Part shown: positions 1-64,000 of the stretch, piece after piece | Position numbering within the stretch: position 1 is the stretch's first letter | How the letters are laid out: each line of letters starts with the position of its first letter | Origin: a virus | Virus record (IMG/VR): IMGVR_UViG_3300043470_000217 | Span: 61,558-125,557 of that record | Strand: one strand, 5' to 3' | DNA: 64,000 nucleotides | Notes under the pieces: model-generated | What the model saw: the letters and a program-made list of their open reading frames with translations, nothing else | The model's database searches: none | Told to the model about the DNA's origin: nothing | Program-made: the position numbers and the translations under genes

Positions 1-130
1 CAAGACCTGCATTACCTACTACATTCAAAGCTGTTGGTACTTTACCTTGCTCTTGAATGAATCTGTTGTTGTTAATTACGTGTTTGATGAAATCTTTTAA
101 TTCAGCGCTGTTTAATTTTACTTGTGCCAT
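1..130 (-). CDS. AAA+ (MoxR-like) ATPase, N-terminal fragment
   Basis: The ATG lies at 128-130 and the gene runs off the left edge, so only about 43 residues are visible. The last residues read VVGNAGL, which is how a Walker A loop (GxxGxGKT) would begin. The next gene upstream (150-1289) is a VWA protein, and MoxR-type ATPases are classically paired with VWA proteins, so a MoxR-like ATPase is the best guess; the rest of the P-loop lies outside the window. The leader carries the A-rich AAAAACCCTAAA motif seen before several other minus-strand genes. What is seen: start, partial P-loop, neighbour. What is inferred: family. Confidence 0.6.
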   Translation of the reverse strand, partial: MAQVKLNSAELKDFIKHVINNNRFIQEQGKVPTALNVVGNAGL

Positions 131-149
131 AATGTTTAGGGTTTTTAAA

Positions 150-1289
150 TTAGTTTAATTGGATTTGGGGACCGGGTAATTGCTCATTGATGCGGGCTTT
201 AGAAGAAATAACCCAAAGCATTCTACCTCTTGGTGTAATTGTTGTATAACATTCACCATCTGTTAAATAAACCAAGCATGTAAATCTTTTACTATTTTTA
301 TTATAGTAATCTATAACAGGATCAAACTCAGTACCACCCCTACCTTGGACTCTTACATCTTTCTTAGGGTCATACTTCTCAATACTGTTAATTTGCGTAT
401 CACATTGTAATACTGTAATCTCTGTTCCGGTTTTGTGTATGTGTCTGATTTCATTAAAGAACTCTACAAGTTCATCATTACTTACACTACCAGAAGTATC
501 TATTGCAACCAAGATATGTTTCTTGGGTTTAAATTTCATTCCGGGAGCATCCGGATATCTTTTGTTAAGTTTCTTTCTAGATAACTTAGTTTCTACTATA
601 TAAGAGTTACCAGCAAATCTTCTAAGATAGGCCCGCCAGTTAAACTTACTAGGAGTAACTTCAGTGATGCGCTTATAAATATGTGCAATCTCTCCAGGTA
701 ATTGACCACGTGATTTCAAACACTCTTCGGCAGCTTCTTTCAGTTGATACTCAGCTTGAGACTTAAGTAGTTTCTTTTCAGATTCACTTAAGTTATCAAA
801 CTCTTTCCATGTATCATGCATATCATCAGCATCACCCATCATATTTTGTACATCAGGATCATCTTGATTATCCAGTAACATATTATAGTAATAGTTAGTA
901 CCGGCTTTACGCTCAAGCTTTAAGTTAGGGAATGTACTTGGTAAGATAGCACCATTTGGAAGATAACTTGGAATAATGTACTGATTAAGTTCACAGTCAG
1001 CAGCAATATTAAACAACCGCTTGTCTGCAAACTCATCTCTTAAGTTAAGGTGATCAAATACAATGTGCAATAGCTCATGCCAAAGCAAGCCTTTCTTGTG
1101 ATCAGAACTGAGACTACCCCAGAATTCTGTATTGATTACAAGCTTGTAATTGATATTGTGTTTACTAACACCAGCAGTTGGAATAGATTCATTCCATTCT
1201 TTGTTTAAACCTATTAAGAACATACCATAAAAGGGATGTTCAAGCATAAGTTCTTTCCCGGCCAAGGCCAGTTCTTCGTCTTTTCTCAT
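150..1289 (-). CDS. VWA-domain protein with HExxH metallopeptidase-like N-terminus (DUF2201 type)
   Basis: A 379-residue protein. Residues 71-75 read HELLH, followed by H80 and an ADCELN stretch at 97-102, matching a zincin-type metal site. The C-terminal third is a von Willebrand A domain: the MIDAS signature DTSGS sits at 264-268, the GGT element at 318-320 and TDGE at 343-346. This domain order is that of DUF2201/VWA-like metallopeptidases. Such proteins usually act with a MoxR AAA+ ATPase, and the next gene downstream (1-130) looks like one. The pair may remodel or cleave a host or phage complex; the target cannot be read from sequence. It has its own A-rich leader and is 19 bp from the ATPase gene. 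Confidence 0.85.
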   Translation of the reverse strand: MRKDEELALAGKELMLEHPFYGMFLIGLNKEWNESIPTAGVSKHNINYKLVINTEFWGSLSSDHKKGLLWHELLHIVFDHLNLRDEFADKRLFNIAADCELNQYIIPSYLPNGAILPSTFPNLKLERKAGTNYYYNMLLDNQDDPDVQNMMGDADDMHDTWKEFDNLSESEKKLLKSQAEYQLKEAAEECLKSRGQLPGEIAHIYKRITEVTPSKFNWRAYLRRFAGNSYIVETKLSRKKLNKRYPDAPGMKFKPKKHILVAIDTSGSVSNDELVEFFNEIRHIHKTGTEITVLQCDTQINSIEKYDPKKDVRVQGRGGTEFDPVIDYYNKNSKRFTCLVYLTDGECYTTITPRGRMLWVISSKARINEQLPGPQIQLN

Positions 1290-1300
1290 AGTTTTTAAGT

Positions 1301-1561
1301 TTAAAGTTTTGTAATTTTATCCAGTTCTTCTAAGAACTGAAATGCTAACTCCTCTTCTTCATCTATAAATGATCCTGTGACTCTTCTCTTAGAAAAGTAT
1401 TCATTTACAATTTTGATAAAGTGTGCGTTCTTAGCTTTTGCTTCATTTACAGATTTCTTAAGTTCTGGATTTACAAGCTCTCTAATAAACTGATACTGCA
1501 CATTAAGTGCTTTGGCTAATATATAAGCCTTTCTAATTTCTTTTAGGTCTGATTCTTTCAC
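1301..1561 (-). CDS. hypothetical helical protein
   Basis: An 86-residue, charged, mostly helical protein with no family I recognise. It begins with GTG (1559-1561) overlapping the TGA of the upstream gene, and no in-frame ATG lies near, so translational coupling with 1558-1785 is likely. It sits between the RusA-type resolvase operon and the VWA gene. Confidence 0.7.
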   Translation of the reverse strand: MKESDLKEIRKAYILAKALNVQYQFIRELVNPELKKSVNEAKAKNAHFIKIVNEYFSKRRVTGSFIDEEEELAFQFLEELDKITKL

Positions 1562-1785
1562 ATTATTTGTGCTACTGGATCACTCCAACCATTTGCATCA
1601 TTAACACCGCTAATGTATGCTTCTGCCTCTTTTTTTGTATCAAACTCCTTGATACCATAATCATAATCTAATTGCATTGAGTTGTGTTCAGTCTTGAATA
1701 ACTCTTCCCAACCATAGACATCTACAAATAAAGCAGCTGTCTGACTAAATGCATACATTACTTTTACTTTCTTTTTTACTTCCAT
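1558..1785 (-). CDS. hypothetical protein
   Basis: A 75-residue acidic protein without a recognised domain. It starts with ATG at 1783-1785, overlapping the last base of the RusA-like gene, and its stop overlaps the next start. It is thus a middle member of a coupled chain (primase - RusA - this gene - 1301-1561). Residues 43-60 contain an FDTKKEAEAY segment typical of small phage proteins with an alpha/beta fold; function unknown. Confidence 0.7.
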   Translation of the reverse strand: MEVKKKVKVMYAFSQTAALFVDVYGWEELFKTEHNSMQLDYDYGIKEFDTKKEAEAYISGVNDANGWSDPVAQIM

Positions 1786-2153
1786 TACTTTAGGATTTTA
1801 ATTTCTACTTTTGGGTTTTTGTTGTCATATTCATAAGGTACAAATACCGGGATTAACTCATCAGCATTATCATCATCTATCCAGTCAAACTTTACCATTG
1901 CATCTTGTACAGCTTGTGCTATGTTAATCATATCAAACTTGTGTCTGCTCTTTCTATAGAACTTAAACTCTATATACAATGGCTTAGGAAGACCTTTAGA
2001 TTCTTTTCTGAATGCTTTGGCTTGTTCTTTCCAATACTCATCAGTAGCAAGCTTCCACTTTCTTGTTGCAGCGCTAGCTATGCTGTATTTTCCTGTCCAA
2101 ATTCTACTGTTTTTACTAGAAGGTGTGTTACCGGGTATTGTAAATATTTTCAT
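1785..2153 (-). CDS. rusA: RusA-family Holliday junction resolvase
   Basis: A 122-residue protein, the usual RusA length. It shows the family layout: N-terminal strand with the PxSKNSR segment, then KFDMIN (D74, N77), AVQDAM (D84) and IDDDNAD (D93-D95), the acidic residues that hold Mg2+ in RusA, and a C-terminal strand KVEIKIL. RusA cuts four-way DNA junctions during recombination or before packaging. The start overlaps the primase stop by 4 bp, placing it in the replication operon. Many crAss-like phages instead carry a T7 endonuclease I-type resolvase, so this would be an alternative enzyme for the same step (inference). Confidence 0.85.
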   Translation of the reverse strand: MKIFTIPGNTPSSKNSRIWTGKYSIASAATRKWKLATDEYWKEQAKAFRKESKGLPKPLYIEFKFYRKSRHKFDMINIAQAVQDAMVKFDWIDDDNADELIPVFVPYEYDNKNPKVEIKILK

Positions 2154-3118
2154 AACTGGATATCTAATATTGATTTTACTTCAGGATAACTATGATCCAT
2201 TACTGAATCAGATATATCTTTTGATAACTGCAAATATAAAGGTTCTAGATATGAAAATTGATTAATGTACTTCAATGTAGCTCTATTACCGGCCTCATCA
2301 TTGTCAAAAAGAATATAGCACTTCTCATAGTTTTTACTTACATCATCCAAGTACTCTTTCTTGATCATAGTATTCTCAGAGTCTGGTGCCAGAAAATCTA
2401 TTTCCGGATACATCTTCTTTAAACACATACCATCTTTAAGAGAGGATACAATAACAAGCTTAGAACTATTAGATAACTGTTCACTACCCTGTACATAATC
2501 TTTTACTTTTAAGAATTTCTTCTTCTGAACTTTAGGCTGATAGATTTTAACTAGTGTACCATCTTTCTTGAAGTAACCGTATATATTAGAGCCCTCAATA
2601 TTTAAGACTTTATATATACCATCCTCTTCTTTAAACATAGTATAAGTACTAAGAGGCTTTACGTTATAGTGTTCTAGCAATCTAGATCCTATACCATACT
2701 TACTCCAATAACTTTTATCTAGTGTATTCCATTGTCTAAGTTCATATCTATCAATCTTGTATTTATTATACTGTTTAAATACTTGTATATCATATCCCCC
2801 GTTATTGTGCAATACAAACTCATTGTAATCTCTTACAATCTTATGCATTGTATTTAACCGGGTATCTATACCAAGCATCTTCTGTACTAAATCAACACAA
2901 TCACCGCCATTATCTGTGGAGAAATCTTTGTACTGATATCTATCCTTCTCTGGTTTAAAGTAGATACACATACTGGGAGTTCTTTCACTAGGGTTAAAGA
3001 CAGATTTAATCTTAATATCTTGACCAGTTAACTTCTGATCTAATCTACAATAATGTTCAAATACCCATGCTATAGGCACTGACTTTATATCCGGAATTAG
3101 GATCTTCGTACTAATCAT
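2150..3118 (-). CDS. DnaG-type primase (TOPRIM)
   Basis: A 322-residue primase-like protein. The N-terminal part (about 15-85) resembles the CHC2/primase N-terminal fold (NPSERTPSM, YKDFSTDNGGD) but lacks zinc-binding cysteines. TOPRIM motifs are clear: SSLKDG at 225-230, FDNDEAGN at 271-278 and KDISD at 300-304, which coordinate Mg2+ for primer synthesis. It lies 17 bp downstream of a terminator hairpin and heads the chain with RusA. The protein begins MISTK, a pentapeptide shared with two other genes of this block (3180-3860 and 4551-5105). A short linker and no helicase domain are seen; the separate DnaB-like gene at 5102 supplies that activity. Confidence 0.85.
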   Translation of the reverse strand: MISTKILIPDIKSVPIAWVFEHYCRLDQKLTGQDIKIKSVFNPSERTPSMCIYFKPEKDRYQYKDFSTDNGGDCVDLVQKMLGIDTRLNTMHKIVRDYNEFVLHNNGGYDIQVFKQYNKYKIDRYELRQWNTLDKSYWSKYGIGSRLLEHYNVKPLSTYTMFKEEDGIYKVLNIEGSNIYGYFKKDGTLVKIYQPKVQKKKFLKVKDYVQGSEQLSNSSKLVIVSSLKDGMCLKKMYPEIDFLAPDSENTMIKKEYLDDVSKNYEKCYILFDNDEAGNRATLKYINQFSYLEPLYLQLSKDISDSVMDHSYPEVKSILDIQL

Positions 3119-3132
3119 AACTGCAATAATAA

Positions 3133-3160
3133 AAAAGGGGGACCATATAATCCCCCTTTT
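3133..3160 (-). terminator. intrinsic terminator of the SSB-like gene
   Basis: The arms AAAAGGGGGA and TCCCCCTTTT pair perfectly around an 8-nt loop. Read on the minus strand the hairpin is followed by six T. It sits just after the stop of 3180-3860 and before the primase start, so primase is reached by read-through or by its own promoter. Confidence 0.8.
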
Positions 3161-3179
3161 ATATAATAAACTTTAAAAC

Positions 3180-3860
3180 TTAAAAGTCAAATCCTGTAGA
3201 TGTATCAGTATCACTCTTAAATGGATTAGTATCACCAAATGATTCTACTACTTCCACTTTAGCTTTCTTGATATGCAATTCAGGATTGTAAGCAATTAAC
3301 TTACTTGGGCTTGCAGCTGCTGATTCCATAGCATATGCGTCTTTGCTAGACTTTGGCAAGAACAAATCATAGTTGATATAACCATTCTTCTCATACTCTT
3401 TACCATTAACACACATCTTAAAGAGACTGCCATCAGAGATAACATTGTTAGCTCCTTTTACAAAATCTTCAATTGTTGCAAATTTACCATCAGCTTCTTC
3501 AAACCATTCAAGTTTATTGCTTGCAATACACAATTGCTGAATAGCACGGAGAATACTCAAGTCACGGCTAATCTTGATACCGGTCTTAGTTTCACCATCA
3601 GAGAAAGGATAAAAGCCAAACTTAACTTTACCAATCTGACCTTTGTAACGGGGACCAGATGGCTTGTCTTTATCTACTAAGAATCCTTCAAATTCAGAAC
3701 CCATATCAGGTCCTTCTACATTCAAAATCAGGTGGTAAGCACCTGCTTTGTAACTTACACTCTCTAATGCAATAGAGTTAATTTTCACGGTGTGTTCACC
3801 GGGGCTCAGGGTTTTCTTTGGCGAGCTACTTGTAGCTTGCACGTCTTTAGTGCTAATCAT
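3180..3860 (-). CDS. SSB-like protein, partner of the adjacent Sak4-type ATPase
   Basis: A 226-residue protein beginning MISTK. The middle (about 20-190) has the alternating strands expected of an OB-type or DUF669-type ssDNA-binding fold, with LSPGEHTVKI and FEGFLVDKDKPSG segments. The C-terminus is flexible and acidic and ends in GFDF, resembling the acidic, Phe-ended tips through which SSB proteins dock partners. It lies 5 bp downstream of a Sak4-like recombinase gene, a pairing common in phages. The SSB assignment is inferred from fold pattern, tail and context. A strong terminator follows. Confidence 0.6.
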   Translation of the reverse strand: MISTKDVQATSSSPKKTLSPGEHTVKINSIALESVSYKAGAYHLILNVEGPDMGSEFEGFLVDKDKPSGPRYKGQIGKVKFGFYPFSDGETKTGIKISRDLSILRAIQQLCIASNKLEWFEEADGKFATIEDFVKGANNVISDGSLFKMCVNGKEYEKNGYINYDLFLPKSSKDAYAMESAAASPSKLIAYNPELHIKKAKVEVVESFGDTNPFKSDTDTSTGFDF

Positions 3861-3865
3861 GGTTA

Positions 3866-4549
3866 TTAATTTTCGTAGTTAATTATTGCTTGTTTTACAA
3901 ATTCTAAATCATTGGGAACTTCAAAAGACTCAAACATTCCGGCTGGAGACTTACATGTATTCTCACCATTGTTCTGGGTCTCAAATACATAGCGCATACC
4001 ATTATCTTTATCTTTCTTTACTTTACCAAATAAAACTATAGAGAATAGTCCCTCCAAAGTTAAACTGTTATCTACTAATTTACCAATAGTCTTGGCCTTA
4101 AATTTTCTTCTGCCTTCTAAGTCTTGAGACTCTTCTGCATGGGTTAAGAAAAATACATATAAGTCATCACGTAGTGTAGTTGGAAGCTTTGCAATTGTTG
4201 CAATGCTCTTAGCAATACTAGTGAACTTATCAAAACCTTTCTCTTCTGCTCTATCAAAATACTCAAATGCTGACATGTACTGAAAATCATCTATGATGAT
4301 ATTCTTAATCTCAGGTCTCTTCTCACTTACATACTTAAGACAGGCTTCAATTTCTTTAGCACCGGCTCTAGTGTACATGTTACCAGACTGATCTTCTCTA
4401 CTCCAAATCTTGTACTTAGTCTTCCATCCTTTAAATGGAAGTGGTTTGTTTGCTACATTAATAATAAATGTTTCTTTTGGGTCCAGGTTAGCAATACTTG
4501 TGCTTTTACCTGCACCGCTCTCTGCGATAATAAGGATACTTTGGCTCAT
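3866..4549 (-). CDS. Sak4-like RecA-fold ATPase (AAA_24)
   Basis: A 227-residue P-loop protein. Walker A AESGAGKST is at 9-17 and Walker B IIIDDFQYM near 83-91; the length and spacing fit the Sak4/AAA_24 group of single-strand annealing or RecA-like ATPases. It most likely promotes strand annealing or exchange during phage recombination together with the SSB-like protein encoded 5 bp downstream. It starts 1 bp after the stop of 4551-5105, so it is co-translated with the helicase block. Confidence 0.8.
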   Translation of the reverse strand: MSQSILIIAESGAGKSTSIANLDPKETFIINVANKPLPFKGWKTKYKIWSREDQSGNMYTRAGAKEIEACLKYVSEKRPEIKNIIIDDFQYMSAFEYFDRAEEKGFDKFTSIAKSIATIAKLPTTLRDDLYVFFLTHAEESQDLEGRRKFKAKTIGKLVDNSLTLEGLFSIVLFGKVKKDKDNGMRYVFETQNNGENTCKSPAGMFESFEVPNDLEFVKQAIINYEN

Positions 4550-4550
4550 A

Positions 4551-5105
4551 TTATTTTGATTTTATAATTTCATTTAACCACTGCTTGTTACTAACAGGCT
4601 TCTTAAGCATGATAGCAGCAAGATCTCTAATTGTAAGCATATTAAAGGGCTCATCTGTTGGACCTAAGTCTAGAGTTGGCAATTTAATTTCTTTCTGAGT
4701 TTGTGCAACAGGCTGCTGCACAACTCTAAGTTCTGATACAGGAATCATGTATCTCTCTTGAATACTTTCTGTAGCTTCAATTACATCATACTCTGTTCTC
4801 CAGTGTGGATTAAATACCCACTTGTACAATGTTCTCTTCTGATCTTCAGGAATGTACTCACTGCTAACAAATTCAGTGTAAATGTTCTTAGGTACATCAT
4901 AATACTCTGCTCTCTCTATCTCAGAGGCAAAGAATGTAATGTGCTTCTCATCTTTCATAGCCGGTTTATAGGCCATTTTTGGAATAAACAAAGGTTCAGA
5001 TACACTTTCATGCATGAATTTTTCCATTTGGAACTCATACAAGTCTTGTATCCTTTTCTTTCTTTCTTCCGTTGTAAGTTTCTGTGTTGATTTTGTGCTT
5101 ATCAT
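4551..5105 (-). CDS. hypothetical protein of the replication operon
   Basis: A 184-residue protein starting MISTK. The N-terminal third is helical and charged, the middle is rich in aromatic residues and a Q/P-rich linker (about 129-145) separates a small C-terminal helical part. I recognise no domain. Its start overlaps the stop of the DnaB-like helicase gene by 4 bp and its stop is 1 bp from the Sak4-like start, so it is made together with both and may be an accessory replication or recombination factor. Confidence 0.75.
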   Translation of the reverse strand: MISTKSTQKLTTEERKKRIQDLYEFQMEKFMHESVSEPLFIPKMAYKPAMKDEKHITFFASEIERAEYYDVPKNIYTEFVSSEYIPEDQKRTLYKWVFNPHWRTEYDVIEATESIQERYMIPVSELRVVQQPVAQTQKEIKLPTLDLGPTDEPFNMLTIRDLAAIMLKKPVSNKQWLNEIIKSK

Positions 5106-6064
5106 ACGGTTTTTATTCTTCTTTCTTGTGTTGCGGGTGTCTCCATTTCTGTGACACTCATTTTCTCAAACTGGGCCTTAAAGAAAGACATCCGGTTATC
5201 ACCATTTCTTGCTTTAAGAAAGTGCATAACAAGAGTCTTATCATCTTCAATGATATATCTATCAGGTCCGTAATACTTAATCTTTTGTTTAGCGGGTCTA
5301 TTAAGACCTACCACTAAGTCTGCGTGCTGTAGTAGAGCATCACCACCAAAGATATCAGAGTCAAGTATGTAGTTACCATACTTACCATCTTCATTTCTCT
5401 CAGGAGATTCTACACTTCTGTTTAACTGACTTAGTACTATCATTGTAATTGGGTATACACGTTTTATCTCAGTAAGCATCTCACCAAATTCATATAACAT
5501 CTCGTATTTGTCTTTATGATATGGGGCTTTCTTTAATAGAATACTGTGGTCCAGTGTAACAATAGTCTTAGTCTGATACTCATTAATGTACTTGTCTACT
5601 ATATTGCGCATCTCATTTACAGTGCAAGGCTGCTCAACAGTGTCAATTGGGTAATGTACTTTCTGTTTAGCTAACTCATAGCATTGTAATAGTTCTTCAT
5701 TGCTTAATTTATTTCCTTCAGCACTACATAGATACTTATATGTTTTACCTAAGCTTGCGCTAAAATCCCTTAAGCAAGAAGTTTGCATAATCATCTCAAA
5801 GCTGAACTCTAATACTCTAAATTGAGTATCAGGATTAAGAGCAAAGGCTTCCCTGATAATCTGATCTTTAATCAAAGTTTTACCTGCACCTGGTCTTCCA
5901 CCAATAACATTAAGTGTGTTCCACTCAATACCATTAGTAGTAGCGTCATTAAACTTTGCCCACGGGGTCTGAATGGATTTAATAACTCCATCAGATCTAC
6001 CCTTCATGTACTCTAAAGCTTTCTTAAAGCCATCTTTTCTAGGAATCCATAACTCTTTTGTCAT
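5102..6064 (-). CDS. DnaB-type replicative helicase (C-terminal domain only)
   Basis: A 320-residue RecA-fold protein. Walker A GRPGAGKT is at 56-63, a Walker B TIVTLDHS lies near 166-173, and a SQLNRS motif typical of the DnaB/KaiC group lies near 212. The helical N-terminal DnaB domain is missing, as in many phage helicases. It would unwind the fork ahead of the primase at 2150-3118. Its start overlaps the stop of the upstream gene (6061-6648), a probable loader, by 4 bp. Confidence 0.85.
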   Translation of the reverse strand: MTKELWIPRKDGFKKALEYMKGRSDGVIKSIQTPWAKFNDATTNGIEWNTLNVIGGRPGAGKTLIKDQIIREAFALNPDTQFRVLEFSFEMIMQTSCLRDFSASLGKTYKYLCSAEGNKLSNEELLQCYELAKQKVHYPIDTVEQPCTVNEMRNIVDKYINEYQTKTIVTLDHSILLKKAPYHKDKYEMLYEFGEMLTEIKRVYPITMIVLSQLNRSVESPERNEDGKYGNYILDSDIFGGDALLQHADLVVGLNRPAKQKIKYYGPDRYIIEDDKTLVMHFLKARNGDNRMSFFKAQFEKMSVTEMETPATQERRIKTV

Positions 6065-6648
6065 ACTACTCTTTCTTTAAAATGATTATCATCATCCATA
6101 TCTACACCATCTACAATCATTGAGCAGTAGTTTGCTAACTCAGACATTTTAGATTTGTCCGGCTGTGTTTTGCTAATAAAGTATTGTGATGTCTGCATAT
6201 ATAGATAATTCTTTTTCTCATACTCATCTACATAGTGAGCAGTTGCTTTAAGAATGATATCCCAGGGATAATCAAATGTCTTGAAGAACCATCTAAAGTT
6301 ACTCTCTATGTTTTTCTTGTCTGACCTAGCAAGTTTCCCGCTAGGTAATTTGCGTTTTGGGAATAGATTCAGATACTTAACAATATTCTCCTTAAAGTCA
6401 TCACCAACCACTTGTTTAGTTACCTCTTCCTTCTTGACTACAAAGAACTCATCTATTTTTTCTAGTAGTTCAATACCTTTAGGAAGTATTACATTCTGGT
6501 CAGTTACAAAGCCCTTAAATTTAAGCTCTCTAAACTCTGCATAAGGATTAATATTAGCTGTTTGTATCTTATCTCTAAGTGAATGCAGCATGTAGTGCTG
6601 GTTCGGAGTTATCCCATTCTGTAATAATATGTTGAATATTTCTTCCAT
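6061..6648 (-). CDS. probable helicase loader / replication initiation accessory protein
   Basis: I take ATG at 6646-6648 (195 residues) over a TTG two codons upstream. The N-terminal 75 residues look like a winged-helix unit (NGITPNQHYMLHSL), followed by a linker and a helical C-terminal domain with FPKRKLPSGK and LYMQTSQYFISK, a pattern seen in phage proteins encoded beside DnaB-type helicases. Role as loader is inferred from position. The first 74 bp overlap the 3' end of the DnaA-like gene in another frame, an unusually long overlap for this genome. Confidence 0.6.
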   Translation of the reverse strand: MEEIFNILLQNGITPNQHYMLHSLRDKIQTANINPYAEFRELKFKGFVTDQNVILPKGIELLEKIDEFFVVKKEEVTKQVVGDDFKENIVKYLNLFPKRKLPSGKLARSDKKNIESNFRWFFKTFDYPWDIILKATAHYVDEYEKKNYLYMQTSQYFISKTQPDKSKMSELANYCSMIVDGVDMDDDNHFKERVV

Positions 6649-7075
6649 GTTCAATTGCTTTTAATACGTCACGTTTAACAGATTCATACACTGTTAAAAA
6701 TCTATTGTCTTTGATATATATAAGATCAGTAGCTCTCTTAACTGAGTATATAATAGTGCTATGATCTTTATTTAAGAATCTACCAAGCTCACTGACACCA
6801 TAGTTTAGTTCCTTGCATATTTTACAAAATACTTGATGGTGTAATACCCTGTCATCTTTTCTTGATTTATCTAGTAAACGTATAGTAGTTTGTTTACCAT
6901 TTGAGTATTTATCTAGGTTTCTATCAACAATATCAGCCAGTTGAGGGATGGTTAGTCTGTATACAGCATCTAATTCTGTTAGTATAATTACTTTCACATC
7001 ATATTTGCTGCGTATGTATTTTTTAAATTCATTAATTTCTTCGTCTACTTCTTTAACTTTTGTTGTTTGTTTCAT
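6575..7075 (-). CDS. stand-alone DnaA domain IV-like DNA-binding protein
   Basis: A 166-residue protein. Residues about 82-118 match the DnaA C-terminal domain: a helix-turn-helix (ELNYGVSELGRFLNK) followed by the DHSTIIYSVKR signature (104-114) that contacts the DnaA box. No AAA+ ATPase domain is present, so it can bind but not remodel DNA as DnaA does. It is the promoter-proximal gene of the leftward replication operon, with a Bacteroidota-type promoter about 30 nt upstream, and may be an origin binder or a regulator that competes with host DnaA. Confidence 0.75.
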   Translation of the reverse strand: MKQTTKVKEVDEEINEFKKYIRSKYDVKVIILTELDAVYRLTIPQLADIVDRNLDKYSNGKQTTIRLLDKSRKDDRVLHHQVFCKICKELNYGVSELGRFLNKDHSTIIYSVKRATDLIYIKDNRFLTVYESVKRDVLKAIEHGRNIQHIITEWDNSEPALHAAFT

Positions 7076-7104
7076 AGTTGGTTTGTATATTAATAGTAGG
7101 AGTA

Positions 7105-7135
7105 CAAATATAACTCACTAACGTTATATCCACAA
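7105..7135 (-). promoter_or_regulatory. Bacteroidota-type promoter of the replication operon
   Basis: On the minus strand TATATTTG (complement of 7105-7112) matches the -7 consensus TAnnTTTG, and a TTG (complement of 7133-7135) lies 20 nt upstream as -33 element. It faces the DnaA-like gene, whose ATG is 29 nt further on. Confidence 0.65.
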
Positions 7136-7204
7136 TAACCTATCTAGAAATCTGTATATCTTTTGAAAACTTCTATCATTCATAGTGTTAATTTAGGTGG
7201 GGAT

Positions 7205-7254
7205 GCCTTCCTCTGTTTGCAGGTTTCTGCGGATAGGTTTTTTAAGAGGAAGGC
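7205..7254 (+). promoter_or_regulatory. long inverted repeat in the leader of the lysis genes
   Basis: GCCTTCCTCT (7205-7214) and AGAGGAAGGC (7245-7254) pair perfectly over 10 bp around a 30-nt loop; the next bases allow TTAG/CTAA extension after a bulge. A TTTTT run follows and the ATG of 7271 is 16 nt downstream. It could be an attenuator, a leader stem or a bidirectional terminator. The 3' arm contains the purine run AGAGGAAGG, otherwise absent from leaders here. Confidence 0.6.
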
Positions 7255-7270
7255 TAACCCTTTTTAAAAA

Positions 7271-7582
7271 ATGGCTACAAGCATTATTGATAGAATCAAA
7301 ATCTGGGCTAGTCCTGTAATTGTCTCAATACTTGGGATGATGATCTGGGCTGATGTAACAGAGATGAAAAGAGATATCAAACGTCTGTTAGAGGTATCAA
7401 GTGCTCAACAAGCAAGAATTGAATCATTAGAGAAGGACCTCTCTTTGATTAAAGGTAACTACTTTAGATCTGCCAGTAATGAAACTGAAGATACTAAAGA
7501 CAGGTTACCTTTTTTTATTCCCTTTGCTAAACATGAAGAATCATGTGATTTAGAAAAGTTGGTCCAAAAAGCAAAAATTTAA
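7271..7582 (+). CDS. small membrane protein, putative holin-like lysis protein
   Basis: A 103-residue protein with one transmembrane segment (about 12-27, ASPVIVSILGMMIWA), then a coiled coil (30-60) and a polar tail. It is encoded 7 bp before a probable spanin and both form an isolated plus-strand pair, which suggests a holin or holin-associated function; one TM segment is less than most holins have. Its leader contains the long inverted repeat at 7205-7254. Confidence 0.5.
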   Translation: MATSIIDRIKIWASPVIVSILGMMIWADVTEMKRDIKRLLEVSSAQQARIESLEKDLSLIKGNYFRSASNETEDTKDRLPFFIPFAKHEESCDLEKLVQKAKI

Positions 7583-7589
7583 ACCATTT

Positions 7590-8117
7590 ATGAAATACCG
7601 ATTATCACTCTTATTAGCTATTACATTACTTGCATGTAACCCTGTTAGACTTGCTTTCAAAGAAAAACATATCAGTAAAACCAAAGAAGAATTCTTCAGA
7701 AGAAAGCTTTGCGTTGTTGATACCATTATTGATACCGTTACTCATATTGATACTTTTACAGATATTGATACCATGATTGAAACAAAGATCATTCATGATG
7801 GTCTAAAGGGTGTTTACTTGGATACTACAGTTAATGATGTAAGAATCAGTATTAAGAATGGTGTAATTACTAGTTACTGCCCTGAAAAAACCAGGACTAT
7901 TGTACAAAGTAATACCATCACACAAAAACTGCGTGATAAATCTTATGAGTCTGTATTGGAAAAAGACATTGCTGATAGAGATAGCATCATAAAAGAACAA
8001 GAACTTATCATAAAAGATAAGAGCTCAGACATTAAAAAATTAAAGATTGAGCTCTATGGTCTTTTAGTTGCTATTGCCCTTTATGTTGGCTTCAGAATCA
8101 AGACTGCATTTTTCTAA
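7590..8117 (+). CDS. probable unimolecular spanin (lipoprotein with C-terminal TM)
   Basis: A 175-residue protein. The N-terminus is a lipoprotein signal with lipobox LLAC (Cys16). The body is extended and rich in Ile/Asp/Thr with a coiled-coil part near 130-155. Residues about 154-171 form a C-terminal transmembrane helix. An outer-membrane lipid anchor plus an inner-membrane anchor in one chain is the u-spanin architecture, which fuses the two membranes at the last lysis step. It follows the small membrane protein by 7 bp. Its 3' end overlaps the convergent gene 8064-8261 by 54 bp. Confidence 0.65.
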   Translation: MKYRLSLLLAITLLACNPVRLAFKEKHISKTKEEFFRRKLCVVDTIIDTVTHIDTFTDIDTMIETKIIHDGLKGVYLDTTVNDVRISIKNGVITSYCPEKTRTIVQSNTITQKLRDKSYESVLEKDIADRDSIIKEQELIIKDKSSDIKKLKIELYGLLVAIALYVGFRIKTAFF

Positions 8118-8261
8118 TTGATATCTTTTATTGATAACATCTAAGCTGCAGCTTACACCATATTTAAATTTAAGAAACCTGGCTATAACAGCTGGGTTTT
8201 TTTCTTTGTACTTCTTATGTATATAAGTACAGATTACCATGTCAATAAAGTCTCTTACCAT
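8064..8261 (-). CDS. small HTH-like hypothetical protein
   Basis: A 65-residue protein; residues 22-52 (NPAVIARFLKFKYGVSCSL..) have the look of a helix-turn-helix. Its ATG overlaps the end of the UDG gene by 7 bp. The last 18 codons overlap the convergent spanin gene, so its 3' end is less certain. Confidence 0.5.
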   Translation of the reverse strand: MVRDFIDMVICTYIHKKYKEKNPAVIARFLKFKYGVSCSLDVINKRYQLEKCSLDSEANIKGNSN

Positions 8262-8977
8262 TTGATTACAGTTTTATCTTTTTGTTTTAAGTGCTCATTA
8301 GTTTTGTTAAATACATCATTGCAATCCCACACACCTTTGTTATATGCAGCACTTGCCGGGTGAGAAGCTTTTAGTATTAGATTTTTATCAGAGATAACAT
8401 CTTCAAACTGGTGAGCTACTTTACCAAGCAATATATAAACAATATCTGATTTATTAAAATTAATTGTATCAATAACAATATTTATAAATGGCTTCCATAT
8501 AGCCTGATGTGTTCCCGGCTTATTTAGTTCAACTGTAAGTGCAGTGTTTAATAATAATACACCTTGATGCGCTAAATATTTAAGATCCGGGTTTCTATCT
8601 TCTTCAGGTTTACCTAAAGCATCAAAGATATACTGCAGTGATGGTTGTATTTTCATACTATTACCGCAACTAAATGCTAAACCATCTGCTACTGTACCAT
8701 CTGGATGACTATGATGTAACCAAGGATAAGGATCTTGACCAATAATAACAACTTTTAAATCTTTTAATTCACACTCAATAAAAGCATTTAAAGTATTTTT
8801 AACTTTTGGTACAAATCTTTTACCTTGCTCCACTTCATACACCAGTTTCTCTAGTATATCTGCAAACTCACTCTTTGTAATGAAGTGATTAAGAGCACTA
8901 TGCCAGTCTTTATTTAATAATCTATCAGTTAATTTTTTTTGTGTTTCACTAATATTTATTGTTTGTGTTGTATTCAT
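8255..8977 (-). CDS. ung: uracil-DNA glycosylase, family 1
   Basis: A 240-residue protein of usual UNG length. The water-activating motif GQDPYP is at 80-85 (catalytic D82), the uracil-stacking Phe in AFSC at 101-104, the uracil-binding LLLN at 141-144 and the minor-groove loop SHPAS at 205-209 (His206). It removes uracil from DNA, leaving abasic sites for repair. UDG genes recur in crAss-like phages; together with thymidylate synthase at 12.7 kb it points to control of uracil in phage DNA. It diverges from the gene at 8995, with 17 bp between start codons. Confidence 0.93.
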   Translation of the reverse strand: MNTTQTINISETQKKLTDRLLNKDWHSALNHFITKSEFADILEKLVYEVEQGKRFVPKVKNTLNAFIECELKDLKVVIIGQDPYPWLHHSHPDGTVADGLAFSCGNSMKIQPSLQYIFDALGKPEEDRNPDLKYLAHQGVLLLNTALTVELNKPGTHQAIWKPFINIVIDTINFNKSDIVYILLGKVAHQFEDVISDKNLILKASHPASAAYNKGVWDCNDVFNKTNEHLKQKDKTVIKW

Positions 8978-8988
8978 TTGTATATTTG
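8959..8988 (+). promoter_or_regulatory. Bacteroidota-type promoter, leaderless arrangement
   Basis: TTG at 8959-8961, a 19-nt spacer, then TATATTTG at 8981-8988. The ATG of the plus-strand gene is only 6 nt further (8995), so transcription should start at or next to the start codon. The -33 part lies inside the divergent UDG gene. Confidence 0.7.
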
Positions 8989-8994
8989 TGTATT

Positions 8995-9345
8995 ATGTCA
9001 GAAAAAATTGAAGTATTACCATTATCTACAGTAGTAGATATTAAAGTAAACGGGGCCTTCTTAACCCGTGTACAAGCATTGTTGATGTACGTCTTAAAAG
9101 ATTTATCTAAAGAAGAAGTACAAGCTGCTAATGAAAGAATCAAGAATCAACAACATTCAGAGCCCTGGGAGTTTCATTATGAAACTTTAGCTATCCTTAT
9201 CAATGATATTGAGAAGTATGCTAAAGATAATAATCTTACAGAGATGAAAACTGTAGAAGAGATTGAGCAGGAAGCTAAGAACATGATTGATCTTGAAAGT
9301 GCAGAACCTACTCAGGAAGATGCACCACAGGAATCAGGTGACTAA
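8995..9345 (+). CDS. hypothetical acidic protein
   Basis: I place the start at ATG 8995 (MSEKIEV, 116 residues) because an upstream in-frame ATG lies within the promoter. The N-terminal half is compact alpha/beta (STVVDIKVNGAFLTRV), the C-terminal 30 residues are acidic and disordered. It is the only plus-strand gene in the 8.1-29.6 kb block and has its own promoter, so it is transcribed separately. Function unknown. Its stop overlaps the convergent gene by 4 bp. Confidence 0.75.
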   Translation: MSEKIEVLPLSTVVDIKVNGAFLTRVQALLMYVLKDLSKEEVQAANERIKNQQHSEPWEFHYETLAILINDIEKYAKDNNLTEMKTVEEIEQEAKNMIDLESAEPTQEDAPQESGD

Positions 9346-9731
9346 CACCCAATTCCCATACTGGCGCACATTTCTTCAGTAACTTGTATTACTTGACTCA
9401 TTTCCTCTTTTGAGCAATCGCCAAAAGATTTGATAATAGTGGTGGTTTCCCCATCACTATTATTTTTTATAATCAATCCTGCTTTCTCTTTAACCAATAG
9501 TTTAATATCTTCAAAGTTGTGCCCGGTAAACACTGCAATCTCTCTACATGCAGCATGTGCTTTAGAGATTTGTGCAAGTGTAGCTTTGGGCCCATTTAAT
9601 TCAAAGATTACATTTACTGTAAAACCATCCGGTACTACTCCAACAAACTGGTTATAAACTTTCTTAATAGCATCATTATTAAAATCTAATTTGCCTGCTT
9701 TCTTAACTAAGGTTGTTGTGAATACTTTCAT
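9342..9731 (-). CDS. NinB/Orf-like recombination protein (tentative)
   Basis: A 129-residue protein. The stretch ATLAQISKAHAACREIA (50-66) and the following VK-rich helix and GDCSKEEMSQ segment recall NinB/Orf recombination mediators, where a short basic motif followed by a helical pair binds ssDNA. The likeness is weak and only by eye. Its start overlaps the stop of the SF2 helicase gene by 4 bp, consistent with a DNA-metabolism role. Confidence 0.45.
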   Translation of the reverse strand: MKVFTTTLVKKAGKLDFNNDAIKKVYNQFVGVVPDGFTVNVIFELNGPKATLAQISKAHAACREIAVFTGHNFEDIKLLVKEKAGLIIKNNSDGETTTIIKSFGDCSKEEMSQVIQVTEEMCASMGIGC

Positions 9732-10831
9732 AAATCTAATTCTAGTTGATTAATGTTCTTCCAGGTAATCTTGTTTTGATCTAAATCAGATAGCGCTTCT
9801 TTTACCCATGTCTCATCTATAGTATTACTATAGCATAAGATATGAATAATAGATTTATCATCTGGATTTAGTCTCAGCAATCTACCTATACGCTGATTAG
9901 ACTTGCGCTCATTACTATAACTATGTAAGATAATACCTTCCTTAAGATTAGGAATGTTAATACCCTCATTAAGTTGTAGTACACAGCTTAGTCTGTTTAT
10001 AACACCATCTTTAAAGTTCTGAAGGTTTTCTTCAGATTTCTTATTTCCAGAATGGTAACTATATCTACAAAGTTTATCAGCCTGTTCTTTTGTATTAGCA
10101 AATACTATACATTTATGATTACTATTATTCATAAGCTGTGTAGCATACTTCTCTTTGCTTGGTAAACTCATCAGTGTTTTCATGCGCATGATTCTTAAAA
10201 ACCTTACTTCTTTCTCACTACTGGCATTCTGTAATTTATTATTCCAGAAAGTGTACTGCTTAAACTCTGATGTATACCATACACCCGTTTTCTTAGATTC
10301 TTTCTTCATGTTATTTCTAGTATCCAATGGCATTGTGTGCACATGAATCTCATAATCATTAAGAATTTTATCATCAATTGCGGTGTCTACAGTATATGTA
10401 AACTTAACAGGACAGTACTTGTATACTATATCTGCTTTACTACCTCTTTTAGGGGCTGTACCAGTTAGTCCAAGGATTCTACCCCGGTAACTGCTCAACC
10501 ACTCTAAATGAGTATCTAATAGACTATGCATCTCATCTAGGTACACACAGTCATAATCTGTTTTATTCTTGCTTAAAGATAAATAAGTGGTAAAAGTAAT
10601 ATGTTCTAGTAACTCATCACACTCAAACTTCTTACAATCATCTATCCAAGATTGGAAGATAGATCTTTTTGGTGCTACTACTAGATATCTACTTTGGTCA
10701 TGAAGATAATACTGCATATGCATTAGGCCCAGTTTAGTTTTACCGGCACCCATACTCATTACAGCACTACTTCTTTTATGTTTAACTACTTCTATTAATG
10801 CATTTTGTTGTACTTGGTCTCTTTTTGTCAT
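9728..10831 (-). CDS. superfamily 2 DNA helicase (DEAD/SNF2-like)
   Basis: A 367-residue helicase. Motif I GAGKT is at 28-32, motif Ia PKRS near 54, motif II DEMH at 99-102, motif III TGTAP at 123-127 and motif VI QRIGRLLR in the C-terminal domain. It is short, with just two RecA-like lobes. It is likely a DNA or branch-migration helicase in replication or recombination. It is coupled on both sides by ATGA overlaps: a 58-codon gene before it and the NinB-like gene after it. Confidence 0.88.
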   Translation of the reverse strand: MTKRDQVQQNALIEVVKHKRSSAVMSMGAGKTKLGLMHMQYYLHDQSRYLVVAPKRSIFQSWIDDCKKFECDELLEHITFTTYLSLSKNKTDYDCVYLDEMHSLLDTHLEWLSSYRGRILGLTGTAPKRGSKADIVYKYCPVKFTYTVDTAIDDKILNDYEIHVHTMPLDTRNNMKKESKKTGVWYTSEFKQYTFWNNKLQNASSEKEVRFLRIMRMKTLMSLPSKEKYATQLMNNSNHKCIVFANTKEQADKLCRYSYHSGNKKSEENLQNFKDGVINRLSCVLQLNEGINIPNLKEGIILHSYSNERKSNQRIGRLLRLNPDDKSIIHILCYSNTIDETWVKEALSDLDQNKITWKNINQLELDL

Positions 10832-11004
10832 TTAAATTTTAGATAAAGTGTCCAGAACAACCATCCTAATGTTATACTAAACTTATAGGTTACCCCGGTT
10901 CTAGAAATAGCAATAAATGGTAATGGATAAAAGAAGATGTAGGGATAGTCCCTTTGTCCTAATTTCTTTCTGAAAAAGTTGTAGTAAGTTGATTGTATTT
11001 TCAT
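10828..11004 (-). CDS. small membrane-like protein, 58 aa
   Basis: This short frame fills the 168-bp space between the phosphoesterase and helicase genes. Its ATG (11002-11004) overlaps the TGA of the upstream gene and its TGA overlaps the ATG of the helicase, both as ATGA, which strongly supports it being real. The product is basic and aromatic with two hydrophobic stretches (22-34 and 43-54). Function unknown. Confidence 0.75.
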   Translation of the reverse strand: MKIQSTYYNFFRKKLGQRDYPYIFFYPLPFIAISRTGVTYKFSITLGWLFWTLYLKFK

Positions 11005-11660
11005 GGCAGTTCTATTGAATATGGTACATTGATTAGCTCATAATGTTCATTGAGCTGTGATGCATTAACATGAATACATCTTTCTACTAATTGGATACCA
11101 CTACCTTCATGTATATGTCCACATACGTGCAATCTGGGTTGTATCTCATCTATCTTCTCTCTTAATAAGGGGCAACCTACATGCTTTCCATTATTAGCTG
11201 CTAAATCACCGGTATATAATGGTGGCCCATGTGTAATTAATACATCACATGGTTCTATCATATCAATGACTTCCTGCATATCCTGTTCTTTCTTATTAAA
11301 AGCCCAGGTATCTCCAAAGAACCAAGGAGTCCAAGGCATTCCATAAAATGTAACACCTTCTAACTCTATAGAACTATCTTTTAAATAGATAATATCATTC
11401 TGCTCTAACTCTGCTATACCTTCAGCTAACCAGTCTGGCATTTCACCATACTTATTATCAAAAGATTTATCATGATTACCGGCAATAAATACTATATATC
11501 TATACTTAGGTTTAATTCTCATTAACCAACCAAAGAAATCTTCTACATCATGTCTACCACCTCTATTACTAAAGTCACCGGCATGAATTAAGATATCACC
11601 ATCAGGAAGATTAACATTTTCATGCATTGTATGTGTATCAGATATACAAACTATTCTCAT
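11001..11660 (-). CDS. calcineurin-like metallophosphoesterase
   Basis: A 219-residue phosphoesterase with all core motifs: DTH 8-10, GDF 28-30, GNHD 61-64, THGPP 143-147 and GHIHEG 181-186, which bind two metal ions. It hydrolyses a phosphoester; substrate unknown, and nucleotides or RNA ends are both possible. It is flanked by ATGA overlaps, upstream with the DUF1599-like gene and downstream with the 58-aa gene. Confidence 0.9.
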   Translation of the reverse strand: MRIVCISDTHTMHENVNLPDGDILIHAGDFSNRGGRHDVEDFFGWLMRIKPKYRYIVFIAGNHDKSFDNKYGEMPDWLAEGIAELEQNDIIYLKDSSIELEGVTFYGMPWTPWFFGDTWAFNKKEQDMQEVIDMIEPCDVLITHGPPLYTGDLAANNGKHVGCPLLREKIDEIQPRLHVCGHIHEGSGIQLVERCIHVNASQLNEHYELINVPYSIELP

Positions 11661-11923
11661 AAGTCATTAATTTTTTTAGCAACTTTATATAATACTAAAT
11701 AGCCAATTAAATCTGTAATCACATCCTCATCTTCATCAGACTGCATGTTCTTAATTCTATTTAGCTTATCATCAATTCTAACAAGAATCTGTTCAGTATT
11801 ACTACTCTTAGAGAGTATCCGGATAGGATTCACTGCTGAATCACCATACTTTCTATTCTTCTCTATTAGTAACTCTTTAATCTGGTCACATGTCTCTTGA
11901 ATTAGTAATTGTGTGTTAGTCAT
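11657..11923 (-). CDS. DUF1599-like (nucleotide modification associated) protein
   Basis: I take ATG at 11921-11923 (88 residues); the TTG three codons upstream is part of the -7 element. The sequence EKNRKYGDSAVNPIRI, then ILVRIDDKLNRI and EDVITDLIGYL fits the DUF1599 / Nmad1 pattern found in phages with nucleotide-pool or base-modification genes, related in fold to MazG-type all-helical pyrophosphatases. Enzymatic role is not established. It heads a coupled chain down to the SF2 helicase. Confidence 0.7.
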   Translation of the reverse strand: MTNTQLLIQETCDQIKELLIEKNRKYGDSAVNPIRILSKSSNTEQILVRIDDKLNRIKNMQSDEDEDVITDLIGYLVLYKVAKKINDL

Positions 11924-11929
11924 AACTTT

Positions 11930-11937
11930 CAAATATA
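11930..11937 (-). promoter_or_regulatory. -7 element TATATTTG abutting a start codon
   Basis: The minus strand reads TATATTTG, then six bases, then the ATG of the DUF1599-like gene. It directly follows a terminator hairpin. No good -33 TTG is seen at the expected distance. Confidence 0.55.
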
Positions 11938-11945
11938 AAAAATAA

Positions 11946-11965
11946 AGGGGATATTTCTATCCCCT
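11946..11965 (-). terminator. intrinsic terminator with tetraloop
   Basis: AGGGGATA and TATCCCCT form a perfect 8-bp stem with a 4-nt loop (GAAA on the minus strand), followed by a T-rich run. The stop codon of 11957-12340 lies in the stem. The next promoter begins 9 nt downstream. Confidence 0.8.
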
Positions 11966-12340
11966 ATTGTTTTGTGATTGTCTTTGTGTTTTCCAGTATT
12001 CCATGATACCATTTAGTTCTGGCATAAATGGGATATCCCCGGATTCTTTTATGTAATAAGCAGACATATTCTTATATACATATGTATCTTCAAAGAAATG
12101 CTTAATAGTGTAGTGTTTTCTAAACACAAACTCTTTAAACATCCAAAATCTAAATTCACCAAAGGCTTGTATATAGTACTCACAGTATGAGTCTTTAACT
12201 AAACCCTTTCTTTTGTAATACTGGAACTTCTTAATGTATAAGTCCCGCATTCTGTTAAACTTGTAAATAACTGTAGCGATGTGGTGTAGTCCTAACAACA
12301 TAATAGGTGCTAGGATGATTAATGTAAGTCTTGTTTTCAT
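11957..12340 (-). CDS. membrane-anchored hypothetical protein
   Basis: A 127-residue protein with an N-terminal hydrophobic segment (5-27, LTLIILAPIMLLGLHHIATVI) acting as signal anchor, followed by a basic, tyrosine-rich domain (FQYYKRKG, CEYYIQAF). No known family. It ends in a strong terminator. Confidence 0.7.
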   Translation of the reverse strand: MKTRLTLIILAPIMLLGLHHIATVIYKFNRMRDLYIKKFQYYKRKGLVKDSYCEYYIQAFGEFRFWMFKEFVFRKHYTIKHFFEDTYVYKNMSAYYIKESGDIPFMPELNGIMEYWKTQRQSQNNRG

Positions 12341-12360
12341 AGTTAGTTTTTTAAAGTGTT

Positions 12361-12534
12361 CTAGGAGTCATCGTCCATGTCATAGTATTCACTACTATCT
12401 TCTATTATACCATATATTCTTTCCTGTTTGGTATAATACTTCTCACGGTAATAAGGTGAAGCCTTACACCTATCACAGAAAACTTCCTGATCCGGTATAA
12501 GGGCCTCACACACATTACATTTATTATCTGTCAT
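12361..12534 (-). CDS. small zinc-ribbon protein
   Basis: A 57-residue protein with two CxxC knuckles (CNVC and CDRC), typical of a zinc ribbon, and an acidic C-terminus. ATG at 12532-12534 is preferred; an in-frame ATG three codons upstream would lengthen the overlap with the upstream gene from 11 to 20 bp. Confidence 0.65.
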   Translation of the reverse strand: MTDNKCNVCEALIPDQEVFCDRCKASPYYREKYYTKQERIYGIIEDSSEYYDMDDDS

Positions 12535-12724
12535 TGATATCATTACGTTTTACTTTAGCTCTGTTATATAATCTAGCAAAGGCTCTATAGTTGATCCCCA
12601 TTTTAAGACCTGCTCTACCATAAGAGTATCCTAACTCTTCTTTAAGTATTAGAGCAGCATATTGTTTAGCTGTGAATCCTTTTAAATCTAGTTTGAGAGG
12701 GGTGCTTTGATCGTTGGGTGACAT
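12524..12724 (-). CDS. small helix-turn-helix protein
   Basis: A 66-residue basic protein. Residues 18-58 (AKQYAALILKEELGYSYGRA) read as a homeodomain-like or sigma-region-4-like HTH, so a DNA-binding regulator is likely. Its first 37 bp overlap the end of thyA. Confidence 0.6.
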   Translation of the reverse strand: MSPNDQSTPLKLDLKGFTAKQYAALILKEELGYSYGRAGLKMGINYRAFARLYNRAKVKRNDINDR

Positions 12725-13728
12725 GTGTAGTTTTCTAAAATAAAGTCAGTGTTTTCTAAGTGTGCATAAAGTGATTGATCTTCTGATAGTGACTTATAAA
12801 AGCTATCATCTTTAAGATGCTTTAATGTAGGCAACTCATAAGACTCTCTTTCTATTTGTTCTTTAGCTTGTTCAATATGGTTTAAATACAAATGAGTATC
12901 ACCTAAGTTACCGATTAGTTCATCAGGAATCATATTAACTTCTTTAGCAATGATAGTCAAAAGAAGAGCATAGGAAGCAATATTAAAGGGCAAACCCAAG
13001 AATGTATCTACAGATCTCTGATTCCACATTAAAGAGATTGCTCTACTTGGAATATTAAACTTCTCAAAAGCATCTAGATCAAACTGTGGTTGATTACTAA
13101 AATACTTATAGGTGTATAGTTTTTTCTCTTCATAGCTGAGCTCTCTGGTATATACTTGAAATCCATAATGACAAGGAGGAAGTACCATTCTATCTATTTC
13201 ACCTACATTCCAGGCATTAACCATTAATCTTCTAGAGTCTGGATTAGTTTTAAGATCTTGAATTAATGTTTCAATCTGATCTATATTACCAAAACCATAC
13301 TTGTCTTCTAATGAACCTGCACCCCAACCTCTCCATTGCTTACCGTAAATAGGACCTAACTCACCCCACTTATCTTCCCATTCTTTATCTGTTTTAATTT
13401 TATTGATAAAATCTTCTTTACTATATGGAATCTTCACTTCAGGACTATTAACATACCTCTTATAAGCATCTCCATCCCAAATATGACAGTTATTTTCAAC
13501 TAAATACTTAATATTTGTATCACCCTTTAAAAACCATAATAACTCAGTTACTATTGTCTTCCAAGGCATCTTCTTTGTAGTGAGTAAAGGAAATCCATCA
13601 CTCATTTTATGTCTAATGGTATAGCCAAAGATTGACTTAGTGCCTGTTCCTGTTCTATCAGACTTCTCTACTCCGTAATCTAAGATAGATTGAAGTAGGA
13701 TCTGATATTGTGTATCTATACTATTCAT
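12688..13728 (-). CDS. thyA: thymidylate synthase (ThyA)
   Basis: A 346-residue ThyA. Arg25 lies in SDRTGTGT (phosphate binding), the catalytic cysteine is C186 in LPPCHYGFQ, and the substrate-binding RSVDTFLGLPFN (239-249) and HLYLNH (279-284) segments are intact. It is longer than bacterial enzymes (264 aa) mainly through a 40-50-residue insert around 95-140, as in eukaryotic and several phage ThyA. It converts dUMP to dTMP with methylene-tetrahydrofolate. Together with UDG it suggests strict exclusion of uracil from phage DNA. No intron or intein is seen. Confidence 0.95.
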   Translation of the reverse strand: MNSIDTQYQILLQSILDYGVEKSDRTGTGTKSIFGYTIRHKMSDGFPLLTTKKMPWKTIVTELLWFLKGDTNIKYLVENNCHIWDGDAYKRYVNSPEVKIPYSKEDFINKIKTDKEWEDKWGELGPIYGKQWRGWGAGSLEDKYGFGNIDQIETLIQDLKTNPDSRRLMVNAWNVGEIDRMVLPPCHYGFQVYTRELSYEEKKLYTYKYFSNQPQFDLDAFEKFNIPSRAISLMWNQRSVDTFLGLPFNIASYALLLTIIAKEVNMIPDELIGNLGDTHLYLNHIEQAKEQIERESYELPTLKHLKDDSFYKSLSEDQSLYAHLENTDFILENYTCHPTIKAPLSN

Positions 13729-13961
13729 AAGTTATTTAAAAGATAGATAAAGTCTCTTAACTGATCCCGTTCTTTAAATTTAATAGACTGATGGTTAAAT
13801 ATTGTTACATACCACCAGTTATCATCTGATACTTCATCATTTGCAGGAGATATCAAAGTTAATGGAGAATCACTACCAATATCTAATGTATAGTAATAAA
13901 AGCTTTCATTTTCTCCATACTCCTTTTTAAATCCTAAGTTAATTATATCTTGTTCTTTCAT
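13725..13961 (-). CDS. hypothetical protein
   Basis: A 78-residue protein of alternating strands (FYYYTLDIG, WWYVTIF) with a C-terminal helix; no family recognised. It overlaps thyA by 4 bp and the upstream gene by 4 bp, so it is translated in the thyA chain. Confidence 0.7.
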   Translation of the reverse strand: MKEQDIINLGFKKEYGENESFYYYTLDIGSDSPLTLISPANDEVSDDNWWYVTIFNHQSIKFKERDQLRDFIYLLNNL

Positions 13962-14245
13962 ATGTTAAAATCTGAGTATTTAAGTCCCCATTGTACATTA
14001 ACCCACATCATCTCTTTCTCTGCTAATCCTTTATTCATCTTTAGTTCTTTTCTAAGATAATCTACACCCCACTTTTTCCATTCTTCTGCTTGTGCAGTAG
14101 TCATAGTCCAGTCAGTAAACCAATCATCTTTACGGTCTTTGATGTCATCAAATGTAACATCATGACCTGCAATAACAAACATCTGATTGATGATGTCAAT
14201 CAGTGCTTTCTCTCGTTTTTCTTCTCTACTTAATCTTTTTGCCAT
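13958..14245 (-). CDS. hypothetical helical protein
   Basis: A 95-residue charged helical protein; DVTFDDIKDRKDDWF and the tail WVNVQWGLKYSD are of a type common among small Bacteroidota phage genes. Function unknown. Overlaps the next gene upstream by 16 bp and that downstream by 4 bp. Confidence 0.7.
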   Translation of the reverse strand: MAKRLSREEKREKALIDIINQMFVIAGHDVTFDDIKDRKDDWFTDWTMTTAQAEEWKKWGVDYLRKELKMNKGLAEKEMMWVNVQWGLKYSDFNI

Positions 14246-14535
14246 AATTCATAAATGCTATTTTTAGTTGCAAACTTAATGTAGTTTTCTTTTTGTTCCA
14301 AGATCTCTGTAATAGAGGTTGTCAACCAAGTATACTGAAATGGATGAGGATCTAAAATAAGTGATCTACCTACTGCAGGTTCTGTGTGTGCCTCTTTAAA
14401 AGAACCATCTTCACTCCAATCAATCCAACGTACTTGTTGACCTGCATTAGTTAAACCATCTCTTTCTCTTACTAATTTATATTTAGAGATATCTGTTAAT
14501 TCTAAATTGTATTTAGGTTGTTCTATTTTACTCAT
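14230..14535 (-). CDS. hypothetical protein
   Basis: A 101-residue beta-rich protein (VRWIDWSEDGSF, FQYTWLTTSI). Coupled to its upstream neighbour by a 4-bp overlap. No known family. Confidence 0.65.
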   Translation of the reverse strand: MSKIEQPKYNLELTDISKYKLVRERDGLTNAGQQVRWIDWSEDGSFKEAHTEPAVGRSLILDPHPFQYTWLTTSITEILEQKENYIKFATKNSIYELWQKD

Positions 14536-14732
14536 AATTTTTCTATTTGTTGTTTAATTTCTTTATCAGCAATTAACCATTCATGTAATTTAGCATAAAG
14601 TAAAAGGGCTTCTGTATGTGATAGAATTTTCTTTGTTTCATTAAATTTACCACATCCGTAAATAGTGAATGTATCCTTTGTAAAAGACGTAGATAAATAA
14701 ATTAATTCTTTAGGTTCTTCTTGTAAGGTCAT
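14532..14732 (-). CDS. hypothetical protein
   Basis: I choose ATG 14730-14732 (MTLQEEPKEL, 66 residues), which overlaps the upstream stop as ATGA; a longer frame from 14765 would overlap by 37 bp. The C-terminus ends QQIEKL, much like the QEIEKL end of the upstream gene, hinting at relationship. Confidence 0.6.
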   Translation of the reverse strand: MTLQEEPKELIYLSTSFTKDTFTIYGCGKFNETKKILSHTEALLLYAKLHEWLIADKEIKQQIEKL

Positions 14733-14956
14733 AGTTTTTCTATTTCTTGTTTTACTTCTACCCAAAACATTATCACGTGAACTCTCGCCAATGTGGAAAT
14801 CATTGGCTCTTTTGGCATAGATGCTATTATTTCATCAACTGCTATTAATGCACATTGTTTAGATATTTCAAATGTTAAATAAAATATTAAACTGCCTTCT
14901 TGAGATAATTCTTTAAACTTTAAAACTAATTCTTTTGCTTTTTCTTGTGGTGTCAT
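14729..14956 (-). CDS. hypothetical helical protein (small Bacteroidota phage family)
   Basis: A 75-residue helical protein with a KAKELVLKF start, an ISKQCALIAVDEII core and a WVEVKQEIEKL end. This pattern is frequent in Bacteroidota phages. The gene at 15219-15503 has a comparable ITCALICVKQII core and WDKVKDEL end, so the two may be diverged paralogues. Confidence 0.65.
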   Translation of the reverse strand: MTPQEKAKELVLKFKELSQEGSLIFYLTFEISKQCALIAVDEIIASMPKEPMISTLARVHVIMFWVEVKQEIEKL

Positions 14957-14959
14957 ACT

Positions 14960-15238
14960 CTAATCTTTAATTGATTTATATTTAAATAAGAACTTAAGAC
15001 ATCCTTTATAGATTAGCAATCTGCATATCCACTTGGGTAGCCAACCAGCCATATACTCTTTTGTCTTAGTTAGTATGTATACTTTGTAGACTTCGTCTCT
15101 ATTGTGGTGATCTTCACTCTCACTGAATTCAATAGTAGCCCACTGACCTCTGGCCCTAAAGTAAAAATAATACCCTAAGAACCAGCCTTCTGCTTGTACT
15201 GGACAGTTACCTGCCGGTTTATATTTCCATTTGATCAT
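14960..15238 (-). CDS. hypothetical aromatic-rich protein
   Basis: A 92-residue protein rich in Tyr, Trp and Phe (WFLGYYFYFRARGQW) with two hydrophobic stretches; could be membrane associated. No known family. Its start overlaps 15219-15503 by 20 bp. Confidence 0.6.
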   Translation of the reverse strand: MIKWKYKPAGNCPVQAEGWFLGYYFYFRARGQWATIEFSESEDHHNRDEVYKVYILTKTKEYMAGWLPKWICRLLIYKGCLKFLFKYKSIKD

Positions 15239-15503
15239 TTTGTATTTGTATTAATTCGTCTTTTACTTTATCCCAGTAGTTTATATTATCCATTACTCTA
15301 GTATTTTTTAAATCATGAATTGAATCAAACTCATAATTTTCAATTATTTGTTTAACACATATTAAAGCACAAGTAATTGCTTCATTGTACCTTCTCTCAC
15401 AACTTAGTAATCCTTCTTTATGGGACCCATTGTTAGGCAACTGATAATAAAAGTCATTAATCAGCTGCCTAGCTGGTGTTGGGTTAATAATATCTTCTAG
15501 CAT
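15219..15503 (-). CDS. hypothetical helical protein
   Basis: A 94-residue helical protein; central EAITCALICVKQIIENY resembles the core of the 14729-14956 product. Function unknown. Confidence 0.65.
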   Translation of the reverse strand: MLEDIINPTPARQLINDFYYQLPNNGSHKEGLLSCERRYNEAITCALICVKQIIENYEFDSIHDLKNTRVMDNINYWDKVKDELIQIQNDQMEI

Positions 15504-15506
15504 AGC

Positions 15507-15773
15507 TTACCTCCAGTTAATTTCGGTATAATTAGCTGCACCTGTATCCATAATACGATCCCATCTATACCAATTATACTGACTATTCTCATCCCATATT
15601 TTGTCTTTCACAAACTCCTCATGATATTCTTGTAGATTCTTTCTAATTCTATTAAACTTCTCTACATAGGTTATTGCAAGTTGTTCATCGTGTGTAACAA
15701 ACACAAGGTTCTCATAGTAAGTATCGTAACTTCCTGTGGGATAACTAACTAAGTACATTATTTGATTTTGCAT
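15507..15773 (-). CDS. hypothetical protein
   Basis: An 88-residue protein starting with a strand (IMYLVSYPTGSY), then a helix (QLAITYVEKFNRI), ending in Trp/Tyr-rich WYRWDRIMD. Small phage protein of unknown role; overlaps the upstream gene by 16 bp. Confidence 0.65.
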   Translation of the reverse strand: MQNQIMYLVSYPTGSYDTYYENLVFVTHDEQLAITYVEKFNRIRKNLQEYHEEFVKDKIWDENSQYNWYRWDRIMDTGAANYTEINWR

Positions 15774-15970
15774 GATTTACATTGGTCCATCACTTCACTC
15801 TTGACTAGTCTACACCATCCTTCTATACCTTCTTGATGCTGATAGAAAGGGCAAGACTTAATCCAGTAAGGGAATAACTCCTTCTGTTTTGCGTTTTTCT
15901 TGTGATCTGGAATATAGCAGTAAGGGGTATTCTTAGGGATTTTCTTCTTTAGTTTTCTAGGAATTCTCAT
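15758..15970 (-). CDS. small Cys-rich (putative zinc-binding) protein
   Basis: A 70-residue basic protein with cysteines at CYIP, CPFYQH, CRLV and CKSCKIK, probably binding one zinc ion. It starts RKLKKKIP, a basic stretch that could contact nucleic acid. Start overlaps the upstream stop as ATGA. Confidence 0.65.
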   Translation of the reverse strand: MRIPRKLKKKIPKNTPYCYIPDHKKNAKQKELFPYWIKSCPFYQHQEGIEGWCRLVKSEVMDQCKSCKIK

Positions 15971-16173
15971 TTGTTATCTACTCCGTAGTTTTCATTGTAA
16001 TAGTCTTCTCCATCATTATAACCTCTTCCAATGTCTCCATAATCAAAAGCATCAATTAGGTTTTCTTTTTCTTCTTCTAAAGCTTGTTCAATTTCTCCAT
16101 TATATTTTGCTCTATCTGTAATGGATAACTTATTTGCTAGTTTCTGTACTGCTGTTTGTTTATAGTTTGTCAT
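15967..16173 (-). CDS. small conserved phage protein, paralogue of 18359-18628
   Basis: A 68-residue acidic protein. MTNYKQTAVQKLANKL at the start and DYYNENYG at the end match MTNNKQQTAVEW and QYYNETYG of the product at 18359-18628; both belong to a short family widespread in Bacteroidota phages. Role unknown. The middle of this copy is shorter. Confidence 0.7.
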   Translation of the reverse strand: MTNYKQTAVQKLANKLSITDRAKYNGEIEQALEEEKENLIDAFDYGDIGRGYNDGEDYYNENYGVDNK

Positions 16174-16384
16174 CTTCTTGTATCCCTTTCTTTAGTTCTT
16201 GTTGAATTTTAAATATGTAGTCTCTATATAGCATGTATGCATGGCGTACTTGTTGTCCACCTTTAACGTTATGCATATCTGAGACCATATCATTTAATAA
16301 CCTACTTAACATGTCTAAATCTTCAAATACAATATCTAATGTATTTTGAGAAATATTTACCGTTTTTATTTTTTTATCACTCAT
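16160..16384 (-). CDS. hypothetical helical protein
   Basis: I choose ATG 16382-16384 (MSDKKIKTVN, 74 residues), giving an 8-bp overlap with the upstream gene; a start at 16435 would overlap by 59 bp. Mostly helical (FEDLDMLSRLLNDMVSDM). Unknown function. Confidence 0.6.
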   Translation of the reverse strand: MSDKKIKTVNISQNTLDIVFEDLDMLSRLLNDMVSDMHNVKGGQQVRHAYMLYRDYIFKIQQELKKGIQEDDKL

Positions 16385-16748
16385 CTTTTTGTCTTTCTTT
16401 TTTAATTTGTCTATCAGCATAATGGTAAACTTCAAAGAAATACATTCTTTCTTCTCCGCTTAGTTCTAATAACCTATTCCCAATAGATCTAATTTCAGTA
16501 CAGTGTTCATTATCATCATAAGTAATTATAGCAATAACATAGCAACCTTCCGGGTTTTTAAAGCATGAACTATCTATATAGTGATGATCTTTAGCTAAAC
16601 TAAATTTTCCATCTTCAGATGATATACGTTTATATCCCTCTTCCTCTAGTTTAGCTTCTGCACCATAGTAACTATTAGGATACCATTTAACAAACTCATA
16701 GGTATCATGAATAAATCTACACTCTATGTTTTCTATTCTTATTTTCAT
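16377..16748 (-). CDS. hypothetical protein
   Basis: A 123-residue alpha/beta protein with cysteines at 10, 62, 69 and 83, ending in a basic helix. No family recognised. Overlaps the upstream gene by 4 bp. Confidence 0.65.
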   Translation of the reverse strand: MKIRIENIECRFIHDTYEFVKWYPNSYYGAEAKLEEEGYKRISSEDGKFSLAKDHHYIDSSCFKNPEGCYVIAIITYDDNEHCTEIRSIGNRLLELSGEERMYFFEVYHYADRQIKKERQKDE

Positions 16749-17362
16749 GGTTTTTTGTTTTCTAGTTTCTCTAATTGTTTTTCTAATCTATCAATACTAC
16801 CCCAGATAATACTTGCTTTAGCATCTAGTTTTAAGATTTCAGCTACTATTTCTTCTTGTCTACCCCTACTGTAAAACCCGTTTTCTATATCATCAGCTAA
16901 GTCTTGTAAGTGTTTAGGTGCTGAAATACTAATCCTTAAGTCATAACTACTCCATTTAGTCTTGTAGTCCCAGAATATAATACCTTTGGTTAAGTTTCTA
17001 AATAGATTATGTAGTCTTCTGTTTCTTACTCTTACAATAGAGTTATCACAACCAAACAAATGTAAAAAGCGTAGAAACCATCTAGGGCACCATTTAGGCT
17101 TAGCTTCATAGTCCATAGCTAAAACTAACGGGTAAATAGCCTTAAAACAATCTCCGTCTTCATTGTAAGGAATAGTACCTAAGTAAGAATACTTATCATA
17201 GAAACCTTTAGGGAAGAATATAGGTCTAATTTCTCTCCAGCCTATATGCATAGTATTAACCATACCTTTCTTACGTCCTCTCCAAAACAGTAAGCCTGCT
17301 AAGAAGAAGGTTACTTTCTCCTTAACAGGTCTTTTGTCTTTTATTTCAAATTTGGTTCTCAT
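16745..17362 (-). CDS. hypothetical protein, 205 aa
   Basis: The largest unknown of this small-gene block. It is basic, aromatic and hydrophobic near 18-30 (FFLAGLLFWRG) and 95-106 (WFLRFLHLFGC), with a C-terminal coiled coil (ILKLDAKASIIWGSIDRLEK). Possibly membrane associated. No known family. Confidence 0.65.
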   Translation of the reverse strand: MRTKFEIKDKRPVKEKVTFFLAGLLFWRGRKKGMVNTMHIGWREIRPIFFPKGFYDKYSYLGTIPYNEDGDCFKAIYPLVLAMDYEAKPKWCPRWFLRFLHLFGCDNSIVRVRNRRLHNLFRNLTKGIIFWDYKTKWSSYDLRISISAPKHLQDLADDIENGFYSRGRQEEIVAEILKLDAKASIIWGSIDRLEKQLEKLENKKP

Positions 17363-17747
17363 TTTCTTTTACGATTTTAATCATTTCTCTAAGACAAGCA
17401 AGTTCGGCTTCTTCGTAGGTTCCAACTTTAGGGTCTTTATTAAATTCTTCCATTGTTCTTTGTTTAGTATATTCTAAACCTGATAATGACATATCATATA
17501 TGTGATAATCAAACATTTTAACATTTGGTCTGAATCCAATAAATCCTCTTAAATTATACTTTTCTCTAAACCATCTAAATGCTTGTTGATAAAGTGGTGC
17601 TAAACATATTGTTCTACCATTTACCATATCATTTTCCCAAACTTTAAATAAGTTTTTGTTTTCATCAAATGATGATAAACAAGGTTCATCAAATCCTAAT
17701 TCTTTTAAAGCTAATGCTTCTTCATAAGGTACAAATTCTTTGTTCAT
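17346..17747 (-). CDS. hypothetical protein, tandem paralogue A
   Basis: A 133-residue protein beginning YEEALALKELGFDEPCL and ending TYEEAELACLREMIKIVKE. The next gene upstream (17761-18108) has the same start and end with a different middle, so this is a tandem duplicate. The family is common in Bacteroidota phages and prophages; function unknown. Confidence 0.75.
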   Translation of the reverse strand: MNKEFVPYEEALALKELGFDEPCLSSFDENKNLFKVWENDMVNGRTICLAPLYQQAFRWFREKYNLRGFIGFRPNVKMFDYHIYDMSLSGLEYTKQRTMEEFNKDPKVGTYEEAELACLREMIKIVKENENQI

Positions 17748-17760
17748 CTCCGTTTTTTGT

Positions 17761-18108
17761 TTATTGTTTTTCTTTTACTATTTCAATTAATTTTTTAAGG
17801 CAAGCAAGTTCCGCTTCTTCGTAGGTGAAGAATCCATCAGTAACACCTTCAACCCCTTGTATTTTAAACCCCCACTTATACTTGTTGGAAGGTAAAAGTT
17901 GTGAAAATATTTCCGCTACCTTACCATTATCTCTAAAGAATCTGAATGACTGGGAGTAGGTTGGTGCTAAAACAGTATATTCTCCGTGATTAATGTATTC
18001 ACATATATCTAATCTTCTACCTGCGTGATAATAAGAAGCCAAACAAGGTTCAGCAAATCCAAGTTGTTTTAGCTCTAATGCTTCTGGATATAGTGTAAAG
18101 TCTTTCAT
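17761..18108 (-). CDS. hypothetical protein, tandem paralogue B
   Basis: A 115-residue protein: YPEALELKQLGFAEPCL at the start, SQSFRFFRD in the middle, TYEEAELACLKKLIEIVKE at the end, closely matching its neighbour at 17346-17747 (shared elements L.PxYxQxFRxFR). Thirteen bases separate the pair. Confidence 0.75.
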   Translation of the reverse strand: MKDFTLYPEALELKQLGFAEPCLASYYHAGRRLDICEYINHGEYTVLAPTYSQSFRFFRDNGKVAEIFSQLLPSNKYKWGFKIQGVEGVTDGFFTYEEAELACLKKLIEIVKEKQ

Positions 18109-18362
18109 TTCTTAATATTTTTATAAATGTAGGTAGTATCACACTTACCGTCTGTACACACAATTTCAATAGAAGGTTTGATGGGCTTATCTGATTTTAT
18201 ACCAGCTTGTTTTATTCCTAACATACCTGCTACTACACTTACAGCCATGAGTGCAAATAATAACAAATGGAACAAGTCACTACGCTCATCACGTTCATCA
18301 TTGTCAATCTTGTTTAATCCAAGTATAATAACAGCAGCTAAGATTCCAAGTATCCACATCAT
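18105..18362 (-). CDS. small two-TM membrane protein
   Basis: An 85-residue protein with hydrophobic segments at about 3-16 and 32-49, separated by a charged DNDERDERSD turn, then a polar tail with two cysteines (CTDGKC). Probably an inner-membrane protein; could be a holin candidate by topology, but it is not beside a lysin gene. Coupled both sides by 4-bp overlaps. Confidence 0.65.
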   Translation of the reverse strand: MMWILGILAAVIILGLNKIDNDERDERSDLFHLLLFALMAVSVVAGMLGIKQAGIKSDKPIKPSIEIVCTDGKCDTTYIYKNIKK

Positions 18363-18628
18363 TGCTCACTTCCTCCGTAGGTTTCGTTGTAGTATTGTTC
18401 ACCAGTTAGTGGTAGTGTACTTTCAGGATAATCAATTCCATGAACTGTTCCTTTATTGTATGCAGTTTCAATTCTTTCCTTTTCCATTTCTTTGGCTTGT
18501 TCATATAAAGTAGCATAAGTGTTTGCATATTCACCTATTGATATTTCACCCTTTTCTAATTGAATTTTTAAATCCCAAGTTTTTTGGTGAAACCACTCCA
18601 CTGCCGTTTGTTGTTTATTGTTTGTCAT
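18359..18628 (-). CDS. small conserved phage protein, paralogue of 15967-16173
   Basis: An 89-residue protein: TAVEWFHQK, YEQAKEMEKERIETAYNKG and a QYYNETYG end, the hallmark of a small family frequent in Bacteroidota phages. No known function. Confidence 0.7.
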   Translation of the reverse strand: MTNNKQQTAVEWFHQKTWDLKIQLEKGEISIGEYANTYATLYEQAKEMEKERIETAYNKGTVHGIDYPESTLPLTGEQYYNETYGGSEQ

Positions 18629-18631
18629 AAA

Positions 18632-18697
18632 TTAAAGTTTACCTTGAGTCATATAGACGTGAGTGTCTATAGTCCATAAGAATTTAAATCTTTTCAT
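18632..18697 (-). CDS. possible 21-codon micro-ORF
   Basis: ATG at 18695-18697 overlaps the TGA of the upstream gene as ATGA, the linkage used by most genes here. The frame ends 4 bp before the next gene. It also contains a 7-bp hairpin TATAGAC/GTCTATA (18652-18671), so the space may be a structural element rather than a gene. Confidence 0.35.
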   Translation of the reverse strand: MKRFKFLWTIDTHVYMTQGKL

Positions 18698-18948
18698 AAA
18701 GCTTCTATCTTTTGTAGTAGCTCTGTTACCTCACCTTCTGTAAGGTGACCTAGTACATCATCTGTTATAGGTGTATCATAGGATATTAAACCGTCAAATA
18801 ATACAGCCAGTTCATACAATCCATCTTTACCCCCGTAACTTCTATCAGTCTTAATTACACTAGCCCCGTAACCATTATTAAAGGTTACCATAGCATGTAT
18901 ACCATCAGCATATGTAGATGGTACAAAAGTTAAATCATCAAATGTCAT
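18694..18948 (-). CDS. conserved hypothetical phage protein
   Basis: An 84-residue protein with GYGASVIKTDRSYGG, LYELAVL and TPITDDVLGHL, a pattern seen in many Bacteroidota phages and plasmids. Beta-rich; role unknown. Its first 11 bp overlap the HNH gene end. Confidence 0.75.
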   Translation of the reverse strand: MTFDDLTFVPSTYADGIHAMVTFNNGYGASVIKTDRSYGGKDGLYELAVLFDGLISYDTPITDDVLGHLTEGEVTELLQKIEAL

Positions 18949-19342
18949 TGTTTTTATATTCTTGTTTTAGTTTAAGTCCTAATTCTATAGCTTCTTCAGA
19001 TGATAGCTTATCATGTATAAAATTGTGGCACATCCTGCATACTGCTTTCCATGTATTAGATTCTAGATAATATTTACTTCTATCTTTACCAGAATAAAGG
19101 TGATGTACATCTGTACTCATTACAGTACATCCAGGAAGTTTAGCTTGACATGTAGGATGTTTAGTTAAAAATTCTACACGCAGTATACTATACTCTTGAT
19201 TCTCTACCATTTTCTTTTTGGAGATTTTAGGTAAAGACTTTGGTTTACTATGCTTGTTAGCACAGTTCTTACAATAGCCTTTACCTAATATCCTTTTCCA
19301 AAAGTTAGGTACAGTAATTCCACAGTCTTGACACTGCTTCAT
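18938..19342 (-). CDS. HNH endonuclease-like zinc protein
   Basis: A 134-residue protein. CxxC at 4-7 and 24-27 form an N-terminal zinc ribbon; C65, C72 with CRMC (102-105) form a second site. The HNH elements are VHH (79-81), N96 in ESNTW and H106-NFIH. The layout resembles NinG-type and other phage HNH nucleases. Likely a structure- or site-specific nuclease; a free-standing homing role is also possible but no host gene is interrupted here. Confidence 0.75.
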   Translation of the reverse strand: MKQCQDCGITVPNFWKRILGKGYCKNCANKHSKPKSLPKISKKKMVENQEYSILRVEFLTKHPTCQAKLPGCTVMSTDVHHLYSGKDRSKYYLESNTWKAVCRMCHNFIHDKLSSEEAIELGLKLKQEYKNNDI

Positions 19343-19659
19343 ATTAAATCATCTAGTCCTATATCAAATGCAGCTGATACATCATCATAAAGATCCGGAT
19401 CAGCTTCTCTGATAAGCTCTACAACGGGGTAAAGAATATCATTTACCTGATTCAACATGATGTACATATCATGCTCTTTGAGCTTTTGTATGTTCTCATC
19501 TGTTAAGATCATTGATAGAGTTACAGAGCTACCCATAAAAGGTACAGTAGAATTTATTTGTGCTTCCGCAATAAGTTCTTCAAGTTGTTCTAATTGGATT
19601 AGATTGTTTAAATAACAGAACACAATCTGTCTGTTGTCAAGGCCGTGGAATTTTGTCAT
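19339..19659 (-). CDS. hypothetical acidic helical protein
   Basis: A 106-residue, strongly acidic helical protein (LEQLEELIAEAQ; ADPDLYDDVSAAFDIGLDDLI). No family recognised. ATGA-type overlap with the HNH gene. Confidence 0.65.
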   Translation of the reverse strand: MTKFHGLDNRQIVFCYLNNLIQLEQLEELIAEAQINSTVPFMGSSVTLSMILTDENIQKLKEHDMYIMLNQVNDILYPVVELIREADPDLYDDVSAAFDIGLDDLI

Positions 19660-20120
19660 GAGATTTGGTAGAAATTAACTGGTAAGATACCACTATCTAT
19701 TAATTTGTCAATGATATCTTTTTTATTGATACCTAAGTCTTTAAATGATAGCGTACATACAAATTTAGGATCTGGTTCTGTATTTTCCCAAAAAGGATTT
19801 AAGAAAGGATGATCCTTAAAGAAATGTCCCAATAAACTATTACTAAATTTAATCATCATCTCTTGTTTCCAGGAGTTTAGAATAAACTGAGTTTTTCTAT
19901 GGGCTTTGATAACCCGTAGTTTTTTAGCTTCAGACATTTCAGTTAGCTCAGCTTCAGTGTACATGCTTAGACCAAAGATGGCTCTCTTGTACAAGAAGTT
20001 CTGATTAGGATTAAAGGGGTCTTTATCATAAACTTGATAAGACTTACCATTAAAGTTCTTTGTGTTTGCTTGGTAGGTAGATAGCTTTCCGCTATACATA
20101 ACCCTGTTTTCTTTTGTCAT
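19656..20120 (-). CDS. hypothetical protein, 154 aa
   Basis: I take ATG 20118-20120 (MTKENRVMYSG) because it directly follows an AAAAAACCACAT leader also found before 23802; a frame extension to 20183 would start within a terminator region. Contains HRKTQFILNSWKQEMM and SFKDLGINKKDIIDKLIDSG, the latter helix-turn-helix-like. Function unknown. Confidence 0.65.
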   Translation of the reverse strand: MTKENRVMYSGKLSTYQANTKNFNGKSYQVYDKDPFNPNQNFLYKRAIFGLSMYTEAELTEMSEAKKLRVIKAHRKTQFILNSWKQEMMIKFSNSLLGHFFKDHPFLNPFWENTEPDPKFVCTLSFKDLGINKKDIIDKLIDSGILPVNFYQIS

Positions 20121-20159
20121 ATGTGGTTTTTTGATTAGAGTAATGTGGTAAAAATAAAA

Positions 20160-20177
20160 GGGGGCTGTTACACCCCC
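20160..20177 (-). terminator. intrinsic terminator
   Basis: GGGGG and CCCCC flank an 8-nt loop just after the stop of 20203-20769; a T-rich run follows on the minus strand. Confidence 0.7.
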
Positions 20178-20202
20178 AATCATCTATGAAAAAAACAAAT
20201 TA

Positions 20203-20769
20203 TTAGAAATCAAATGCTACATCACTTGTTTCTTCTGAAACAGTTTCTATATCAAAGACATCATCACTTGTCTGTTCTACTTCCTCTTCTTTGATAGCTT
20301 GCTTAGCTTCTTTAACTATTTTAGTTACTTCAGCGTCTGCGGTGTTAGAATTAGCAGCACGGATCTCATCAATGTTAGTATGAGCAATTAACTCATCCTC
20401 TTCATTTTTTGATTCAGTGTAATAAGTCTTACGGTAGATTACTTGATCTTCAAACTTACAAGATACACCAGTATCACCAGCAAATTTGATATCACGATCA
20501 GGATCTTCAGCATTAAATGGTTCTAATGATTCTTTGATGATAATTTGACCAGATAATTCATAACCATCTTTCAAGTTCATTTGCTTTGCCATCTCGCTTA
20601 ACTCTTCAGTTACACCGGGAATAAAAGCAGTGCGTGCTTTCTTACGCATCCAGCCTTTACTAAAAGAGAATGTAGATTGTTCTACACGGATACTTGCATA
20701 CTCAGGATTGTTAGTAGACACACGGACTACGTTGCCGAACTCATCAGCAACAACTTTAACTTTGTTCAT
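20203..20769 (-). CDS. probable ssDNA-binding-type protein with acidic Phe-ended tail
   Basis: A 188-residue protein. The N-terminal 120 residues are beta-rich (SIRVEQSTFSFSKGWMRKKARTAF). The C-terminal 60 are helical then very acidic, ending DVAFDF. This ending mirrors the GFDF end of the SSB-like product at 3180-3860 and resembles SSB tips. It is a single-gene unit between terminators with an AAAAAACCCTAAA leader, consistent with an abundant protein. SSB function is an inference; no OB-fold signature is certain. Confidence 0.5.
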   Translation of the reverse strand: MNKVKVVADEFGNVVRVSTNNPEYASIRVEQSTFSFSKGWMRKKARTAFIPGVTEELSEMAKQMNLKDGYELSGQIIIKESLEPFNAEDPDRDIKFAGDTGVSCKFEDQVIYRKTYYTESKNEEDELIAHTNIDEIRAANSNTADAEVTKIVKEAKQAIKEEEVEQTSDDVFDIETVSEETSDVAFDF

Positions 20770-20810
20770 AATATTTTTTAGGGTTTTTTAAATTTTAAAT
20801 TGCATAAAAA

Positions 20811-20829
20811 AACCGGCTGTTAACCGGTT
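20811..20829 (-). terminator. intrinsic terminator
   Basis: AACCGG/CCGGTT stem with a 7-nt loop, followed by seven T on the minus strand; overlaps the last base pairs of the gene 20828-21079. Confidence 0.75.
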
Positions 20830-21079
20830 ACATATCTGGAAGTAAATCTTCCGGGAGTATATCAGCTTCAAACTCTGAAGGATCTATCTCCTCTATCTCT
20901 AATTCTTCTATTTCTAGAATGGTAATTGTTGTATTATTAATTGATGCTCCAAAAAACGGATCTTCAACTACATCCCCGGCATTAAGGCACATCAGGTATT
21001 GTAAATCATCATCTGTACAGTCTAAATACTGCTCTACAGATAACTCTATTACTTTACCATTCCTTAATTGGTACAACAT
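20828..21079 (-). CDS. hypothetical acidic protein
   Basis: ATG at 21077-21079 is chosen (83 residues, MLYQLRNGKV); the TTG further upstream belongs to the -7 element. The C-terminal half is very acidic (LEIEEIDPSEFEADI). Isolated between a promoter with a large dyad and a terminator, so it is its own transcription unit. Function unknown. Confidence 0.7.
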   Translation of the reverse strand: MLYQLRNGKVIELSVEQYLDCTDDDLQYLMCLNAGDVVEDPFFGASINNTTITILEIEELEIEEIDPSEFEADILPEDLLPDM

Positions 21080-21085
21080 CTCATT

Positions 21086-21125
21086 CAAATATATGCTCTA
21101 GTTAAGTAAATTAACTATGGCATAT
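21086..21125 (-). promoter_or_regulatory. -7 element overlapping a 35-bp dyad (candidate operator)
   Basis: The minus strand has TATATTTG (complement of 21086-21093), six bases before the ATG at 21079. Overlapping it is a dyad: ATATGC (21091-21096) with GCATAT (21120-21125) and, inside, TAGTTAA (21099-21105) with TTAACTA (21111-21117). No -33 TTG is evident, so an activator or a repressor bound to the dyad would be plausible. Confidence 0.55.
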
Positions 21126-21150
21126 AGAACTTATTTCTATTATAAAGCTA

Positions 21151-21588
21151 TTACCAGGTAATTTTAATACCTCTTGGCAACATTTCAATATCAATAAGTA
21201 AAGCATTACCCTCTTCACCAATAACTAAACTAATAGGTTTATCAGCTTTGATGTTCTTGATTTTGTGAGTAACAGGCTTAATTAACTCAGGTTTAGCAGT
21301 AACAGCAACTACTTTATCTAATACTTCTACATTAGTACTAGTAATAGTCTTTGCTTTGTGCCAAAATCCAGGTGATTTAGCTTCTACAATGTCCTTACAC
21401 TTACGCATATAGCCTTTTTGACCATGTGTTAAGTGTTTTTTAGCATACTTCTTTACTGATTTTGTTGCAAATTTTACAACAACATCTTTGTCATACCCAG
21501 TAATGATCTGGATAGCATCTAATTCAAAACCATACTTCTGTAGGTTGTGAATTCTTTTTGAGATTAATTTGGTTTCTGTATTATTCAT
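21151..21588 (-). CDS. hypothetical Lys-rich protein
   Basis: A 145-residue basic protein; residues 40-75 (KSVKKYAKKHLTHGQKG) are strongly positive and may bind nucleic acid, and the C-terminal half is beta-rich (ISLVIGEEGNALLIDI). No known family. It is separated from neighbours by a dyad/promoter on one side and a terminator on the other. Confidence 0.65.
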   Translation of the reverse strand: MNNTETKLISKRIHNLQKYGFELDAIQIITGYDKDVVVKFATKSVKKYAKKHLTHGQKGYMRKCKDIVEAKSPGFWHKAKTITSTNVEVLDKVVAVTAKPELIKPVTHKIKNIKADKPISLVIGEEGNALLIDIEMLPRGIKITW

Positions 21589-21633
21589 GATAGTGATTTT
21601 TTATATATAATGGTAAGGTAGCTGTGTTAGAAA

Positions 21634-21659
21634 AAGGGCCAGGATTTCTCCCAGCCCTT
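21634..21659 (-). terminator. intrinsic terminator
   Basis: AAGGGC and GCCCTT stem with partial pairing inside (AGGA/TCCC), T-rich on the minus strand; follows the endolysin-like gene. Confidence 0.65.
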
Positions 21660-21696
21660 ATAAACTAACTCTCTAATCAACTACCACATTGCGAGC

Positions 21697-22191
21697 TTAT
21701 TTTGCGGCTCTAAGAGCACTTAGGTAGGAAGGATCAGATGCATAAACGCCATCAATTTTACGTAGATACTTGTTCTGTATATCAATATAACATCTTACAT
21801 TGTCTCTGTAAGTCTTATACTTTGCATATACACCATGTTTGCCATCTACATACTTACACTTATGGTAAGTTAATCCAAACATGTTTTTTGCTTGCATACC
21901 AACATTACTTTTACCAATGCTAGATTCAATCTTAGCTTGGGCAACAGCAACAGCCGGTAATACACAACCATACTTCACTAATTCTGCAGTTAATCCAGAA
22001 TCAGTAAGCTTCATATCTTCCACAGTCTTTTCAATTGTAACTGTATCTTTAACAACAGATACAATCTCAGTACTTAAATCTAACATAGATGTAAATAACA
22101 AGATCACATTCAGTGATAAAGAAGCAATTAATAGTTTCTTGTAAGATCTGCTCTTACTTAAACTTAAATCATCATTTACTTTTAATATCAT
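21697..22191 (-). CDS. signal-anchored glucosaminidase-type endolysin
   Basis: A 164-residue protein. Residues 18-36 are a hydrophobic signal-anchor segment, which would carry it to the inner membrane without a holin-dependent path (signal-arrest-release type). Residues 65-164 fit the FlgJ/LytF glucosaminidase fold: AVAQAKIESSIG (Glu89 as likely catalytic acid), NMFGLTYH, then YKTYRDNVRCYIDIQ. It would cleave peptidoglycan glycan strands. It is encoded far from the spanin-like gene at 7.6 kb and on the other strand, so lysis genes are split. Confidence 0.75.
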   Translation of the reverse strand: MILKVNDDLSLSKSRSYKKLLIASLSLNVILLFTSMLDLSTEIVSVVKDTVTIEKTVEDMKLTDSGLTAELVKYGCVLPAVAVAQAKIESSIGKSNVGMQAKNMFGLTYHKCKYVDGKHGVYAKYKTYRDNVRCYIDIQNKYLRKIDGVYASDPSYLSALRAAK

Positions 22192-22208
22192 AACTTTCTT
22201 TTTAAAAA

Positions 22209-22232
22209 AGGGAGTATCCGTATATACTCCCT
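22209..22232 (-). terminator. intrinsic terminator
   Basis: AGGGAGTAT and ATACTCCCT, a perfect 9-bp stem with a 6-nt loop, then T6 on the minus strand. A second perfect stem (ACCAATACT/AGTATTGGT, 22263-22287) overlaps the stop of the gene before it. Confidence 0.8.
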
Positions 22233-22270
22233 ATGTGTCAAACTATGCTAAACTAATAGAACACCAATAC

Positions 22271-22417
22271 TTATACGGAGTATTGGTATTTTACCATTGT
22301 AATTCTTTGTCCCTGCTTCACCATTAAACCAATAATAGTGCCATTCTGGGATACTGTACCAATAATTTTACCTTCAATTACTGGTCTTGGGGTTACATAA
22401 TCTGTTGTTTTTATCAT
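22271..22417 (-). CDS. small hypothetical beta-rich protein, 48 aa
   Basis: ATG 22415-22417 (MIKTTDYVTP) is chosen because it follows an AAAACCCTATTTT leader like other minus genes. The product is beta-rich (IIGTVSQNGTIIGLMV). Its start lies within the 3' end of 22374-22715. Function unknown. Confidence 0.55.
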   Translation of the reverse strand: MIKTTDYVTPRPVIEGKIIGTVSQNGTIIGLMVKQGQRITMVKYQYSV

Positions 22418-22715
22418 AAAATAGGGTTTTATTAGGGTAATATTTAACAATTTTCTCAATGTATCTATCATTTAAAATGTACTGTACATCATAGTCATCT
22501 GACTTCATAGTAATCATGAGCTTAAGATCTGATAGCTTCATAACATATGCACTATCTACACCTTCTTCTTCTGCAATACTAATAACAGCAGCGCTATCAT
22601 CAGTGGTTAGTCTATAACATAAAAATCCATTAAACCGGATTTTTACAGTCTGACTATACAAGTCATTACCAAGGAAGATCAATAGGAGCGTCAATAACTT
22701 CAACAGTTTGGTCAT
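22374..22715 (-). CDS. exported hypothetical protein
   Basis: A 113-residue protein with a typical signal peptide (1-21, LLKLLTLLLIFLGNDLYSQ, cleavage likely after YSQ). The mature part is beta-rich and acidic. Probably periplasmic. Overlaps the upstream gene by 50 bp. Confidence 0.6.
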   Translation of the reverse strand: MTKLLKLLTLLLIFLGNDLYSQTVKIRFNGFLCYRLTTDDSAAVISIAEEEGVDSAYVMKLSDLKLMITMKSDDYDVQYILNDRYIEKIVKYYPNKTLFYDKNNRLCNPKTSN

Positions 22716-23289
22716 ATTTAAAAGATTTTTTAGAGGAATTAATTGTTTGATGGGTCATACTATTTGTATTATAGGTAATAAGCCTACAATTCATAGAAGT
22801 AAGTAAAGTATTTAGCTCTACGGGATCACAAGTTTTAGATTGTTTAAGTACTGTTCTAAACTCTTGCCAAAATCCTCTCATAGATTGATAAAGTCCCATT
22901 ATACTATCACCATGTAGATTACTTACCTTTTGTTTAAATGCTAAGTAACCATAGTAATTATCTTTTGAGAACTTAATGTCTATAATGTTTAAGTCTAAAT
23001 CTTTATTCCAATCTACCATTGCTTTTTCATAAGCTGGTTTTCCTTTAACAGTTCTTTTATGATCATTCCAATATGTAGGAGATTGTAGATTAATAACAAA
23101 ATGTTTTTCTGGTAATGCTTCTAACCATTTAGTAGGACCAACATTAAAGTAGATACCTAGTTGTTTATTCTCTGGCTCATACATCCAGTGCCATCCAATA
23201 TAACTTACTGTTATTGCTGTACCTCCATGTTTTTCATCATGGAAGCAACTTACTGCTTTAGGTTTTTTAAATGTAAATGAATTTGTCAT
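22666..23289 (-). CDS. hypothetical protein, 207 aa
   Basis: Contains SYIGWHWMYEPENKQLGIYF and a helical middle. The C-terminus runs TVEVIDAPIDLPW, again an acidic tail with a terminal aromatic residue. Leader is A-rich. No known family; a DNA-metabolism role is only a guess from the tail. Confidence 0.65.
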   Translation of the reverse strand: MTNSFTFKKPKAVSCFHDEKHGGTAITVSYIGWHWMYEPENKQLGIYFNVGPTKWLEALPEKHFVINLQSPTYWNDHKRTVKGKPAYEKAMVDWNKDLDLNIIDIKFSKDNYYGYLAFKQKVSNLHGDSIMGLYQSMRGFWQEFRTVLKQSKTCDPVELNTLLTSMNCRLITYNTNSMTHQTINSSKKSFKYDQTVEVIDAPIDLPW

Positions 23290-23308
23290 AGTTTTTTAAA
23301 TTAAAAAA

Positions 23309-23328
23309 GGGGTGCTCGTATACACCCC
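23309..23328 (-). terminator. intrinsic terminator
   Basis: GGGGTG/CACCCC stem with 8-nt loop, then T6 on the minus strand. A second stem-loop (TGGACTG / CAGTCCA, near 23353-23381) overlaps the stop of 23373-23618. Confidence 0.75.
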
Positions 23329-23372
23329 AGGTAGAAATATAACTGAAAACATGATGGACTGCAGTATACGAC

Positions 23373-23618
23373 CTACAGTCCACCAATTCCGGATACCATG
23401 TCATCCCACATCTCTTTAGTATATCCAGAGATAATTAATTCTCTTTCATCTACAGATAGATAAGGGAAAGCTGATTGTACGTGTCCACCTTGTACATAGA
23501 AGTTTAAATCTACATGGTTAACAGGTCCCAGCTCATGTTCTCCGCCTTTGACATCTTTAACAAGAAGAATGATTTTACCATCCTCTTCAGTTTTCCGGTA
23601 TGCAAGTATCTGACTCAT
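23373..23618 (-). CDS. hypothetical protein
   Basis: ATG 23616-23618 is preferred (MSQILAYRKTEED, 81 residues); a start at 23642 would overlap the upstream gene. ELGPVNHVDLNFYVQGG then AFPYLSVDERELIISGYTKEMWD, a helix pattern recurring in small phage proteins. Function unknown. Confidence 0.65.
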   Translation of the reverse strand: MSQILAYRKTEEDGKIILLVKDVKGGEHELGPVNHVDLNFYVQGGHVQSAFPYLSVDERELIISGYTKEMWDDMVSGIGGL

Positions 23619-23619
23619 A

Positions 23620-23802
23620 TTAATCTTCCATAAAATTACCAAAGAAAATAAGAGAACAGGCTAAACATACCATCAAGGCAACAGCACCATACAGGTAATT
23701 AATATTACCGGTAGCAATTAATAATACCATTGTACAAATCTGTGTAATGGCAACAGCAGTCATAAGCCATGCAAATAGCTTTTTAAAGTTAAAATTTTTC
23801 AT
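23620..23802 (-). CDS. small two-TM membrane protein
   Basis: ATG 23800-23802 is preferred (MKNFNFKKLF, 60 residues) after an AAAAAACCACAT leader. Two hydrophobic helices (9-29 and 34-54), short basic N-terminus. Holin-like topology, but function is not shown. Confidence 0.65.
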   Translation of the reverse strand: MKNFNFKKLFAWLMTAVAITQICTMVLLIATGNINYLYGAVALMVCLACSLIFFGNFMED

Positions 23803-23878
23803 ATGTGGTTTTTTAGTTGATTGTTTAATAAAAAAAGTCCTGGAAGCAGATCTTACGGTATGCAACCAGGAACATTTG

Positions 23879-23972
23879 TAACAGAGACAGGATTTGAACC
23901 TGTGTAAAGTTTACAAGCTTTAACTACCACATTCATTAGTGGTATGCGTTATACCTATTCCGCCACTCTGTT
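23879..23972 (-). tRNA. tRNA, long variable arm, irregular anticodon arm
   Basis: A 94-nt cloverleaf. Acceptor AACAGAG pairs with CTCTGTT, the T-arm is ACAGG-TTCAAAT-CCTGT and the variable arm TAAAG...CTTTA is long, so it is a Leu/Ser/Tyr-type tRNA; the D-arm (GCGGAATAGGTA..CGC) is Leu-like. The anticodon arm is odd: TACCAC/GTGGTA pairs over 6 bp around the 8-nt loop TAATGAAT, so the isotype is not assigned. No CCA is encoded. Confidence 0.7.
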
Positions 23973-24029
23973 ATTTTGCTGTCTTTCCAGCAGTCAACCA
24001 GTGTTCATTTAAAATGCTCTTGGCTTTCG

Positions 24030-24122
24030 TAGTCAGGACAGGACTCGAACCTGTAAGCTTTTTGCCTTAACAAAGGTATCGGACAGAGAATCCAAAAGCG
24101 TCTACCATTCCGCCACCTGACT
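24030..24122 (-). tRNA. tRNA, long variable arm, isotype uncertain
   Basis: A 93-nt cloverleaf: acceptor AGTCAGG/CCTGACT, Leu-like D-arm GCGGAATGGTAGACGC, T-arm ACAGG-TTCGAGT-CCTGT and a 24-25-nt variable arm. The best anticodon stem is TTGGA/TCCGA with loop TTCTCTG (apparent CTC), which is not a standard Leu anticodon and lacks the usual purine at position 37. Confidence 0.7.
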
Positions 24123-24229
24123 ATTTAATGTTATTATTGAGTTTACCCACTTATAAATCATAAGCGTTTGCAACCACTTATGGTATTCCTCATTTATTCC
24201 GTTCTTAGCTGTGAGTCTAATAACATTTG

Positions 24230-24302
24230 TACCAGAGACAGGACTTGAACCTGTATCAATGCAGAGAGCTACTCCACAGCGTCACCATTGCGCCACTCTG
24301 GT
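24230..24302 (-). tRNA. tRNA, short variable arm, isotype uncertain
   Basis: A 73-nt cloverleaf: acceptor ACCAGAG/CTCTGGT, T-arm ACAGG-TTCAAGT-CCTGT, short variable loop. The anticodon stem GTGGA/TCTGC contains two G-U pairs; the loop GTAGCTC gives apparent AGC, but G3-U70 of tRNA-Ala is absent. Confidence 0.7.
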
Positions 24303-24308
24303 AAATAA

Positions 24309-24326
24309 GGGGGCCCGAAGACCCCC
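24309..24326 (-). terminator. intrinsic terminator
   Basis: GGGGG/CCCCC stem after the stop of 24335-24673; the T run is weak (CTTATTTAC), so read-through into the tRNA genes is likely. Confidence 0.55.
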
Positions 24327-24334
24327 ATAATAAA

Positions 24335-24673
24335 TTAGAAGTTGTTGGTCAACAATGCTTCAAAGTAAGCAATGCTTTCTTTGGTTGACTCTAAATCTTC
24401 TGTTCTAGCATCCAATGTTCCTTGAGCACGTTGGATACCTTGTACATACTCACGGTTGTCTGTAAATACAGCAGTAGGGAATACAGCTACGTTAAATGCT
24501 TCTTGAGCATCTTCTACAGCTGTTTCATCATCAACTAGTTTTGCTTTTAAGGCAGCCAATTGACCGTTAATAGCACTAAGTGCTTTACGTTCTACTTTTG
24601 CAGCTACAACACCTGCTTCGTCACCCTTCAAACGGGCTGTTACTTCTTTCATGAAATTTGATACTTTTGACAT
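24335..24673 (-). CDS. hypothetical coiled-coil protein
   Basis: ATG 24671-24673 is preferred (MSKVSNFMKEV, 112 residues) after an AAAAAAACCTAAA leader. Nearly all helical with heptads (LSAINGQLAALKAKL; LDARTEDLESTKESI). Codon use is richer in G+C than neighbours, suggesting strong expression. Unknown function. Confidence 0.7.
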   Translation of the reverse strand: MSKVSNFMKEVTARLKGDEAGVVAAKVERKALSAINGQLAALKAKLVDDETAVEDAQEAFNVAVFPTAVFTDNREYVQGIQRAQGTLDARTEDLESTKESIAYFEALLTNNF

Positions 24674-24695
24674 ATGTTTAGGTTTTTTTGTTTGT

Positions 24696-26111
24696 TTAAT
24701 AAGTGTTTGCAATAATAAGTTTTCTTTTTGGTTTTTTGCGCAAAGTTACAGGAGCTTGGTCATACTTTGCTAATGGATCTTCTTCTTTTACAGAAGGACT
24801 TCCGTGTTCTTGTATTTTCCAAGTATCTAAAAGAAGATTAGTAGAAAAAATAGTTCCTGATGATGTTATAGGGAAATCAGTTCCTGAAGTACTTTTATGT
24901 ATTTTTATGCCTAATCCAAGATCATCATACTCATAGAACTCACACTCAAGCATAGAGTATTCACCTTCTTTACAAGTTACCGTTATTTTGTAACAGTTAT
25001 TGTCAGGTTTATACTTGATATACTCTTTAATAGTTCCTACATAACCATACTGATTATTTCCACCATAATGGTAACCACCACCATAACATTCTGATCTTGA
25101 CTTGTAAGTAACTCTATCTCCTACTTTAAATCTTTGAGGTTTCATTTCTGGTTCTTTAGGTTCTACTTTTGCTTCTACACCTTCATGAATTACTTCATAG
25201 TCAGTGTTTTTAAAATTCCAGCCTGAATAGGTAAAACTTTTATCAGGTCTAAAATCAGATTCACGAATCTGAAGATAAGTACCTAAGTACTTATTCATAT
25301 TACCTTCAGAGTTCCATCCTCTAGGATATCCTTTACTTCCAAATGTATACCAGAGATCTTTAGCCTTAAACTCCTCTTCTGTAAAAATTCTAACAGTTAC
25401 ATAACCTTCTTTAGGAAGAGGAATAGTAGGAGTACTAGGAGTACTAGGCTTAGATACAGTCTCAGATTCTTCTTTAGAAACCAGTTTAAGATGTGATGGA
25501 AGATACCATCGTCCTGTATGATCTGGACAGTGTCCATCTAAGGTATGTCCACCAAGGCTTGCACCTAAAGGGCAATGTACACCTACACTAGAACTACTAA
25601 GAGCTCTTACAATACATTCCCTACCCTTAAAATTATCACAGTCAGGAATAACAATATCACCGATAGTGAATCCATGCCTAGACTCAGAAGAAATAGACTT
25701 AGAAGTTTCAACAGGCTTAACAAATTCTTCATAAGGAGCTAAGATCATCTGAGTATCTGTACGAAAAACAGATTCAGTACCATCTTCTCTTCCTACACTC
25801 CAATAATCTGAGTTGCCTTCATGTATGCCTACAATAACTCCTCTTTTATTACACCAATCCTGATGATCTTGAGTAATAATAACTCTGTCACCAGGTTCAG
25901 GAGTCCATTTAGGATAAAGTACTTTCCAATGCTCTGCTATTTCTTCTGCAGTAGCTGGTCTATAACCATTATCCATAGAAGAGGATTGATTAGCCCAATA
26001 AGATCCTGAGTAAATGTTAAACTCACCAGAAGATATTTGATAACCAATTTTGTCTATAGAGGCTGGACTGAAAGGACGACCAGTGGTCCAAATAATTTTT
26101 AAGTTTGCCAT
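24696..26111 (-). CDS. multi-domain protein with mind-bomb/SH3-like repeats
   Basis: A 471-residue mosaic. Residues about 72-126 (PGDRVIITQDHQDW..), 149-211 (IGDIVIPDCDN.. then GHTLDGHCPDHTGRWYLPSHL) and 328-395 (VGDRVTYKSRS..) each look like small beta-barrels of the SH3/MIB-HERC2 type, where GH-L-G...GRWYLP is the signature. Linkers are Ser/Pro/Glu-rich. The rest has no recognised fold. It may bind a host or phage protein; no catalytic motif is visible. It is the longest early-region gene of unknown role. Confidence 0.7.
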   Translation of the reverse strand: MANLKIIWTTGRPFSPASIDKIGYQISSGEFNIYSGSYWANQSSSMDNGYRPATAEEIAEHWKVLYPKWTPEPGDRVIITQDHQDWCNKRGVIVGIHEGNSDYWSVGREDGTESVFRTDTQMILAPYEEFVKPVETSKSISSESRHGFTIGDIVIPDCDNFKGRECIVRALSSSSVGVHCPLGASLGGHTLDGHCPDHTGRWYLPSHLKLVSKEESETVSKPSTPSTPTIPLPKEGYVTVRIFTEEEFKAKDLWYTFGSKGYPRGWNSEGNMNKYLGTYLQIRESDFRPDKSFTYSGWNFKNTDYEVIHEGVEAKVEPKEPEMKPQRFKVGDRVTYKSRSECYGGGYHYGGNNQYGYVGTIKEYIKYKPDNNCYKITVTCKEGEYSMLECEFYEYDDLGLGIKIHKSTSGTDFPITSSGTIFSTNLLLDTWKIQEHGSPSVKEEDPLAKYDQAPVTLRKKPKRKLIIANTY

Positions 26112-26113
26112 AG

Positions 26114-26590
26114 TTAACTCATTAAAGGGTTTGCTTGTTTTATTAGTTTATGAAAGTTCTCTAAGAATTCTTCTGCAATTTTCTTAGATTGAAATGAAAG
26201 AAACTTATGAGTAGTGTACCAAACATCTACTATAACTTTATCTTTATGAAAATTTACACACCATTTAGTACTTTTTTCATCATTCCAATCAGGAACCCAT
26301 CCTTGACGGTAAACTTCACGTAGTTGTGATAACTGAGCAAATGCAAGACATGCATTAGCTTGTCTCTCTGTTACAAACATGTTTCTATTATCAATGTATG
26401 TTTTTGTATCCCTTTCATATTCAATATGACAACAGTCACCAACAAAATAGCCAGATATATTTTCTAATTCTCCCCAATTCTTAGGAAGATTAGATTCAAT
26501 CTTTTTAAATGCAACAAGCCCTTTTGTCAAGTCACTGTTCTTTTGGTCAATTTCATAACCATCTGGGATTTCAATATTAAATGTTTTCAT
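26114..26590 (-). CDS. conserved hypothetical phage protein
   Basis: A 158-residue protein starting NIEIPDGYEID with KNWGELENISGYFV, AQLSQLREVYRQGWVPDW and FLSFQSKKIAEEFLENFHKLI. This is a common family in Bacteroidota phages and prophages with no known function. An AAAACCCTAAAA leader precedes it. Confidence 0.8.
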   Translation of the reverse strand: MKTFNIEIPDGYEIDQKNSDLTKGLVAFKKIESNLPKNWGELENISGYFVGDCCHIEYERDTKTYIDNRNMFVTERQANACLAFAQLSQLREVYRQGWVPDWNDEKSTKWCVNFHKDKVIVDVWYTTHKFLSFQSKKIAEEFLENFHKLIKQANPLMS

Positions 26591-26616
26591 AGTTTTAGGG
26601 TTTTAAGATTAATAAA

Positions 26617-26823
26617 AAAACAAACTCTCCTGCATGATCACCATGCTTTTGGATTTTACTGAACATAGTTTACTGTTCACCTGATTACTTAAAGTGCGCA
26701 CTGGCAGAGCAGGGTCCATCACATTATACCTTGGGTCATGATTACTTAATCGGGTAATTACTCCCATAAAGCCAAGGTCTCTTTCAACGGTGCTAATCCG
26801 TCTTATGTAAGAGAGTTTGTTTT
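26617..26823 (-). ncRNA. structured RNA candidate abutting tRNA-Leu
   Basis: No credible gene is present. The ends pair over 13 bp without mismatch (AAAACAAACTCTC at 26617-26629 with GAGAGTTTGTTTT at 26811-26823). Inside are ACGG/CCGT with a 7-nt loop (26787-26801), ACCTTGG/CCAAGGT (26728-26734 with 26772-26778), AGTGCGCACT (26693-26702), TGAACA/TGTTCA (26660-26679) and GCATG/CATGC (26632-26646). On the minus strand the last stem runs into U7, as at a terminator. The 5' end begins 1 nt after tRNA-Leu, so both may be cut from one transcript. Confidence 0.55.
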
Positions 26824-26824
26824 G

Positions 26825-26910
26825 TACTACTAGTGGGAATCGAACCCACACTGACATTGCTGTCAACAGGATTTTAAGTCCTGCGCGTCTACCTATTCCG
26901 CCATAGTAGT
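26825..26910 (-). tRNA. tRNA-Leu (anticodon TAA)
   Basis: A regular 86-nt class II tRNA: acceptor ACTACTA/TAGTAGT, D-arm GCGGAATAGGTAGACGC, anticodon arm CAGGA-CTTAAAA-TCCTG giving UAA at 34-36, variable arm TTGACAGCAATGTCAG and T-arm GTGGG-TTCGATT-CCCAC. Discriminator A; CCA not encoded. It would read UUA, the commonest Leu codon in this AT-rich genome. Confidence 0.93.
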
Positions 26911-26928
26911 GTACATGCAAATATAATA

Positions 26929-27069
26929 TTAATATTCTATTATACGGTCATAGTACTTATGTCTTGCTTTACTACAAGACTTGGGTAATTTACCATCACC
27001 GGTATAGCGCTTAGAAGCACACCCGGTAATAGTAACAATCAAAGCAAGCAATACAATTACCTTCTTCAT
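26929..27069 (-). CDS. small lipoprotein, 46 aa
   Basis: Short frame with a clear lipoprotein signal: KK then VIVLLALIVTIT and lipobox TGC (Cys17), followed by a 29-residue basic, Tyr-rich mature part. Its start lies 3 bp from the end of 27073-27300, a two-TM protein, so the two may act together in the envelope, for example in superinfection exclusion or lysis (inference). Confidence 0.75.
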   Translation of the reverse strand: MKKVIVLLALIVTITGCASKRYTGDGKLPKSCSKARHKYYDRIIEY

Positions 27070-27072
27070 ATC

Positions 27073-27300
27073 TTAATTCTCAGTGATAACATATACTAAC
27101 CACATAAACAAAGTAATGATAGTCATTACAAAGGCTACATTGCCTAGAATATCCTGGAAACAACTAACAAAAGTGTTATGCCCCATAAGAGCACCCAGAG
27201 AAGCTAATAAACCGGCTATGATGATAGAACTCACCACAGTAAAAACAACAGGAACCACTATCATCAATAGTGACTTTCCAAGATAGATTATATATTTCAT
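27073..27300 (-). CDS. small two-TM membrane protein
   Basis: A 75-residue protein with two long hydrophobic helices (about 10-36 and 50-71) and a short loop. Holin-like topology, and it is followed after 3 bp by a small lipoprotein gene. Function not shown. Confidence 0.7.
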   Translation of the reverse strand: MKYIIYLGKSLLMIVVPVVFTVVSSIIIAGLLASLGALMGHNTFVSCFQDILGNVAFVMTIITLFMWLVYVITEN

Positions 27301-28035
27301 ATTAGTTTAGTTAATAAATCCAGTAATACTAGTAGGTATAATACCCTTAAGTATAAGAAGCAGTTTAGACACATGCTTAGGTGTTTGTAAGGGATGACTT
27401 CAACTACCTTACTTCAATGGCTCTGTTTTGGTATACTGTATTACTACAGCGGAACAAACCTATCCATCATTTCCGCACTTAAGGCTTTGGAACTTGCCTA
27501 TATGATTTAGTTACTCCACTCTGCATTCAATTGTAATAGAAAGCCAATAACACAAAAATGTTATCCGTTTGGGGCAACTAATTGTTCACCTATAAATAGG
27601 TTTAGTGTCTGTCCATGCTTTATATCTCGCTACTACAATTGCTATCCCTTGTGAAGATAGTTATGATGCATTAAAGTTGGTTAGGTTCTCGTACTAACCC
27701 CTATAACTTGCTTTTACTTGTTATAGACGCAGTGGCTTCACTATGGTTTACACCATTTCCCCCCACTGTTGTTATCTTTTAGCCATATAATGGCCCATTC
27801 GTCCCCACCTAATCCCACTTCTTACCAGTTTGTGATAAGTGTAGTTTTGATGAGAAGGTTGTTTGTCACTCTCTCTCACACCCTTACAACTGTCCACTGT
27901 ATTATACAGTTTGTCATGAAAAAGTTAAACATTATGACAATTGTCTCAAGAATTACGGGGTTTATAGTTTCAAAAGTTAAACAAAACTATTTTTCCTCTC
28001 TTACTAGAAGTTTGATTATATAGTGGTTTCTATAT
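27301..28035. other. 735-bp non-coding stretch dense in hairpins
   Basis: No credible gene. Perfect stems include GTAAGG/CCTTAC (27387-27412), GCGGAA/TTCCGC (27449-27476), ACCTAT/ATAGGT (27588-27601), GGTTAG/CTAACC (27679-27699), CTATAAC/GTTATAG (27701-27726), CAGTGG/CCACTG (27730-27768), ACTGTAT/ATACAGT (27896-27910), TTGTCAT/ATGACAA (27911-27940) and ATAGTTT/AAACTAT (27964-27990). The last two carry the same loop sequence AAAGTTAAAC. It may encode one or more structured RNAs or be a regulatory or packaging region. Confidence 0.5.
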
Positions 28036-28047
28036 AAAAGAAAAAAA

Positions 28048-28073
28048 AAGAGATAGGTGTAACCCTATCTCTT
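28048..28073 (-). terminator. strong intrinsic terminator
   Basis: AAGAGATAGG and CCTATCTCTT form a perfect 10-bp stem with a 6-nt loop, followed by nine or more T on the minus strand; it ends the 28087-28578 unit. Confidence 0.85.
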
Positions 28074-28086
28074 AATGGTGAATTAA

Positions 28087-28578
28087 CTATTCATCTGATT
28101 CATCAGTGAATGGTGTTTCACCTTCAGCAACAGGTTCTTCCTGCGGTGTAACCGTGGAAGTATCTGCTTGCTGTGGCACGCTGGCAGGTTCTGCAACAGG
28201 TGCAGCAACTGTAGTTGACAGTCCAAGGGACGCCATCAACTGCTGTGCAGCCAACTGTGCAGTAGCCTGAGCCAAGAGACCTGTGCCTAAACTGTCAATC
28301 GCAGATTGCATTTTGGCCACAGTGTCAAACTTGGCGTACACACGGCTGCTGTCATAGTTCCACTCCAGTGTAACTACTGACGGCATGAAAGCGTCTGTGG
28401 TTTTCCACAAGGGCTTTCCCGTGTCTTCATCGTGCTGAAGGTAATCACCCTGTGATTCTTCATAAGCCTCAAGTTCTTGAGGTGTTGAAGCGGAAACAAG
28501 GTAAACTCTTACGAGTTTGCCTTTTTGGAGGCCTTTGGATGCACGATAAGTGCGTGCAAATTTTGCTTTAATGCTCAT
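28087..28578 (-). CDS. hypothetical protein with disordered acidic tail, G+C-rich gene
   Basis: A 163-residue protein. The first 90 residues are basic and beta-rich (KFARTYRASKGLQKGKLVRVYLV), 90-115 form an Ala/Gln-rich helix, and 120-163 are a Pro/Glu-rich tail ending GETPFTDESDE, which faintly recalls the acidic SSB tip. The gene is visibly richer in G+C than its surroundings, which may mean strong expression or transfer. It is the first gene of the leftward arm after the repeat region and has its own terminator. Function unknown; DNA binding is possible. Confidence 0.7.
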   Translation of the reverse strand: MSIKAKFARTYRASKGLQKGKLVRVYLVSASTPQELEAYEESQGDYLQHDEDTGKPLWKTTDAFMPSVVTLEWNYDSSRVYAKFDTVAKMQSAIDSLGTGLLAQATAQLAAQQLMASLGLSTTVAAPVAEPASVPQQADTSTVTPQEEPVAEGETPFTDESDE

Positions 28579-29016
28579 AATTTTTAATTATTAGTGTTAA
28601 GTGAAATTTTCACTAAACAAAGAGTAAGGACAGAGTAGCCCTTTTGTAAAACATAAGGAACCACCCGCAAGGGGGGTTACGGGTGTGTGTGTGCAGCACA
28701 ATCATTCTTTCCCCCAAGAATGATGTGATGAACAACACTGTTCCCTATGTTTGTTTAGAATAAGTAATAGAGTAGTAATACTCTATTGGTTAGATAAATA
28801 ATACATAATTAATATGCAATTGCATATTAAACAAAGAGTAATAAAGAGTAGCCTTTTTCTTTTGTAGCCTATAGGGGGTAGCCCCCAAGCCTTGGGAAGC
28901 CGGGGGCATGCGTGGGGGGAATCAACCCCACTGCCACCCATAAAACAATCCTCATATACGTGGGGGGTATTAGAGTGAACCCCATGTGCCGGGGGTATCT
29001 TATCTCACCTTAAAAT
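28579..29016. repeat. intergenic control or origin candidate: direct repeats, palindromes, G-runs
   Basis: A 438-bp stretch without genes. It has two direct repeats (28615-28648 and 28829-28866) sharing AAACAAAGAGTAA and AGAGTAGCC..CTTTTGTA; a perfect 22-bp palindrome at 28809-28830 (half-site TTAATATGCAA); hairpins at 28600-28614, 28701-28724 (ATCATTCTT/AAGAATGAT) and 28766-28787 (AATAGAGTA/TACTCTATT); and a 130-bp G+C-rich part (28868-29000) with five runs of five or six G. It lies where leftward genes begin. Origin, packaging site or transcription switch are all possible. Confidence 0.6.
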
Positions 29017-29625
29017 TTAATTTATACCGTAGTAGTAGTTGTCCGTATCTTCTGCCACCCATCTATCACTTTGGTTTTCTACACTAGGTAGTTCTGTATC
29101 TACTTTGTATGATGTAGGGTGTAATGGGAAATCTTTAGTTACCCAGTTAGAGTCTTTCCAGTATATCCGGTTATTAGGCATGCATAGTAAGTAGCCATCT
29201 TCACTCACTAGTATATGTCCGGCTTTATAGTCACTTGGTTCATCACTGTATGGGTTATTGTACCAGTCTACTGTAAATAGGTAATTGGCCCAGATCATTG
29301 TTTTGTCTTTTAGAATTACCTGGCATCTGTGCTCACTTAAGAAGTCATAGTGTACTACGCTTACGTTTTCACTAAAGCAATCCCATAGTTGTTTGAAGTG
29401 AAAGGGGATATCGTTATCACACTCCTTAGTATATATCTCACTTATGGGTACTCTGGATCTTACCATACCGTAGTCAGTAATAACGTGAAAGGTTAGTATT
29501 TTACCCGCTACACTTTGTACCCCGAATACATAGATGTTATCATATTCTGTGTCCTCTGTATTCTTAGTGAGATAAGCCCTTTTTATTAATGCTTTGAAGT
29601 GAGGTATATTTGAGTTTAGAACCAT
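29017..29625 (-). CDS. hypothetical protein, 202 aa
   Basis: ATG 29623-29625 is chosen (MVLNSNIPHF); bases upstream read TATATTTG then three bases, so the promoter abuts the start. Beta-rich, with FHVITDYGMVRSRVP, LKDKTMIWANYLF and NRIYWKDSNWVTKDFP. I do not recognise the family. It is the outermost leftward gene and diverges from the structural operon. Confidence 0.7.
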   Translation of the reverse strand: MVLNSNIPHFKALIKRAYLTKNTEDTEYDNIYVFGVQSVAGKILTFHVITDYGMVRSRVPISEIYTKECDNDIPFHFKQLWDCFSENVSVVHYDFLSEHRCQVILKDKTMIWANYLFTVDWYNNPYSDEPSDYKAGHILVSEDGYLLCMPNNRIYWKDSNWVTKDFPLHPTSYKVDTELPSVENQSDRWVAEDTDNYYYGIN

Positions 29626-29714
29626 GATCAAATATATACCCAATTATTTTAGTATGTATATTTGTTAATAATTTGTTAGTGGTGGTAAATATATAAAGTG
29701 TAAACTTGTATATT

Positions 29715-29831
29715 ATGCCAGAGAATGAAGAAGTTAGCAGGCCGGTCACTTGTATTAGGTGTGGTAAACCAATGGAACCTGATGAGCCTTGTGATTGCAA
29801 TGAGCTGGTGTATGTGTACTGGGAAATGTAA
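29715..29831 (+). CDS. small zinc-ribbon protein, 38 aa
   Basis: A short frame with CIRC (13-16) and CDC (26-28) spaced as in a one-knuckle zinc ribbon and an acidic surface. It opens the rightward structural operon, 11 bp before the next gene. A TATATTTG element at 29657-29664 lies upstream in the same direction. Confidence 0.6.
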   Translation: MPENEEVSRPVTCIRCGKPMEPDEPCDCNELVYVYWEM

Positions 29832-29842
29832 ATTATAAACCA

Positions 29843-30079
29843 ATGGATGAAAATAAAGAGCTTACACCTGAAGAGGTAAAAGAGCGTAAAGAAAAGTTAG
29901 TTCAGTATTATACTGAACAGGTAGAATTCTTAACTGTACAGTTAGAGTATGAGACGTTAGTTACACAGATTGAGGAACAGAGAGCTAAGCGCTTGCAGTT
30001 TCAAGTTATGGTGGCTAATATGTTGGCCCCGGATGAAGAGGAGGAAGAGGAAAAGCCAAGAACACTTAAGAGGTCATGA
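29843..30079 (+). CDS. small coiled-coil protein
   Basis: A 78-residue helical, very acidic protein (EEVKERKEKLVQYYTEQVEFL) with an EEEEEE run before a basic end. Overlaps the next gene by 4 bp. Unknown; position ahead of the terminase genes suggests packaging or head function. Confidence 0.65.
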   Translation: MDENKELTPEEVKERKEKLVQYYTEQVEFLTVQLEYETLVTQIEEQRAKRLQFQVMVANMLAPDEEEEEEKPRTLKRS

Positions 30080-30444
30080 TCGTAAATCAAGTTAGTAAGA
30101 AGGTTAAGATGGATAAGAGTGATATTGTAAAGTATCAACTCCTCACCCATTGTTATCTTGAAAGGATTAACGTTAGTAACGCTGATCTTGATTGTCTTAC
30201 TATGCTTGCATTTAATGGGGAGATTGAGCTTACCGAGTTTTGTAATTATGTATCAGATGAGGGGATCTTCAAGACCCCTCAATCTGTTAGAAATGCAGTC
30301 ATCAAGTTTGAACGCAAAGGCATGATTGAAAAGAATGGTAAGGGAAGGAAGATGATTAAGTTGGCACCCGTCCTTAATGTGCAAGCCACTGGTAATGTTT
30401 TATTAGATTATAAATTTGTAAGTATTGAACCCCAAGAAGTATAA
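30076..30444 (+). CDS. winged-helix protein, possible small terminase or regulator
   Basis: A 122-residue protein. Residues 70-105 (KTPQSVRNAVIKFERKGMIEKNGKGRK) read as the recognition helix and wing of a winged helix. It sits at the head of the packaging genes, so a DNA-recognising terminase subunit or late regulator is possible. The assignment rests on pattern and place only. Confidence 0.55.
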   Translation: MIVNQVSKKVKMDKSDIVKYQLLTHCYLERINVSNADLDCLTMLAFNGEIELTEFCNYVSDEGIFKTPQSVRNAVIKFERKGMIEKNGKGRKMIKLAPVLNVQATGNVLLDYKFVSIEPQEV

Positions 30445-30808
30445 AGATATCTTAAAGCAAACGTCTATAGAATTAGAGATGGAACAGAAAGTAGTTAAAG
30501 CTGTTACTGACTTTTACTGGGACAAAGCTAGGAAGTCTTTATCTTCTCTAGAGGATCCGCACGTACTTATAGATGGCCTTGGTACTTTTAATATTAAATG
30601 GGATATTCTACAAACTAGTATCCGGAGATATTCTGAGTACTTAGCAAATAGAGAGAACTTAGTTTTTTCAAGATATCATGTGTACAAGGGTACAGTAGAT
30701 AAGCTAGAGAAAATGCAAGCACTAGAAATCAAAATGAAAGAAGAATATGAGAAAAAGAAAGATCATAGAAAAAATAAAAAACAACAAACTGACAACACTC
30801 TGGAATAA
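30425..30808 (+). CDS. HU/IHF-like DNA-binding protein (TTG start)
   Basis: A 127-residue protein. Two N-terminal helices, then DPHVLIDGLGTFNIKW (44-59), which matches the GFGTF beta turn of HU/IHF proteins. crAss-like phages are known to carry IHF-like genes near their structural block. The codon at 30425 is TTG; the first ATG (30479) would remove the first HU helix, so TTG is preferred despite a 20-bp overlap. It likely bends phage DNA in packaging or expression. Confidence 0.7.
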   Translation: MNPKKYKDILKQTSIELEMEQKVVKAVTDFYWDKARKSLSSLEDPHVLIDGLGTFNIKWDILQTSIRRYSEYLANRENLVFSRYHVYKGTVDKLEKMQALEIKMKEEYEKKKDHRKNKKQQTDNTLE

Positions 30809-31082
30809 TAAGTCTTTAATCCTAGAAGGAATTAAGAACTATTTATTTACTACAGATACTATTGAGCAGATTGCATTAGAGCGCAACACTATATGTATGG
30901 CTTGCCCTAATTATGATGTTACCGGGGCTAGTTGTTTGGCACCAGGTTCACAACCATGTTGCTCTAACTGTGGGTGTTCGTTAAAATTCAAGACTAGAAG
31001 TTTATCTTCTGAGTGTCCTGTAAAGAAATGGCCGGCATTACTTACTCAAGAAGAGGAGGATGATTTATTATCTAAGTTATGA
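30747..31082 (+). CDS. Zn-ribbon protein
   Basis: A 111-residue protein with CMACPNYD, CLAPGSQPCC, CGCS and C at 93, enough to bind zinc (two or more knuckles). A Zn-ribbon gene of this kind is a known neighbour of the crAss terminase region. The start is unsure: ATG 30747 overlaps the HU-like gene by 62 bp, yet the helix before LILEGIKNYL seems part of the protein. Confidence 0.75.
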   Translation: MRKRKIIEKIKNNKLTTLWNNKSLILEGIKNYLFTTDTIEQIALERNTICMACPNYDVTGASCLAPGSQPCCSNCGCSLKFKTRSLSSECPVKKWPALLTQEEEDDLLSKL

Positions 31083-31894
31083 GCGTAATATTTAAATCAC
31101 AAAACCACAAGTATGAATCTGTTGATTCATCTGAAGTAATAGAGTGGACTTCTGTCACCTCTTTTATATCTAAGTATAAGAAACCTTTTGATGCTCAGAC
31201 TGTAGCAGAGAAATCATCTAAGTCTAAGAAGTCTAAGTGGTATGGTATGTCTGTACAAGATATCTTGCAAGCTTGGGAGAATGAATCTACTAGAGCTATT
31301 GATCAAGGTAACTGGTATCACAACCAGCGTGAAGCTGACCTACTTCAATTGAATACTATTGAAAGACATGGTTGTATTTTACCTATTATTAGACCTCTTA
31401 TTACGGATGATATTAAATATGCTCCACCACAGAAGTTGCAAGAGGGTATGTATCCTGAGCATTTTGTATACTTAAAGTCTGCGGGTATATGTGGTCAATC
31501 AGATCTTGTAGAAGTGGCAAAAGGAGAGGTGAATATTACAGACTACAAAACCAATAAAGAAATCAAGAAGGAATCATATGTAAATTGGGAGGGTGTATCA
31601 CAGAAAATGCTAATGCCTGTTAGTCACTTAGATGACTGTAACTTTTGGCATTATGCACTACAGTTGTCCACTTATATGTATATTATATTGAAGCATAACC
31701 CTAAACTTAAGCCAGGGAAGATCACTATTCACCACGTATTGTTCTATACAGACGGTACAGATAAGTTTGGAAATCCTATTACTAAGCTAGATGACCAAGG
31801 AGAACCTTTAGTTAAAAAGATTGTGCCTTATGATCTACCTTATCTTAAAGCTGAGGTTATTAACTTAATTAAACATAAGCAAGATGCTAATTAA
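31079..31894 (+). CDS. PD-(D/E)XK nuclease
   Basis: A 271-residue nuclease. The core is GQSDLVEV (139-146, D142) followed by ITDYKTNK (153-160, D155 and K157), with Q195 in ALQLSTYMYI as the next conserved helix. It belongs to the PDDEXK group conserved beside terminase in crAss-like phages. It may act in recombination, packaging or host DNA breakdown. ATGA overlap with the Zn-ribbon gene. Confidence 0.85.
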   Translation: MSVIFKSQNHKYESVDSSEVIEWTSVTSFISKYKKPFDAQTVAEKSSKSKKSKWYGMSVQDILQAWENESTRAIDQGNWYHNQREADLLQLNTIERHGCILPIIRPLITDDIKYAPPQKLQEGMYPEHFVYLKSAGICGQSDLVEVAKGEVNITDYKTNKEIKKESYVNWEGVSQKMLMPVSHLDDCNFWHYALQLSTYMYIILKHNPKLKPGKITIHHVLFYTDGTDKFGNPITKLDDQGEPLVKKIVPYDLPYLKAEVINLIKHKQDAN

Positions 31895-32399
31895 ACTATT
31901 TGACATAGTAAACAACAAAGTAGTACCTACGGAACACTGTTATACAATATCGTCTTTGAATGATATAATGACTGAGTACCCGGATGATTACTTAAAAGTA
32001 TATACCTACCTGTTCTATATGACTTGTCCTAATCCTGATCTTAACCCTTTCTTTAATGTTCCTGAACATGAGAAAGAAGAGATCATTATGTCAGAGATTG
32101 ATATGGATATTTCTACTGAAGACAATTTGATTATTCGGGGTATGAGCACGTGTAAGAAATTATATGAGACTCCTACGTATAGAACGTATGTAGGTATTAA
32201 GTCTATGCTAGATAGATTGGCCCATTATATGGAGACTACAGAAATCCAGCATGGTAGAGATGGTAACATCACTGCATTAGTAAACGCTGCTGCTAAGTTT
32301 GAGCAGATTAGGCAATCTTTTAAAGGGGCTTATAAAGATTTAGCTGAAGAACAACAAAGCCAAGTAAGAGGAAATATAGGATTAGCTTATGACCAATAA
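31884..32399 (+). CDS. conserved hypothetical protein of the packaging block
   Basis: A 171-residue helical protein. The C-terminal half (KSMLDRLAHYMETTEIQHG.. KFEQIRQSFKGAYKDLAEEQ) is reminiscent of small terminase oligomerisation helices, though no DNA-binding motif is evident. Overlaps its neighbours on both sides by 11 bp. Confidence 0.6.
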   Translation: MLIKLFDIVNNKVVPTEHCYTISSLNDIMTEYPDDYLKVYTYLFYMTCPNPDLNPFFNVPEHEKEEIIMSEIDMDISTEDNLIIRGMSTCKKLYETPTYRTYVGIKSMLDRLAHYMETTEIQHGRDGNITALVNAAAKFEQIRQSFKGAYKDLAEEQQSQVRGNIGLAYDQ

Positions 32400-32610
32400 T
32401 ACGGAACAAAATTTATATGGATGGTTGTTTACATATAACCCCCATACCAAACTATGGAGTGCTTTTAAATCTGAGGATAAAGAAGCATATTTTAATAATA
32501 CTAAAGAATGTAAGTCTAGGATTTCATCTAAGACAATTGATACATTACTTTATATGATTATTAAATATAACGGACATGTTGAAGAACCTGAAGATCTAGT
32601 AAATGAGTGA
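32389..32610 (+). CDS. small conserved protein upstream of terminase
   Basis: A 73-residue protein (LYGWLFTYNPHTKLWSAF) that overlaps the terminase start by 8 bp. Unknown, likely an accessory packaging protein by position. Confidence 0.65.
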   Translation: MTNNTEQNLYGWLFTYNPHTKLWSAFKSEDKEAYFNNTKECKSRISSKTIDTLLYMIIKYNGHVEEPEDLVNE

Positions 32611-34795
32611 AATTATAGAGATACCAACCTGGGATAATGGTGCATGGACTATTAGTACATTTTCTTCTAAAGAGGAATGGAGAGAGTATGTACTTACATT
32701 ATTTAAAGAACCGGGTCAGTATAACTTTAATGAAACAGCTTTATTGTTTAATAAAGAAGCCACTGTATTTAATAAGTTAGGCTTTTATACTGTTGCACCA
32801 TTTAAATCTAAAGATTACATCTATTACTGGGATGATCAGAAAAAGAAATGTAGGACCGGAGTATTGTACAAGGATGGCAAGAATGTATGGTATCTAACTA
32901 GAGACTATTACATGTGGCTTAACTTCCTACCTATTTATGATAAGGAAGAGAAGAAGTTTGGATTTGCTAAAGTCCGGGATGCACAGTATCACATGGCATT
33001 GTATGAAGTACTAGCTGAATTGTACTACAAACATGTAGCAATCTTGAAGAAACGTCAGATTGCATCATCATACTTTCATGCTGGTAAGTTAATTAATTCA
33101 TTATGGTTTGAAGAGGGTGTAACTCTTAAAATAGGTGCTTCTCTGAAAGACTATATAAATGATAAAGGTACTTGGAAGTTTTTAGATGAGTACGCATCTT
33201 TCTTAAATGAACATACAGCCTGGTATAGACCTATGAACCCGGATAAAGTTATGCTATGGCAGCAAAAGATTGAGGTAAGAAAAGGCAATAAGAAAACTGA
33301 GGTAGGATTAAAAGGTACTATACAAGGTATGTCCTTTGAGAAATCTGCAACAGCCGGTGTGGGTGGTCCTTGTCAGTATTTCTTCCATGAGGAAGCAGGT
33401 ATTGCTCCTAAGATGGGGGAAACATATGAGTACCTACGGCCAGCATTACAGTCTGGTATGGTGACTACAGGTGTATTTATTGCAGCAGGATCTGTGGGTG
33501 ATTTGGATCAGTGTGAACCATTGAAGAATCTTATCATGAATCCTGAAGCTAATGACATCTTTGCAGTAGAAACTAATCTATTAGACGGTAAAGGAACCAT
33601 TGGTACAGCTGGATTATTTATTCCAGAACAATGGTCTATGATGCCATTTGTAGATAAGTATGGTAACTCATTAGTAGAGGAAGCTTTAGAAGCTATTAAA
33701 GAAGAGAGAATTAAGTGGAAGAAAGAGATTGAGCCTGATAAGTATCAGTTGCGTATTTCTCAGAAACCTACAAATATTGAAGAGGCATTTGCATTTAGAC
33801 GGGAATCTGTGTTTGCAGTGCACTTACTTGCTGCTCAGTTGAGGAGAATTGAAGACAAAGAATATCCTTATGAATTATTAGAATTATACAGGGATGAACA
33901 TAACAACTTAACCGTAAAAGACTCTAACAAATTACCTATCAATGAGTTCCCTATTTCTAAAAAGACGGAGGATAAAAGTGGCTGTCTGGTCGTGTGGGAG
34001 AGACCTAAAAAAGATCCCACATTTGGAATGTACTATGCAAGTATTGACCCGGTTTCTGAAGGTAAGACTACTACCTCTGATTCTCTTTGTTCTATTTTTG
34101 TTTATAAAGCCCCTGTTGAAGTATCTAGAGAAGAGAATGGAGAGCAGAAAACGCATATAGAACAGGATAAAATTGTAGCAGCTTGGTGTGGGCGTTTTGA
34201 TGATATCAAAAAAACACATGAAAGATTAGAGCTAATTATAGAATGGTATAATGCTTGGACACTAGTGGAGAATAACGTATCTTTATTTATTCAATATATG
34301 ATCTCCCAGAGAAAGCAAAGATATCTTGTAACTAAAGATCAGATCTTATTCCTGAAAGATATTGGTAGTAATGCCAGTGTATATCAGCAATATGGTTGGA
34401 GAAACACGGGTACATTATTTAAAGCACACCTTATCTCTTATGCTATTGAGTTCCTTAGAGAAGAGATAGACCATGATTATAAGACAGATGGCTCAGTTGT
34501 AAAGACAACATATGGTGTATCTAGAATACCGGATCCTATGCTAATCAAGGAGATGCTGGCATATAGAGAAGGATTAAACGTAGATAGACTTGTAGCATTT
34601 ACAGCTCTAGTAGCCTTTGCAAAAATCCAACAATCAAACCGTGGATATTTAAAACGTAGAGAACTAAACCCTGAAAGTTTGGATAAGTCAAAAGATTTAT
34701 ATAAATTAAAAGTAGGGGCTTTTAGGCATATTGGGAAAAGCGGGTCTTCTAGCGGTATGCAAAGGCCAAAACAGGCATTTAAAAATTTAAGATAA
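32603..34795 (+). CDS. terL: terminase large subunit (TerL)
   Basis: A 730-residue ATPase-nuclease motor, of crAss-like size. The Walker A region near 150-160 is atypical (KRQIASSY), Walker B is FFHEEAG around 260, and the RNase H-like nuclease carries its acidic residues in YASIDPVSEG (about 480), LVENN (about 554) and NVDRLVAF (about 660). It cuts concatemers and pumps DNA into the prohead through the portal. No intein or intron is seen. A 53-codon gene and a GIY-YIG endonuclease gene follow. Confidence 0.92.
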   Translation: MSEIIEIPTWDNGAWTISTFSSKEEWREYVLTLFKEPGQYNFNETALLFNKEATVFNKLGFYTVAPFKSKDYIYYWDDQKKKCRTGVLYKDGKNVWYLTRDYYMWLNFLPIYDKEEKKFGFAKVRDAQYHMALYEVLAELYYKHVAILKKRQIASSYFHAGKLINSLWFEEGVTLKIGASLKDYINDKGTWKFLDEYASFLNEHTAWYRPMNPDKVMLWQQKIEVRKGNKKTEVGLKGTIQGMSFEKSATAGVGGPCQYFFHEEAGIAPKMGETYEYLRPALQSGMVTTGVFIAAGSVGDLDQCEPLKNLIMNPEANDIFAVETNLLDGKGTIGTAGLFIPEQWSMMPFVDKYGNSLVEEALEAIKEERIKWKKEIEPDKYQLRISQKPTNIEEAFAFRRESVFAVHLLAAQLRRIEDKEYPYELLELYRDEHNNLTVKDSNKLPINEFPISKKTEDKSGCLVVWERPKKDPTFGMYYASIDPVSEGKTTTSDSLCSIFVYKAPVEVSREENGEQKTHIEQDKIVAAWCGRFDDIKKTHERLELIIEWYNAWTLVENNVSLFIQYMISQRKQRYLVTKDQILFLKDIGSNASVYQQYGWRNTGTLFKAHLISYAIEFLREEIDHDYKTDGSVVKTTYGVSRIPDPMLIKEMLAYREGLNVDRLVAFTALVAFAKIQQSNRGYLKRRELNPESLDKSKDLYKLKVGAFRHIGKSGSSSGMQRPKQAFKNLR

Positions 34796-34956
34796 TGAAC
34801 TGGTACATAAGTACTACAGCAATGGAAAATATTACAGTTAATGTAACTTACGTTAGCTATTATTCTGATGAAGATGATGATACCATTGAGATGAGTTTAG
34901 ATGAATTAATAGAACAACCTAATACAACAATTACAGACTATGGCTTATCTTTATAG
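34795..34956 (+). CDS. small acidic protein, 53 aa
   Basis: Starts at the TAATG junction with terL and ends 17 bp inside the GIY-YIG gene. MNWYISTTAM.. then SDEDDDTIEMSLDELIEQ, strongly acidic. It may be native to the terL-portal gap or have come with the endonuclease. Unknown function. Confidence 0.6.
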   Translation: MNWYISTTAMENITVNVTYVSYYSDEDDDTIEMSLDELIEQPNTTITDYGLSL

Positions 34957-35482
34957 ACATATTAGATTAGATAAAAATGAGCCTTTTTATATAGGAATAG
35001 GTAGTGATGCTCAATATAAAAGAGCTAACTCTATTAATCCTAGAACTAAACATTGGAAAAATATTATTTCTAAAACAGCTTATAGAATAGACATTGTATT
35101 TGATGATTTAACTTGGGAAGAAGCTTGTGAAAAAGAAAGAGAATTTATTTCTATGTACAAAAGAAAATGTGATGGTGGAATTTTATGTAATTTAACCCTT
35201 GGTGGTGAAGGTGCATATGGTAGAATTTTATCAGAAGAAAGTAAAAATAAAATTTCTAAAAAAGTATCTGGTATAAATCACGGGATGTATGGAAAATCTC
35301 ATACTGAAGCTGCAAAAAATAAAATTGTAGAAGCTGCATCAAAAAGTGTAATTAATACAGAAACTAATGAGATATTTACATCTATAAAAAATGCTGCTAT
35401 CAGTATAAACATAAGACCTAATACATTAACACGAAAACTTTCCGGTATTAGACATAATGATACAGTTTTTAAATTAATTTAA
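34940..35482 (+). CDS. GIY-YIG homing endonuclease
   Basis: A 180-residue protein. The catalytic start is LYRHI...FYIGIG (4-21), followed by an E-rich helix, then a NUMOD3 repeat (SGINHGMYGKSHTEAAK) and a NUMOD1-type DNA-binding end (SIKNAAISINIRPNTLTRKLSG). It is free-standing between terL and portal. It is clearly richer in A+T than both, a mark of a mobile gene that cuts related phage genomes lacking it. Confidence 0.9.
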   Translation: MAYLYRHIRLDKNEPFYIGIGSDAQYKRANSINPRTKHWKNIISKTAYRIDIVFDDLTWEEACEKEREFISMYKRKCDGGILCNLTLGGEGAYGRILSEESKNKISKKVSGINHGMYGKSHTEAAKNKIVEAASKSVINTETNEIFTSIKNAAISINIRPNTLTRKLSGIRHNDTVFKLI

Positions 35483-35491
35483 AAAAAGAAA

Positions 35492-38239
35492 ATGCAACTT
35501 TTTAACGCACTGCAATTAAAAAATGGAGCAAAAGTAGAATACAATCGTATGTCTACTTTAACTCAACCTATACAGTTTATTCCTCGTAATGAAAAAAATG
35601 ATGACTGGGCTGCTCATAATCTTGACTGGCTAGAATGGCAGGGCATGAAGCAGTTGCGTAGAAATGCTAGAAGGCTTTCTAAGAACTATAAGCTTGCTAA
35701 AGGTATTATTGATAAAACAGATTATGTTGTTGAAGAGGATGTAGAATATGCAGAGTTAATTGATGTTCTTACTAAAGAGGATCAGTCTGCATTAGAGTTA
35801 AAGTTTTATCCTATTATCCCCAACGTAATTAACGTACTTGTATCTGAATTTGCTAAAAGAAATACTAGAGTTAGTTTCCGTGCTGTAGATGAGATCTCAT
35901 ATAATGAGTTATTAGAGCAGAAGAGAGCTATGGTTGAGCAGAAGTTATTAGCTGATGCTGAGCGTAAGATGGTGATGAGTATGATTGAACAGGGTGCTGA
36001 TTTAGAAGATCCTGAAATCCAGAAAGCATTATCTCCAGAAAATCTTAAATCATTACCTGAGATTGAACAGTTTTTCAAGAAAGATTATAGATCTATGCTA
36101 GAAGAATGGGCAGAACACCAAGCCCGTGTAGATGAAGAAAGATTTAAAATGGATGAACTTGAAGAAAGAGCTTTCCGTGATATGTTAATCACAGATAGAG
36201 AGTTCTGGCATTTCAAGATGAATGAGGATGATTATGAGATGGAGTTGTGGAATCCTTTAGTAACTTTCTATCATAAGTCTCCTGATGTAAGATATATCTC
36301 TCAGGGTAACTGGGTAGGTAAGATTGAGTTATATACTGTAGCAGATATTATTGACAAGTATGGTTACTTGATGACTGATGATCAGTTGCGTTCTATGGAG
36401 GCTATTTATCCTACAAGAGCTGCTGGTTATCCTTTAGAAGGTTATCAGAATGATGGATCATACTATGATGCTACTAAATCACATGAGTGGAATACTAATA
36501 TGCCTTCATTACAGTACAGACAGTTTATGTCTACCTGGGAGCAGAATAGTACAGCCGGTAATGATATTGTTAGTTACATCATGTCTGAGTCTGAAGACTA
36601 TGTAGATTATAAGAATACGGATATGTTACGTGTTGCTCATATCTATTGGAAGTCACAGCGTAAAGTAGGACACTTAACTAAGATTGATGAGAATGGTCAA
36701 GTAATTCAAGATGTTGTAGATGAGTCATATAAAATCACTCAAAAACCTTTGTATGATACTACACTATTTAAGAATAAGAATAAAGAGAATCTAATTGCTG
36801 GTGAGCATATAGATTGGATTTGGATTAATGAAGTATGGGGTGGTGTAAAGATTGGACCTAACTATCCTGCATACTTTGGTATGAATAATAATGCTGGTGG
36901 TATTAATCCAATCTACATTGGTATTAATGAATCAAAACCCGGACGTGTACCTTTCCAATTTAAAGGAGATGCTACACTGTACGGTTGTAAATTACCTGTA
37001 GAAGGATCTGTATTCTCAGATAGAAACACTAAGTCTACATCTCTTGTAGATTTGATGAAGCCTTATCAGATTGGTTATAACATTGTTAACAACCAGATTG
37101 CTGATATTCTTGTAGATGAGTTAGGTACTGTGATCATGTTAGATCAGAATGCTTTACCTAGACACTCATTGGGAGAAGATTGGGGAAAGAACAACTTGGC
37201 AAAAGCTTATGTTGCAATGAAGAACTTCCAGATGTTACCATTAGATACTTCTATCACTAACACTGAGAATGCTCTTAACTTCCAACATTACCAAGTATTA
37301 AACTTAGAACAAACACAACGTTTGATGTCTAGAACTCAATTAGCTAATTACTTTAAGCAACAAGCTTTTGAGGTCATAGGGATCACACCACAGCGTTTGG
37401 GAGAGCAAGTGGAGCAAGCTACCGCTACAGGCGTTAGAATGGCTGTATCAAACTCCTATGCACAAACTGAGACATATTTTATTAATCACTGTGATTACTT
37501 AATGCCTCGTGTGCATCAGATGCGTACAGACTTAGCTCAATACTATCAATCAACTAAGCCTTCTATCAGATTGCAGTATATCACTTCTACTGATGAAAAA
37601 GTTAATTTTGAGATGAATGGTACAGACTTATTGCTCAGAGATTTTAATATTTTCTGTACAACTAAGACAAATCATAGAGCTACGCTAGAACAATTGAAGC
37701 AATTAGCTCTTACAAATAACACTGCCGGTGCTTCTATCTATGATTTAGGTAATATCATGAAAGCTGAGTCTATCTCTGAAGTTACTCATATTCTTAAGTC
37801 TGCTGAAGAAAAGCAACAAGCTCAACGTCAGCAAGAAATGCAGCAACAACAAGCTATGCAAGAACAAGCTTTACAAGCTAAGAATCAAGAAACAATGATG
37901 AAGATGCAGTTTGAAGCTGAAGAGAATGAGAAGAACAGACAAAATGATATTGTAATTGCTGAAATTAGAGCTGCCGGTTATGGTGCTGCTGTAGATGTTA
38001 ACCAAAATCAGATGTCAGATTACCAGGATGCAATGAAAGATATCCGTAAGAGTGAAGAGTTTCAGCAACAGATGGATTTGAAAAAAGAATCTGCTGCTAC
38101 ACAGAAAGCTGTTAACATGGATAAGATGGCAATTGAGCGTGAAAAGCTAGCATCACAAAGGGAAATAGCTAATAAGCAATTAGAGATAGCTAGAACTAAT
38201 AAAACACAATACGAGATTAAACAGGATAATAAAAAGTAA
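35492..38239 (+). CDS. portal protein
   Basis: A 915-residue portal, long as in crAss-like phages. The first 700 residues hold the portal body (early part NDDWAAHNLDWLEWQGMKQL; later RLGEQVEQATATGVRMAVS near 635), and the last 170 are a Gln/Glu-rich helical barrel/coiled coil (EKQQAQRQQEMQQQQ; IEREKLASQREI). It forms the dodecameric ring through which DNA enters and leaves and where the tail attaches. Preceded by the homing gene and followed by a 107-bp A-rich leader and the assembly protein. Confidence 0.88.
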   Translation: MQLFNALQLKNGAKVEYNRMSTLTQPIQFIPRNEKNDDWAAHNLDWLEWQGMKQLRRNARRLSKNYKLAKGIIDKTDYVVEEDVEYAELIDVLTKEDQSALELKFYPIIPNVINVLVSEFAKRNTRVSFRAVDEISYNELLEQKRAMVEQKLLADAERKMVMSMIEQGADLEDPEIQKALSPENLKSLPEIEQFFKKDYRSMLEEWAEHQARVDEERFKMDELEERAFRDMLITDREFWHFKMNEDDYEMELWNPLVTFYHKSPDVRYISQGNWVGKIELYTVADIIDKYGYLMTDDQLRSMEAIYPTRAAGYPLEGYQNDGSYYDATKSHEWNTNMPSLQYRQFMSTWEQNSTAGNDIVSYIMSESEDYVDYKNTDMLRVAHIYWKSQRKVGHLTKIDENGQVIQDVVDESYKITQKPLYDTTLFKNKNKENLIAGEHIDWIWINEVWGGVKIGPNYPAYFGMNNNAGGINPIYIGINESKPGRVPFQFKGDATLYGCKLPVEGSVFSDRNTKSTSLVDLMKPYQIGYNIVNNQIADILVDELGTVIMLDQNALPRHSLGEDWGKNNLAKAYVAMKNFQMLPLDTSITNTENALNFQHYQVLNLEQTQRLMSRTQLANYFKQQAFEVIGITPQRLGEQVEQATATGVRMAVSNSYAQTETYFINHCDYLMPRVHQMRTDLAQYYQSTKPSIRLQYITSTDEKVNFEMNGTDLLLRDFNIFCTTKTNHRATLEQLKQLALTNNTAGASIYDLGNIMKAESISEVTHILKSAEEKQQAQRQQEMQQQQAMQEQALQAKNQETMMKMQFEAEENEKNRQNDIVIAEIRAAGYGAAVDVNQNQMSDYQDAMKDIRKSEEFQQQMDLKKESAATQKAVNMDKMAIEREKLASQREIANKQLEIARTNKTQYEIKQDNKK

Positions 38240-38346
38240 TAGCCTTATATTACAAAAAATACAGCTTTAAAAACAAATTTTTAAAGTTTATAAAAAGTAA
38301 TATATTATATTCTTAATGTACACTACAAAATAAAATAACCAACTAT

Positions 38347-39570
38347 ATGAGTGAAACAAAACCAAATGAGCAAACCACCGTACAACAAGTAGATATCAAC
38401 ATAGATGATATCTTTGGTGGAGCTCCGGGAGCAGATAGTATTGTGCTGCCAACAGAGGAAGAAAAGAAACCCAGTTTTTTTTCAACCCCTAAAACAGATT
38501 TAACGTTCTTAGACAAACAAGAGGAGGATGAAGATGGAAATCTTAAGCCTGCTACTCAAACTGCTAATGACTTATTAAATGAGTTAACCAACGATGTTGA
38601 TGACTTAATTAATGAGGAGGAGTCACCCAAAGGAGGTAGACCTAAGGTAGATAAGAGTGGTATGGTAGAAACCTTCTCTAAACTAATTGAAGAGGGTGTA
38701 TTAATTGGCTTTGAAGATGAGAAGCCAATGGATGAATACTCTCTTAAAGATTGGAAGGAGCTCTTGCAAGCTAACTTTGAAGAAAAGGAGCGGGCAATTA
38801 AAGAGCAAACTCCAAAAGAGTTCTTTGAAGCACTTCCTGAAGAACTTCAGTATGCTGCACAATATGTAGCAAACGGAGGTAATGACCTTAAAGGTCTATT
38901 CAGTGCATTAGCTCAAGTAGAAGAGGTACGTGGTTTAGATCCAACAGATGAGATGGATCAGGAACAGATTGTACGTTCATACTTGCGTGCTACTGGATTT
39001 GGCAATGATGAGGAAATTGATGAGGAGATTGTAACTTGGAAAGACTTAGGTAAGCTAGAACAACAAGCTAATAAGTTTAAACCAAAGTTGGACAGAATGC
39101 AAGAGTCTATTGTAGCCCAAAAGATTGCTGAACAAGAGCAATTAAAGGCACAACAAGAACAAGCGGCATCAGCATATATGGATAACGTATATGAAGCCCT
39201 TAAGCCTTCAGAATTGTCCGGTATTAAGTTGGATAAGAAAACCCAGTCTATGTTATATGCTGGTCTTGTACAACCTAATTACCCATCTATTTCAGGAAGA
39301 AATACAAACCTATTGGGACATTTGTTAGAGAAGCATCAATTTGTAGAACCTAACTACCCATTAGTAGCTGAAGCACTATGGTTATTGGCTGATCCAGATG
39401 GATACAAGTCAAAGATTATGGAGCAAGGTAAGAATAAAGTAGTTGAAAACACTGTAAGGCAACTTAAAACAGAGCAGTCTAGAAAGATCTCTAGCACTGT
39501 AGCTGAAGAAAAAGAGGAACCTAAACAGCGTAAGATTGCAAGACAGACAAACATTTTTAAAAGATTTTAA
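38347..39570 (+). CDS. acidic capsid assembly (scaffold-like) protein
   Basis: A 407-residue acidic protein between portal and capsid genes, the classic scaffold position. N-terminal third is disordered and Pro/Glu/Asp-rich, the rest helical with coiled coils (IVAQKIAEQEQLKAQQEQAASAY), and the C-terminus is basic (KQRKIARQTNIFKRF), as in scaffolds that bind the capsid with a basic tail. Its leader has an A-rich stretch after a TATATTATATT sequence. No protease motif is apparent. Confidence 0.65.
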   Translation: MSETKPNEQTTVQQVDINIDDIFGGAPGADSIVLPTEEEKKPSFFSTPKTDLTFLDKQEEDEDGNLKPATQTANDLLNELTNDVDDLINEEESPKGGRPKVDKSGMVETFSKLIEEGVLIGFEDEKPMDEYSLKDWKELLQANFEEKERAIKEQTPKEFFEALPEELQYAAQYVANGGNDLKGLFSALAQVEEVRGLDPTDEMDQEQIVRSYLRATGFGNDEEIDEEIVTWKDLGKLEQQANKFKPKLDRMQESIVAQKIAEQEQLKAQQEQAASAYMDNVYEALKPSELSGIKLDKKTQSMLYAGLVQPNYPSISGRNTNLLGHLLEKHQFVEPNYPLVAEALWLLADPDGYKSKIMEQGKNKVVENTVRQLKTEQSRKISSTVAEEKEEPKQRKIARQTNIFKRF

Positions 39571-39602
39571 CAACACAAACAACACAAAACAAATAAATAA
39601 TT

Positions 39603-41222
39603 ATGGCAACTCCAGTTTTAAACAATGGTATATTTCTGCGTGATACCAGCTACCAAGCTAGTTCTCACGTAGATTCATACCACCTCGTAAACATGCTGAA
39701 AAGCAGTGAACCTATGGATTTAGGTCCAGTAGACATTTGGGCTATGGCTCAAAAGGTTGAAATGCCTTTGTACCAGTTCTCTAGCTTTGGTGGCAAGAAC
39801 ATCATCAATGTAGACAACGCTCGTGGAGAGTACAAGTGGCAGGTTCCTGTTGCTCAAGATCTTCCTTACGTTGTAACTGACATTGATTCTACTAACACTA
39901 CTAAGGGTATTGATGGTACTACTTTCCAAGTAAAATTAAACAAGCGTATTTTTGGACATGGTGACATCGTTACTTATGACAAGTACAATGGTTTGGAAAT
40001 GTACATCACTGCTGATGACATTATCCCTACTGGTGATGGTTTCATCTACACTGTTCAATTGGTAAACAACAGCAATGGTGTTTCTTTGGACAATAAGTAC
40101 TTGGCTTCTGGTACTAAAATGTTCCGTAAAGGTTCTGCTCGTGGTGAATACGGTGAGCGTTTCTCTGATATCGGACACTATGGTGCTGGTTTCCGTGAAT
40201 TCTACAACTACGTAGGTGGTGCAGAAGCTCACGTACACTATTCAATTTCTAGCCGTGCTGACTTGATGTTGAAGGGTGGTTTGAACGCAGATGGTACTAT
40301 TCCTGTAACTGAAATCTGGCGTAACTTTGACAAGACTATGGATCCTTCTGTAACTAGCTTGGAGTCTATGGTACAAACTATGGGTAAAGATGCAGTTAAG
40401 CGTGCGTTTGACAATGGTAACTTGACCCGTACTTTCTTGACTACAATGGAAGCAGCTCACTTGACTAAAGTAGCTAATGACATTGAGACCTACTTGATGT
40501 GGGGACAAGGTGGTAAGATTAAGCAAGATGGTCCAGATGATATCCGCTTATCAGTGGGTCTTTGGAAGCAGTTGGATAACAGCTTTAAGCGTGTATACAA
40601 CAAGTCTAGCTTCAACTTGGATTTGTTCAAGTCTGAAATCTATAACTTCTACTTGGGTAAGGTTGACTTCCAAGGTCCAGATCCTAAGCGTCAGTTGATT
40701 GTTCAAACTGGTATGGGTGGTATGAAGTTGGTTAACGAAGCAATTAAGAAAGAGGCTATCCAGTCTGGTATGATCATCAATGCTCAAGAAATTGGTGCTA
40801 TTACTGGTAAGGGAATGGACTTGAACTTTGGATTTGCTTACACCAGCTATGTAATTCCTTTCTTGGCTAACGTTAAGTTTGTATTGAACCCTGCATTTGA
40901 CAACTTGCACACTAACGATATTGAAAACCCCTTGATTGATGGTTTCCCATTGTCTTCTTACAACTACATCATTTTTGATATCACTGATAACACTAATGAT
41001 AACATCTTCATGTTGAAATTGTCTTGGGACAATCAATTGAAGTGGTTCTACCAAAATGGTACTATGGATTACATGGGACGTACTCAAGGCTTCCAAAGCT
41101 CTGGTCAGTTCAATGGATACCGTGTATACATGAGCCAAACAATGCCTGCGATCTGGGTGAAGGACCCAACGAAAGTTCTCAAAATTGTGATGAGAAACCC
41201 AATCACCGGAGGAAGCTTTTGA
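39603..41222 (+). CDS. major capsid protein
   Basis: A 539-residue protein directly after the assembly gene. Codon choice is strongly biased (TTG for Leu, CGT for Arg, GGT, AAC), unlike the TTA/AGA use of nearby genes, as expected for the most abundant virion protein. The leader is a long A/C-rich run (AACAACACAAACAACAC) suited to high translation in Bacteroidota. The fold is presumed HK97-like. An insertion-rich N-terminal part and a conserved C-terminus (MRNPITGGSF) are seen. Confidence 0.85.
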   Translation: MATPVLNNGIFLRDTSYQASSHVDSYHLVNMLKSSEPMDLGPVDIWAMAQKVEMPLYQFSSFGGKNIINVDNARGEYKWQVPVAQDLPYVVTDIDSTNTTKGIDGTTFQVKLNKRIFGHGDIVTYDKYNGLEMYITADDIIPTGDGFIYTVQLVNNSNGVSLDNKYLASGTKMFRKGSARGEYGERFSDIGHYGAGFREFYNYVGGAEAHVHYSISSRADLMLKGGLNADGTIPVTEIWRNFDKTMDPSVTSLESMVQTMGKDAVKRAFDNGNLTRTFLTTMEAAHLTKVANDIETYLMWGQGGKIKQDGPDDIRLSVGLWKQLDNSFKRVYNKSSFNLDLFKSEIYNFYLGKVDFQGPDPKRQLIVQTGMGGMKLVNEAIKKEAIQSGMIINAQEIGAITGKGMDLNFGFAYTSYVIPFLANVKFVLNPAFDNLHTNDIENPLIDGFPLSSYNYIIFDITDNTNDNIFMLKLSWDNQLKWFYQNGTMDYMGRTQGFQSSGQFNGYRVYMSQTMPAIWVKDPTKVLKIVMRNPITGGSF

Positions 41223-41353
41223 TGACTATCACTGGGTTACAGCGTTAATAACAAAAATTAAAATTGTAACAGCTAACCACAAAACGCCTGTTAAGTGGAT
41301 AAAAATAGCAAATAACTCTAGGTTCTTTAACATACTTAACTTATCTTTGAAAT

Positions 41354-42148
41354 ATGAGAAAGTTAAATTTAGAAGAACCTAGAGTTCAACAGGCAGTTGA
41401 TCTTTACAAGTCAGGTCTTGCAATAAGACCAATATGCAAAGAATTAAATATGGATGGTGAGGCTCTTAGTAATGTTCTTAAACAGTTAGGTATTTACAGG
41501 AGTAGATCTCAAGCTATCCGAAATGGAAAAGGGCATGGTCAAATTAATGATCATGCCTTTTCTATTTTAACCCCGGAAGCATTGTACTGGATAGGTTATT
41601 TATTTGCTGATGGGCATATAGAAAAATCTAGGCCCCGGATTACAATTACCACCACTAAAGAAGATGAGGAGCAAATGATTAATTTTGCTAAGTATGTAAA
41701 TGCTAATGTTACATATCTTAAAAATGATTATATCCGGGTTGCATTTACAAGCCAAGAGATATATGATAAATTAGTTAGTTTAAATTTTAATAATAGAAAG
41801 AGTTATGAAATAGTTGTACATCCCCTACTCAAGTACTCTAGAGACTTCTGGAGAGGTTGTGTAGATGGAGATGGTTGGGTGTTTAAAACCAAGTATCCGG
41901 TTATAGGATTATGTGGGTTACAAAACACAATACAAGGCTTTATAGAGTTTCTAAACCTTAATGCTATAGATACTAAACAAGTACCTAATAAAGTAAAGAA
42001 GAGGGAGAGTTTGTATAAATGTGATTTTAAATGTAAAAAAGCAATTGCTATTACAGATTTACTATACAAAGACTCTACTGTATACCTACAACGTAAATAT
42101 GATACTTACCGGGACTTTTTAAATTTTTCAGAAGAAGAACTAGTTTGA
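41354..42148 (+). CDS. LAGLIDADG homing endonuclease
   Basis: A 264-residue protein with an N-terminal HTH (RVQQAVDLYKSGLAIRPICKEL) and two LAGLIDADG motifs: ALYWIGYLFADGHI (about 75-88) and DFWRGCVDGDGWV (about 159-171), whose Asp residues cut DNA. It is free-standing between the capsid gene and a fibre gene, with its own TATCTTTG element (41342-41349) four bases from the ATG. Very A+T-rich; signs of mobility. Confidence 0.9.
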   Translation: MRKLNLEEPRVQQAVDLYKSGLAIRPICKELNMDGEALSNVLKQLGIYRSRSQAIRNGKGHGQINDHAFSILTPEALYWIGYLFADGHIEKSRPRITITTTKEDEEQMINFAKYVNANVTYLKNDYIRVAFTSQEIYDKLVSLNFNNRKSYEIVVHPLLKYSRDFWRGCVDGDGWVFKTKYPVIGLCGLQNTIQGFIEFLNLNAIDTKQVPNKVKKRESLYKCDFKCKKAIAITDLLYKDSTVYLQRKYDTYRDFLNFSEEELV

Positions 42149-42156
42149 TAATAAGA

Positions 42157-42182
42157 ATTATATTAAGTATATTATAATAGAA
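42157..42182 (+). promoter_or_regulatory. candidate late promoter / conserved element A
   Basis: ATTATATT, two bases, then GTATATTATAATAGAA. The same 26-nt arrangement with only the two spacer bases differing lies at 45264-45289 before another fibre gene. It sits 10 nt from the ATG. Not the TAnnTTTG type, so a different polymerase or factor may be used. Confidence 0.5.
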
Positions 42183-42192
42183 GAGTACTATC

Positions 42193-44901
42193 ATGCCTTT
42201 AGAAAGATTCATACCCAAATCACCTGATATGTTTATTAGAAACAGTCAGGATTTTGAAGTTGCCAAATTTGGGCATCTTAATGCCATTGTTGAATATATC
42301 AATAACAATTCTGGTGGTTTAAAATTATCCGGTAATGGTTTTATATCTGTTACAGTAAAAACTGTACTAGATCCTGCTGGAAATACTACACCATTAAGAA
42401 TGTCTAGTTCTTCTATTACCAATTATGGTGGAGGATCTATTGATACTAATACAGCATTTGGTGCTAGTGCATTAGGTAGAAACTCAACAGGAGCTAATAA
42501 TACAGCTTTTGGTCTATCTGCTATTTATAATAATACAACCGGAAATAATAATACTGGTGTTGGTTATTTATCATTAGCATTTAATAATGGTTCTAATAAC
42601 GTAGCGCTTGGTTATCGTGCTCTAACTACTAACACAAGTGGCGCAGATAATATAGCCATTGGAGTTGATGCTGCTTATTCTGCTACTACAGGTAACCAAA
42701 GAGTTGCTATTGGTACAGAAGCATTATACTCAGCTACCACAACTTCACAACAAGTTGCTATTGGACATCAATCAGCAAAGTTTGTAGTTAGTAGTTCTTT
42801 GGTTGCTATTGGAGCTTATTCTGCTAATGTTGCGGTTAACGTTGTTTCATCAATAGTTATTGGCTATGCAGCAATGGGTAACAGTTCTTCTGCATCTACC
42901 GTTGATAGTGCTACTATTATAGGATACCAAGCAGGTCGTTATATGGAAGGTGGTCAGTATAATACTGCAATAGGTCATGTTGCTATGAGTGGTTCTACTA
43001 CCTTAAAAAATACAGGGGGTAGAAATACTGCTATTGGATGGTCTGCCCTAAGATTTAATACGACAGGTGCAAATAATACCGCTATAGGAGCAATTGCTAA
43101 TCAATTTAATACAACAGGTATTCAGAATGTCTCTATAGGAGATAGTTCTTTAGTACAAAACACTACTGGATCAAATAACGTAGCAGTTGGTGTTTTAGCA
43201 ATAAACTTAAATTCTACTGGAAGTAACAACGTTGCTGTGGGTACTAGTGCTTTACAATCTAATACAGCATCTAACAATACTGCTATGGGGTATCAAGCAG
43301 GGTTTAGTAATACTAGTGGGATTGGCTTGACAGCGTTAGGATATGCCGCAGGTAGAGGTAACACCACAGGAACTGAAAATACTGCTGTAGGATATAACGT
43401 ATTGCTAAATAATAGCACAGGGAGTTATAATAGTGGAGTAGGTTATGGGGCGTTATTAGGAACAACAGGAAATAGTAATACTGCTGTTGGCAATGGTGCA
43501 GGTTTTCAAGTAACTACAGGTTCGGGTAATACCATTATGGGGCATAACGCACTTAACGTAGGTGGTTCTGCTTCAAACAATACTGCATTAGGTTATTACG
43601 CATTATTTTCCAACATCGCCTCTAACAATACTGCTGTCGGCTATCAAGCAGGGTTTAGCAATACAAGTGGTTTTGCAAACGTTGCAGTTGGTTATTTAAC
43701 ATTTTATTCAAATACTACAGGTAGTTGGAACGCAGCTGTAGGTCAACAAGCGTTAACTTCTAATAGTACTGGAACTGCTAATAGTGCTTTTGGATATCGT
43801 GCTTCTACATCAAACACAACAGGACAAAGTAATGTAGCAATTGGTTACGCTGCATTACATAGTAATAGTACTGGTAACAATAATACAATAGTTGGTACAT
43901 CTTCTATGTATTTAGGTGCAGGTTCTAATATTACAGCAGTTGGTACGTCAGCTTTATATCAAAATACTGGAAACAATAATACTGCAGTTGGTTTTGAAGC
44001 AGGTTATAGTAATACGAGTGGGGGTGCTTTAACTGCTTTAGGTTATGAAGCAGCTCGTAATAATACAACAGGCGCAGATATTACTGCCGTGGGCTATCAA
44101 GCCTTAAGAGCGAATACAACAGGTAGTTATAATACTGCTATTGGTGTACTTGCTCTTTCAGGAAATACAACAGGTGGTGCTAACACAAGTATTGGTGAGT
44201 TATCTTTAACTGCAAACACTACAGGTGGAAATAACGTAGCGGCAGGTTTTCAAGCAGCATATAATAATACGAGTGGTTCTTATAGTGTTATTTATGGTAT
44301 GGGTGCTGCATATTCAAATACAACAGGTTCTGAGAATACTATTATTGGACCACAAGCGGCATATTTTAACGTAACTGGAGGACAAAATGTTGCAGTAGGG
44401 CATACTGCACTATATAATAATACATCTAGTGGAAATACAGCAGTGGGTTATAAAGCAGCAAGAGGAAGTACAACTGGAATACAATTGACCGCAATTGGTA
44501 ATGGTGCGCTACAAAATTTAACCACAGGTGGAGCTAATACTGCTTTAGGTTATGTTGCTTTAAATGCTAATACAACAGGTTCATACAATATAGGTATAGG
44601 TAGTTCTGCACTTCAATCTAATACAACTGGTTCTGTAAATGTAGCTGTTGGTCATGGTGCAGGAAGTGATAATACAACGGGAGGAGATAATACAATAGTA
44701 GGACATGGTGCAAATACAGGTAATTTTAGTGGTTCTATTATTTTAGGAAAAGGCGCAACAGCAACTGCGGCAAACCAATTTGTAGTAGGTGCTGTAGGAA
44801 CACCCGCAGGTACTATAGATACAGCAGCAGTAACTCCTACACAAAGATGGAAAGTAAAAATTAATGGTGTAGACTACTATATTGCTTTACAACCAGCTTA
44901 A
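42193..44901 (+). CDS. giant repeat tail fibre / adhesin (902 aa)
   Basis: Residues 1-42 are the shared attachment module (LERFIPKSPDMF.. VAKFGHLNAIVEYIN). About 75-830 consist of some 45 imperfect repeats of 15-17 residues with consensus NNTAxGxxALxxNTTG, the TMF / YadA-head type of trimeric beta-roll. The C-terminal 70 residues (ANQFVVGA.. RWKVKINGVDYYIAL) form a cap shared with the 1,230-residue fibre at 57491. It should be a long fibrous receptor-binding protein. The repeats are recombination-prone. Confidence 0.85.
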   Translation: MPLERFIPKSPDMFIRNSQDFEVAKFGHLNAIVEYINNNSGGLKLSGNGFISVTVKTVLDPAGNTTPLRMSSSSITNYGGGSIDTNTAFGASALGRNSTGANNTAFGLSAIYNNTTGNNNTGVGYLSLAFNNGSNNVALGYRALTTNTSGADNIAIGVDAAYSATTGNQRVAIGTEALYSATTTSQQVAIGHQSAKFVVSSSLVAIGAYSANVAVNVVSSIVIGYAAMGNSSSASTVDSATIIGYQAGRYMEGGQYNTAIGHVAMSGSTTLKNTGGRNTAIGWSALRFNTTGANNTAIGAIANQFNTTGIQNVSIGDSSLVQNTTGSNNVAVGVLAINLNSTGSNNVAVGTSALQSNTASNNTAMGYQAGFSNTSGIGLTALGYAAGRGNTTGTENTAVGYNVLLNNSTGSYNSGVGYGALLGTTGNSNTAVGNGAGFQVTTGSGNTIMGHNALNVGGSASNNTALGYYALFSNIASNNTAVGYQAGFSNTSGFANVAVGYLTFYSNTTGSWNAAVGQQALTSNSTGTANSAFGYRASTSNTTGQSNVAIGYAALHSNSTGNNNTIVGTSSMYLGAGSNITAVGTSALYQNTGNNNTAVGFEAGYSNTSGGALTALGYEAARNNTTGADITAVGYQALRANTTGSYNTAIGVLALSGNTTGGANTSIGELSLTANTTGGNNVAAGFQAAYNNTSGSYSVIYGMGAAYSNTTGSENTIIGPQAAYFNVTGGQNVAVGHTALYNNTSSGNTAVGYKAARGSTTGIQLTAIGNGALQNLTTGGANTALGYVALNANTTGSYNIGIGSSALQSNTTGSVNVAVGHGAGSDNTTGGDNTIVGHGANTGNFSGSIILGKGATATAANQFVVGAVGTPAGTIDTAAVTPTQRWKVKINGVDYYIALQPA

Positions 44902-44934
44902 TAAATAAAACAAAAAAATATAAAATATAAAATT

Positions 44935-45261
44935 ATGACAACTTATAATTGGACAATTACTAATCTCTACACCAAGACTGTAGATGGATTACAAGATTAC
45001 GTAGTAACTGCTATGTACAACGTAGAAGGTGTAGATGGAGAATTCTCTTCTACTGTTAACGGAAGTCAAATGTTTACTGTAAAAGAAGGACAAGACTTTA
45101 CCCCATATTCTGAATTAACTAACGAGACTCTTGTTGAGTGGATTAAAGAAGAGTTAGGTGAGAATGGTATTCTTTCTATTACTGCTTGCATTGATGGACA
45201 GATTGAGTCTCAAAAGAACCCTCCTGTAGTTCCACAAAATACCCCTTTGCCTTGGGCTTAA
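44935..45261 (+). CDS. small virion-associated protein (DUF7936-like)
   Basis: A 108-residue beta protein: TTYNWTITNLYTKTVDGLQ at the start, ETLVEWIKEELGENGI in the middle, PPVVPQNTPLPW at the end. This family recurs beside tail-fibre genes of marine and freshwater phages; function not known. Leader A-rich. Confidence 0.7.
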   Translation: MTTYNWTITNLYTKTVDGLQDYVVTAMYNVEGVDGEFSSTVNGSQMFTVKEGQDFTPYSELTNETLVEWIKEELGENGILSITACIDGQIESQKNPPVVPQNTPLPWA

Positions 45262-45263
45262 GG

Positions 45264-45289
45264 ATTATATTTTGTATATTATAATAGAA
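45264..45289 (+). promoter_or_regulatory. candidate late promoter / conserved element B
   Basis: Second copy of the 26-nt element found at 42157-42182; 24 of 26 positions agree, core GTATATTATAATAG. It lies 16 nt upstream of the ATG at 45306, right after the preceding gene. Confidence 0.5.
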
Positions 45290-45305
45290 AGAAAAAATAA
45301 ATAAA

Positions 45306-45884
45306 ATGGCAATAGGAAAATTTGTTGTGTTAAACCCTGATAGATGGGTTACTGGTTTAGGTAAAACGGCTGCTGATAGTACACAGGCACGTTTTGGTCA
45401 CTTAAACCGGATTGTTGATTATATCAATGAGCACGTAGAAGAAAAAATGTTACGTACAGTTAGCTTAAATGCTGCTGCTACTGCTGAATTATATAGAGAG
45501 ACTGATCCGGTATTGTTATCAATTCCTGCAACTTCTTTCTTAGTTGGAGCAACTAACTACTTAGTACCTGTTAGCAATAACTGTGCATGGTCTGTTACTG
45601 TAGATTTTACTGCGGTATGTAGCACTGCCGGTGGTAGTGTATCTTTAGGAGATTCTTTTTTAGGTAAGTACACTGTATTGTTCAAGCGTGTTAATGGTAC
45701 TGCTTCTGTAGTAGGAATTAACGGTGCAGTAACTGTAGCTGATGCAAGTATGGAAACTTCTCAGGTATTATTTACTGCTGGTGCATCTCAAGATTTCCGT
45801 ATTCAGTTTCAAGCTCCTAGCACTGCTAGTGGAACAGGCTTTAAATTGAGAGCGGATGTATATTTCACTGAATTAACTTTCTAA
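45306..45884 (+). CDS. short appendage protein with shared N-terminal module
   Basis: A 192-residue protein. The N-terminus (KFVVLNPDRW.. ARFGHLNRIVDYINEH) is a divergent form of the module of 42193, 47845, 48278 and 50180. The rest is a beta-sandwich-like domain (YLVPVSNNCAWSVTVDFTAV). It may be a short fibre or a base for a longer one. Confidence 0.7.
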   Translation: MAIGKFVVLNPDRWVTGLGKTAADSTQARFGHLNRIVDYINEHVEEKMLRTVSLNAAATAELYRETDPVLLSIPATSFLVGATNYLVPVSNNCAWSVTVDFTAVCSTAGGSVSLGDSFLGKYTVLFKRVNGTASVVGINGAVTVADASMETSQVLFTAGASQDFRIQFQAPSTASGTGFKLRADVYFTELTF

Positions 45885-45888
45885 TATC

Positions 45889-46830
45889 ATGTCAAATTTT
45901 TCATTACAAATTGGTGATGGTAGTGTAAAGAATGGTGCTGCCAGAGGTGCTGACTCAATTGATTTACAATTAACCCGTACAACTCCTTATCAAGTTGCAT
46001 CTGGAAGAGGTTCTATGATTGTAGGTGGTGCTAATAACACTGCTAATGGATTATATGCTGCCGTAATGGGTGGTTATGGTAATACAAGTCTTGGTACTTA
46101 TGCTGTTACTGGTGGTGCCGGTAACATTGCTAGTGGTGAATCATCAATAGCTTTAGGTGCTGGTAACGAAGCAACTGCTCAAGGTTCTGCAGCAATTGGA
46201 TTAGAAAATAATGCAAATGCTCAAGCATCTATTGCAATTGGTAATGGTAATACAACTGCTGCTATCAGTAGTGCCATTATTAACTCTGTAGGTTCTGCAA
46301 CATTTAGCACAGCTCCTTATTCTACTATTATTGGTGGTGCAGGTGGATTATCATATTTGCCTGGTCAATTAATTACTAATCCCCGTTCTCAATACGGTGG
46401 TGGTGGTACTTTTCAAGTAAGTGAGTTATTAGTGTTTCGTGAAGTATCTCAATCAGCCGGTGCATTTAGTGCAATTCAATACACATTGGATGGTTTACCT
46501 CCAGCAGTAACTAATGAATTAATTATTAATTCAGCTAACAAAGTATGGCAAGTTGTATCTGAGTGGATGTTGATCAACCAAACTACTAGCCAAGTAGTTG
46601 TAGGTAAGGATTTAGTAGTTGTACATAAAGTAGGTGGTTTTGTAAGATTAGTTAATTCAACTAACATTAGTAAGACTGGAGATTTTTCTATGACTTCTGT
46701 TTGGAACGCAGCATACAATACAGCCAATGATATGTCTGTAACTTTAATACCTACAGGTGGTTCTTCATTTGGTACTACTATCTTCCGTGGATCTGCAAAA
46801 CTTACTATTACAGAATTAAAATCTAACTAA
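45889..46830 (+). CDS. YadA-head-like fibre protein A
   Basis: A 313-residue protein. Residues 30-140 are YadA/Hep_Hag-type repeats (GSAAIGLENNANAQASIAIG). The C-terminal 150 residues are a beta-sandwich (LYVFR.. RGSAKLTITELKSN). It lacks the KFGHLN module and shares its start with the next gene (ARG.. then MxxGGxxNxAxGxYAxVMGG). Confidence 0.75.
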   Translation: MSNFSLQIGDGSVKNGAARGADSIDLQLTRTTPYQVASGRGSMIVGGANNTANGLYAAVMGGYGNTSLGTYAVTGGAGNIASGESSIALGAGNEATAQGSAAIGLENNANAQASIAIGNGNTTAAISSAIINSVGSATFSTAPYSTIIGGAGGLSYLPGQLITNPRSQYGGGGTFQVSELLVFREVSQSAGAFSAIQYTLDGLPPAVTNELIINSANKVWQVVSEWMLINQTTSQVVVGKDLVVVHKVGGFVRLVNSTNISKTGDFSMTSVWNAAYNTANDMSVTLIPTGGSSFGTTIFRGSAKLTITELKSN

Positions 46831-46831
46831 T

Positions 46832-47833
46832 ATGGGAAATTATGTACTTACTCCTAATATAGGAAACGCTCGCGGTAATTATGCAGTAGACTTTAACTTT
46901 GTTAAAACAGCTGCAGATATGGTTGCTAGTGGTTATGCTTCTATCTTGATGGGTGGAGGTGATAATAAAGCAAGCGGTAGTTATGCCTCAGTAATGGGTG
47001 GATTTAACAATGTAGTTAATGGAGAAGCAAGTACATTAGTTGGAGCATATAATGAATGTGACGGTAATAACTCATTTGTATTTGGTTACTCAAATAAATC
47101 AAGTGCTTTTACATCATTTCTAGGTGGTAGTTATAATCAGTTAAAAGGTAGTTATCATTTTGCATTTGGTGAATATGGTACTATGCTTAATGATTTAAAT
47201 AGACACAGTACTATTCTTAACTGTCAAACATACTATATTGGTACAGATTCTAGTGACGGTGATGCTCAGGCTCCTACTACTGCAATCTTTTCTGGTGGAT
47301 TTGCTTGGCCGGTACATGAAGGTGAGCAAGTAAGAAACTCACGTTTTTATGAAGCAATTGGATTATTAAAAGCTGTTCAACACTCTGTTATCACTATGTT
47401 CTATCAAGGTATTGCAACAAACACTGTACCTTGTACATTACAGACAAATGGTGACATGGCTAATATTCCTGATTTAGGAAAAGATTTAACTATGTTACAT
47501 GATCGTAATCCTGTTACTGGTGCACCTGTTCCTATGGCTTGGTCATTAAATGTAAACTGGGTTGCTATTGATTTAGTAAACAATAGAGTAATTACCGGTG
47601 AAGATACAGTAATGGTTAACCGTGTTAATAGTGCTGGTGGAGTTATCTTTAGTGTAGAAACAGATCCTATTGCAAAAGCTGGTGATTCTTCTTTAAACTC
47701 TTCAGTAGTATTGTATGCAACTTCAACATTGTATCCTAACTCAATTACTATTAGGTTCAGACCTAGTTATTCTTCTAATTTCCGTGTAGCAGCTAGAGTT
47801 CAGATGTTACAAGATATTTCTAATCCCGTATAA
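46832..47833 (+). CDS. YadA-head-like fibre protein B
   Basis: A 333-residue protein, tandem relative of 45889-46830: SILMGGGDNKASGSYASVMGG and STLVGAYNECDGNNSFVFG repeats followed by a C-terminal beta domain. The two genes are 1 bp apart. Likely alternative or hetero-oligomeric adhesins. Confidence 0.75.
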   Translation: MGNYVLTPNIGNARGNYAVDFNFVKTAADMVASGYASILMGGGDNKASGSYASVMGGFNNVVNGEASTLVGAYNECDGNNSFVFGYSNKSSAFTSFLGGSYNQLKGSYHFAFGEYGTMLNDLNRHSTILNCQTYYIGTDSSDGDAQAPTTAIFSGGFAWPVHEGEQVRNSRFYEAIGLLKAVQHSVITMFYQGIATNTVPCTLQTNGDMANIPDLGKDLTMLHDRNPVTGAPVPMAWSLNVNWVAIDLVNNRVITGEDTVMVNRVNSAGGVIFSVETDPIAKAGDSSLNSSVVLYATSTLYPNSITIRFRPSYSSNFRVAARVQMLQDISNPV

Positions 47834-47844
47834 AAATAAATAAA

Positions 47845-48270
47845 ATGATTAATAAATTTACTCCGTTATCTCCTGATCCATTTTTGAATAATGATCCGGA
47901 TATGTCATTGGCCAAATTTGGTCACATTAATGCTATTGTTGATGAAGTTAATAAAGTAACCGGTAATACTGCAGTTGTAACACAAACTGTAGCAATTAGC
48001 AGTGCTGTAACTATTGATAGTTATGCAGGTGTTATTACTACTGTATCAGCAACTACTGCTGCTGGATCTAATGTAGCTTTCACTGTAAATAACAGTAAGG
48101 TTACTACAGCATCTAAAGTATTATTAACTCCAGTACACGTGGGAGCAGGTATTCCAGTATTTACATTAGATTCTATTAGTAATGGTAGCTTTGTAATCCG
48201 GATTTATAATGTTCACCCAAGTAATGCATTTAATAATATTTTTAAGATTAGCTTCTTAGTATTAGATTAA
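47845..48270 (+). CDS. short appendage protein with shared N-terminal module
   Basis: A 141-residue protein: module NKFTPLSPDPFLNNDPDMSL with AKFGHINAIVDEVNK, then a single beta domain of about 95 residues. Probably a short fibre or a truncated family member. Confidence 0.7.
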   Translation: MINKFTPLSPDPFLNNDPDMSLAKFGHINAIVDEVNKVTGNTAVVTQTVAISSAVTIDSYAGVITTVSATTAAGSNVAFTVNNSKVTTASKVLLTPVHVGAGIPVFTLDSISNGSFVIRIYNVHPSNAFNNIFKISFLVLD

Positions 48271-48277
48271 TACGATC

Positions 48278-49702
48278 ATGCCACTAAATAAATTTGTACC
48301 CTTATCTCCGGATCCCTATATAACTAGTGATCCGGAAATGACCTTAGCTAAGTTTGGTCATTTAAATACTATTGTAGATTATTTAAATGCTTATGTAGCA
48401 GTAGATAGTTTACAATTAGCTGGTTCAGGACCAATTACATCAACTGCTAGATATATTAGTGATTCTACAGGTGTTAATAGTGCTATATCAATTAGCACTA
48501 TTGGGGTAGGTATTGGTACTAATACGCTTTTAGGTATTTTACACCTTAAAAGCACTGCTGCTACTACACGGATGGTAATGGATGGTGATGCAGGACAGAG
48601 TAAAATTATCACCTATCGTACAGCAGGTTTACAAAGATTTGGATTATACGTTAATAATACTGCTGAAAGTGGAGCAAATGCAGGTAGTGATTTTGCAGTT
48701 CGTGCTTATAGCGATGCAGGAACTTTGTTGAGTACAGCTTTATTTATTAAAAGAAGTACAGGAAACGTAGGTATAGGAACTGATGCTCCTACAAAAAAAT
48801 TGGAAGTATCTGGAACTGCAAGAATAAATGATGAATTTAGTATAACAAATTCTGGTTTAAATGCAAGATTTATTCAAGTAAGAAGGGCAAGCGGTTGGTT
48901 GTGTTTTGGTAACACAGCAGGCTCAGAATCTATTGCTATGAATGGTAGTAATTTGTTAATAGGAACTACTCCTGATACTCAAACTTCTACTAGGCTACAA
49001 ATTACAGGCAGCGGTTCAACCTCAGCTACTACCTCTCTTCTAGTACAGAATAGTAATGGAACGGAATCATTTAAAGTCACTGATGATAGAAGCGTAACTA
49101 TAAGTGGGGGTACTACGACTATATCATCATCAAAAACTTTCATTAATGGAATTTCAACTACGACTTCAGGTTTTGGTGATACGGGTTATGGGATGGCAAT
49201 AGATGGAGGCATTAGGTTTGGCGTTGAAGCACTTCAAGGGTATAAATTTGGGTATTGGTATGGGCTTTCAGTAGCAAGTAATTGGAATAATGGTTCTACA
49301 AGTACAATAATAGTTGGACAAGGTGCGGTAACTCCAAACATTAATAATATAACTTTTACTTCGGTAGATATTATACCCACATTTAACGTTAATTTTATTG
49401 GTCGTGTTGGAAATATAATAAGAGGAATTTACTACAACCCAACTATTACTGCCTTTATCAATGGCGTAAGAAACCAATTAAGAGCATTTGAAAGTTCTGT
49501 TGGTGGTGTATTTATAAATACTACAAACGTTGAAGGTAGTGCTATTCTACAAGCCGACAGCACAACGCAAGGCTTCCTACCACCACGAATGACAACTGCT
49601 CAAAAGAATTTAATTGCAACCCCAGCAACTGGTCTTCAAGTACATGACACAGATTTAAACCGTCCATGTTTCTACAATGGTACATCTTGGGTAACTTTAT
49701 AA
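48278..49702 (+). CDS. tail fibre with GVGT-type repeats
   Basis: A 474-residue fibre. N-terminal module (NKFVPLSPDPYI.. LAKFGHLNTIVDYLN); middle with NVGIGTDAPTKKLEVSG stretches typical of tail-fibre beta-helices; a GSGSTSATTSLLVQNS unit also present twice in 50180-52435; and a C-terminal ADSTTQGFLPPRMTTAQ ... HDTDLNRPCFYNGTSW domain common in Bacteroidota phage and cell-surface proteins. Confidence 0.8.
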   Translation: MPLNKFVPLSPDPYITSDPEMTLAKFGHLNTIVDYLNAYVAVDSLQLAGSGPITSTARYISDSTGVNSAISISTIGVGIGTNTLLGILHLKSTAATTRMVMDGDAGQSKIITYRTAGLQRFGLYVNNTAESGANAGSDFAVRAYSDAGTLLSTALFIKRSTGNVGIGTDAPTKKLEVSGTARINDEFSITNSGLNARFIQVRRASGWLCFGNTAGSESIAMNGSNLLIGTTPDTQTSTRLQITGSGSTSATTSLLVQNSNGTESFKVTDDRSVTISGGTTTISSSKTFINGISTTTSGFGDTGYGMAIDGGIRFGVEALQGYKFGYWYGLSVASNWNNGSTSTIIVGQGAVTPNINNITFTSVDIIPTFNVNFIGRVGNIIRGIYYNPTITAFINGVRNQLRAFESSVGGVFINTTNVEGSAILQADSTTQGFLPPRMTTAQKNLIATPATGLQVHDTDLNRPCFYNGTSWVTL

Positions 49703-49736
49703 TTAATAACAAACAAAAAACAAATATATTTACAAC

Positions 49737-50111
49737 ATGAAAGCACTAAAAATTAATGCCCCAGTTAACTTAAACACTGGTGCCGTTTTGTCTTCTGGTT
49801 CTTTAGTAGTTATTACTGAAGGATTAGCTCAAGTATTCACTACCAAAGAAGGTAGCATGAATGCTCAAATTGTTAACGCTGTATACACTAGTGTAGAAGC
49901 ATTTGAATCTGGTAAAGCTGCTGTATCTGGTATTGCTGATTTTAATCCAGCAATGTATGGTCTTTCTTTATCAGTAGAAGACTACAGCACTAAAACTGCT
50001 GAAGCTCTTTTGATTGATACCGTAGAGGCTCAGTTGGAAGCAATTTACCCAGGTAATGTAGAAGAAGTGGATGTTACTCCTTATGTAGCTCCAGTAGAAT
50101 CTGCTGAATAA
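49737..50111 (+). CDS. hypothetical protein of the fibre cluster
   Basis: A 124-residue protein with an N-terminal beta domain (LKINAPVNLNTGAVLSSGSLVVI) and an acidic C-terminal part. A short virion or fibre-associated protein by context; no family recognised. A/C-rich leader. Confidence 0.65.
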   Translation: MKALKINAPVNLNTGAVLSSGSLVVITEGLAQVFTTKEGSMNAQIVNAVYTSVEAFESGKAAVSGIADFNPAMYGLSLSVEDYSTKTAEALLIDTVEAQLEAIYPGNVEEVDVTPYVAPVESAE

Positions 50112-50119
50112 TTTAACCA

Positions 50120-50164
50120 ACCCGGTGGTACGCCTGCAAATAGAGCTCGTAACTCTTACCGGGT
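50120..50164 (+). other. tRNA-like mini hairpin between fibre genes
   Basis: ACCCGGT and ACCGGGT pair over 7 bp; inside, AGAG/CTCT closes a 7-nt loop CTCGTAA that would read as a standard anticodon loop (U33, CGT, purine 37). No T-arm exists. It could be a tRNA remnant, a processing site or a stabilising 3' hairpin; no T run follows. Confidence 0.35.
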
Positions 50165-50179
50165 ACAAATAACAAGATA

Positions 50180-52435
50180 ATGGCATTAGAAAGATTTATA
50201 CCAAAATCCCCTGATATTTTTATCAGGAATTCACAAGACTTTGAAGTAGCAAAGTTTGGTCATCTTAACACTATTGTAGAGTACATAAACAATAACTCAG
50301 CTAAACCTGCCGGGCTTAATGGCTATGTACAATTTAATGATAATAGTGCACTAGGAGGAGATGCTGGATTATTCTGGGATAATGTAAACAAGAGGTTAGG
50401 AATTGGTACAGTTACTCCTGTCAATTTACTATCTATTGATGCTACAAATTCAACATTACCTACTGAACACTCAGCGGCTGCTGCTACAATAAAAAGTGGT
50501 GTTCAAAGTCCTTTGAGAGTATTAAGAACAGGAGGTCAACCGAATGTATGGATAGGAACAAGTAGTACAACTCCAAACGTATCATCATTTTTATTTGGTA
50601 TTAGAACAGGTGCCTATTATAATACTGCAACTCCTACATATTCAGGTGATTACGCTCCTTGGATTGTGTCAAGAGGTAATGATTGGGGTACTGCTACTTC
50701 AGCAAGTGATTTAAGAATGTCTCAAATATTTACGTGTGATGGAAATACAGCTAGAGCAGCGTTAGCCATTTATCCTGCTCTTGTAGAAACGGCAACGAAT
50801 ACGGATATAGTAAATATGAACAATTTACTTATTGCAACGCGAAATTCATTTTCAACACAACCTTTAGCACGATTACAAATTATTGGTGATGGTCAAACTT
50901 CAGGTACTACTTCCTTGTTAGTTCAGAATAGTACGGGAACTACCTCTTTAAGAGTTTATGATGATAGGGTTGTAGAAGTACCTTATCGCATACACACTCC
51001 ATTTATTCGTAATGAATATGCAAATTTAGTATTATATTCAGGCTCTTATGAAGTTGAAATTCAATCAAGCAATCCAACAAATGGCAGTGGTTCTTTACGT
51101 ACTACAGGTGAAATAACTACAACTGATAGTCAAACTAAAAGTATTATCAATATTAACAACTTAGTACCATCAACATCTGCAAGTTTTAATACATTAAATG
51201 GATTTGCTTTTACTTCTACAATTACTCAAACTACAGGTACTATTAGAGGTTTATTTATTAATCCAACATTAAATGCAAGTACAGATTTTAGAGCAATTGA
51301 AACAGTAAGAGGTAATGTTCTTTTTGCTACAACAAGTGGTAACGTAGGTATTGGAACTAGTAGTCCTATTTATAAAGCAGATATTGCAGGAAGTTTGAGA
51401 GTTACAGATGGTTCTTTTTCTTTGACTTATACAGGAAACGTTTCAAATGGTAGTTTGATAAATGCAGGTACATATCCAAGTTTTAAATTAACAAATGCAG
51501 CAGGAGATGGAAGAGTAAGTTTAAATAATGAGGGTCCAAATGGTAGTTTATCATTGCAAGCAAACGGAACTACATATACTTATTTGACAGGAACAGCAAC
51601 AGGTAACGCAGGTTACTCTTATTTCTTGTCTCAATTGGGAGTTGGAACTGCAACTACTTTAGGTGCTAAACTTTCTATCAAAGGCTCAGGCTCAACATCC
51701 GCCACAACATCGCTTTTGGTGCAGAATAGTTTAGGAAGTACTGCTTTACAAATTCAAGACGATGGAAATGTTAATTTAGGAAATGCTACTGATTTTGGTG
51801 TTTTATCTGTACCTCGTTCTTCAACTTTTGGAGAAAGGGTATTTCTAAAAATGCAAAGTGGTGGTAATTTACTTGCAACATCATCAAACGATGGTCTTGT
51901 GGTAAAAAGTTATTTAGTTGTAAATGGTATATTGTATGTAGATAGTGGAACTATTTATGGTAAAACAACAGGAGGTGCTACAAATACAAACGCATATACT
52001 TTACCATCGCAATTAATCCCTACTTTTAGTGCTAATAGTTGTATAATTAATTTGAATGGTGGAGGACGTTTGCAAGGTAGTTCAGATGGGCAATACATAA
52101 GGATTGAAGGAAATATGACGTTAGACAGTTCCGGAAATGAGTTGAAGGGTTTCTATTTTAATCCTACATTGATTGGAGCATTTAGTCCTCAAAACGTACT
52201 TGCGATTCACTCAACTTACGGAGGTGCTTACTTGAATACTGCAACACCACAAGCAAGTGCTGTTCTCCAAGCCGACAGCACTACGCAAGGTTTCCTACCG
52301 CCCCGAATGACCACAGCACAGCGTGTTGCTATTGCATCACCTGCCAATGGTTTGATTGTATTTGACACTGATGTACAAAATCTTTGCTACCGTAGAGATG
52401 GTGTTTGGGTACAAGCAACATTTGCTGCAGTATAA
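50180..52435 (+). CDS. tail fibre (751 aa), paralogue of 42193 and 48278
   Basis: N-terminal 40 residues are nearly the same as those of the 902-residue fibre (LERFIPKSPDIF.. VAKFGHLNTIVEYINNNS). The middle has several GIGTSSP-type fibre repeats and two SATTSLLVQNS units; the C-terminus is the ADSTTQGFLPPRMTTAQR domain shared with 48278-49702. It is thus a chimera of modules from two neighbours. Expected to be a trimeric receptor-binding fibre. Confidence 0.8.
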   Translation: MALERFIPKSPDIFIRNSQDFEVAKFGHLNTIVEYINNNSAKPAGLNGYVQFNDNSALGGDAGLFWDNVNKRLGIGTVTPVNLLSIDATNSTLPTEHSAAAATIKSGVQSPLRVLRTGGQPNVWIGTSSTTPNVSSFLFGIRTGAYYNTATPTYSGDYAPWIVSRGNDWGTATSASDLRMSQIFTCDGNTARAALAIYPALVETATNTDIVNMNNLLIATRNSFSTQPLARLQIIGDGQTSGTTSLLVQNSTGTTSLRVYDDRVVEVPYRIHTPFIRNEYANLVLYSGSYEVEIQSSNPTNGSGSLRTTGEITTTDSQTKSIININNLVPSTSASFNTLNGFAFTSTITQTTGTIRGLFINPTLNASTDFRAIETVRGNVLFATTSGNVGIGTSSPIYKADIAGSLRVTDGSFSLTYTGNVSNGSLINAGTYPSFKLTNAAGDGRVSLNNEGPNGSLSLQANGTTYTYLTGTATGNAGYSYFLSQLGVGTATTLGAKLSIKGSGSTSATTSLLVQNSLGSTALQIQDDGNVNLGNATDFGVLSVPRSSTFGERVFLKMQSGGNLLATSSNDGLVVKSYLVVNGILYVDSGTIYGKTTGGATNTNAYTLPSQLIPTFSANSCIINLNGGGRLQGSSDGQYIRIEGNMTLDSSGNELKGFYFNPTLIGAFSPQNVLAIHSTYGGAYLNTATPQASAVLQADSTTQGFLPPRMTTAQRVAIASPANGLIVFDTDVQNLCYRRDGVWVQATFAAV

Positions 52436-52483
52436 TAACTATATTTGAATAATAAAAAACCAACCAAATAACAAAATAAACCA

Positions 52484-53494
52484 ATGAGTGTAACAATTGT
52501 AGACAAGTATCCCCAAAACAAAAAGGGTACTTTGAGTATTAAATCTTACTTTGATGCCAATGTGAGTAACATGGGATTAGAGTCTTATGGTCTTTCTCTT
52601 TTTGATGGTGTATTCCATGAAGAGCAACTAGCATGTCTAGAGATTAACGGTATTAAGCGTTATCTTACCGGACTTAATGAGTTTGCCCCAGAGGTAAAGT
52701 TTTTACCAGATGTGGACAGAGAGGCTAAGATTAAAGAGATCCGGAAGGTTGTATCTCAATTAGAAAAAGAATTAGCAGCTAATGTTGTTAATCCTGATGA
52801 TCCAGAATTCTGGAATAAAATTAAATTGTTAAAGCCAGATAATGATGAGTTCTGGAGTAAGATTGTAATTAGGGTGGGTAATGATCCATTATACTTAGAT
52901 CCTGCTACAGATCCTTATGATCTCATTAAGCTTTATGCAATTGAAGCACATGGTTTTAGTATTGTAGCTAAGTCATATGATGAAGCTAGAAGAATGGCTA
53001 AACCACCTAAATTTTATTTAGATAAGCTTGAAGAAACTGTTACTATTAAAACAGAGACTAAGAAAACCCGGAACAAAGCTCTTGCAGAATTGCAGAAGAT
53101 GTTTGATAAGAATCAAACTAAGTTGTTCTATGTTGCTAAGATCATTGACATTGATAGTGCACAGTACAAGAGATCTACACCCAATGATATCATCTATGAT
53201 AACATGGATAAATATATCAACGGAGAAAGTGTAGATAGAGATAAGAAGAAGTGTGCAGAAAGATTCTTAGATGTATCTGAGAATGATTTGACCACTTTAA
53301 AATTGCGGGCTATTGTAAAAGATGCCGGTACTTATAAGTATATTGTTACTAAGGCAGATGGATTTATCTATCACTTAGCAACCAGCAATATGTTAGGTAA
53401 GACATCTAGTGACATTGTAGAGTTCTTAAAGAACCCTCTTAACCAAGATGTAGCTGACGCAATTATTAATAAAGTAGAACAACACTGGAAATAA
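52484..53494 (+). CDS. conserved virion-block protein, 336 aa
   Basis: An alpha/beta protein with a central Lys/Glu-rich helix (VTIKTETKKTRNKALAELQKMF). No family recognised with confidence; its position before connector genes suggests a virion or assembly protein. Leader contains TATATTTG (52440-52447) followed by an A/C-rich run. Confidence 0.65.
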   Translation: MSVTIVDKYPQNKKGTLSIKSYFDANVSNMGLESYGLSLFDGVFHEEQLACLEINGIKRYLTGLNEFAPEVKFLPDVDREAKIKEIRKVVSQLEKELAANVVNPDDPEFWNKIKLLKPDNDEFWSKIVIRVGNDPLYLDPATDPYDLIKLYAIEAHGFSIVAKSYDEARRMAKPPKFYLDKLEETVTIKTETKKTRNKALAELQKMFDKNQTKLFYVAKIIDIDSAQYKRSTPNDIIYDNMDKYINGESVDRDKKKCAERFLDVSENDLTTLKLRAIVKDAGTYKYIVTKADGFIYHLATSNMLGKTSSDIVEFLKNPLNQDVADAIINKVEQHWK

Positions 53495-53505
53495 TATAAA
53501 TAATC

Positions 53506-53649
53506 ATGGCAACTAAGAAAGCAAGCAAACCTAATTTTTCTAAACCTGTACCTAAAGGTAACCCTGTTGGACGTGAATCATCTATGATGGGTGGTTACAT
53601 GAAGATGGGAGGAATGGTTAAGAAAACCGTTGTTAAGAAAAAGAAGTAA
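53506..53649 (+). CDS. small basic Lys/Met/Gly-rich protein, 47 aa
   Basis: A short frame: Lys-rich start (MATKKASKPNF), a Met/Gly-rich middle (SMMGGYMKMGGM) and a VVKKKK end. Its clean start, 11 bp after the previous gene, and the GC hairpin right after its stop support it. It may bind DNA or RNA in the head; similar tiny basic genes occur in crAss-like virion blocks as far as I recall. Confidence 0.7.
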   Translation: MATKKASKPNFSKPVPKGNPVGRESSMMGGYMKMGGMVKKTVVKKKK

Positions 53650-53654
53650 TTAAA

Positions 53655-53677
53655 TAGGGGGACTAATAATCCCCCTA
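53655..53677 (+). terminator. hairpin, possible terminator or processing site
   Basis: TAGGGGGA and TCCCCCTA pair over 8 bp around a 7-nt loop, between the small basic gene and 53688. No T run follows, so it may protect or process mRNA rather than end it. Confidence 0.5.
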
Positions 53678-53687
53678 CTAAACATTT

Positions 53688-54389
53688 ATGAATAACTCTA
53701 TACTACAACTAAAAGTTAAGCAAAGGCTTAATAAGCTAGACTCTAATGATTATGATAATCTAGAGATATGGCAAATTATTGAAGCTTTTAACAAAGCCCA
53801 AATTGAATGGGTTAGAAGACAATTGCATGGTGGTAATCAGTACAGAGAAGGAGATGAAGGTTCTAAAAGAAGGATAGATGATTTACAACTATTACTTACT
53901 CAGATACCTTTAGCCGGTACTCAGAATACTGTATACTATGAGACAACTGATCTTCCTGTTGATTATTTAGAGTATAAGCGTGTAAGCACTTATGCTAAAA
54001 CAGATTGTTGCAAAGCTGATAGTATGACAGTATACTTAGCTGAAGAAGCTAATGTAGATGAGTTATTGGATGATGACTTTAGAAAACCTAGTTATGAGTG
54101 GGGTGAAACCTTCTGTACTATTATGGGTAACAAGATCCGGATTTATACTGCCGGTGACTTTGATGTAGTTAATGCTACTCTTACCTATTACAGAAAGCCC
54201 AGATATATTCAGGTTGCTAATAGTGTTGATCCATACACCGGTCTTACATCTACTGTAGATGTTACCTGTGAATTCAAAGATGATATTACTGAATTACTTA
54301 TTGATGAAGCTGTAAGTATTCTTGCTGGTGACATTGAGTCTGTTAATCAGTTTGCCCGTGGTTCTCAAAACGCTGATAGAAATAATTAA
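53688..54389 (+). CDS. connector / ring-type virion protein
   Basis: A 233-residue protein with a long N-terminal helical region (LKVKQRLNKLDSNDYDNLEIWQI) then beta strands and C-terminal helices. This layout and the place after the capsid genes match head-completion (ring) proteins of crAss-like and P22-like phages, which stack under the portal. Assignment by pattern and context. Confidence 0.6.
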   Translation: MNNSILQLKVKQRLNKLDSNDYDNLEIWQIIEAFNKAQIEWVRRQLHGGNQYREGDEGSKRRIDDLQLLLTQIPLAGTQNTVYYETTDLPVDYLEYKRVSTYAKTDCCKADSMTVYLAEEANVDELLDDDFRKPSYEWGETFCTIMGNKIRIYTAGDFDVVNATLTYYRKPRYIQVANSVDPYTGLTSTVDVTCEFKDDITELLIDEAVSILAGDIESVNQFARGSQNADRNN

Positions 54390-54391
54390 TC

Positions 54392-54796
54392 ATGATACAA
54401 AAATTACAACGTCCTTCTACCGGTGCTCATAAAGCAATGGCAGAACTTATTTATGAGATGTTACATGCATCTACTAAAGTTCACATTGCTCACTTACTAA
54501 GCACTAGTTATTCTGCTCATGTAACAATGGGTGAGTTCTATGATAGTATTGTTGAAGTAGCTGATAGTTTAGCTGAGCAATATCAAGGTAAAGAAGAAAT
54601 GCTTTTACCATATCCTGATCAAATGTCTATCCCAGCTATTAAAACTACTGATGAAGCTATTAAGTATTTACGTGTATTATACAACAAAATTGGTGAAGTA
54701 CAGGGTATGATGACTTGCTCATCTATCATAAATACTATGGATGAAATCAAAGCTTTAATAAATTCTACAAAATATAAGTTGCTTTTCTTGAAATAA
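54392..54796 (+). CDS. ferritin-like helical protein (DUF5856 type)
   Basis: A 134-residue all-helical protein with AHKAMAELIYEMLHASTKVHIAHL and FYDSIVEVADSLAEQYQG, the pattern of DUF5856, a ferritin-like four-helix family seen in large phages. It starts 2 bp after the previous gene. Iron binding is not shown; function unknown. Confidence 0.65.
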   Translation: MIQKLQRPSTGAHKAMAELIYEMLHASTKVHIAHLLSTSYSAHVTMGEFYDSIVEVADSLAEQYQGKEEMLLPYPDQMSIPAIKTTDEAIKYLRVLYNKIGEVQGMMTCSSIINTMDEIKALINSTKYKLLFLK

Positions 54797-54798
54797 TT

Positions 54799-54814
54799 CA
54801 CTATTATAATAGTG
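54799..54814 (+). promoter_or_regulatory. perfect 16-bp palindrome in the leader of 54838
   Basis: CACTATTATAATAGTG is its own complement and contains TATTATAATAG, the core of the elements at 42157 and 45264. It starts 2 bp after the previous stop and lies 23 nt before the ATG of an abundant virion gene. Promoter, operator or terminator are possible. Confidence 0.45.
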
Positions 54815-54837
54815 TATCTTTATAAAAATAAAAAATT

Positions 54838-56436
54838 ATGTATTTTAATCATTCGTTTCAAAAAGTGTTTGTTGCTACAGGCACTTTCCAAACCGGTTCT
54901 GCTAGTGGTAGCGGAGCTGTGTTTACTGCTACTCTTGGAGCAGGTGGGGCTGTAACTGGTCTTGTTCAGGTTGCCGGTGGAACTAACTATGTTAGTGGTC
55001 AAGTTAACGTAACCTTAGTTGGTGGTAATGGTGTTGGTGCAACTGCCGGTGCTATTACTGTAGCTCTTGGTGCTGTTAGTGCTATTGCTGTTGGTACTGG
55101 TGGATCTGGTTACTCAGTAGCTCCTACTGTAGTTATTACTCCTACTAACGCTGGTGGTGACACCTTTGCTCAATTAACCGGTGCTGGTACTTTGGGTAAC
55201 TATGGTTTGTATGATGCTAAAACTTTCAAGAACATTAGTTCTGCTAGTGGTATCATTCCTGCTGAAGCTGGTAAGCCTTTCATCTTTGCAAGTTCTAGTT
55301 TAACTCCTACTACTGATAAGGTTGGTCCTTTCCACGGTGGTTATGCTGAATCTAACAAGTCTAAGGTTATCAACCCTAAGTATATCAAAGATGCTTATGT
55401 AGTTGCTCCTAAAGCTGCTAGCCAAGCTGTTACTTATGTAGGTCAAACTGCTACTACTGCAGCTTCTCCTTATAACTGTGCTTGTCCTAACTTCTTGTGT
55501 GGTGAAACTTATTACTTGCGTATTGATATCAAAGGAAGCCCAGCTTTGCGTTTCTTGAATCACAATGCTTACCAAGTATTGTCTTACTACACTGGTTGCT
55601 GCTCTAGCACTACTCCTAATGAAGTAGATCCTTCTTTGGTAATGATTGGTTGGGCTAAGCAAATTGCTGGTACTCAAACCTCTCCTTATAATGATGCTAA
55701 CCCTATTCTTTCTCCTTTTGTATTACCTGTAGTACAAACTAAGAACCCATCTACTGGTGTTTGGACTTACTGGAGTAAAGATGGTGGTAACGTAACTATC
55801 AATGGTTCTGTTATTGCTACTTCTGATTGGGATACTTATGTAACTCCTGCTGGTGTTGCTGCTGCTGATGTATGTGCTGGTTTGATTTTGGCTGGTGCTT
55901 ATGTTGATACTCGTTTTGGAGATTGCTCATTCCAACCTACTGATTACTTTGAAAAAGAGCCTATTCAGGTTTATGCTTCTGAAGTAGATGAGACTGGTGA
56001 TCCTTGCATTTTCCAAGGTTTGTGTGTTAAGCGTGGTTCTGGTTCTGCTAATGATCCTGCAACTGCTGGTTTAGGTCCTGTATTGGGTATTCAAGGTGAA
56101 GGCTTTGGAGAAACTATTGTACGTGACTTGATCTTGTCTGAGCGCTACCGTCAAAATGATTGGAATGATGATCCACGTATCCGTGAGATCACTTTGGGTG
56201 ATGCTCCTTTAACTGCTATCAGCCGTACTGCTAGCTACTGGAGATATGTTATCCAACACAGTGTTCCACGTTTCAATAACCCAACTGGTACATTTGATAA
56301 CGATCAATACACTTTACACATTATCACTTCTGCTCGTCAGAATGCTGCTGGTGGATTTGAAGCTGACTTAGCTGATATTTTATCTGCTGGTGGCCGTGTT
56401 GATTTAGTAAACAACGGATTGCTTTACGTTAAGTAA
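54838..56436 (+). CDS. abundant virion protein (auxiliary head or tail), 532 aa
   Basis: Codon use equals that of the capsid gene (TTG, CGT, GCT, GGT), marking it as one of the most abundant virion proteins. Residues 15-95 are a Gly/Val-rich beta domain (AGGTNYVSGQVNVTLVGGNG, GTGGSGYSVAPTVVITP), an add-on found in many phage tail proteins. The rest is alpha/beta with several cysteines. Likely an auxiliary capsid or tail protein. A strong terminator follows, so it may be expressed from its own transcript. Confidence 0.65.
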   Translation: MYFNHSFQKVFVATGTFQTGSASGSGAVFTATLGAGGAVTGLVQVAGGTNYVSGQVNVTLVGGNGVGATAGAITVALGAVSAIAVGTGGSGYSVAPTVVITPTNAGGDTFAQLTGAGTLGNYGLYDAKTFKNISSASGIIPAEAGKPFIFASSSLTPTTDKVGPFHGGYAESNKSKVINPKYIKDAYVVAPKAASQAVTYVGQTATTAASPYNCACPNFLCGETYYLRIDIKGSPALRFLNHNAYQVLSYYTGCCSSTTPNEVDPSLVMIGWAKQIAGTQTSPYNDANPILSPFVLPVVQTKNPSTGVWTYWSKDGGNVTINGSVIATSDWDTYVTPAGVAAADVCAGLILAGAYVDTRFGDCSFQPTDYFEKEPIQVYASEVDETGDPCIFQGLCVKRGSGSANDPATAGLGPVLGIQGEGFGETIVRDLILSERYRQNDWNDDPRIREITLGDAPLTAISRTASYWRYVIQHSVPRFNNPTGTFDNDQYTLHIITSARQNAAGGFEADLADILSAGGRVDLVNNGLLYVK

Positions 56437-56458
56437 TAGCAAGCGTATCATAAAAAAG

Positions 56459-56487
56459 AAGGGGAGGAGAAATCTTCCCCTTTTTTT
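56459..56487 (+). terminator. intrinsic terminator after the 532-aa virion gene
   Basis: AAGGGGA pairs with TTCCCCTT (loop of about 9 nt), followed by seven T. The best terminator in the rightward arm. Confidence 0.85.
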
Positions 56488-56541
56488 ATTTGCAAATAAT
56501 GATTAAATTATATATGAGTAGTTAATGCTACTTTTACAATT

Positions 56542-57090
56542 ATGGCAAACAAACATATTCTTAGTTTAGATATTCCTGATACACTTAACCTTAATGTATT
56601 AAGAGTTGTAGATACAAGCACGTACAGCACTGAATTGGCTGTAGCATGTCCTACCTTACAAATTTTGGTTCCGGGCTTTACAGAGCCTGTAACAGTGACT
56701 ATGGTGCAAGGTGGAGAGACTTTAGTAACAGCTTGTTCATTAGGTATACAAACTACCAACTGTGATACAGTACTTACAACATTGCCGGATGGTATTTATG
56801 TATTAAGATACAGTGTAGCACCAAATGACAAAGTATTTGTAGAATATAATTATCTTCGCATTACAGCAGCTGTAAATAAATATTATAATATATTCTGTAA
56901 TGTTAATTTATCTGGCTGTGAACCGTTACCTCCAGAAAGAGAGAAGCTTACTAAGTTAAGACTTTTACGTACTATGCTGGATGGTGCAAAATCTAAAGTA
57001 GAGTTTTGTCATAATAATGATCAAGGAATGGCTATTTATAACTATGTCCTTGCTCAATTAGACAAGCTCTCCTGTAGTTATTGTAATTAA
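56542..57090 (+). CDS. conserved virion protein, 182 aa
   Basis: N-terminal beta domain with Cys pairs (VACPTLQILVPGF; ITAAVNKYYNIFCNVNLSGC) and a C-terminal helical region (EKLTKLRLLRTMLDGAKSKVEF), ending SCSYCN. Resembles small tail/neck proteins of crAss-like phages by position; function unknown. Confidence 0.65.
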   Translation: MANKHILSLDIPDTLNLNVLRVVDTSTYSTELAVACPTLQILVPGFTEPVTVTMVQGGETLVTACSLGIQTTNCDTVLTTLPDGIYVLRYSVAPNDKVFVEYNYLRITAAVNKYYNIFCNVNLSGCEPLPPEREKLTKLRLLRTMLDGAKSKVEFCHNNDQGMAIYNYVLAQLDKLSCSYCN

Positions 57091-57096
57091 ACCAAC

Positions 57097-57291
57097 ATGG
57101 GAGTTAAATCAAATATGAAATGTCCAAATTGCGGAACCCAGTTATCCTGCGGTTGCCAGTTAAGATCAGCCAGCAATGGCACAAGAGTATGTACTAGTTG
57201 TATGACTAGTTATGAACAACAACTTAAAACACAATCAGAATGGAAGCATGCAGCAGTTGTTATAACTGTGGATCAGAATCAACAAACGTAA
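57097..57291 (+). CDS. small zinc-ribbon protein
   Basis: A 64-residue protein with CPNC (9-12), CGC (18-20) and CTSC (32-35), a zinc ribbon. Starts 6 bp after the previous gene; either of two close ATGs could be used (residue 1 or 7). Confidence 0.65.
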   Translation: MGVKSNMKCPNCGTQLSCGCQLRSASNGTRVCTSCMTSYEQQLKTQSEWKHAAVVITVDQNQQT

Positions 57292-57494
57292 AGTTTGCTG
57301 AAGCTATTTACACACAATTTAAAAGAATGAAATACGGCATTGCAACATGCTGTGATGAAAATTGGGAACTAGATATCTACAACAAAGAGTTGTGTGATAT
57401 GAATGCCCTATTACAACCTAACCTTTTAGGTAATTCAGTAATTATCCCTGACAACTACCTCTTACTAGAGGATGGTAATAGAATCTTGATATGA
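57240..57494 (+). CDS. small Cys-rich protein
   Basis: An 84-residue protein: CSSCYNC at 4-10, CC at 37-38, then an LLGNSVIIPDNYLLL strand pair. Overlaps the zinc-ribbon gene by 52 bp and the giant fibre gene by 4 bp. Unknown. Confidence 0.65.
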   Translation: MEACSSCYNCGSESTNVKFAEAIYTQFKRMKYGIATCCDENWELDIYNKELCDMNALLQPNLLGNSVIIPDNYLLLEDGNRILI

Positions 57495-60400
57495 GCAGTT
57501 CAATAACCCAATTAAACGCATTACTCCCAGGAGGTGTAAATGGAGAGTATGATGTAATCCCTATTGTATCAGTAGGAGAAATAGCCCCTGATGGTTCTAT
57601 GGGAGTAACCCGTAAAATCACTGTAGAAAACTTAGCATACGTAATAGGATCCAGTGTTAATCCGGAGATTATTATGGATACTGTTGCAGCTCATACAGTA
57701 GGAGGAACCGGTATTGCTATAGTATATGATGATCTAAATGATCTTCTTACTATCTCTAATACATATACACCTCCGGTTGGGTTATTAAAAGTAGATAATC
57801 CATTATCTAGCACATTACAATTTGTAAAGGATGGTGCTAATACAAGTTCTGCATTACAGATATCCACTACTTCAGTTACAAATACTGGAGCTGGTAACGT
57901 TGCTACAAACACGGCATTTGGTGATAATGCGTTGATTAATAATACAACGGGTCAAGGCAATACCGCTAATGGCTTTCAAGCGTTGATTAATAACACTACG
58001 GGGAATGTCAATACAGCTATTGGTAGAAATGCCTTGCAAAACAACACCACCGGACCCAACAATACTGCTATCGGGGTGAATGCGTTACTTTCCAACACCA
58101 CAGGTAGTGCCAACACCGCTTTGGGGGTACAAGCGTTACAATTTAATACGGGTAGTGGCAACACGGCTAACGGGTTTAAATCCTTATTCAACAATACTAC
58201 GGGTAGTTTCAACACCGCAGTAGGTTTTGAAGCAGGCTTGAGTAACACATCTGCAACCAACAACTCTTTTGTAGGATATCGTGCAGGTAGTACAAATACC
58301 ACTGGTGGTGGAAACACCGCTGTTGGTACTGATTCAATGAGGTTGAACTCAACAGGAACGGGTAACACTGCTTTGGGTTATTTGGCTATGGAGAACAACA
58401 CCAATAGCAATAATACGGCATTGGGTTATAGATCTCTTAGAGCTAATACAAGTGGTAGTTTAAATACTGCAGTAGGTGTAGATGCTTTGTTAAGTAATAC
58501 TACAGGTACAAGTAACGTAGGTGTTGGTTATCAGGCGTTAAATACGAATATAACGGGTATCAACAATACTGCATTAGGTACTCAATCTTTGTTCACTAAC
58601 GATACAGGCTCAAGGAATGTTGCAGTAGGTAGGCAAACTATGTATTACAACACAAGTGGTGAAAGAAATACGGCAGTTGGTATTTCTGCGATGGGTAGCA
58701 ATACAACAGGTTCTTACAATACTGCTATGGGTGAGTGGGCTTTACAGTCAAATACTACAGGGGGCAATAATACAGCCATTGGTCGTGAAGCGTTAAAACA
58801 AAATGTTATAGGTAGTAACAATGTTGCTTTAGGATTTGGTGCTTTATTGTTTAACACCGCAGACAACAACACCGCAGTAGGGTATGAGGCAGGGTATAGT
58901 AATGCCGCAGGTGTAGAAGTAACCGCAATGGGATATGGTGCATTAAGAACAAGTACGGGAGGGTACAATGATGCGTTTGGATATTCTGCTGGATATAATG
59001 TTTCTACGGGTGTAGCAAATACTTTAATTGGAAGTCTTTCGGGATTGAGCACTACAACAGGGAATTACAACATTGGAATTGGTAGAGGTACTTTGTATTC
59101 TAACGTATCGGGAAATTCTAATGTAGCAATAGGTAAAGATTGTTTATTTAACAATACCGCCTCCAACAACACCGCAGTCGGGTTTCAAGCAGGGTATAGT
59201 AATACAAGTGGGCAAGTTACTGCGTTAGGATATTTGGCATTGAATAGCAATACTACAGGTGCAGAAAATACAGCAGTAGGTAGTAATTCTTTGCAATCTA
59301 ATACTACAGGCTCAGGCAATACTGCTATGGGATATGGTACGTTGCAATCTAATACTACAGGTGTTTACAATAATGGTTTTGGTCTTTTTGCTTTAAGGCT
59401 AAATAATACAGGTTCTCGTAATCATGCTTTTGGATTTTACTCTTTGCTAAACAATACTACGGGAAATGATAACGTATCTATAGGTTATTTCTCAATGTTA
59501 ACCAATGTCAGTGGAAGTAGTAATGTAGCGATAGGCAATAATACATTGCAAAATAATACCGCATCCAATAACACAGCAATAGGGCATCAAGCAGGAAATA
59601 GTAATACGAGTGGGGAAAATATAGTATCTGTTGGTTATCAAGCGCTACAATCTAACACTACAGGTAGCTATAATATTGCTATGGGTGTACAAGCATTACG
59701 CTCAAACACTACAGGTACAAACAATGTAGCTATTGGTACTTTGGCATCTTATCAGAGTTTAACAGCGAGCAATAACGTAGCCATTGGTCATATTACATTA
59801 GGTGCAAACCAAGGTAATTCAAACGTTGCAATTGGTTCACAAGCAGGGGCAAATAATACTACAGGTGGAGGAAATACTTTTATAGGTGCTGATGCTTCTC
59901 AATTTAACACTACAGGAAATTACAACGTATCTTTAGGTAACGGTGCTTTACAAACAAACGCAACAGGTTCAAGCAATACAGCATTAGGTTGGACAGCACT
60001 ACGTTTCAACACCGCCTCCAACAATGTAGCAGTAGGATTCCAAGCAGCGTATAGTAATACGAGTGGAACTAATAATACGGCATTGGGTTATACAGCATCG
60101 TATTCAAACACTACAAGTAGTTCTAATACATCAGTAGGATTTCAAGCATTATATGCTAACATAGGAGCAAATAATACCGCTATTGGTGATAGGGTATTAG
60201 TAAATACAACAACAGGAACTGCAAATACTGCTATTGGATCACTTTCAATGAGGTTAAATGTAGATGGTAGCACTAACGTTTCCATAGGCGTAAGTTCTTT
60301 GTATTCAAATATTTCAGGTAGTAATAACATTGCATTAGGATATCAATCATTATTTAACAATATCGCCTCCAATAACGTAGCAGTCGGATATCAGGCAGGA

Positions 60401-61183
60401 TTTACTAATACCAGTGGAACAGAAATAACAGCAATTGGTAATCAAGCATTGTATAATTCAACAGGAAGTTCCAATACTGCAGTAGGAACAATAGCCCTAT
60501 ATACAAATACAACAGGTATTCAAAACACAGCGTTAGGAAGAGCGGCATTACAAACAAATTCAACGGGTAGTACTAATACAGCAGTTGGCTACAACGCATT
60601 ATTTTCAAATTCAACAGGAAGTTCCAATACCGCAATAGGTTGGCGTTCATTAAATTCCAATAATGCTTCCGGCAATACCGCAGTAGGTTATGAAGCAGGG
60701 TTTAATAATACGAATGGTGAAATAACAGCAGTTGGATGGAAATCGTTATACTCAAATACATCAGGTCTTTACAATACAGCAGTAGGTCAACAAGCATTAG
60801 AAAAAAATACCACAGGTAATAATTTAACTGCTTTTGGTAATTTTACATTAGGTAAAAATACTACAGGAACTCAAAATTCTGCTTTTGGTCAAGGTGCCTT
60901 ATCAGAAAATTTAACAGGTGGATTTAATGTTGCTGTTGGACAAGGTGCTGGAAATACTAATACTACAGGTAGTGGTAATACAATGATTGGACATAGTGCT
61001 AATTCAGGTAATTTTGATAATAGCGTAATTATTGGTCGTAATGCAACCGCAACAGGAAGTAATCAATTTGTAGTAGGTACTGCTGCTCAAAACGCAGGTA
61101 CTGTAACAACAGAAGCAAATACTTCTACTAAGGTTTGGAATGTTAAGATTAATGGTGTAGACTATAAAATATTATTAGCATAA
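57491..61183 (+). CDS. giant repeat tail fibre / adhesin (1,230 aa)
   Basis: N-terminal 120 residues differ from the other fibres (TQLNALLPGGVNGEYDVIPI ... GTGIAIVYDDLNDLLTISNTY). About 130-1160 hold some 60 repeats with consensus NNTAxGxxALxxNTTG. A special unit, xASNNTAVGxQAGYSNTSG, recurs at intervals of 6 to 9 units. The C-terminal cap (NQFVVGT.. WNVKINGVDYKIL) matches that of the 902-residue fibre. A trimeric beta-roll stalk is expected; the different N-terminus suggests a different attachment site. Confidence 0.85.
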   Translation: MSSSITQLNALLPGGVNGEYDVIPIVSVGEIAPDGSMGVTRKITVENLAYVIGSSVNPEIIMDTVAAHTVGGTGIAIVYDDLNDLLTISNTYTPPVGLLKVDNPLSSTLQFVKDGANTSSALQISTTSVTNTGAGNVATNTAFGDNALINNTTGQGNTANGFQALINNTTGNVNTAIGRNALQNNTTGPNNTAIGVNALLSNTTGSANTALGVQALQFNTGSGNTANGFKSLFNNTTGSFNTAVGFEAGLSNTSATNNSFVGYRAGSTNTTGGGNTAVGTDSMRLNSTGTGNTALGYLAMENNTNSNNTALGYRSLRANTSGSLNTAVGVDALLSNTTGTSNVGVGYQALNTNITGINNTALGTQSLFTNDTGSRNVAVGRQTMYYNTSGERNTAVGISAMGSNTTGSYNTAMGEWALQSNTTGGNNTAIGREALKQNVIGSNNVALGFGALLFNTADNNTAVGYEAGYSNAAGVEVTAMGYGALRTSTGGYNDAFGYSAGYNVSTGVANTLIGSLSGLSTTTGNYNIGIGRGTLYSNVSGNSNVAIGKDCLFNNTASNNTAVGFQAGYSNTSGQVTALGYLALNSNTTGAENTAVGSNSLQSNTTGSGNTAMGYGTLQSNTTGVYNNGFGLFALRLNNTGSRNHAFGFYSLLNNTTGNDNVSIGYFSMLTNVSGSSNVAIGNNTLQNNTASNNTAIGHQAGNSNTSGENIVSVGYQALQSNTTGSYNIAMGVQALRSNTTGTNNVAIGTLASYQSLTASNNVAIGHITLGANQGNSNVAIGSQAGANNTTGGGNTFIGADASQFNTTGNYNVSLGNGALQTNATGSSNTALGWTALRFNTASNNVAVGFQAAYSNTSGTNNTALGYTASYSNTTSSSNTSVGFQALYANIGANNTAIGDRVLVNTTTGTANTAIGSLSMRLNVDGSTNVSIGVSSLYSNISGSNNIALGYQSLFNNIASNNVAVGYQAGFTNTSGTEITAIGNQALYNSTGSSNTAVGTIALYTNTTGIQNTALGRAALQTNSTGSTNTAVGYNALFSNSTGSSNTAIGWRSLNSNNASGNTAVGYEAGFNNTNGEITAVGWKSLYSNTSGLYNTAVGQQALEKNTTGNNLTAFGNFTLGKNTTGTQNSAFGQGALSENLTGGFNVAVGQGAGNTNTTGSGNTMIGHSANSGNFDNSVIIGRNATATGSNQFVVGTAAQNAGTVTTEANTSTKVWNVKINGVDYKILLA

Positions 61184-61201
61184 AATGTCAATCTGACAGT
61201 A

Positions 61202-61233
61202 TTGTTATATTGGTATACATTGTGTTATATTTG
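61202..61233 (+). promoter_or_regulatory. Bacteroidota-type promoter abutting a start codon
   Basis: TTG at 61202-61204, a 21-nt spacer, TATATTTG at 61226-61233 and the ATG 5 nt further (61239). Confidence 0.65.
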
Positions 61234-61238
61234 CTATC

Positions 61239-61682
61239 ATGGAAAAAATTAATCTTAAATTAGCCGAATTCTTGAGTCTTGCCATTGAGTTATATGGTAA
61301 CCCTCAAAATCCTGAGTCTGAGTACAAAGGTATTCTTAATGAAAAAATGTCATTAACTACCAGGTACTGGTTGAATCACATTGGTAAACAAGCTGCTGAT
61401 GAAAAAGCTGCTATTGACAAATTGCGTGATGAGTTAGTAACTAAGTATGGTGAACCTACTGAAGATGGTAATATCCAGTTGATGGCTTATGTAGAAGAAG
61501 AGGTAGATGGCCAGAAAGTACAGAAGATTAACCCTAAGTTTATTGAGTTTCAAAATGAATTTGGTGCGTTATTGGATCAGGAAAAAGAGTTCAGTTATAA
61601 GCCTTTAGCTCTTGCTGATGTAGAGAGTATTGAGACTGCAGGTAACTGCCCGATCTTTTTAAAGTTATTAGTTGCTGAATAA
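61239..61682 (+). CDS. conserved hypothetical virion-block protein
   Basis: A 147-residue helical, acidic protein (LKLAEFLSLAIELYGN; LLDQEKEFSYKPLALADVESIE). It has its own promoter and is followed by a hairpin with a T-rich run. Possibly a chaperone or regulator of late genes; no family recognised. Confidence 0.65.
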   Translation: MEKINLKLAEFLSLAIELYGNPQNPESEYKGILNEKMSLTTRYWLNHIGKQAADEKAAIDKLRDELVTKYGEPTEDGNIQLMAYVEEEVDGQKVQKINPKFIEFQNEFGALLDQEKEFSYKPLALADVESIETAGNCPIFLKLLVAE

Positions 61683-61724
61683 GCAATTAATACTTTTGAT
61701 TTTATTAGAAACTTTTCTTATATT

Positions 61725-61760
61725 ATAGTGTACACTATCCCAGTGTGCACTATATTTTTA
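61725..61760 (+). terminator. hairpin with T-rich tail / operator-like repeat
   Basis: TATAGTGTACAC and GTGTGCACTATA pair over 12 bp (one T-G) around a 6-nt loop, followed by TTTTTATAT. The 5' arm is itself a 14-bp palindrome (ATAGTGTACACTAT). It ends the 61239 unit and lies 7 nt from the next ATG. Confidence 0.6.
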
Positions 61761-61767
61761 TATAACC

Positions 61768-63288
61768 ATGTTACCCGTAGGATCAAATAATAAAAGTACA
61801 CCGTGTAGTGTAATATCTTCAAACTGTGTATCTTGGCAAGGCCCGGATATTCCATGTATTGGATTATGTAAAGGAGATACCGTTACTGACGTAGTATCTA
61901 AACTTGGAGAGTTGGTTTGTGATATTGATACAAGGGCTGCTGAAGTCTCTGTAAATGTTGCATGTTTAGGAGGAGGAGATTTTGTCTATACAAACTACAA
62001 TGATTTAATCCAGTATATTACAGATAAATTATGTGATCTATATACTATTGTAGATGATCTTGTTATTCCTACTCCTATTAGTCTTATCTGTGATGTTGCT
62101 CCTTGCTTACAAGCTGAGGCCGGTGCAACTACATTACCGGTAGTAGAATATGCTGAACTTATAGGTACTGAGTTCTGTGATTTAGAAACTACAGTAACTA
62201 ACTTATCTAGTGTAGTTAGTGGATATGGTACAAGTATCACTACTATTAATAATACCTTATCTACATTACCTACCACATACTCTCCAATTAATTCTACATA
62301 TGTTTGCTTAGGAACTGGTACAGCTACAATAGCTGCTATCCTTGCTACAGTAGAACAAGAGCTTTGTGATTTAGAAGCAGTTACCGGAACACCTGCAGAA
62401 TTAGCTGCTGAGATTGTACCTTTCTGTGATATCACTAATCAGCCTGCACTTTCTTTACCCGGTACTATGGCTTCTGCCTACCCTGATTGGAAAGTATCAG
62501 TAAATACATTAGCAGATACAATCAACAATATTTGGATTGCTCTTTGTGATATGCGTGGTTTAGTAACTCAGTTACAAGATTGCTGCACTAAGACTTGTGC
62601 TGATATTGACTTAGGATTCTTTGGTGTATTGGATGGTAGTACCTTGAGCATCTTTGCAAGTCCCGGAAGTGTTGTACCTACACAGTTTGTGCAGTGTCCT
62701 ACTCCAAGTTCTACAGTTACTATTACAGATACTAGTTCTAATAGCGCTACTTATACCTTCTCAAATATTACCGGTATTCTAGATGGTAGCACATCAAGAG
62801 ACTTTGACTTGTCAAGTTCTTCTTTGAACTTAGCTGAAGACTTTACTGTATCAGTTAACTACTGTTTCTTTAACAGTACTAATGATTTAACTTGTCAGAA
62901 CACTATTACATTCCCAGTAATCAATACTGTAGGATGTCCTACTGTAACTCTTACTTCTAGCTATTTGTTTAGTATTGGCGAGATTCAGTATTCATTTGTA
63001 AACTTGTTCCCAACTAGTCCTACCACTTCTTATAGAATTAACGTATATGATGCTACATTAGCTTTAGTATCTACAGCTGATACAAATGCTGCTAGCTTAT
63101 TACCTAACCCTGTAACAGGAGCTATAACCGGGTTGACTTTGGGTAACTACTATTTTGAAATACAAATTATTAATACACCAGTGGATGGTATTCCTACCGT
63201 AGTACGTACTTGTCCTAAGCAGTTGATCTCAATTGTTAGCACAGGTTGTGTATCTCCAACTAGCGTAGAAGCATATTTAATTAACTAA
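61768..63288 (+). CDS. Cys-rich tail/fibre protein, 506 aa
   Basis: N-terminal part carries a repeated element C..W.GPDIPCIGLCKGDTVTDVV-type, followed by three related units each with (E)xxLCDLxx (LCDLYTIVDDL, FCDLETTVTNL, LCDLEAVTG). The C-terminal 220 residues are Ig/FN3-like beta domains. It likely forms part of the tail tip or a fibre. The next two genes share its beta-domain style. Confidence 0.7.
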   Translation: MLPVGSNNKSTPCSVISSNCVSWQGPDIPCIGLCKGDTVTDVVSKLGELVCDIDTRAAEVSVNVACLGGGDFVYTNYNDLIQYITDKLCDLYTIVDDLVIPTPISLICDVAPCLQAEAGATTLPVVEYAELIGTEFCDLETTVTNLSSVVSGYGTSITTINNTLSTLPTTYSPINSTYVCLGTGTATIAAILATVEQELCDLEAVTGTPAELAAEIVPFCDITNQPALSLPGTMASAYPDWKVSVNTLADTINNIWIALCDMRGLVTQLQDCCTKTCADIDLGFFGVLDGSTLSIFASPGSVVPTQFVQCPTPSSTVTITDTSSNSATYTFSNITGILDGSTSRDFDLSSSSLNLAEDFTVSVNYCFFNSTNDLTCQNTITFPVINTVGCPTVTLTSSYLFSIGEIQYSFVNLFPTSPTTSYRINVYDATLALVSTADTNAASLLPNPVTGAITGLTLGNYYFEIQIINTPVDGIPTVVRTCPKQLISIVSTGCVSPTSVEAYLIN

Positions 63289-63290
63289 TC

Positions 63291-63824
63291 ATGAGCTGCA
63301 ATTGTATATCAACTCCCTGCGGATGCACAGAAACCGCTTTAACCTCTCCAGTAACTACGGTGTGTAACAATACCGAGCCCTGTGAAGAGATTACTGCCTT
63401 TGAATGTGTATCATATACCGGAAACAATATCTATGATATTGGGATTAATACCGGAGATAGATTAGATGTAGTGATTAAGAAGTTGGCTTTGTATCTTACA
63501 GATCCAACTTGCTTTGATCCTACAGCTACTTGTCAGAGTATTAAAAACTTTGAGATCTTAAATATCAAAGTAACTGAAGGAACTGTATTCTGGTCTTATC
63601 CTCCAGCTCCGGCTGCTATTACAGCAGTTAAGTTACAGTATAGCACAGATCCTACTTTTGCAACAGGTGTTGTACAGGTAGCATTATCTAGCTCTTATAC
63701 TCAATGGACTATCATTAACTTATTAGCTAATACAAACTACTACGTAAGAATTAAAACTAGTACTTCTGTATCTGTTGATTGTTGTACTTCTATTACATTA
63801 AACTTTAAAACATTAACTGCATGA
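63291..63824 (+). CDS. fibre protein with fibronectin III-like domain
   Basis: A 177-residue protein. The Cys-rich start (CNCISTPCGCTET) and FECVSYTGNNIYDIG..GDRLDVVIKKL repeat the N-terminal unit of the previous protein; residues 95-177 form an FN3-like domain (WSYPPAPAAITAVKLQYSTD). It is 2 bp from its neighbour and overlaps the next start as ATGA. Confidence 0.7.
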   Translation: MSCNCISTPCGCTETALTSPVTTVCNNTEPCEEITAFECVSYTGNNIYDIGINTGDRLDVVIKKLALYLTDPTCFDPTATCQSIKNFEILNIKVTEGTVFWSYPPAPAAITAVKLQYSTDPTFATGVVQVALSSSYTQWTIINLLANTNYYVRIKTSTSVSVDCCTSITLNFKTLTA

Positions 63825-64000
63825 GCACTTTATTTATAACCTTCACACCCCCATTTCCAGTACCGGTACAATATAAAATCCGGTATAAGGAAAGTACTGC
63901 TATCAGTTTTACAGAGTTGATTGTACCTACTACAGGATTATCACCTGAAGAATTTAGCATTACCGGTTTAACTAGCGGTGTTACATATGATGTAGAAGTA
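63821..64000 (+). CDS. FN3-like fibre protein, N-terminal fragment
   Basis: ATG at 63821 overlaps the previous TGA; the frame stays open for 60 codons to the right edge. The visible part (YKIRYKESTAISF.. SITGLTSGVTYDVEV) is a fibronectin III-like domain. A tail or fibre component by context. Confidence 0.65.
   Translation, partial: MSTLFITFTPPFPVPVQYKIRYKESTAISFTELIVPTTGLSPEEFSITGLTSGVTYDVEV

What the first reader, a model, noticed from the sequence alone, without database searches (positions are those of the whole stretch)
26617..26823. Highly structured 207-nt RNA candidate fused to tRNA-Leu
A perfect 13-bp closing helix, five internal helices and a U7 end, with no gene inside, is far more order than expected by chance. 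It starts 1 nt past the tRNA, so tRNA processing would free its 5' end. Closed-end RNAs with internal bulges recall 6S-type RNAs that bind RNA polymerase, but I see no proof of that family.
Basis: partly seen in the sequence, partly recalled or inferred. Interest (0 to 1): 0.75.

Follow-up and report, generated by a model that had tools for sequence, protein, structure and literature searches.

The report
Phage tRNA-linked RNA with self-pairing tip
A bacterial virus carries, directly after a transfer-RNA gene, a conserved folded RNA of about 200 bases that belongs to a little-known RNA family; one of its loops keeps changing yet always stays able to pair with a copy of itself, which suggests that the RNA works as a pair.

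Summary
On the minus strand, directly after tRNA-Leu, lies a conserved RNA of about 200 nt. About 120 viral contigs encode homologues. Seven helices are supported by covariation: 34 of 42 pairs show two-sided compensatory change, and 97.4% of cells pair against 78.1% after shuffling. It is not a 6S RNA. Its core matches Rfam freshwater-1 (RF02979) below the gathering score (53.2 vs 72 bits), while full-length homologues pass that score. So the 62-nt Rfam model is only the core of a larger RNA.

New here: (i) full-length architecture; (ii) one copy per genome in crAss-like and T4-like phages; (iii) 73 of 85 loci start within -4 to +6 nt of a tRNA end (12 anticodons; random control 3.9%), and about half also run straight into a next tRNA; (iv) hairpin P5a has a self-complementary tip (GUGCAC, UGGCCA, GUCGAC or GCGC-centred), with at least 14 changes on the tree; 23 of 25 unique versions keep a palindrome of 6 nt or more. 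That is the published covariation signature of homodimer kissing loops in OLE and GOLLD.

Best reading: a stable phage RNA cut out of tRNA transcripts that dimerises. Dimerisation and processing are inferred; its role in infection is unknown.

The parts
26617..26823 (-). Full-length freshwater-1-type RNA, 207 nt
   Evidence: covariance model R1, 202.9 bits, E 3.8e-52
26824..26910 (-). tRNA-Leu (UAA) immediately upstream (5') of the RNA
   Evidence: ARAGORN; Rfam tRNA 63.4 bits
26810..26823 (-). P1 closing helix, 5' strand (A-rich)
   Evidence: pairs with 26617-26630; 10 of 11 modelled pairs show compensatory change
26617..26630 (-). P1 closing helix, 3' strand (U-rich)
26805..26809 (-). P2 5' strand (UACAU), pairs with 26720-26724
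26720..26724 (-). P2 3' strand
26786..26802 (-). P3 hairpin GACGG-AUUAGCA-CCGUU
   Evidence: covariation in 4 of 5 pairs
26729..26777 (-). P4 arm CCUUGG...CCAAGG with distal hairpin
   Evidence: covariation in 6 of 6 pairs
26754..26761 (-). P4 distal tip GUAAUUAC; palindromic in some but not all homologues, so not claimed as a dimer contact
26680..26713 (-). P5 (CCUG/CAGG, invariant) enclosing hairpin P5a
   Evidence: invariant in 75 sequences, so no covariation test is possible
26693..26702 (-). P5a tip AGUGCGCACU: 10-nt self-complementary sequence, proposed self-dimer contact
   Evidence: palindromic in 23 of 25 unique versions; GUGCAC, UGGCCA, GCGC and GUCGAC alternate on the tree
26660..26679 (-). 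P6 hairpin UGAACA-GUAAACUA-UGUUCA
   Evidence: covariation in 6 of 6 pairs
26632..26646 (-). P7 hairpin GCAUG-GUGAU-CAUGC
   Evidence: covariation in 5 of 5 pairs
26654..26723 (-). Part covered by the 62-nt Rfam freshwater-1 model
   Evidence: cmscan 53.2 bits, gathering 72, E 2.7e-11
26706..26717 (-). Invariant core GGACCCUGCUCU (invariant in A1, whose members were found with this core as query; a few later homologues vary in it)
26614..26620 (-). U7 run at the 3' end of P1; could act as an intrinsic terminator here
   Evidence: sequence

Best explanation
This is a phage-encoded, trans-acting, stable non-coding RNA of the freshwater-1 family in its full-length form. Shown here: the conserved seven-helix fold, the tRNA-abutting position, the one-copy-per-genome spread across two unrelated phage groups, and a P5a tip that stays self-complementary through repeated sequence switches. 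Inferred: it is made as part of a tRNA transcript, its 5' end is freed by tRNA 3' processing (and its 3' end by RNase P cleavage of the next tRNA, or by the U-run terminator in this window), it folds, and two copies dimerise by tip-to-tip pairing of P5a. The dimer then acts in trans during infection, in the manner of the tRNA-island RNAs GOLLD and ROOL, whose function is also unknown. The molecular target is not established.
For: Fold: 34 of 42 pairs with compensatory change, covariation score 0.530 vs 0.184 shuffled and at most 0.071 when slid. Homologues: 89 + 24 + 10 model matches, including the window genome, in about 120 viral contigs; one copy in each contig of a 43-contig test (in one contig the RNA is split in two pieces at the contig end). 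Context: 73 of 85 unique loci abut a tRNA 3' end, 12 anticodons, control 3.9%; 44 of 82 have a tRNA within 60 nt downstream, most within 8 nt. Breadth: Crass_capsid in 11 of 43 contigs and in the window, T4-type Gp23 in 22 of the other 32. Dimer contact: 23 of 25 unique P5a segments hold a palindrome of 6 nt or more, vs a mean of 4.7 (max 12) when shuffled; the other hairpin loops P3, P6 and P7 have none. Four perfect palindromic tips; 14 changes of tip type on a tree built without P5a, and supported branches force at least 6 for UGGCCA. In most versions the 3-bp stem is itself compensated, in many different sequences. Further loci found without the tip in the query also carry GUGCAC or UGGCCA. 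The same signature, palindromic tetranucleotides switching in a loop, supported homodimer kissing loops seen by cryo-EM in OLE and GOLLD (PMC12286853).
Against: No transcript, processing or dimer data. Two P5a versions keep only a 4-nt palindrome (L119 GGUACAC; L121 GUGCAU, self-complementary if G-U counts). A hairpin stem is palindromic by itself, so part of the excess over the shuffled control is expected; the weight lies on the tip letters alone. Recombination of the hairpin as a unit could inflate the count of switches. In the window the usual outer 3-bp P5a stem is lost and the tip is GCGC in an AGU/ACU stem, so pairing there would rest on 4 loop bases or an extended 10-bp duplex. GOLLD and ROOL are larger (RF02032 alone is 416 positions), and no cage is implied by a single contact.
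Confidence: 0.6

Rival explanations
1. It is a monomeric structured RNA (RNP scaffold or protein decoy); the P5a tip is palindromic because it binds a symmetric protein or pairs with a varying target, not because the RNA dimerises.
For: Invariant single-stranded stretches (GGACCCUGCUCU, UGAAAG) look like protein or RNA contact sites.
Against: Four different perfect palindromes are used and exchanged many times; a fixed protein site would conserve letters rather than symmetry. GOLLD copies in the same islands, a plausible partner, do not contain these tip hexamers.
Confidence: 0.22
2. It is a cis-acting element: a transcription terminator, antiterminator or leader of the downstream gene.
For: In the window the helix ends in U7 and an ORF of 158 aa starts 27 nt further on.
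Against: 44 of 82 loci have a tRNA, not an ORF, next downstream; many homologues lack a U-run beyond the closing helix; the internal fold is far more conserved than a terminator needs.
Confidence: 0.1
3. It is a small mobile DNA element (MITE-like) that inserts at tRNA 3' ends, with the closing helix as terminal inverted repeats.
For: Precise abutment to 12 tRNA types; different neighbours around similar copies, e.g. tRNA-Glu in L031 and tRNA-Leu in the window before the same downstream ORF.
Against: The closing-helix sequence differs from locus to locus while staying complementary, unlike transposase-recognised ends; internal helices covary; one copy per genome.
Confidence: 0.06
4. It is an antisense RNA to the tail-fibre-like gene 57491-61183, because 19 nt match exactly.
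For: 19-nt exact match of 26642-26660 within the genome, E 9.7e-4.
Against: The stretch is the conserved UAAAAUC segment plus half of hairpin P7; P7 changes by compensation in other phages.
Confidence: 0.02

Closest known systems
freshwater-1 RNA (Rfam RF02979)
   Same: Same core: GGACCCUGCUCU, P5 (CCUG/CAGG), the P6 hairpin and the following UAAAA. Homologues aligned full-length with the window pass the Rfam gathering score.
   Different: The Rfam model has 62 positions and lacks P1, P2, P3, P4 and P7. The window itself scores below gathering, with a longer P5a.
GOLLD RNA (RF02032)
   Same: Phage RNA of unknown function in tRNA islands; symmetric kissing loop with palindromic covariation (PMC12286853). 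Found about 2 kb from the freshwater-1-type RNA in 6 of 29 loci scanned.
   Different: Much larger, unrelated sequence and fold; forms a multi-chain nanocage. No shared tip hexamer.
ROOL RNA
   Same: Phage and prophage RNA near tRNA islands, RNA-only oligomer (PMC12286853).
   Different: Different sequence and fold; no ROOL match in the window or among the listed matches of the scanned loci (the lowest rows of 57 and 77 were not listed).
OLE RNA, loop L9.3
   Same: Homodimer contact supported by palindromic tetranucleotides switching GGCC to GAUC or AGCU (PMC12286853), the same logic as P5a here.
   Different: Large bacterial RNA of extremophiles, not reported as tRNA-linked in that paper.
T4 RNA species 1 and 2 (from memory)
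   Same: Small stable RNAs of unknown function made inside a phage tRNA cluster and matured by tRNA processing.
   Different: Recalled only; no sequence comparison was made.
6S RNA
   Same: Stable RNA of about 200 nt with a closing stem.
   Different: No Rfam match; multi-branched rather than rod-like fold.

Membership tests
freshwater-1 (RF02979) | Rfam gathering score of 72 bits | tested here: not met
   Window 53.2 bits, E 2.7e-11 in 701 nt. Full-length homologues L005, L010, L011, L013, L022, L026, L049, L070, L094, L103, L113 and others do meet it.
freshwater-1 (RF02979) | Full-length homology to sequences above the gathering score | tested here: met
   One covariance model aligns all end to end; window 202.9 bits, L005 214.7, L011 192.1.
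freshwater-1 (RF02979) | Core GGACCCUGCUCU, P5 and P6 hairpin | tested here: met
   Alignments
6S RNA | Match to Rfam 6S models | tested here: not met
   None at E up to 10
6S RNA | Long rod with a central open bubble mimicking a promoter | tested here: not met
   Covarying fold is a multi-branched junction
GOLLD / ROOL-like self-assembling tRNA-island RNAs (works like) | Encoded in phage tRNA islands | tested here: met
   73 of 85 loci abut a tRNA
GOLLD / ROOL-like self-assembling tRNA-island RNAs (works like) | Homo-oligomer through kissing loops | tested here: inconclusive
GOLLD / ROOL (membership) | Match to the Rfam GOLLD or ROOL model | tested here: not met
   only tRNA and freshwater-1 among credible matches
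Intrinsic terminator | Short GC-rich stem followed by a U-run in all homologues | tested here: not met
   AU-rich P1; U-run beyond P1 missing in many homologues
T4 RNA species 1 and 2 | Sequence or fold relationship | not tested
   Recalled from memory only

The most novel reading that the evidence does not exclude
Freshwater-1 is a compact, tRNA-excised phage RNA that works as a homodimer (or larger assembly) through an evolving self-recognition loop. It would be a third, much smaller class of self-assembling tRNA-island RNA beside GOLLD and ROOL, shared between crAss-like and T4-like phages. The repeated switching between GUGCAC and UGGCCA would act as a self/non-self code that keeps RNAs of different phages from pairing with each other.
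Probability: 0.4. Interest if true: 0.8.

Novelty: new variant of a known kind. Interest (0 to 1): 0.6.

Why it matters
It turns an orphan 62-nt Rfam motif into a complete RNA of about 200 nt with known carriers (crAss-like and T4-like phages), a defined genomic position (fused to tRNAs) and a testable mechanical prediction (self-dimerisation through one loop). At about 200 nt it is far easier to make and study than GOLLD or ROOL, so it could open the question of what self-assembling RNAs in phage tRNA islands do.

Tried and rejected
1. 6S RNA: no Rfam match and wrong architecture. 2. Antisense to the tail-fibre gene through a 19-nt exact match: the stretch belongs to conserved, covarying P7; judged chance. 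3. P4 distal tip (GUAAUUAC/GUAGCUAC) as a second dimer contact: other homologues carry GUCGCAAC, GUUGCUAC or GUAUCUAC, which are not palindromic, and the shuffled control can reach the observed count. 4. Hetero-pairing with GOLLD in the same islands: the tip hexamers do not occur in GOLLD. 6. Named phages: no blastn match in INPHARED or PLSDB; none in Leptolyngbya phage Lbo-JY46, phi4:1, phi17:2 or cr116_1 with the model. 7. The first description of freshwater-1 (Weinberg et al. 2017) is not held, and full-text searches for the name or accession found nothing.

Full report
WHAT IS THERE. The RNA is on the minus strand, 26823 to 26617, directly after tRNA-Leu(UAA). Folding energy alone is a weak argument (z -2.63), and the minimum-energy fold of the single sequence is not the conserved fold.

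FAMILY. Rfam at default thresholds gives only tRNAs. With relaxed thresholds the core, 26723-26654, matches RF02979 freshwater-1 at 53.2 bits against a gathering score of 72. A scan of viral contigs with the core pattern gave 101 stretches. 54 unique full-length versions were aligned (A1), and a covariance model R1 was built. R1 finds 89, 24 and 10 matches in the fetched viral loci, the window included. As a control, 99 loci from bacterial genomes that hold the same pattern by chance give no match. Several full-length homologues reach the Rfam gathering score, up to 86 bits. The Rfam model is therefore the core of a larger RNA, and the window RNA is a divergent relative: its P5a is longer, which probably explains its low Rfam score.

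STRUCTURE. Seven helices: P1 (ends), P2, P3, P4, P5, P6, P7. On 75 distinct sequences 34 of 42 pairs show changes on both sides that keep pairing; 97.4% of cells pair against 78.1% shuffled and 33-41% slid. That alignment was fitted to the model, which leans towards the structure, but the independent MAFFT alignment A1 gave 30 of 42 such pairs. P5 is invariant and so untested.

CONTEXT. Among 86 unique loci, 85 have enough sequence upstream; 73 of these have a tRNA ending -4 to +6 nt from the RNA start. The upstream tRNAs carry 12 anticodons. Random intervals in the same loci give 3.9%. In 44 of 82 a tRNA follows within 60 nt, most within 8 nt. So the RNA often sits exactly between two tRNAs, where tRNA maturation would cut both its ends; that processing step is inference. 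One copy per genome in the 43 contigs tested. Eleven of these have a Crassvirus capsid protein, as the window does; 22 of the other 32 have the T4-type Gp23 capsid. No cellular carrier was found in 396 Bacteroidota genomes, and none in named phages or plasmids by blastn.

SELF-COMPLEMENTARY TIP. Hairpin P5a, inside P5, usually has a 3-bp stem of very variable but compensated sequence and a 6-7-nt loop. The loop is GUGCAC in most, UGGCCA in 13 of 75 aligned rows, GUCGAC in one, and a GCGC-centred palindrome in two, the window among them. A tree made without P5a needs at least 14 changes of tip type; well-supported branches alone force 6 or more for UGGCCA. 23 of 25 unique segments contain a palindrome of 6 nt or more, against a mean of 4.7 after shuffling; hairpins P3, P6 and P7 have none. 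Nine further loci, found with queries that leave the tip free, also carry GUGCAC or UGGCCA. The cryo-EM study PMC12286853 used the same signature in OLE and GOLLD, where adjacent loop bases covary as palindromes and cannot pair within one chain, as evidence for symmetric kissing loops. The most direct reading is homodimerisation. Limits: two versions keep only 4 perfect bases, hairpin recombination could inflate the number of switches, and no biophysical test was possible.

MECHANISM. Shown: fold, position, spread, tip symmetry. Inferred: excision from tRNA transcripts, dimerisation, action in trans. The closest working analogues are GOLLD and ROOL, phage RNAs in tRNA islands that assemble into RNA-only oligomers. 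GOLLD even lies about 2 kb away in the same island in 6 of 29 loci scanned but does not share the tip sequences, so the two probably assemble separately. What the dimer does for the phage is not known.

NOVELTY. The family name exists, so this is not a new kind from nothing. The full-length form, the phage carriers, the tRNA fusion and the dimer signature were not found in any text available here. The founding paper could not be read, so prior notice of some of this cannot be excluded.

Noticed in passing
L010:7072-7506(-), L030:6014-6428, L055:3357-3791, L056:4079-4509, L082:7043-7477, L087:3589-4019: GOLLD RNA lies in the same phage tRNA island as the freshwater-1-type RNA, about 2 kb away.
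   Followed up: partly
L026:7375-7771, L117:3495-3875: tmRNA genes in the tRNA islands of phage contigs that carry this RNA.
   Followed up: no
window 39603-41222: Major capsid protein matches Crass_capsid; best named relative is Leptolyngbya phage Lbo-JY46 at 28% identity over 99%, a phage reported from a cyanobacterium, which is odd for a crAss-like capsid.
   Followed up: partly
window 23878-23972, 24029-24122: Two odd tRNA-like genes: one with a four-base anticodon call (atga), one tRNA-Glu of 94 nt.
   Followed up: no
window 34940-35482 and 41354-42148: ORFs inserted between terminase and portal genes and after the capsid gene look by eye like GIY-YIG and other homing endonucleases; not searched.
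   Followed up: no
window 57491-61183, also 42193-44901: Long virion or tail-spike proteins made of many NTAxG-type repeats (for the first).
   Followed up: no
L031 vs window 26114-26910: Similar RNA and same downstream ORF but a different upstream tRNA (Glu instead of Leu): the tRNA-RNA border behaves like a recombination joint.
   Followed up: partly
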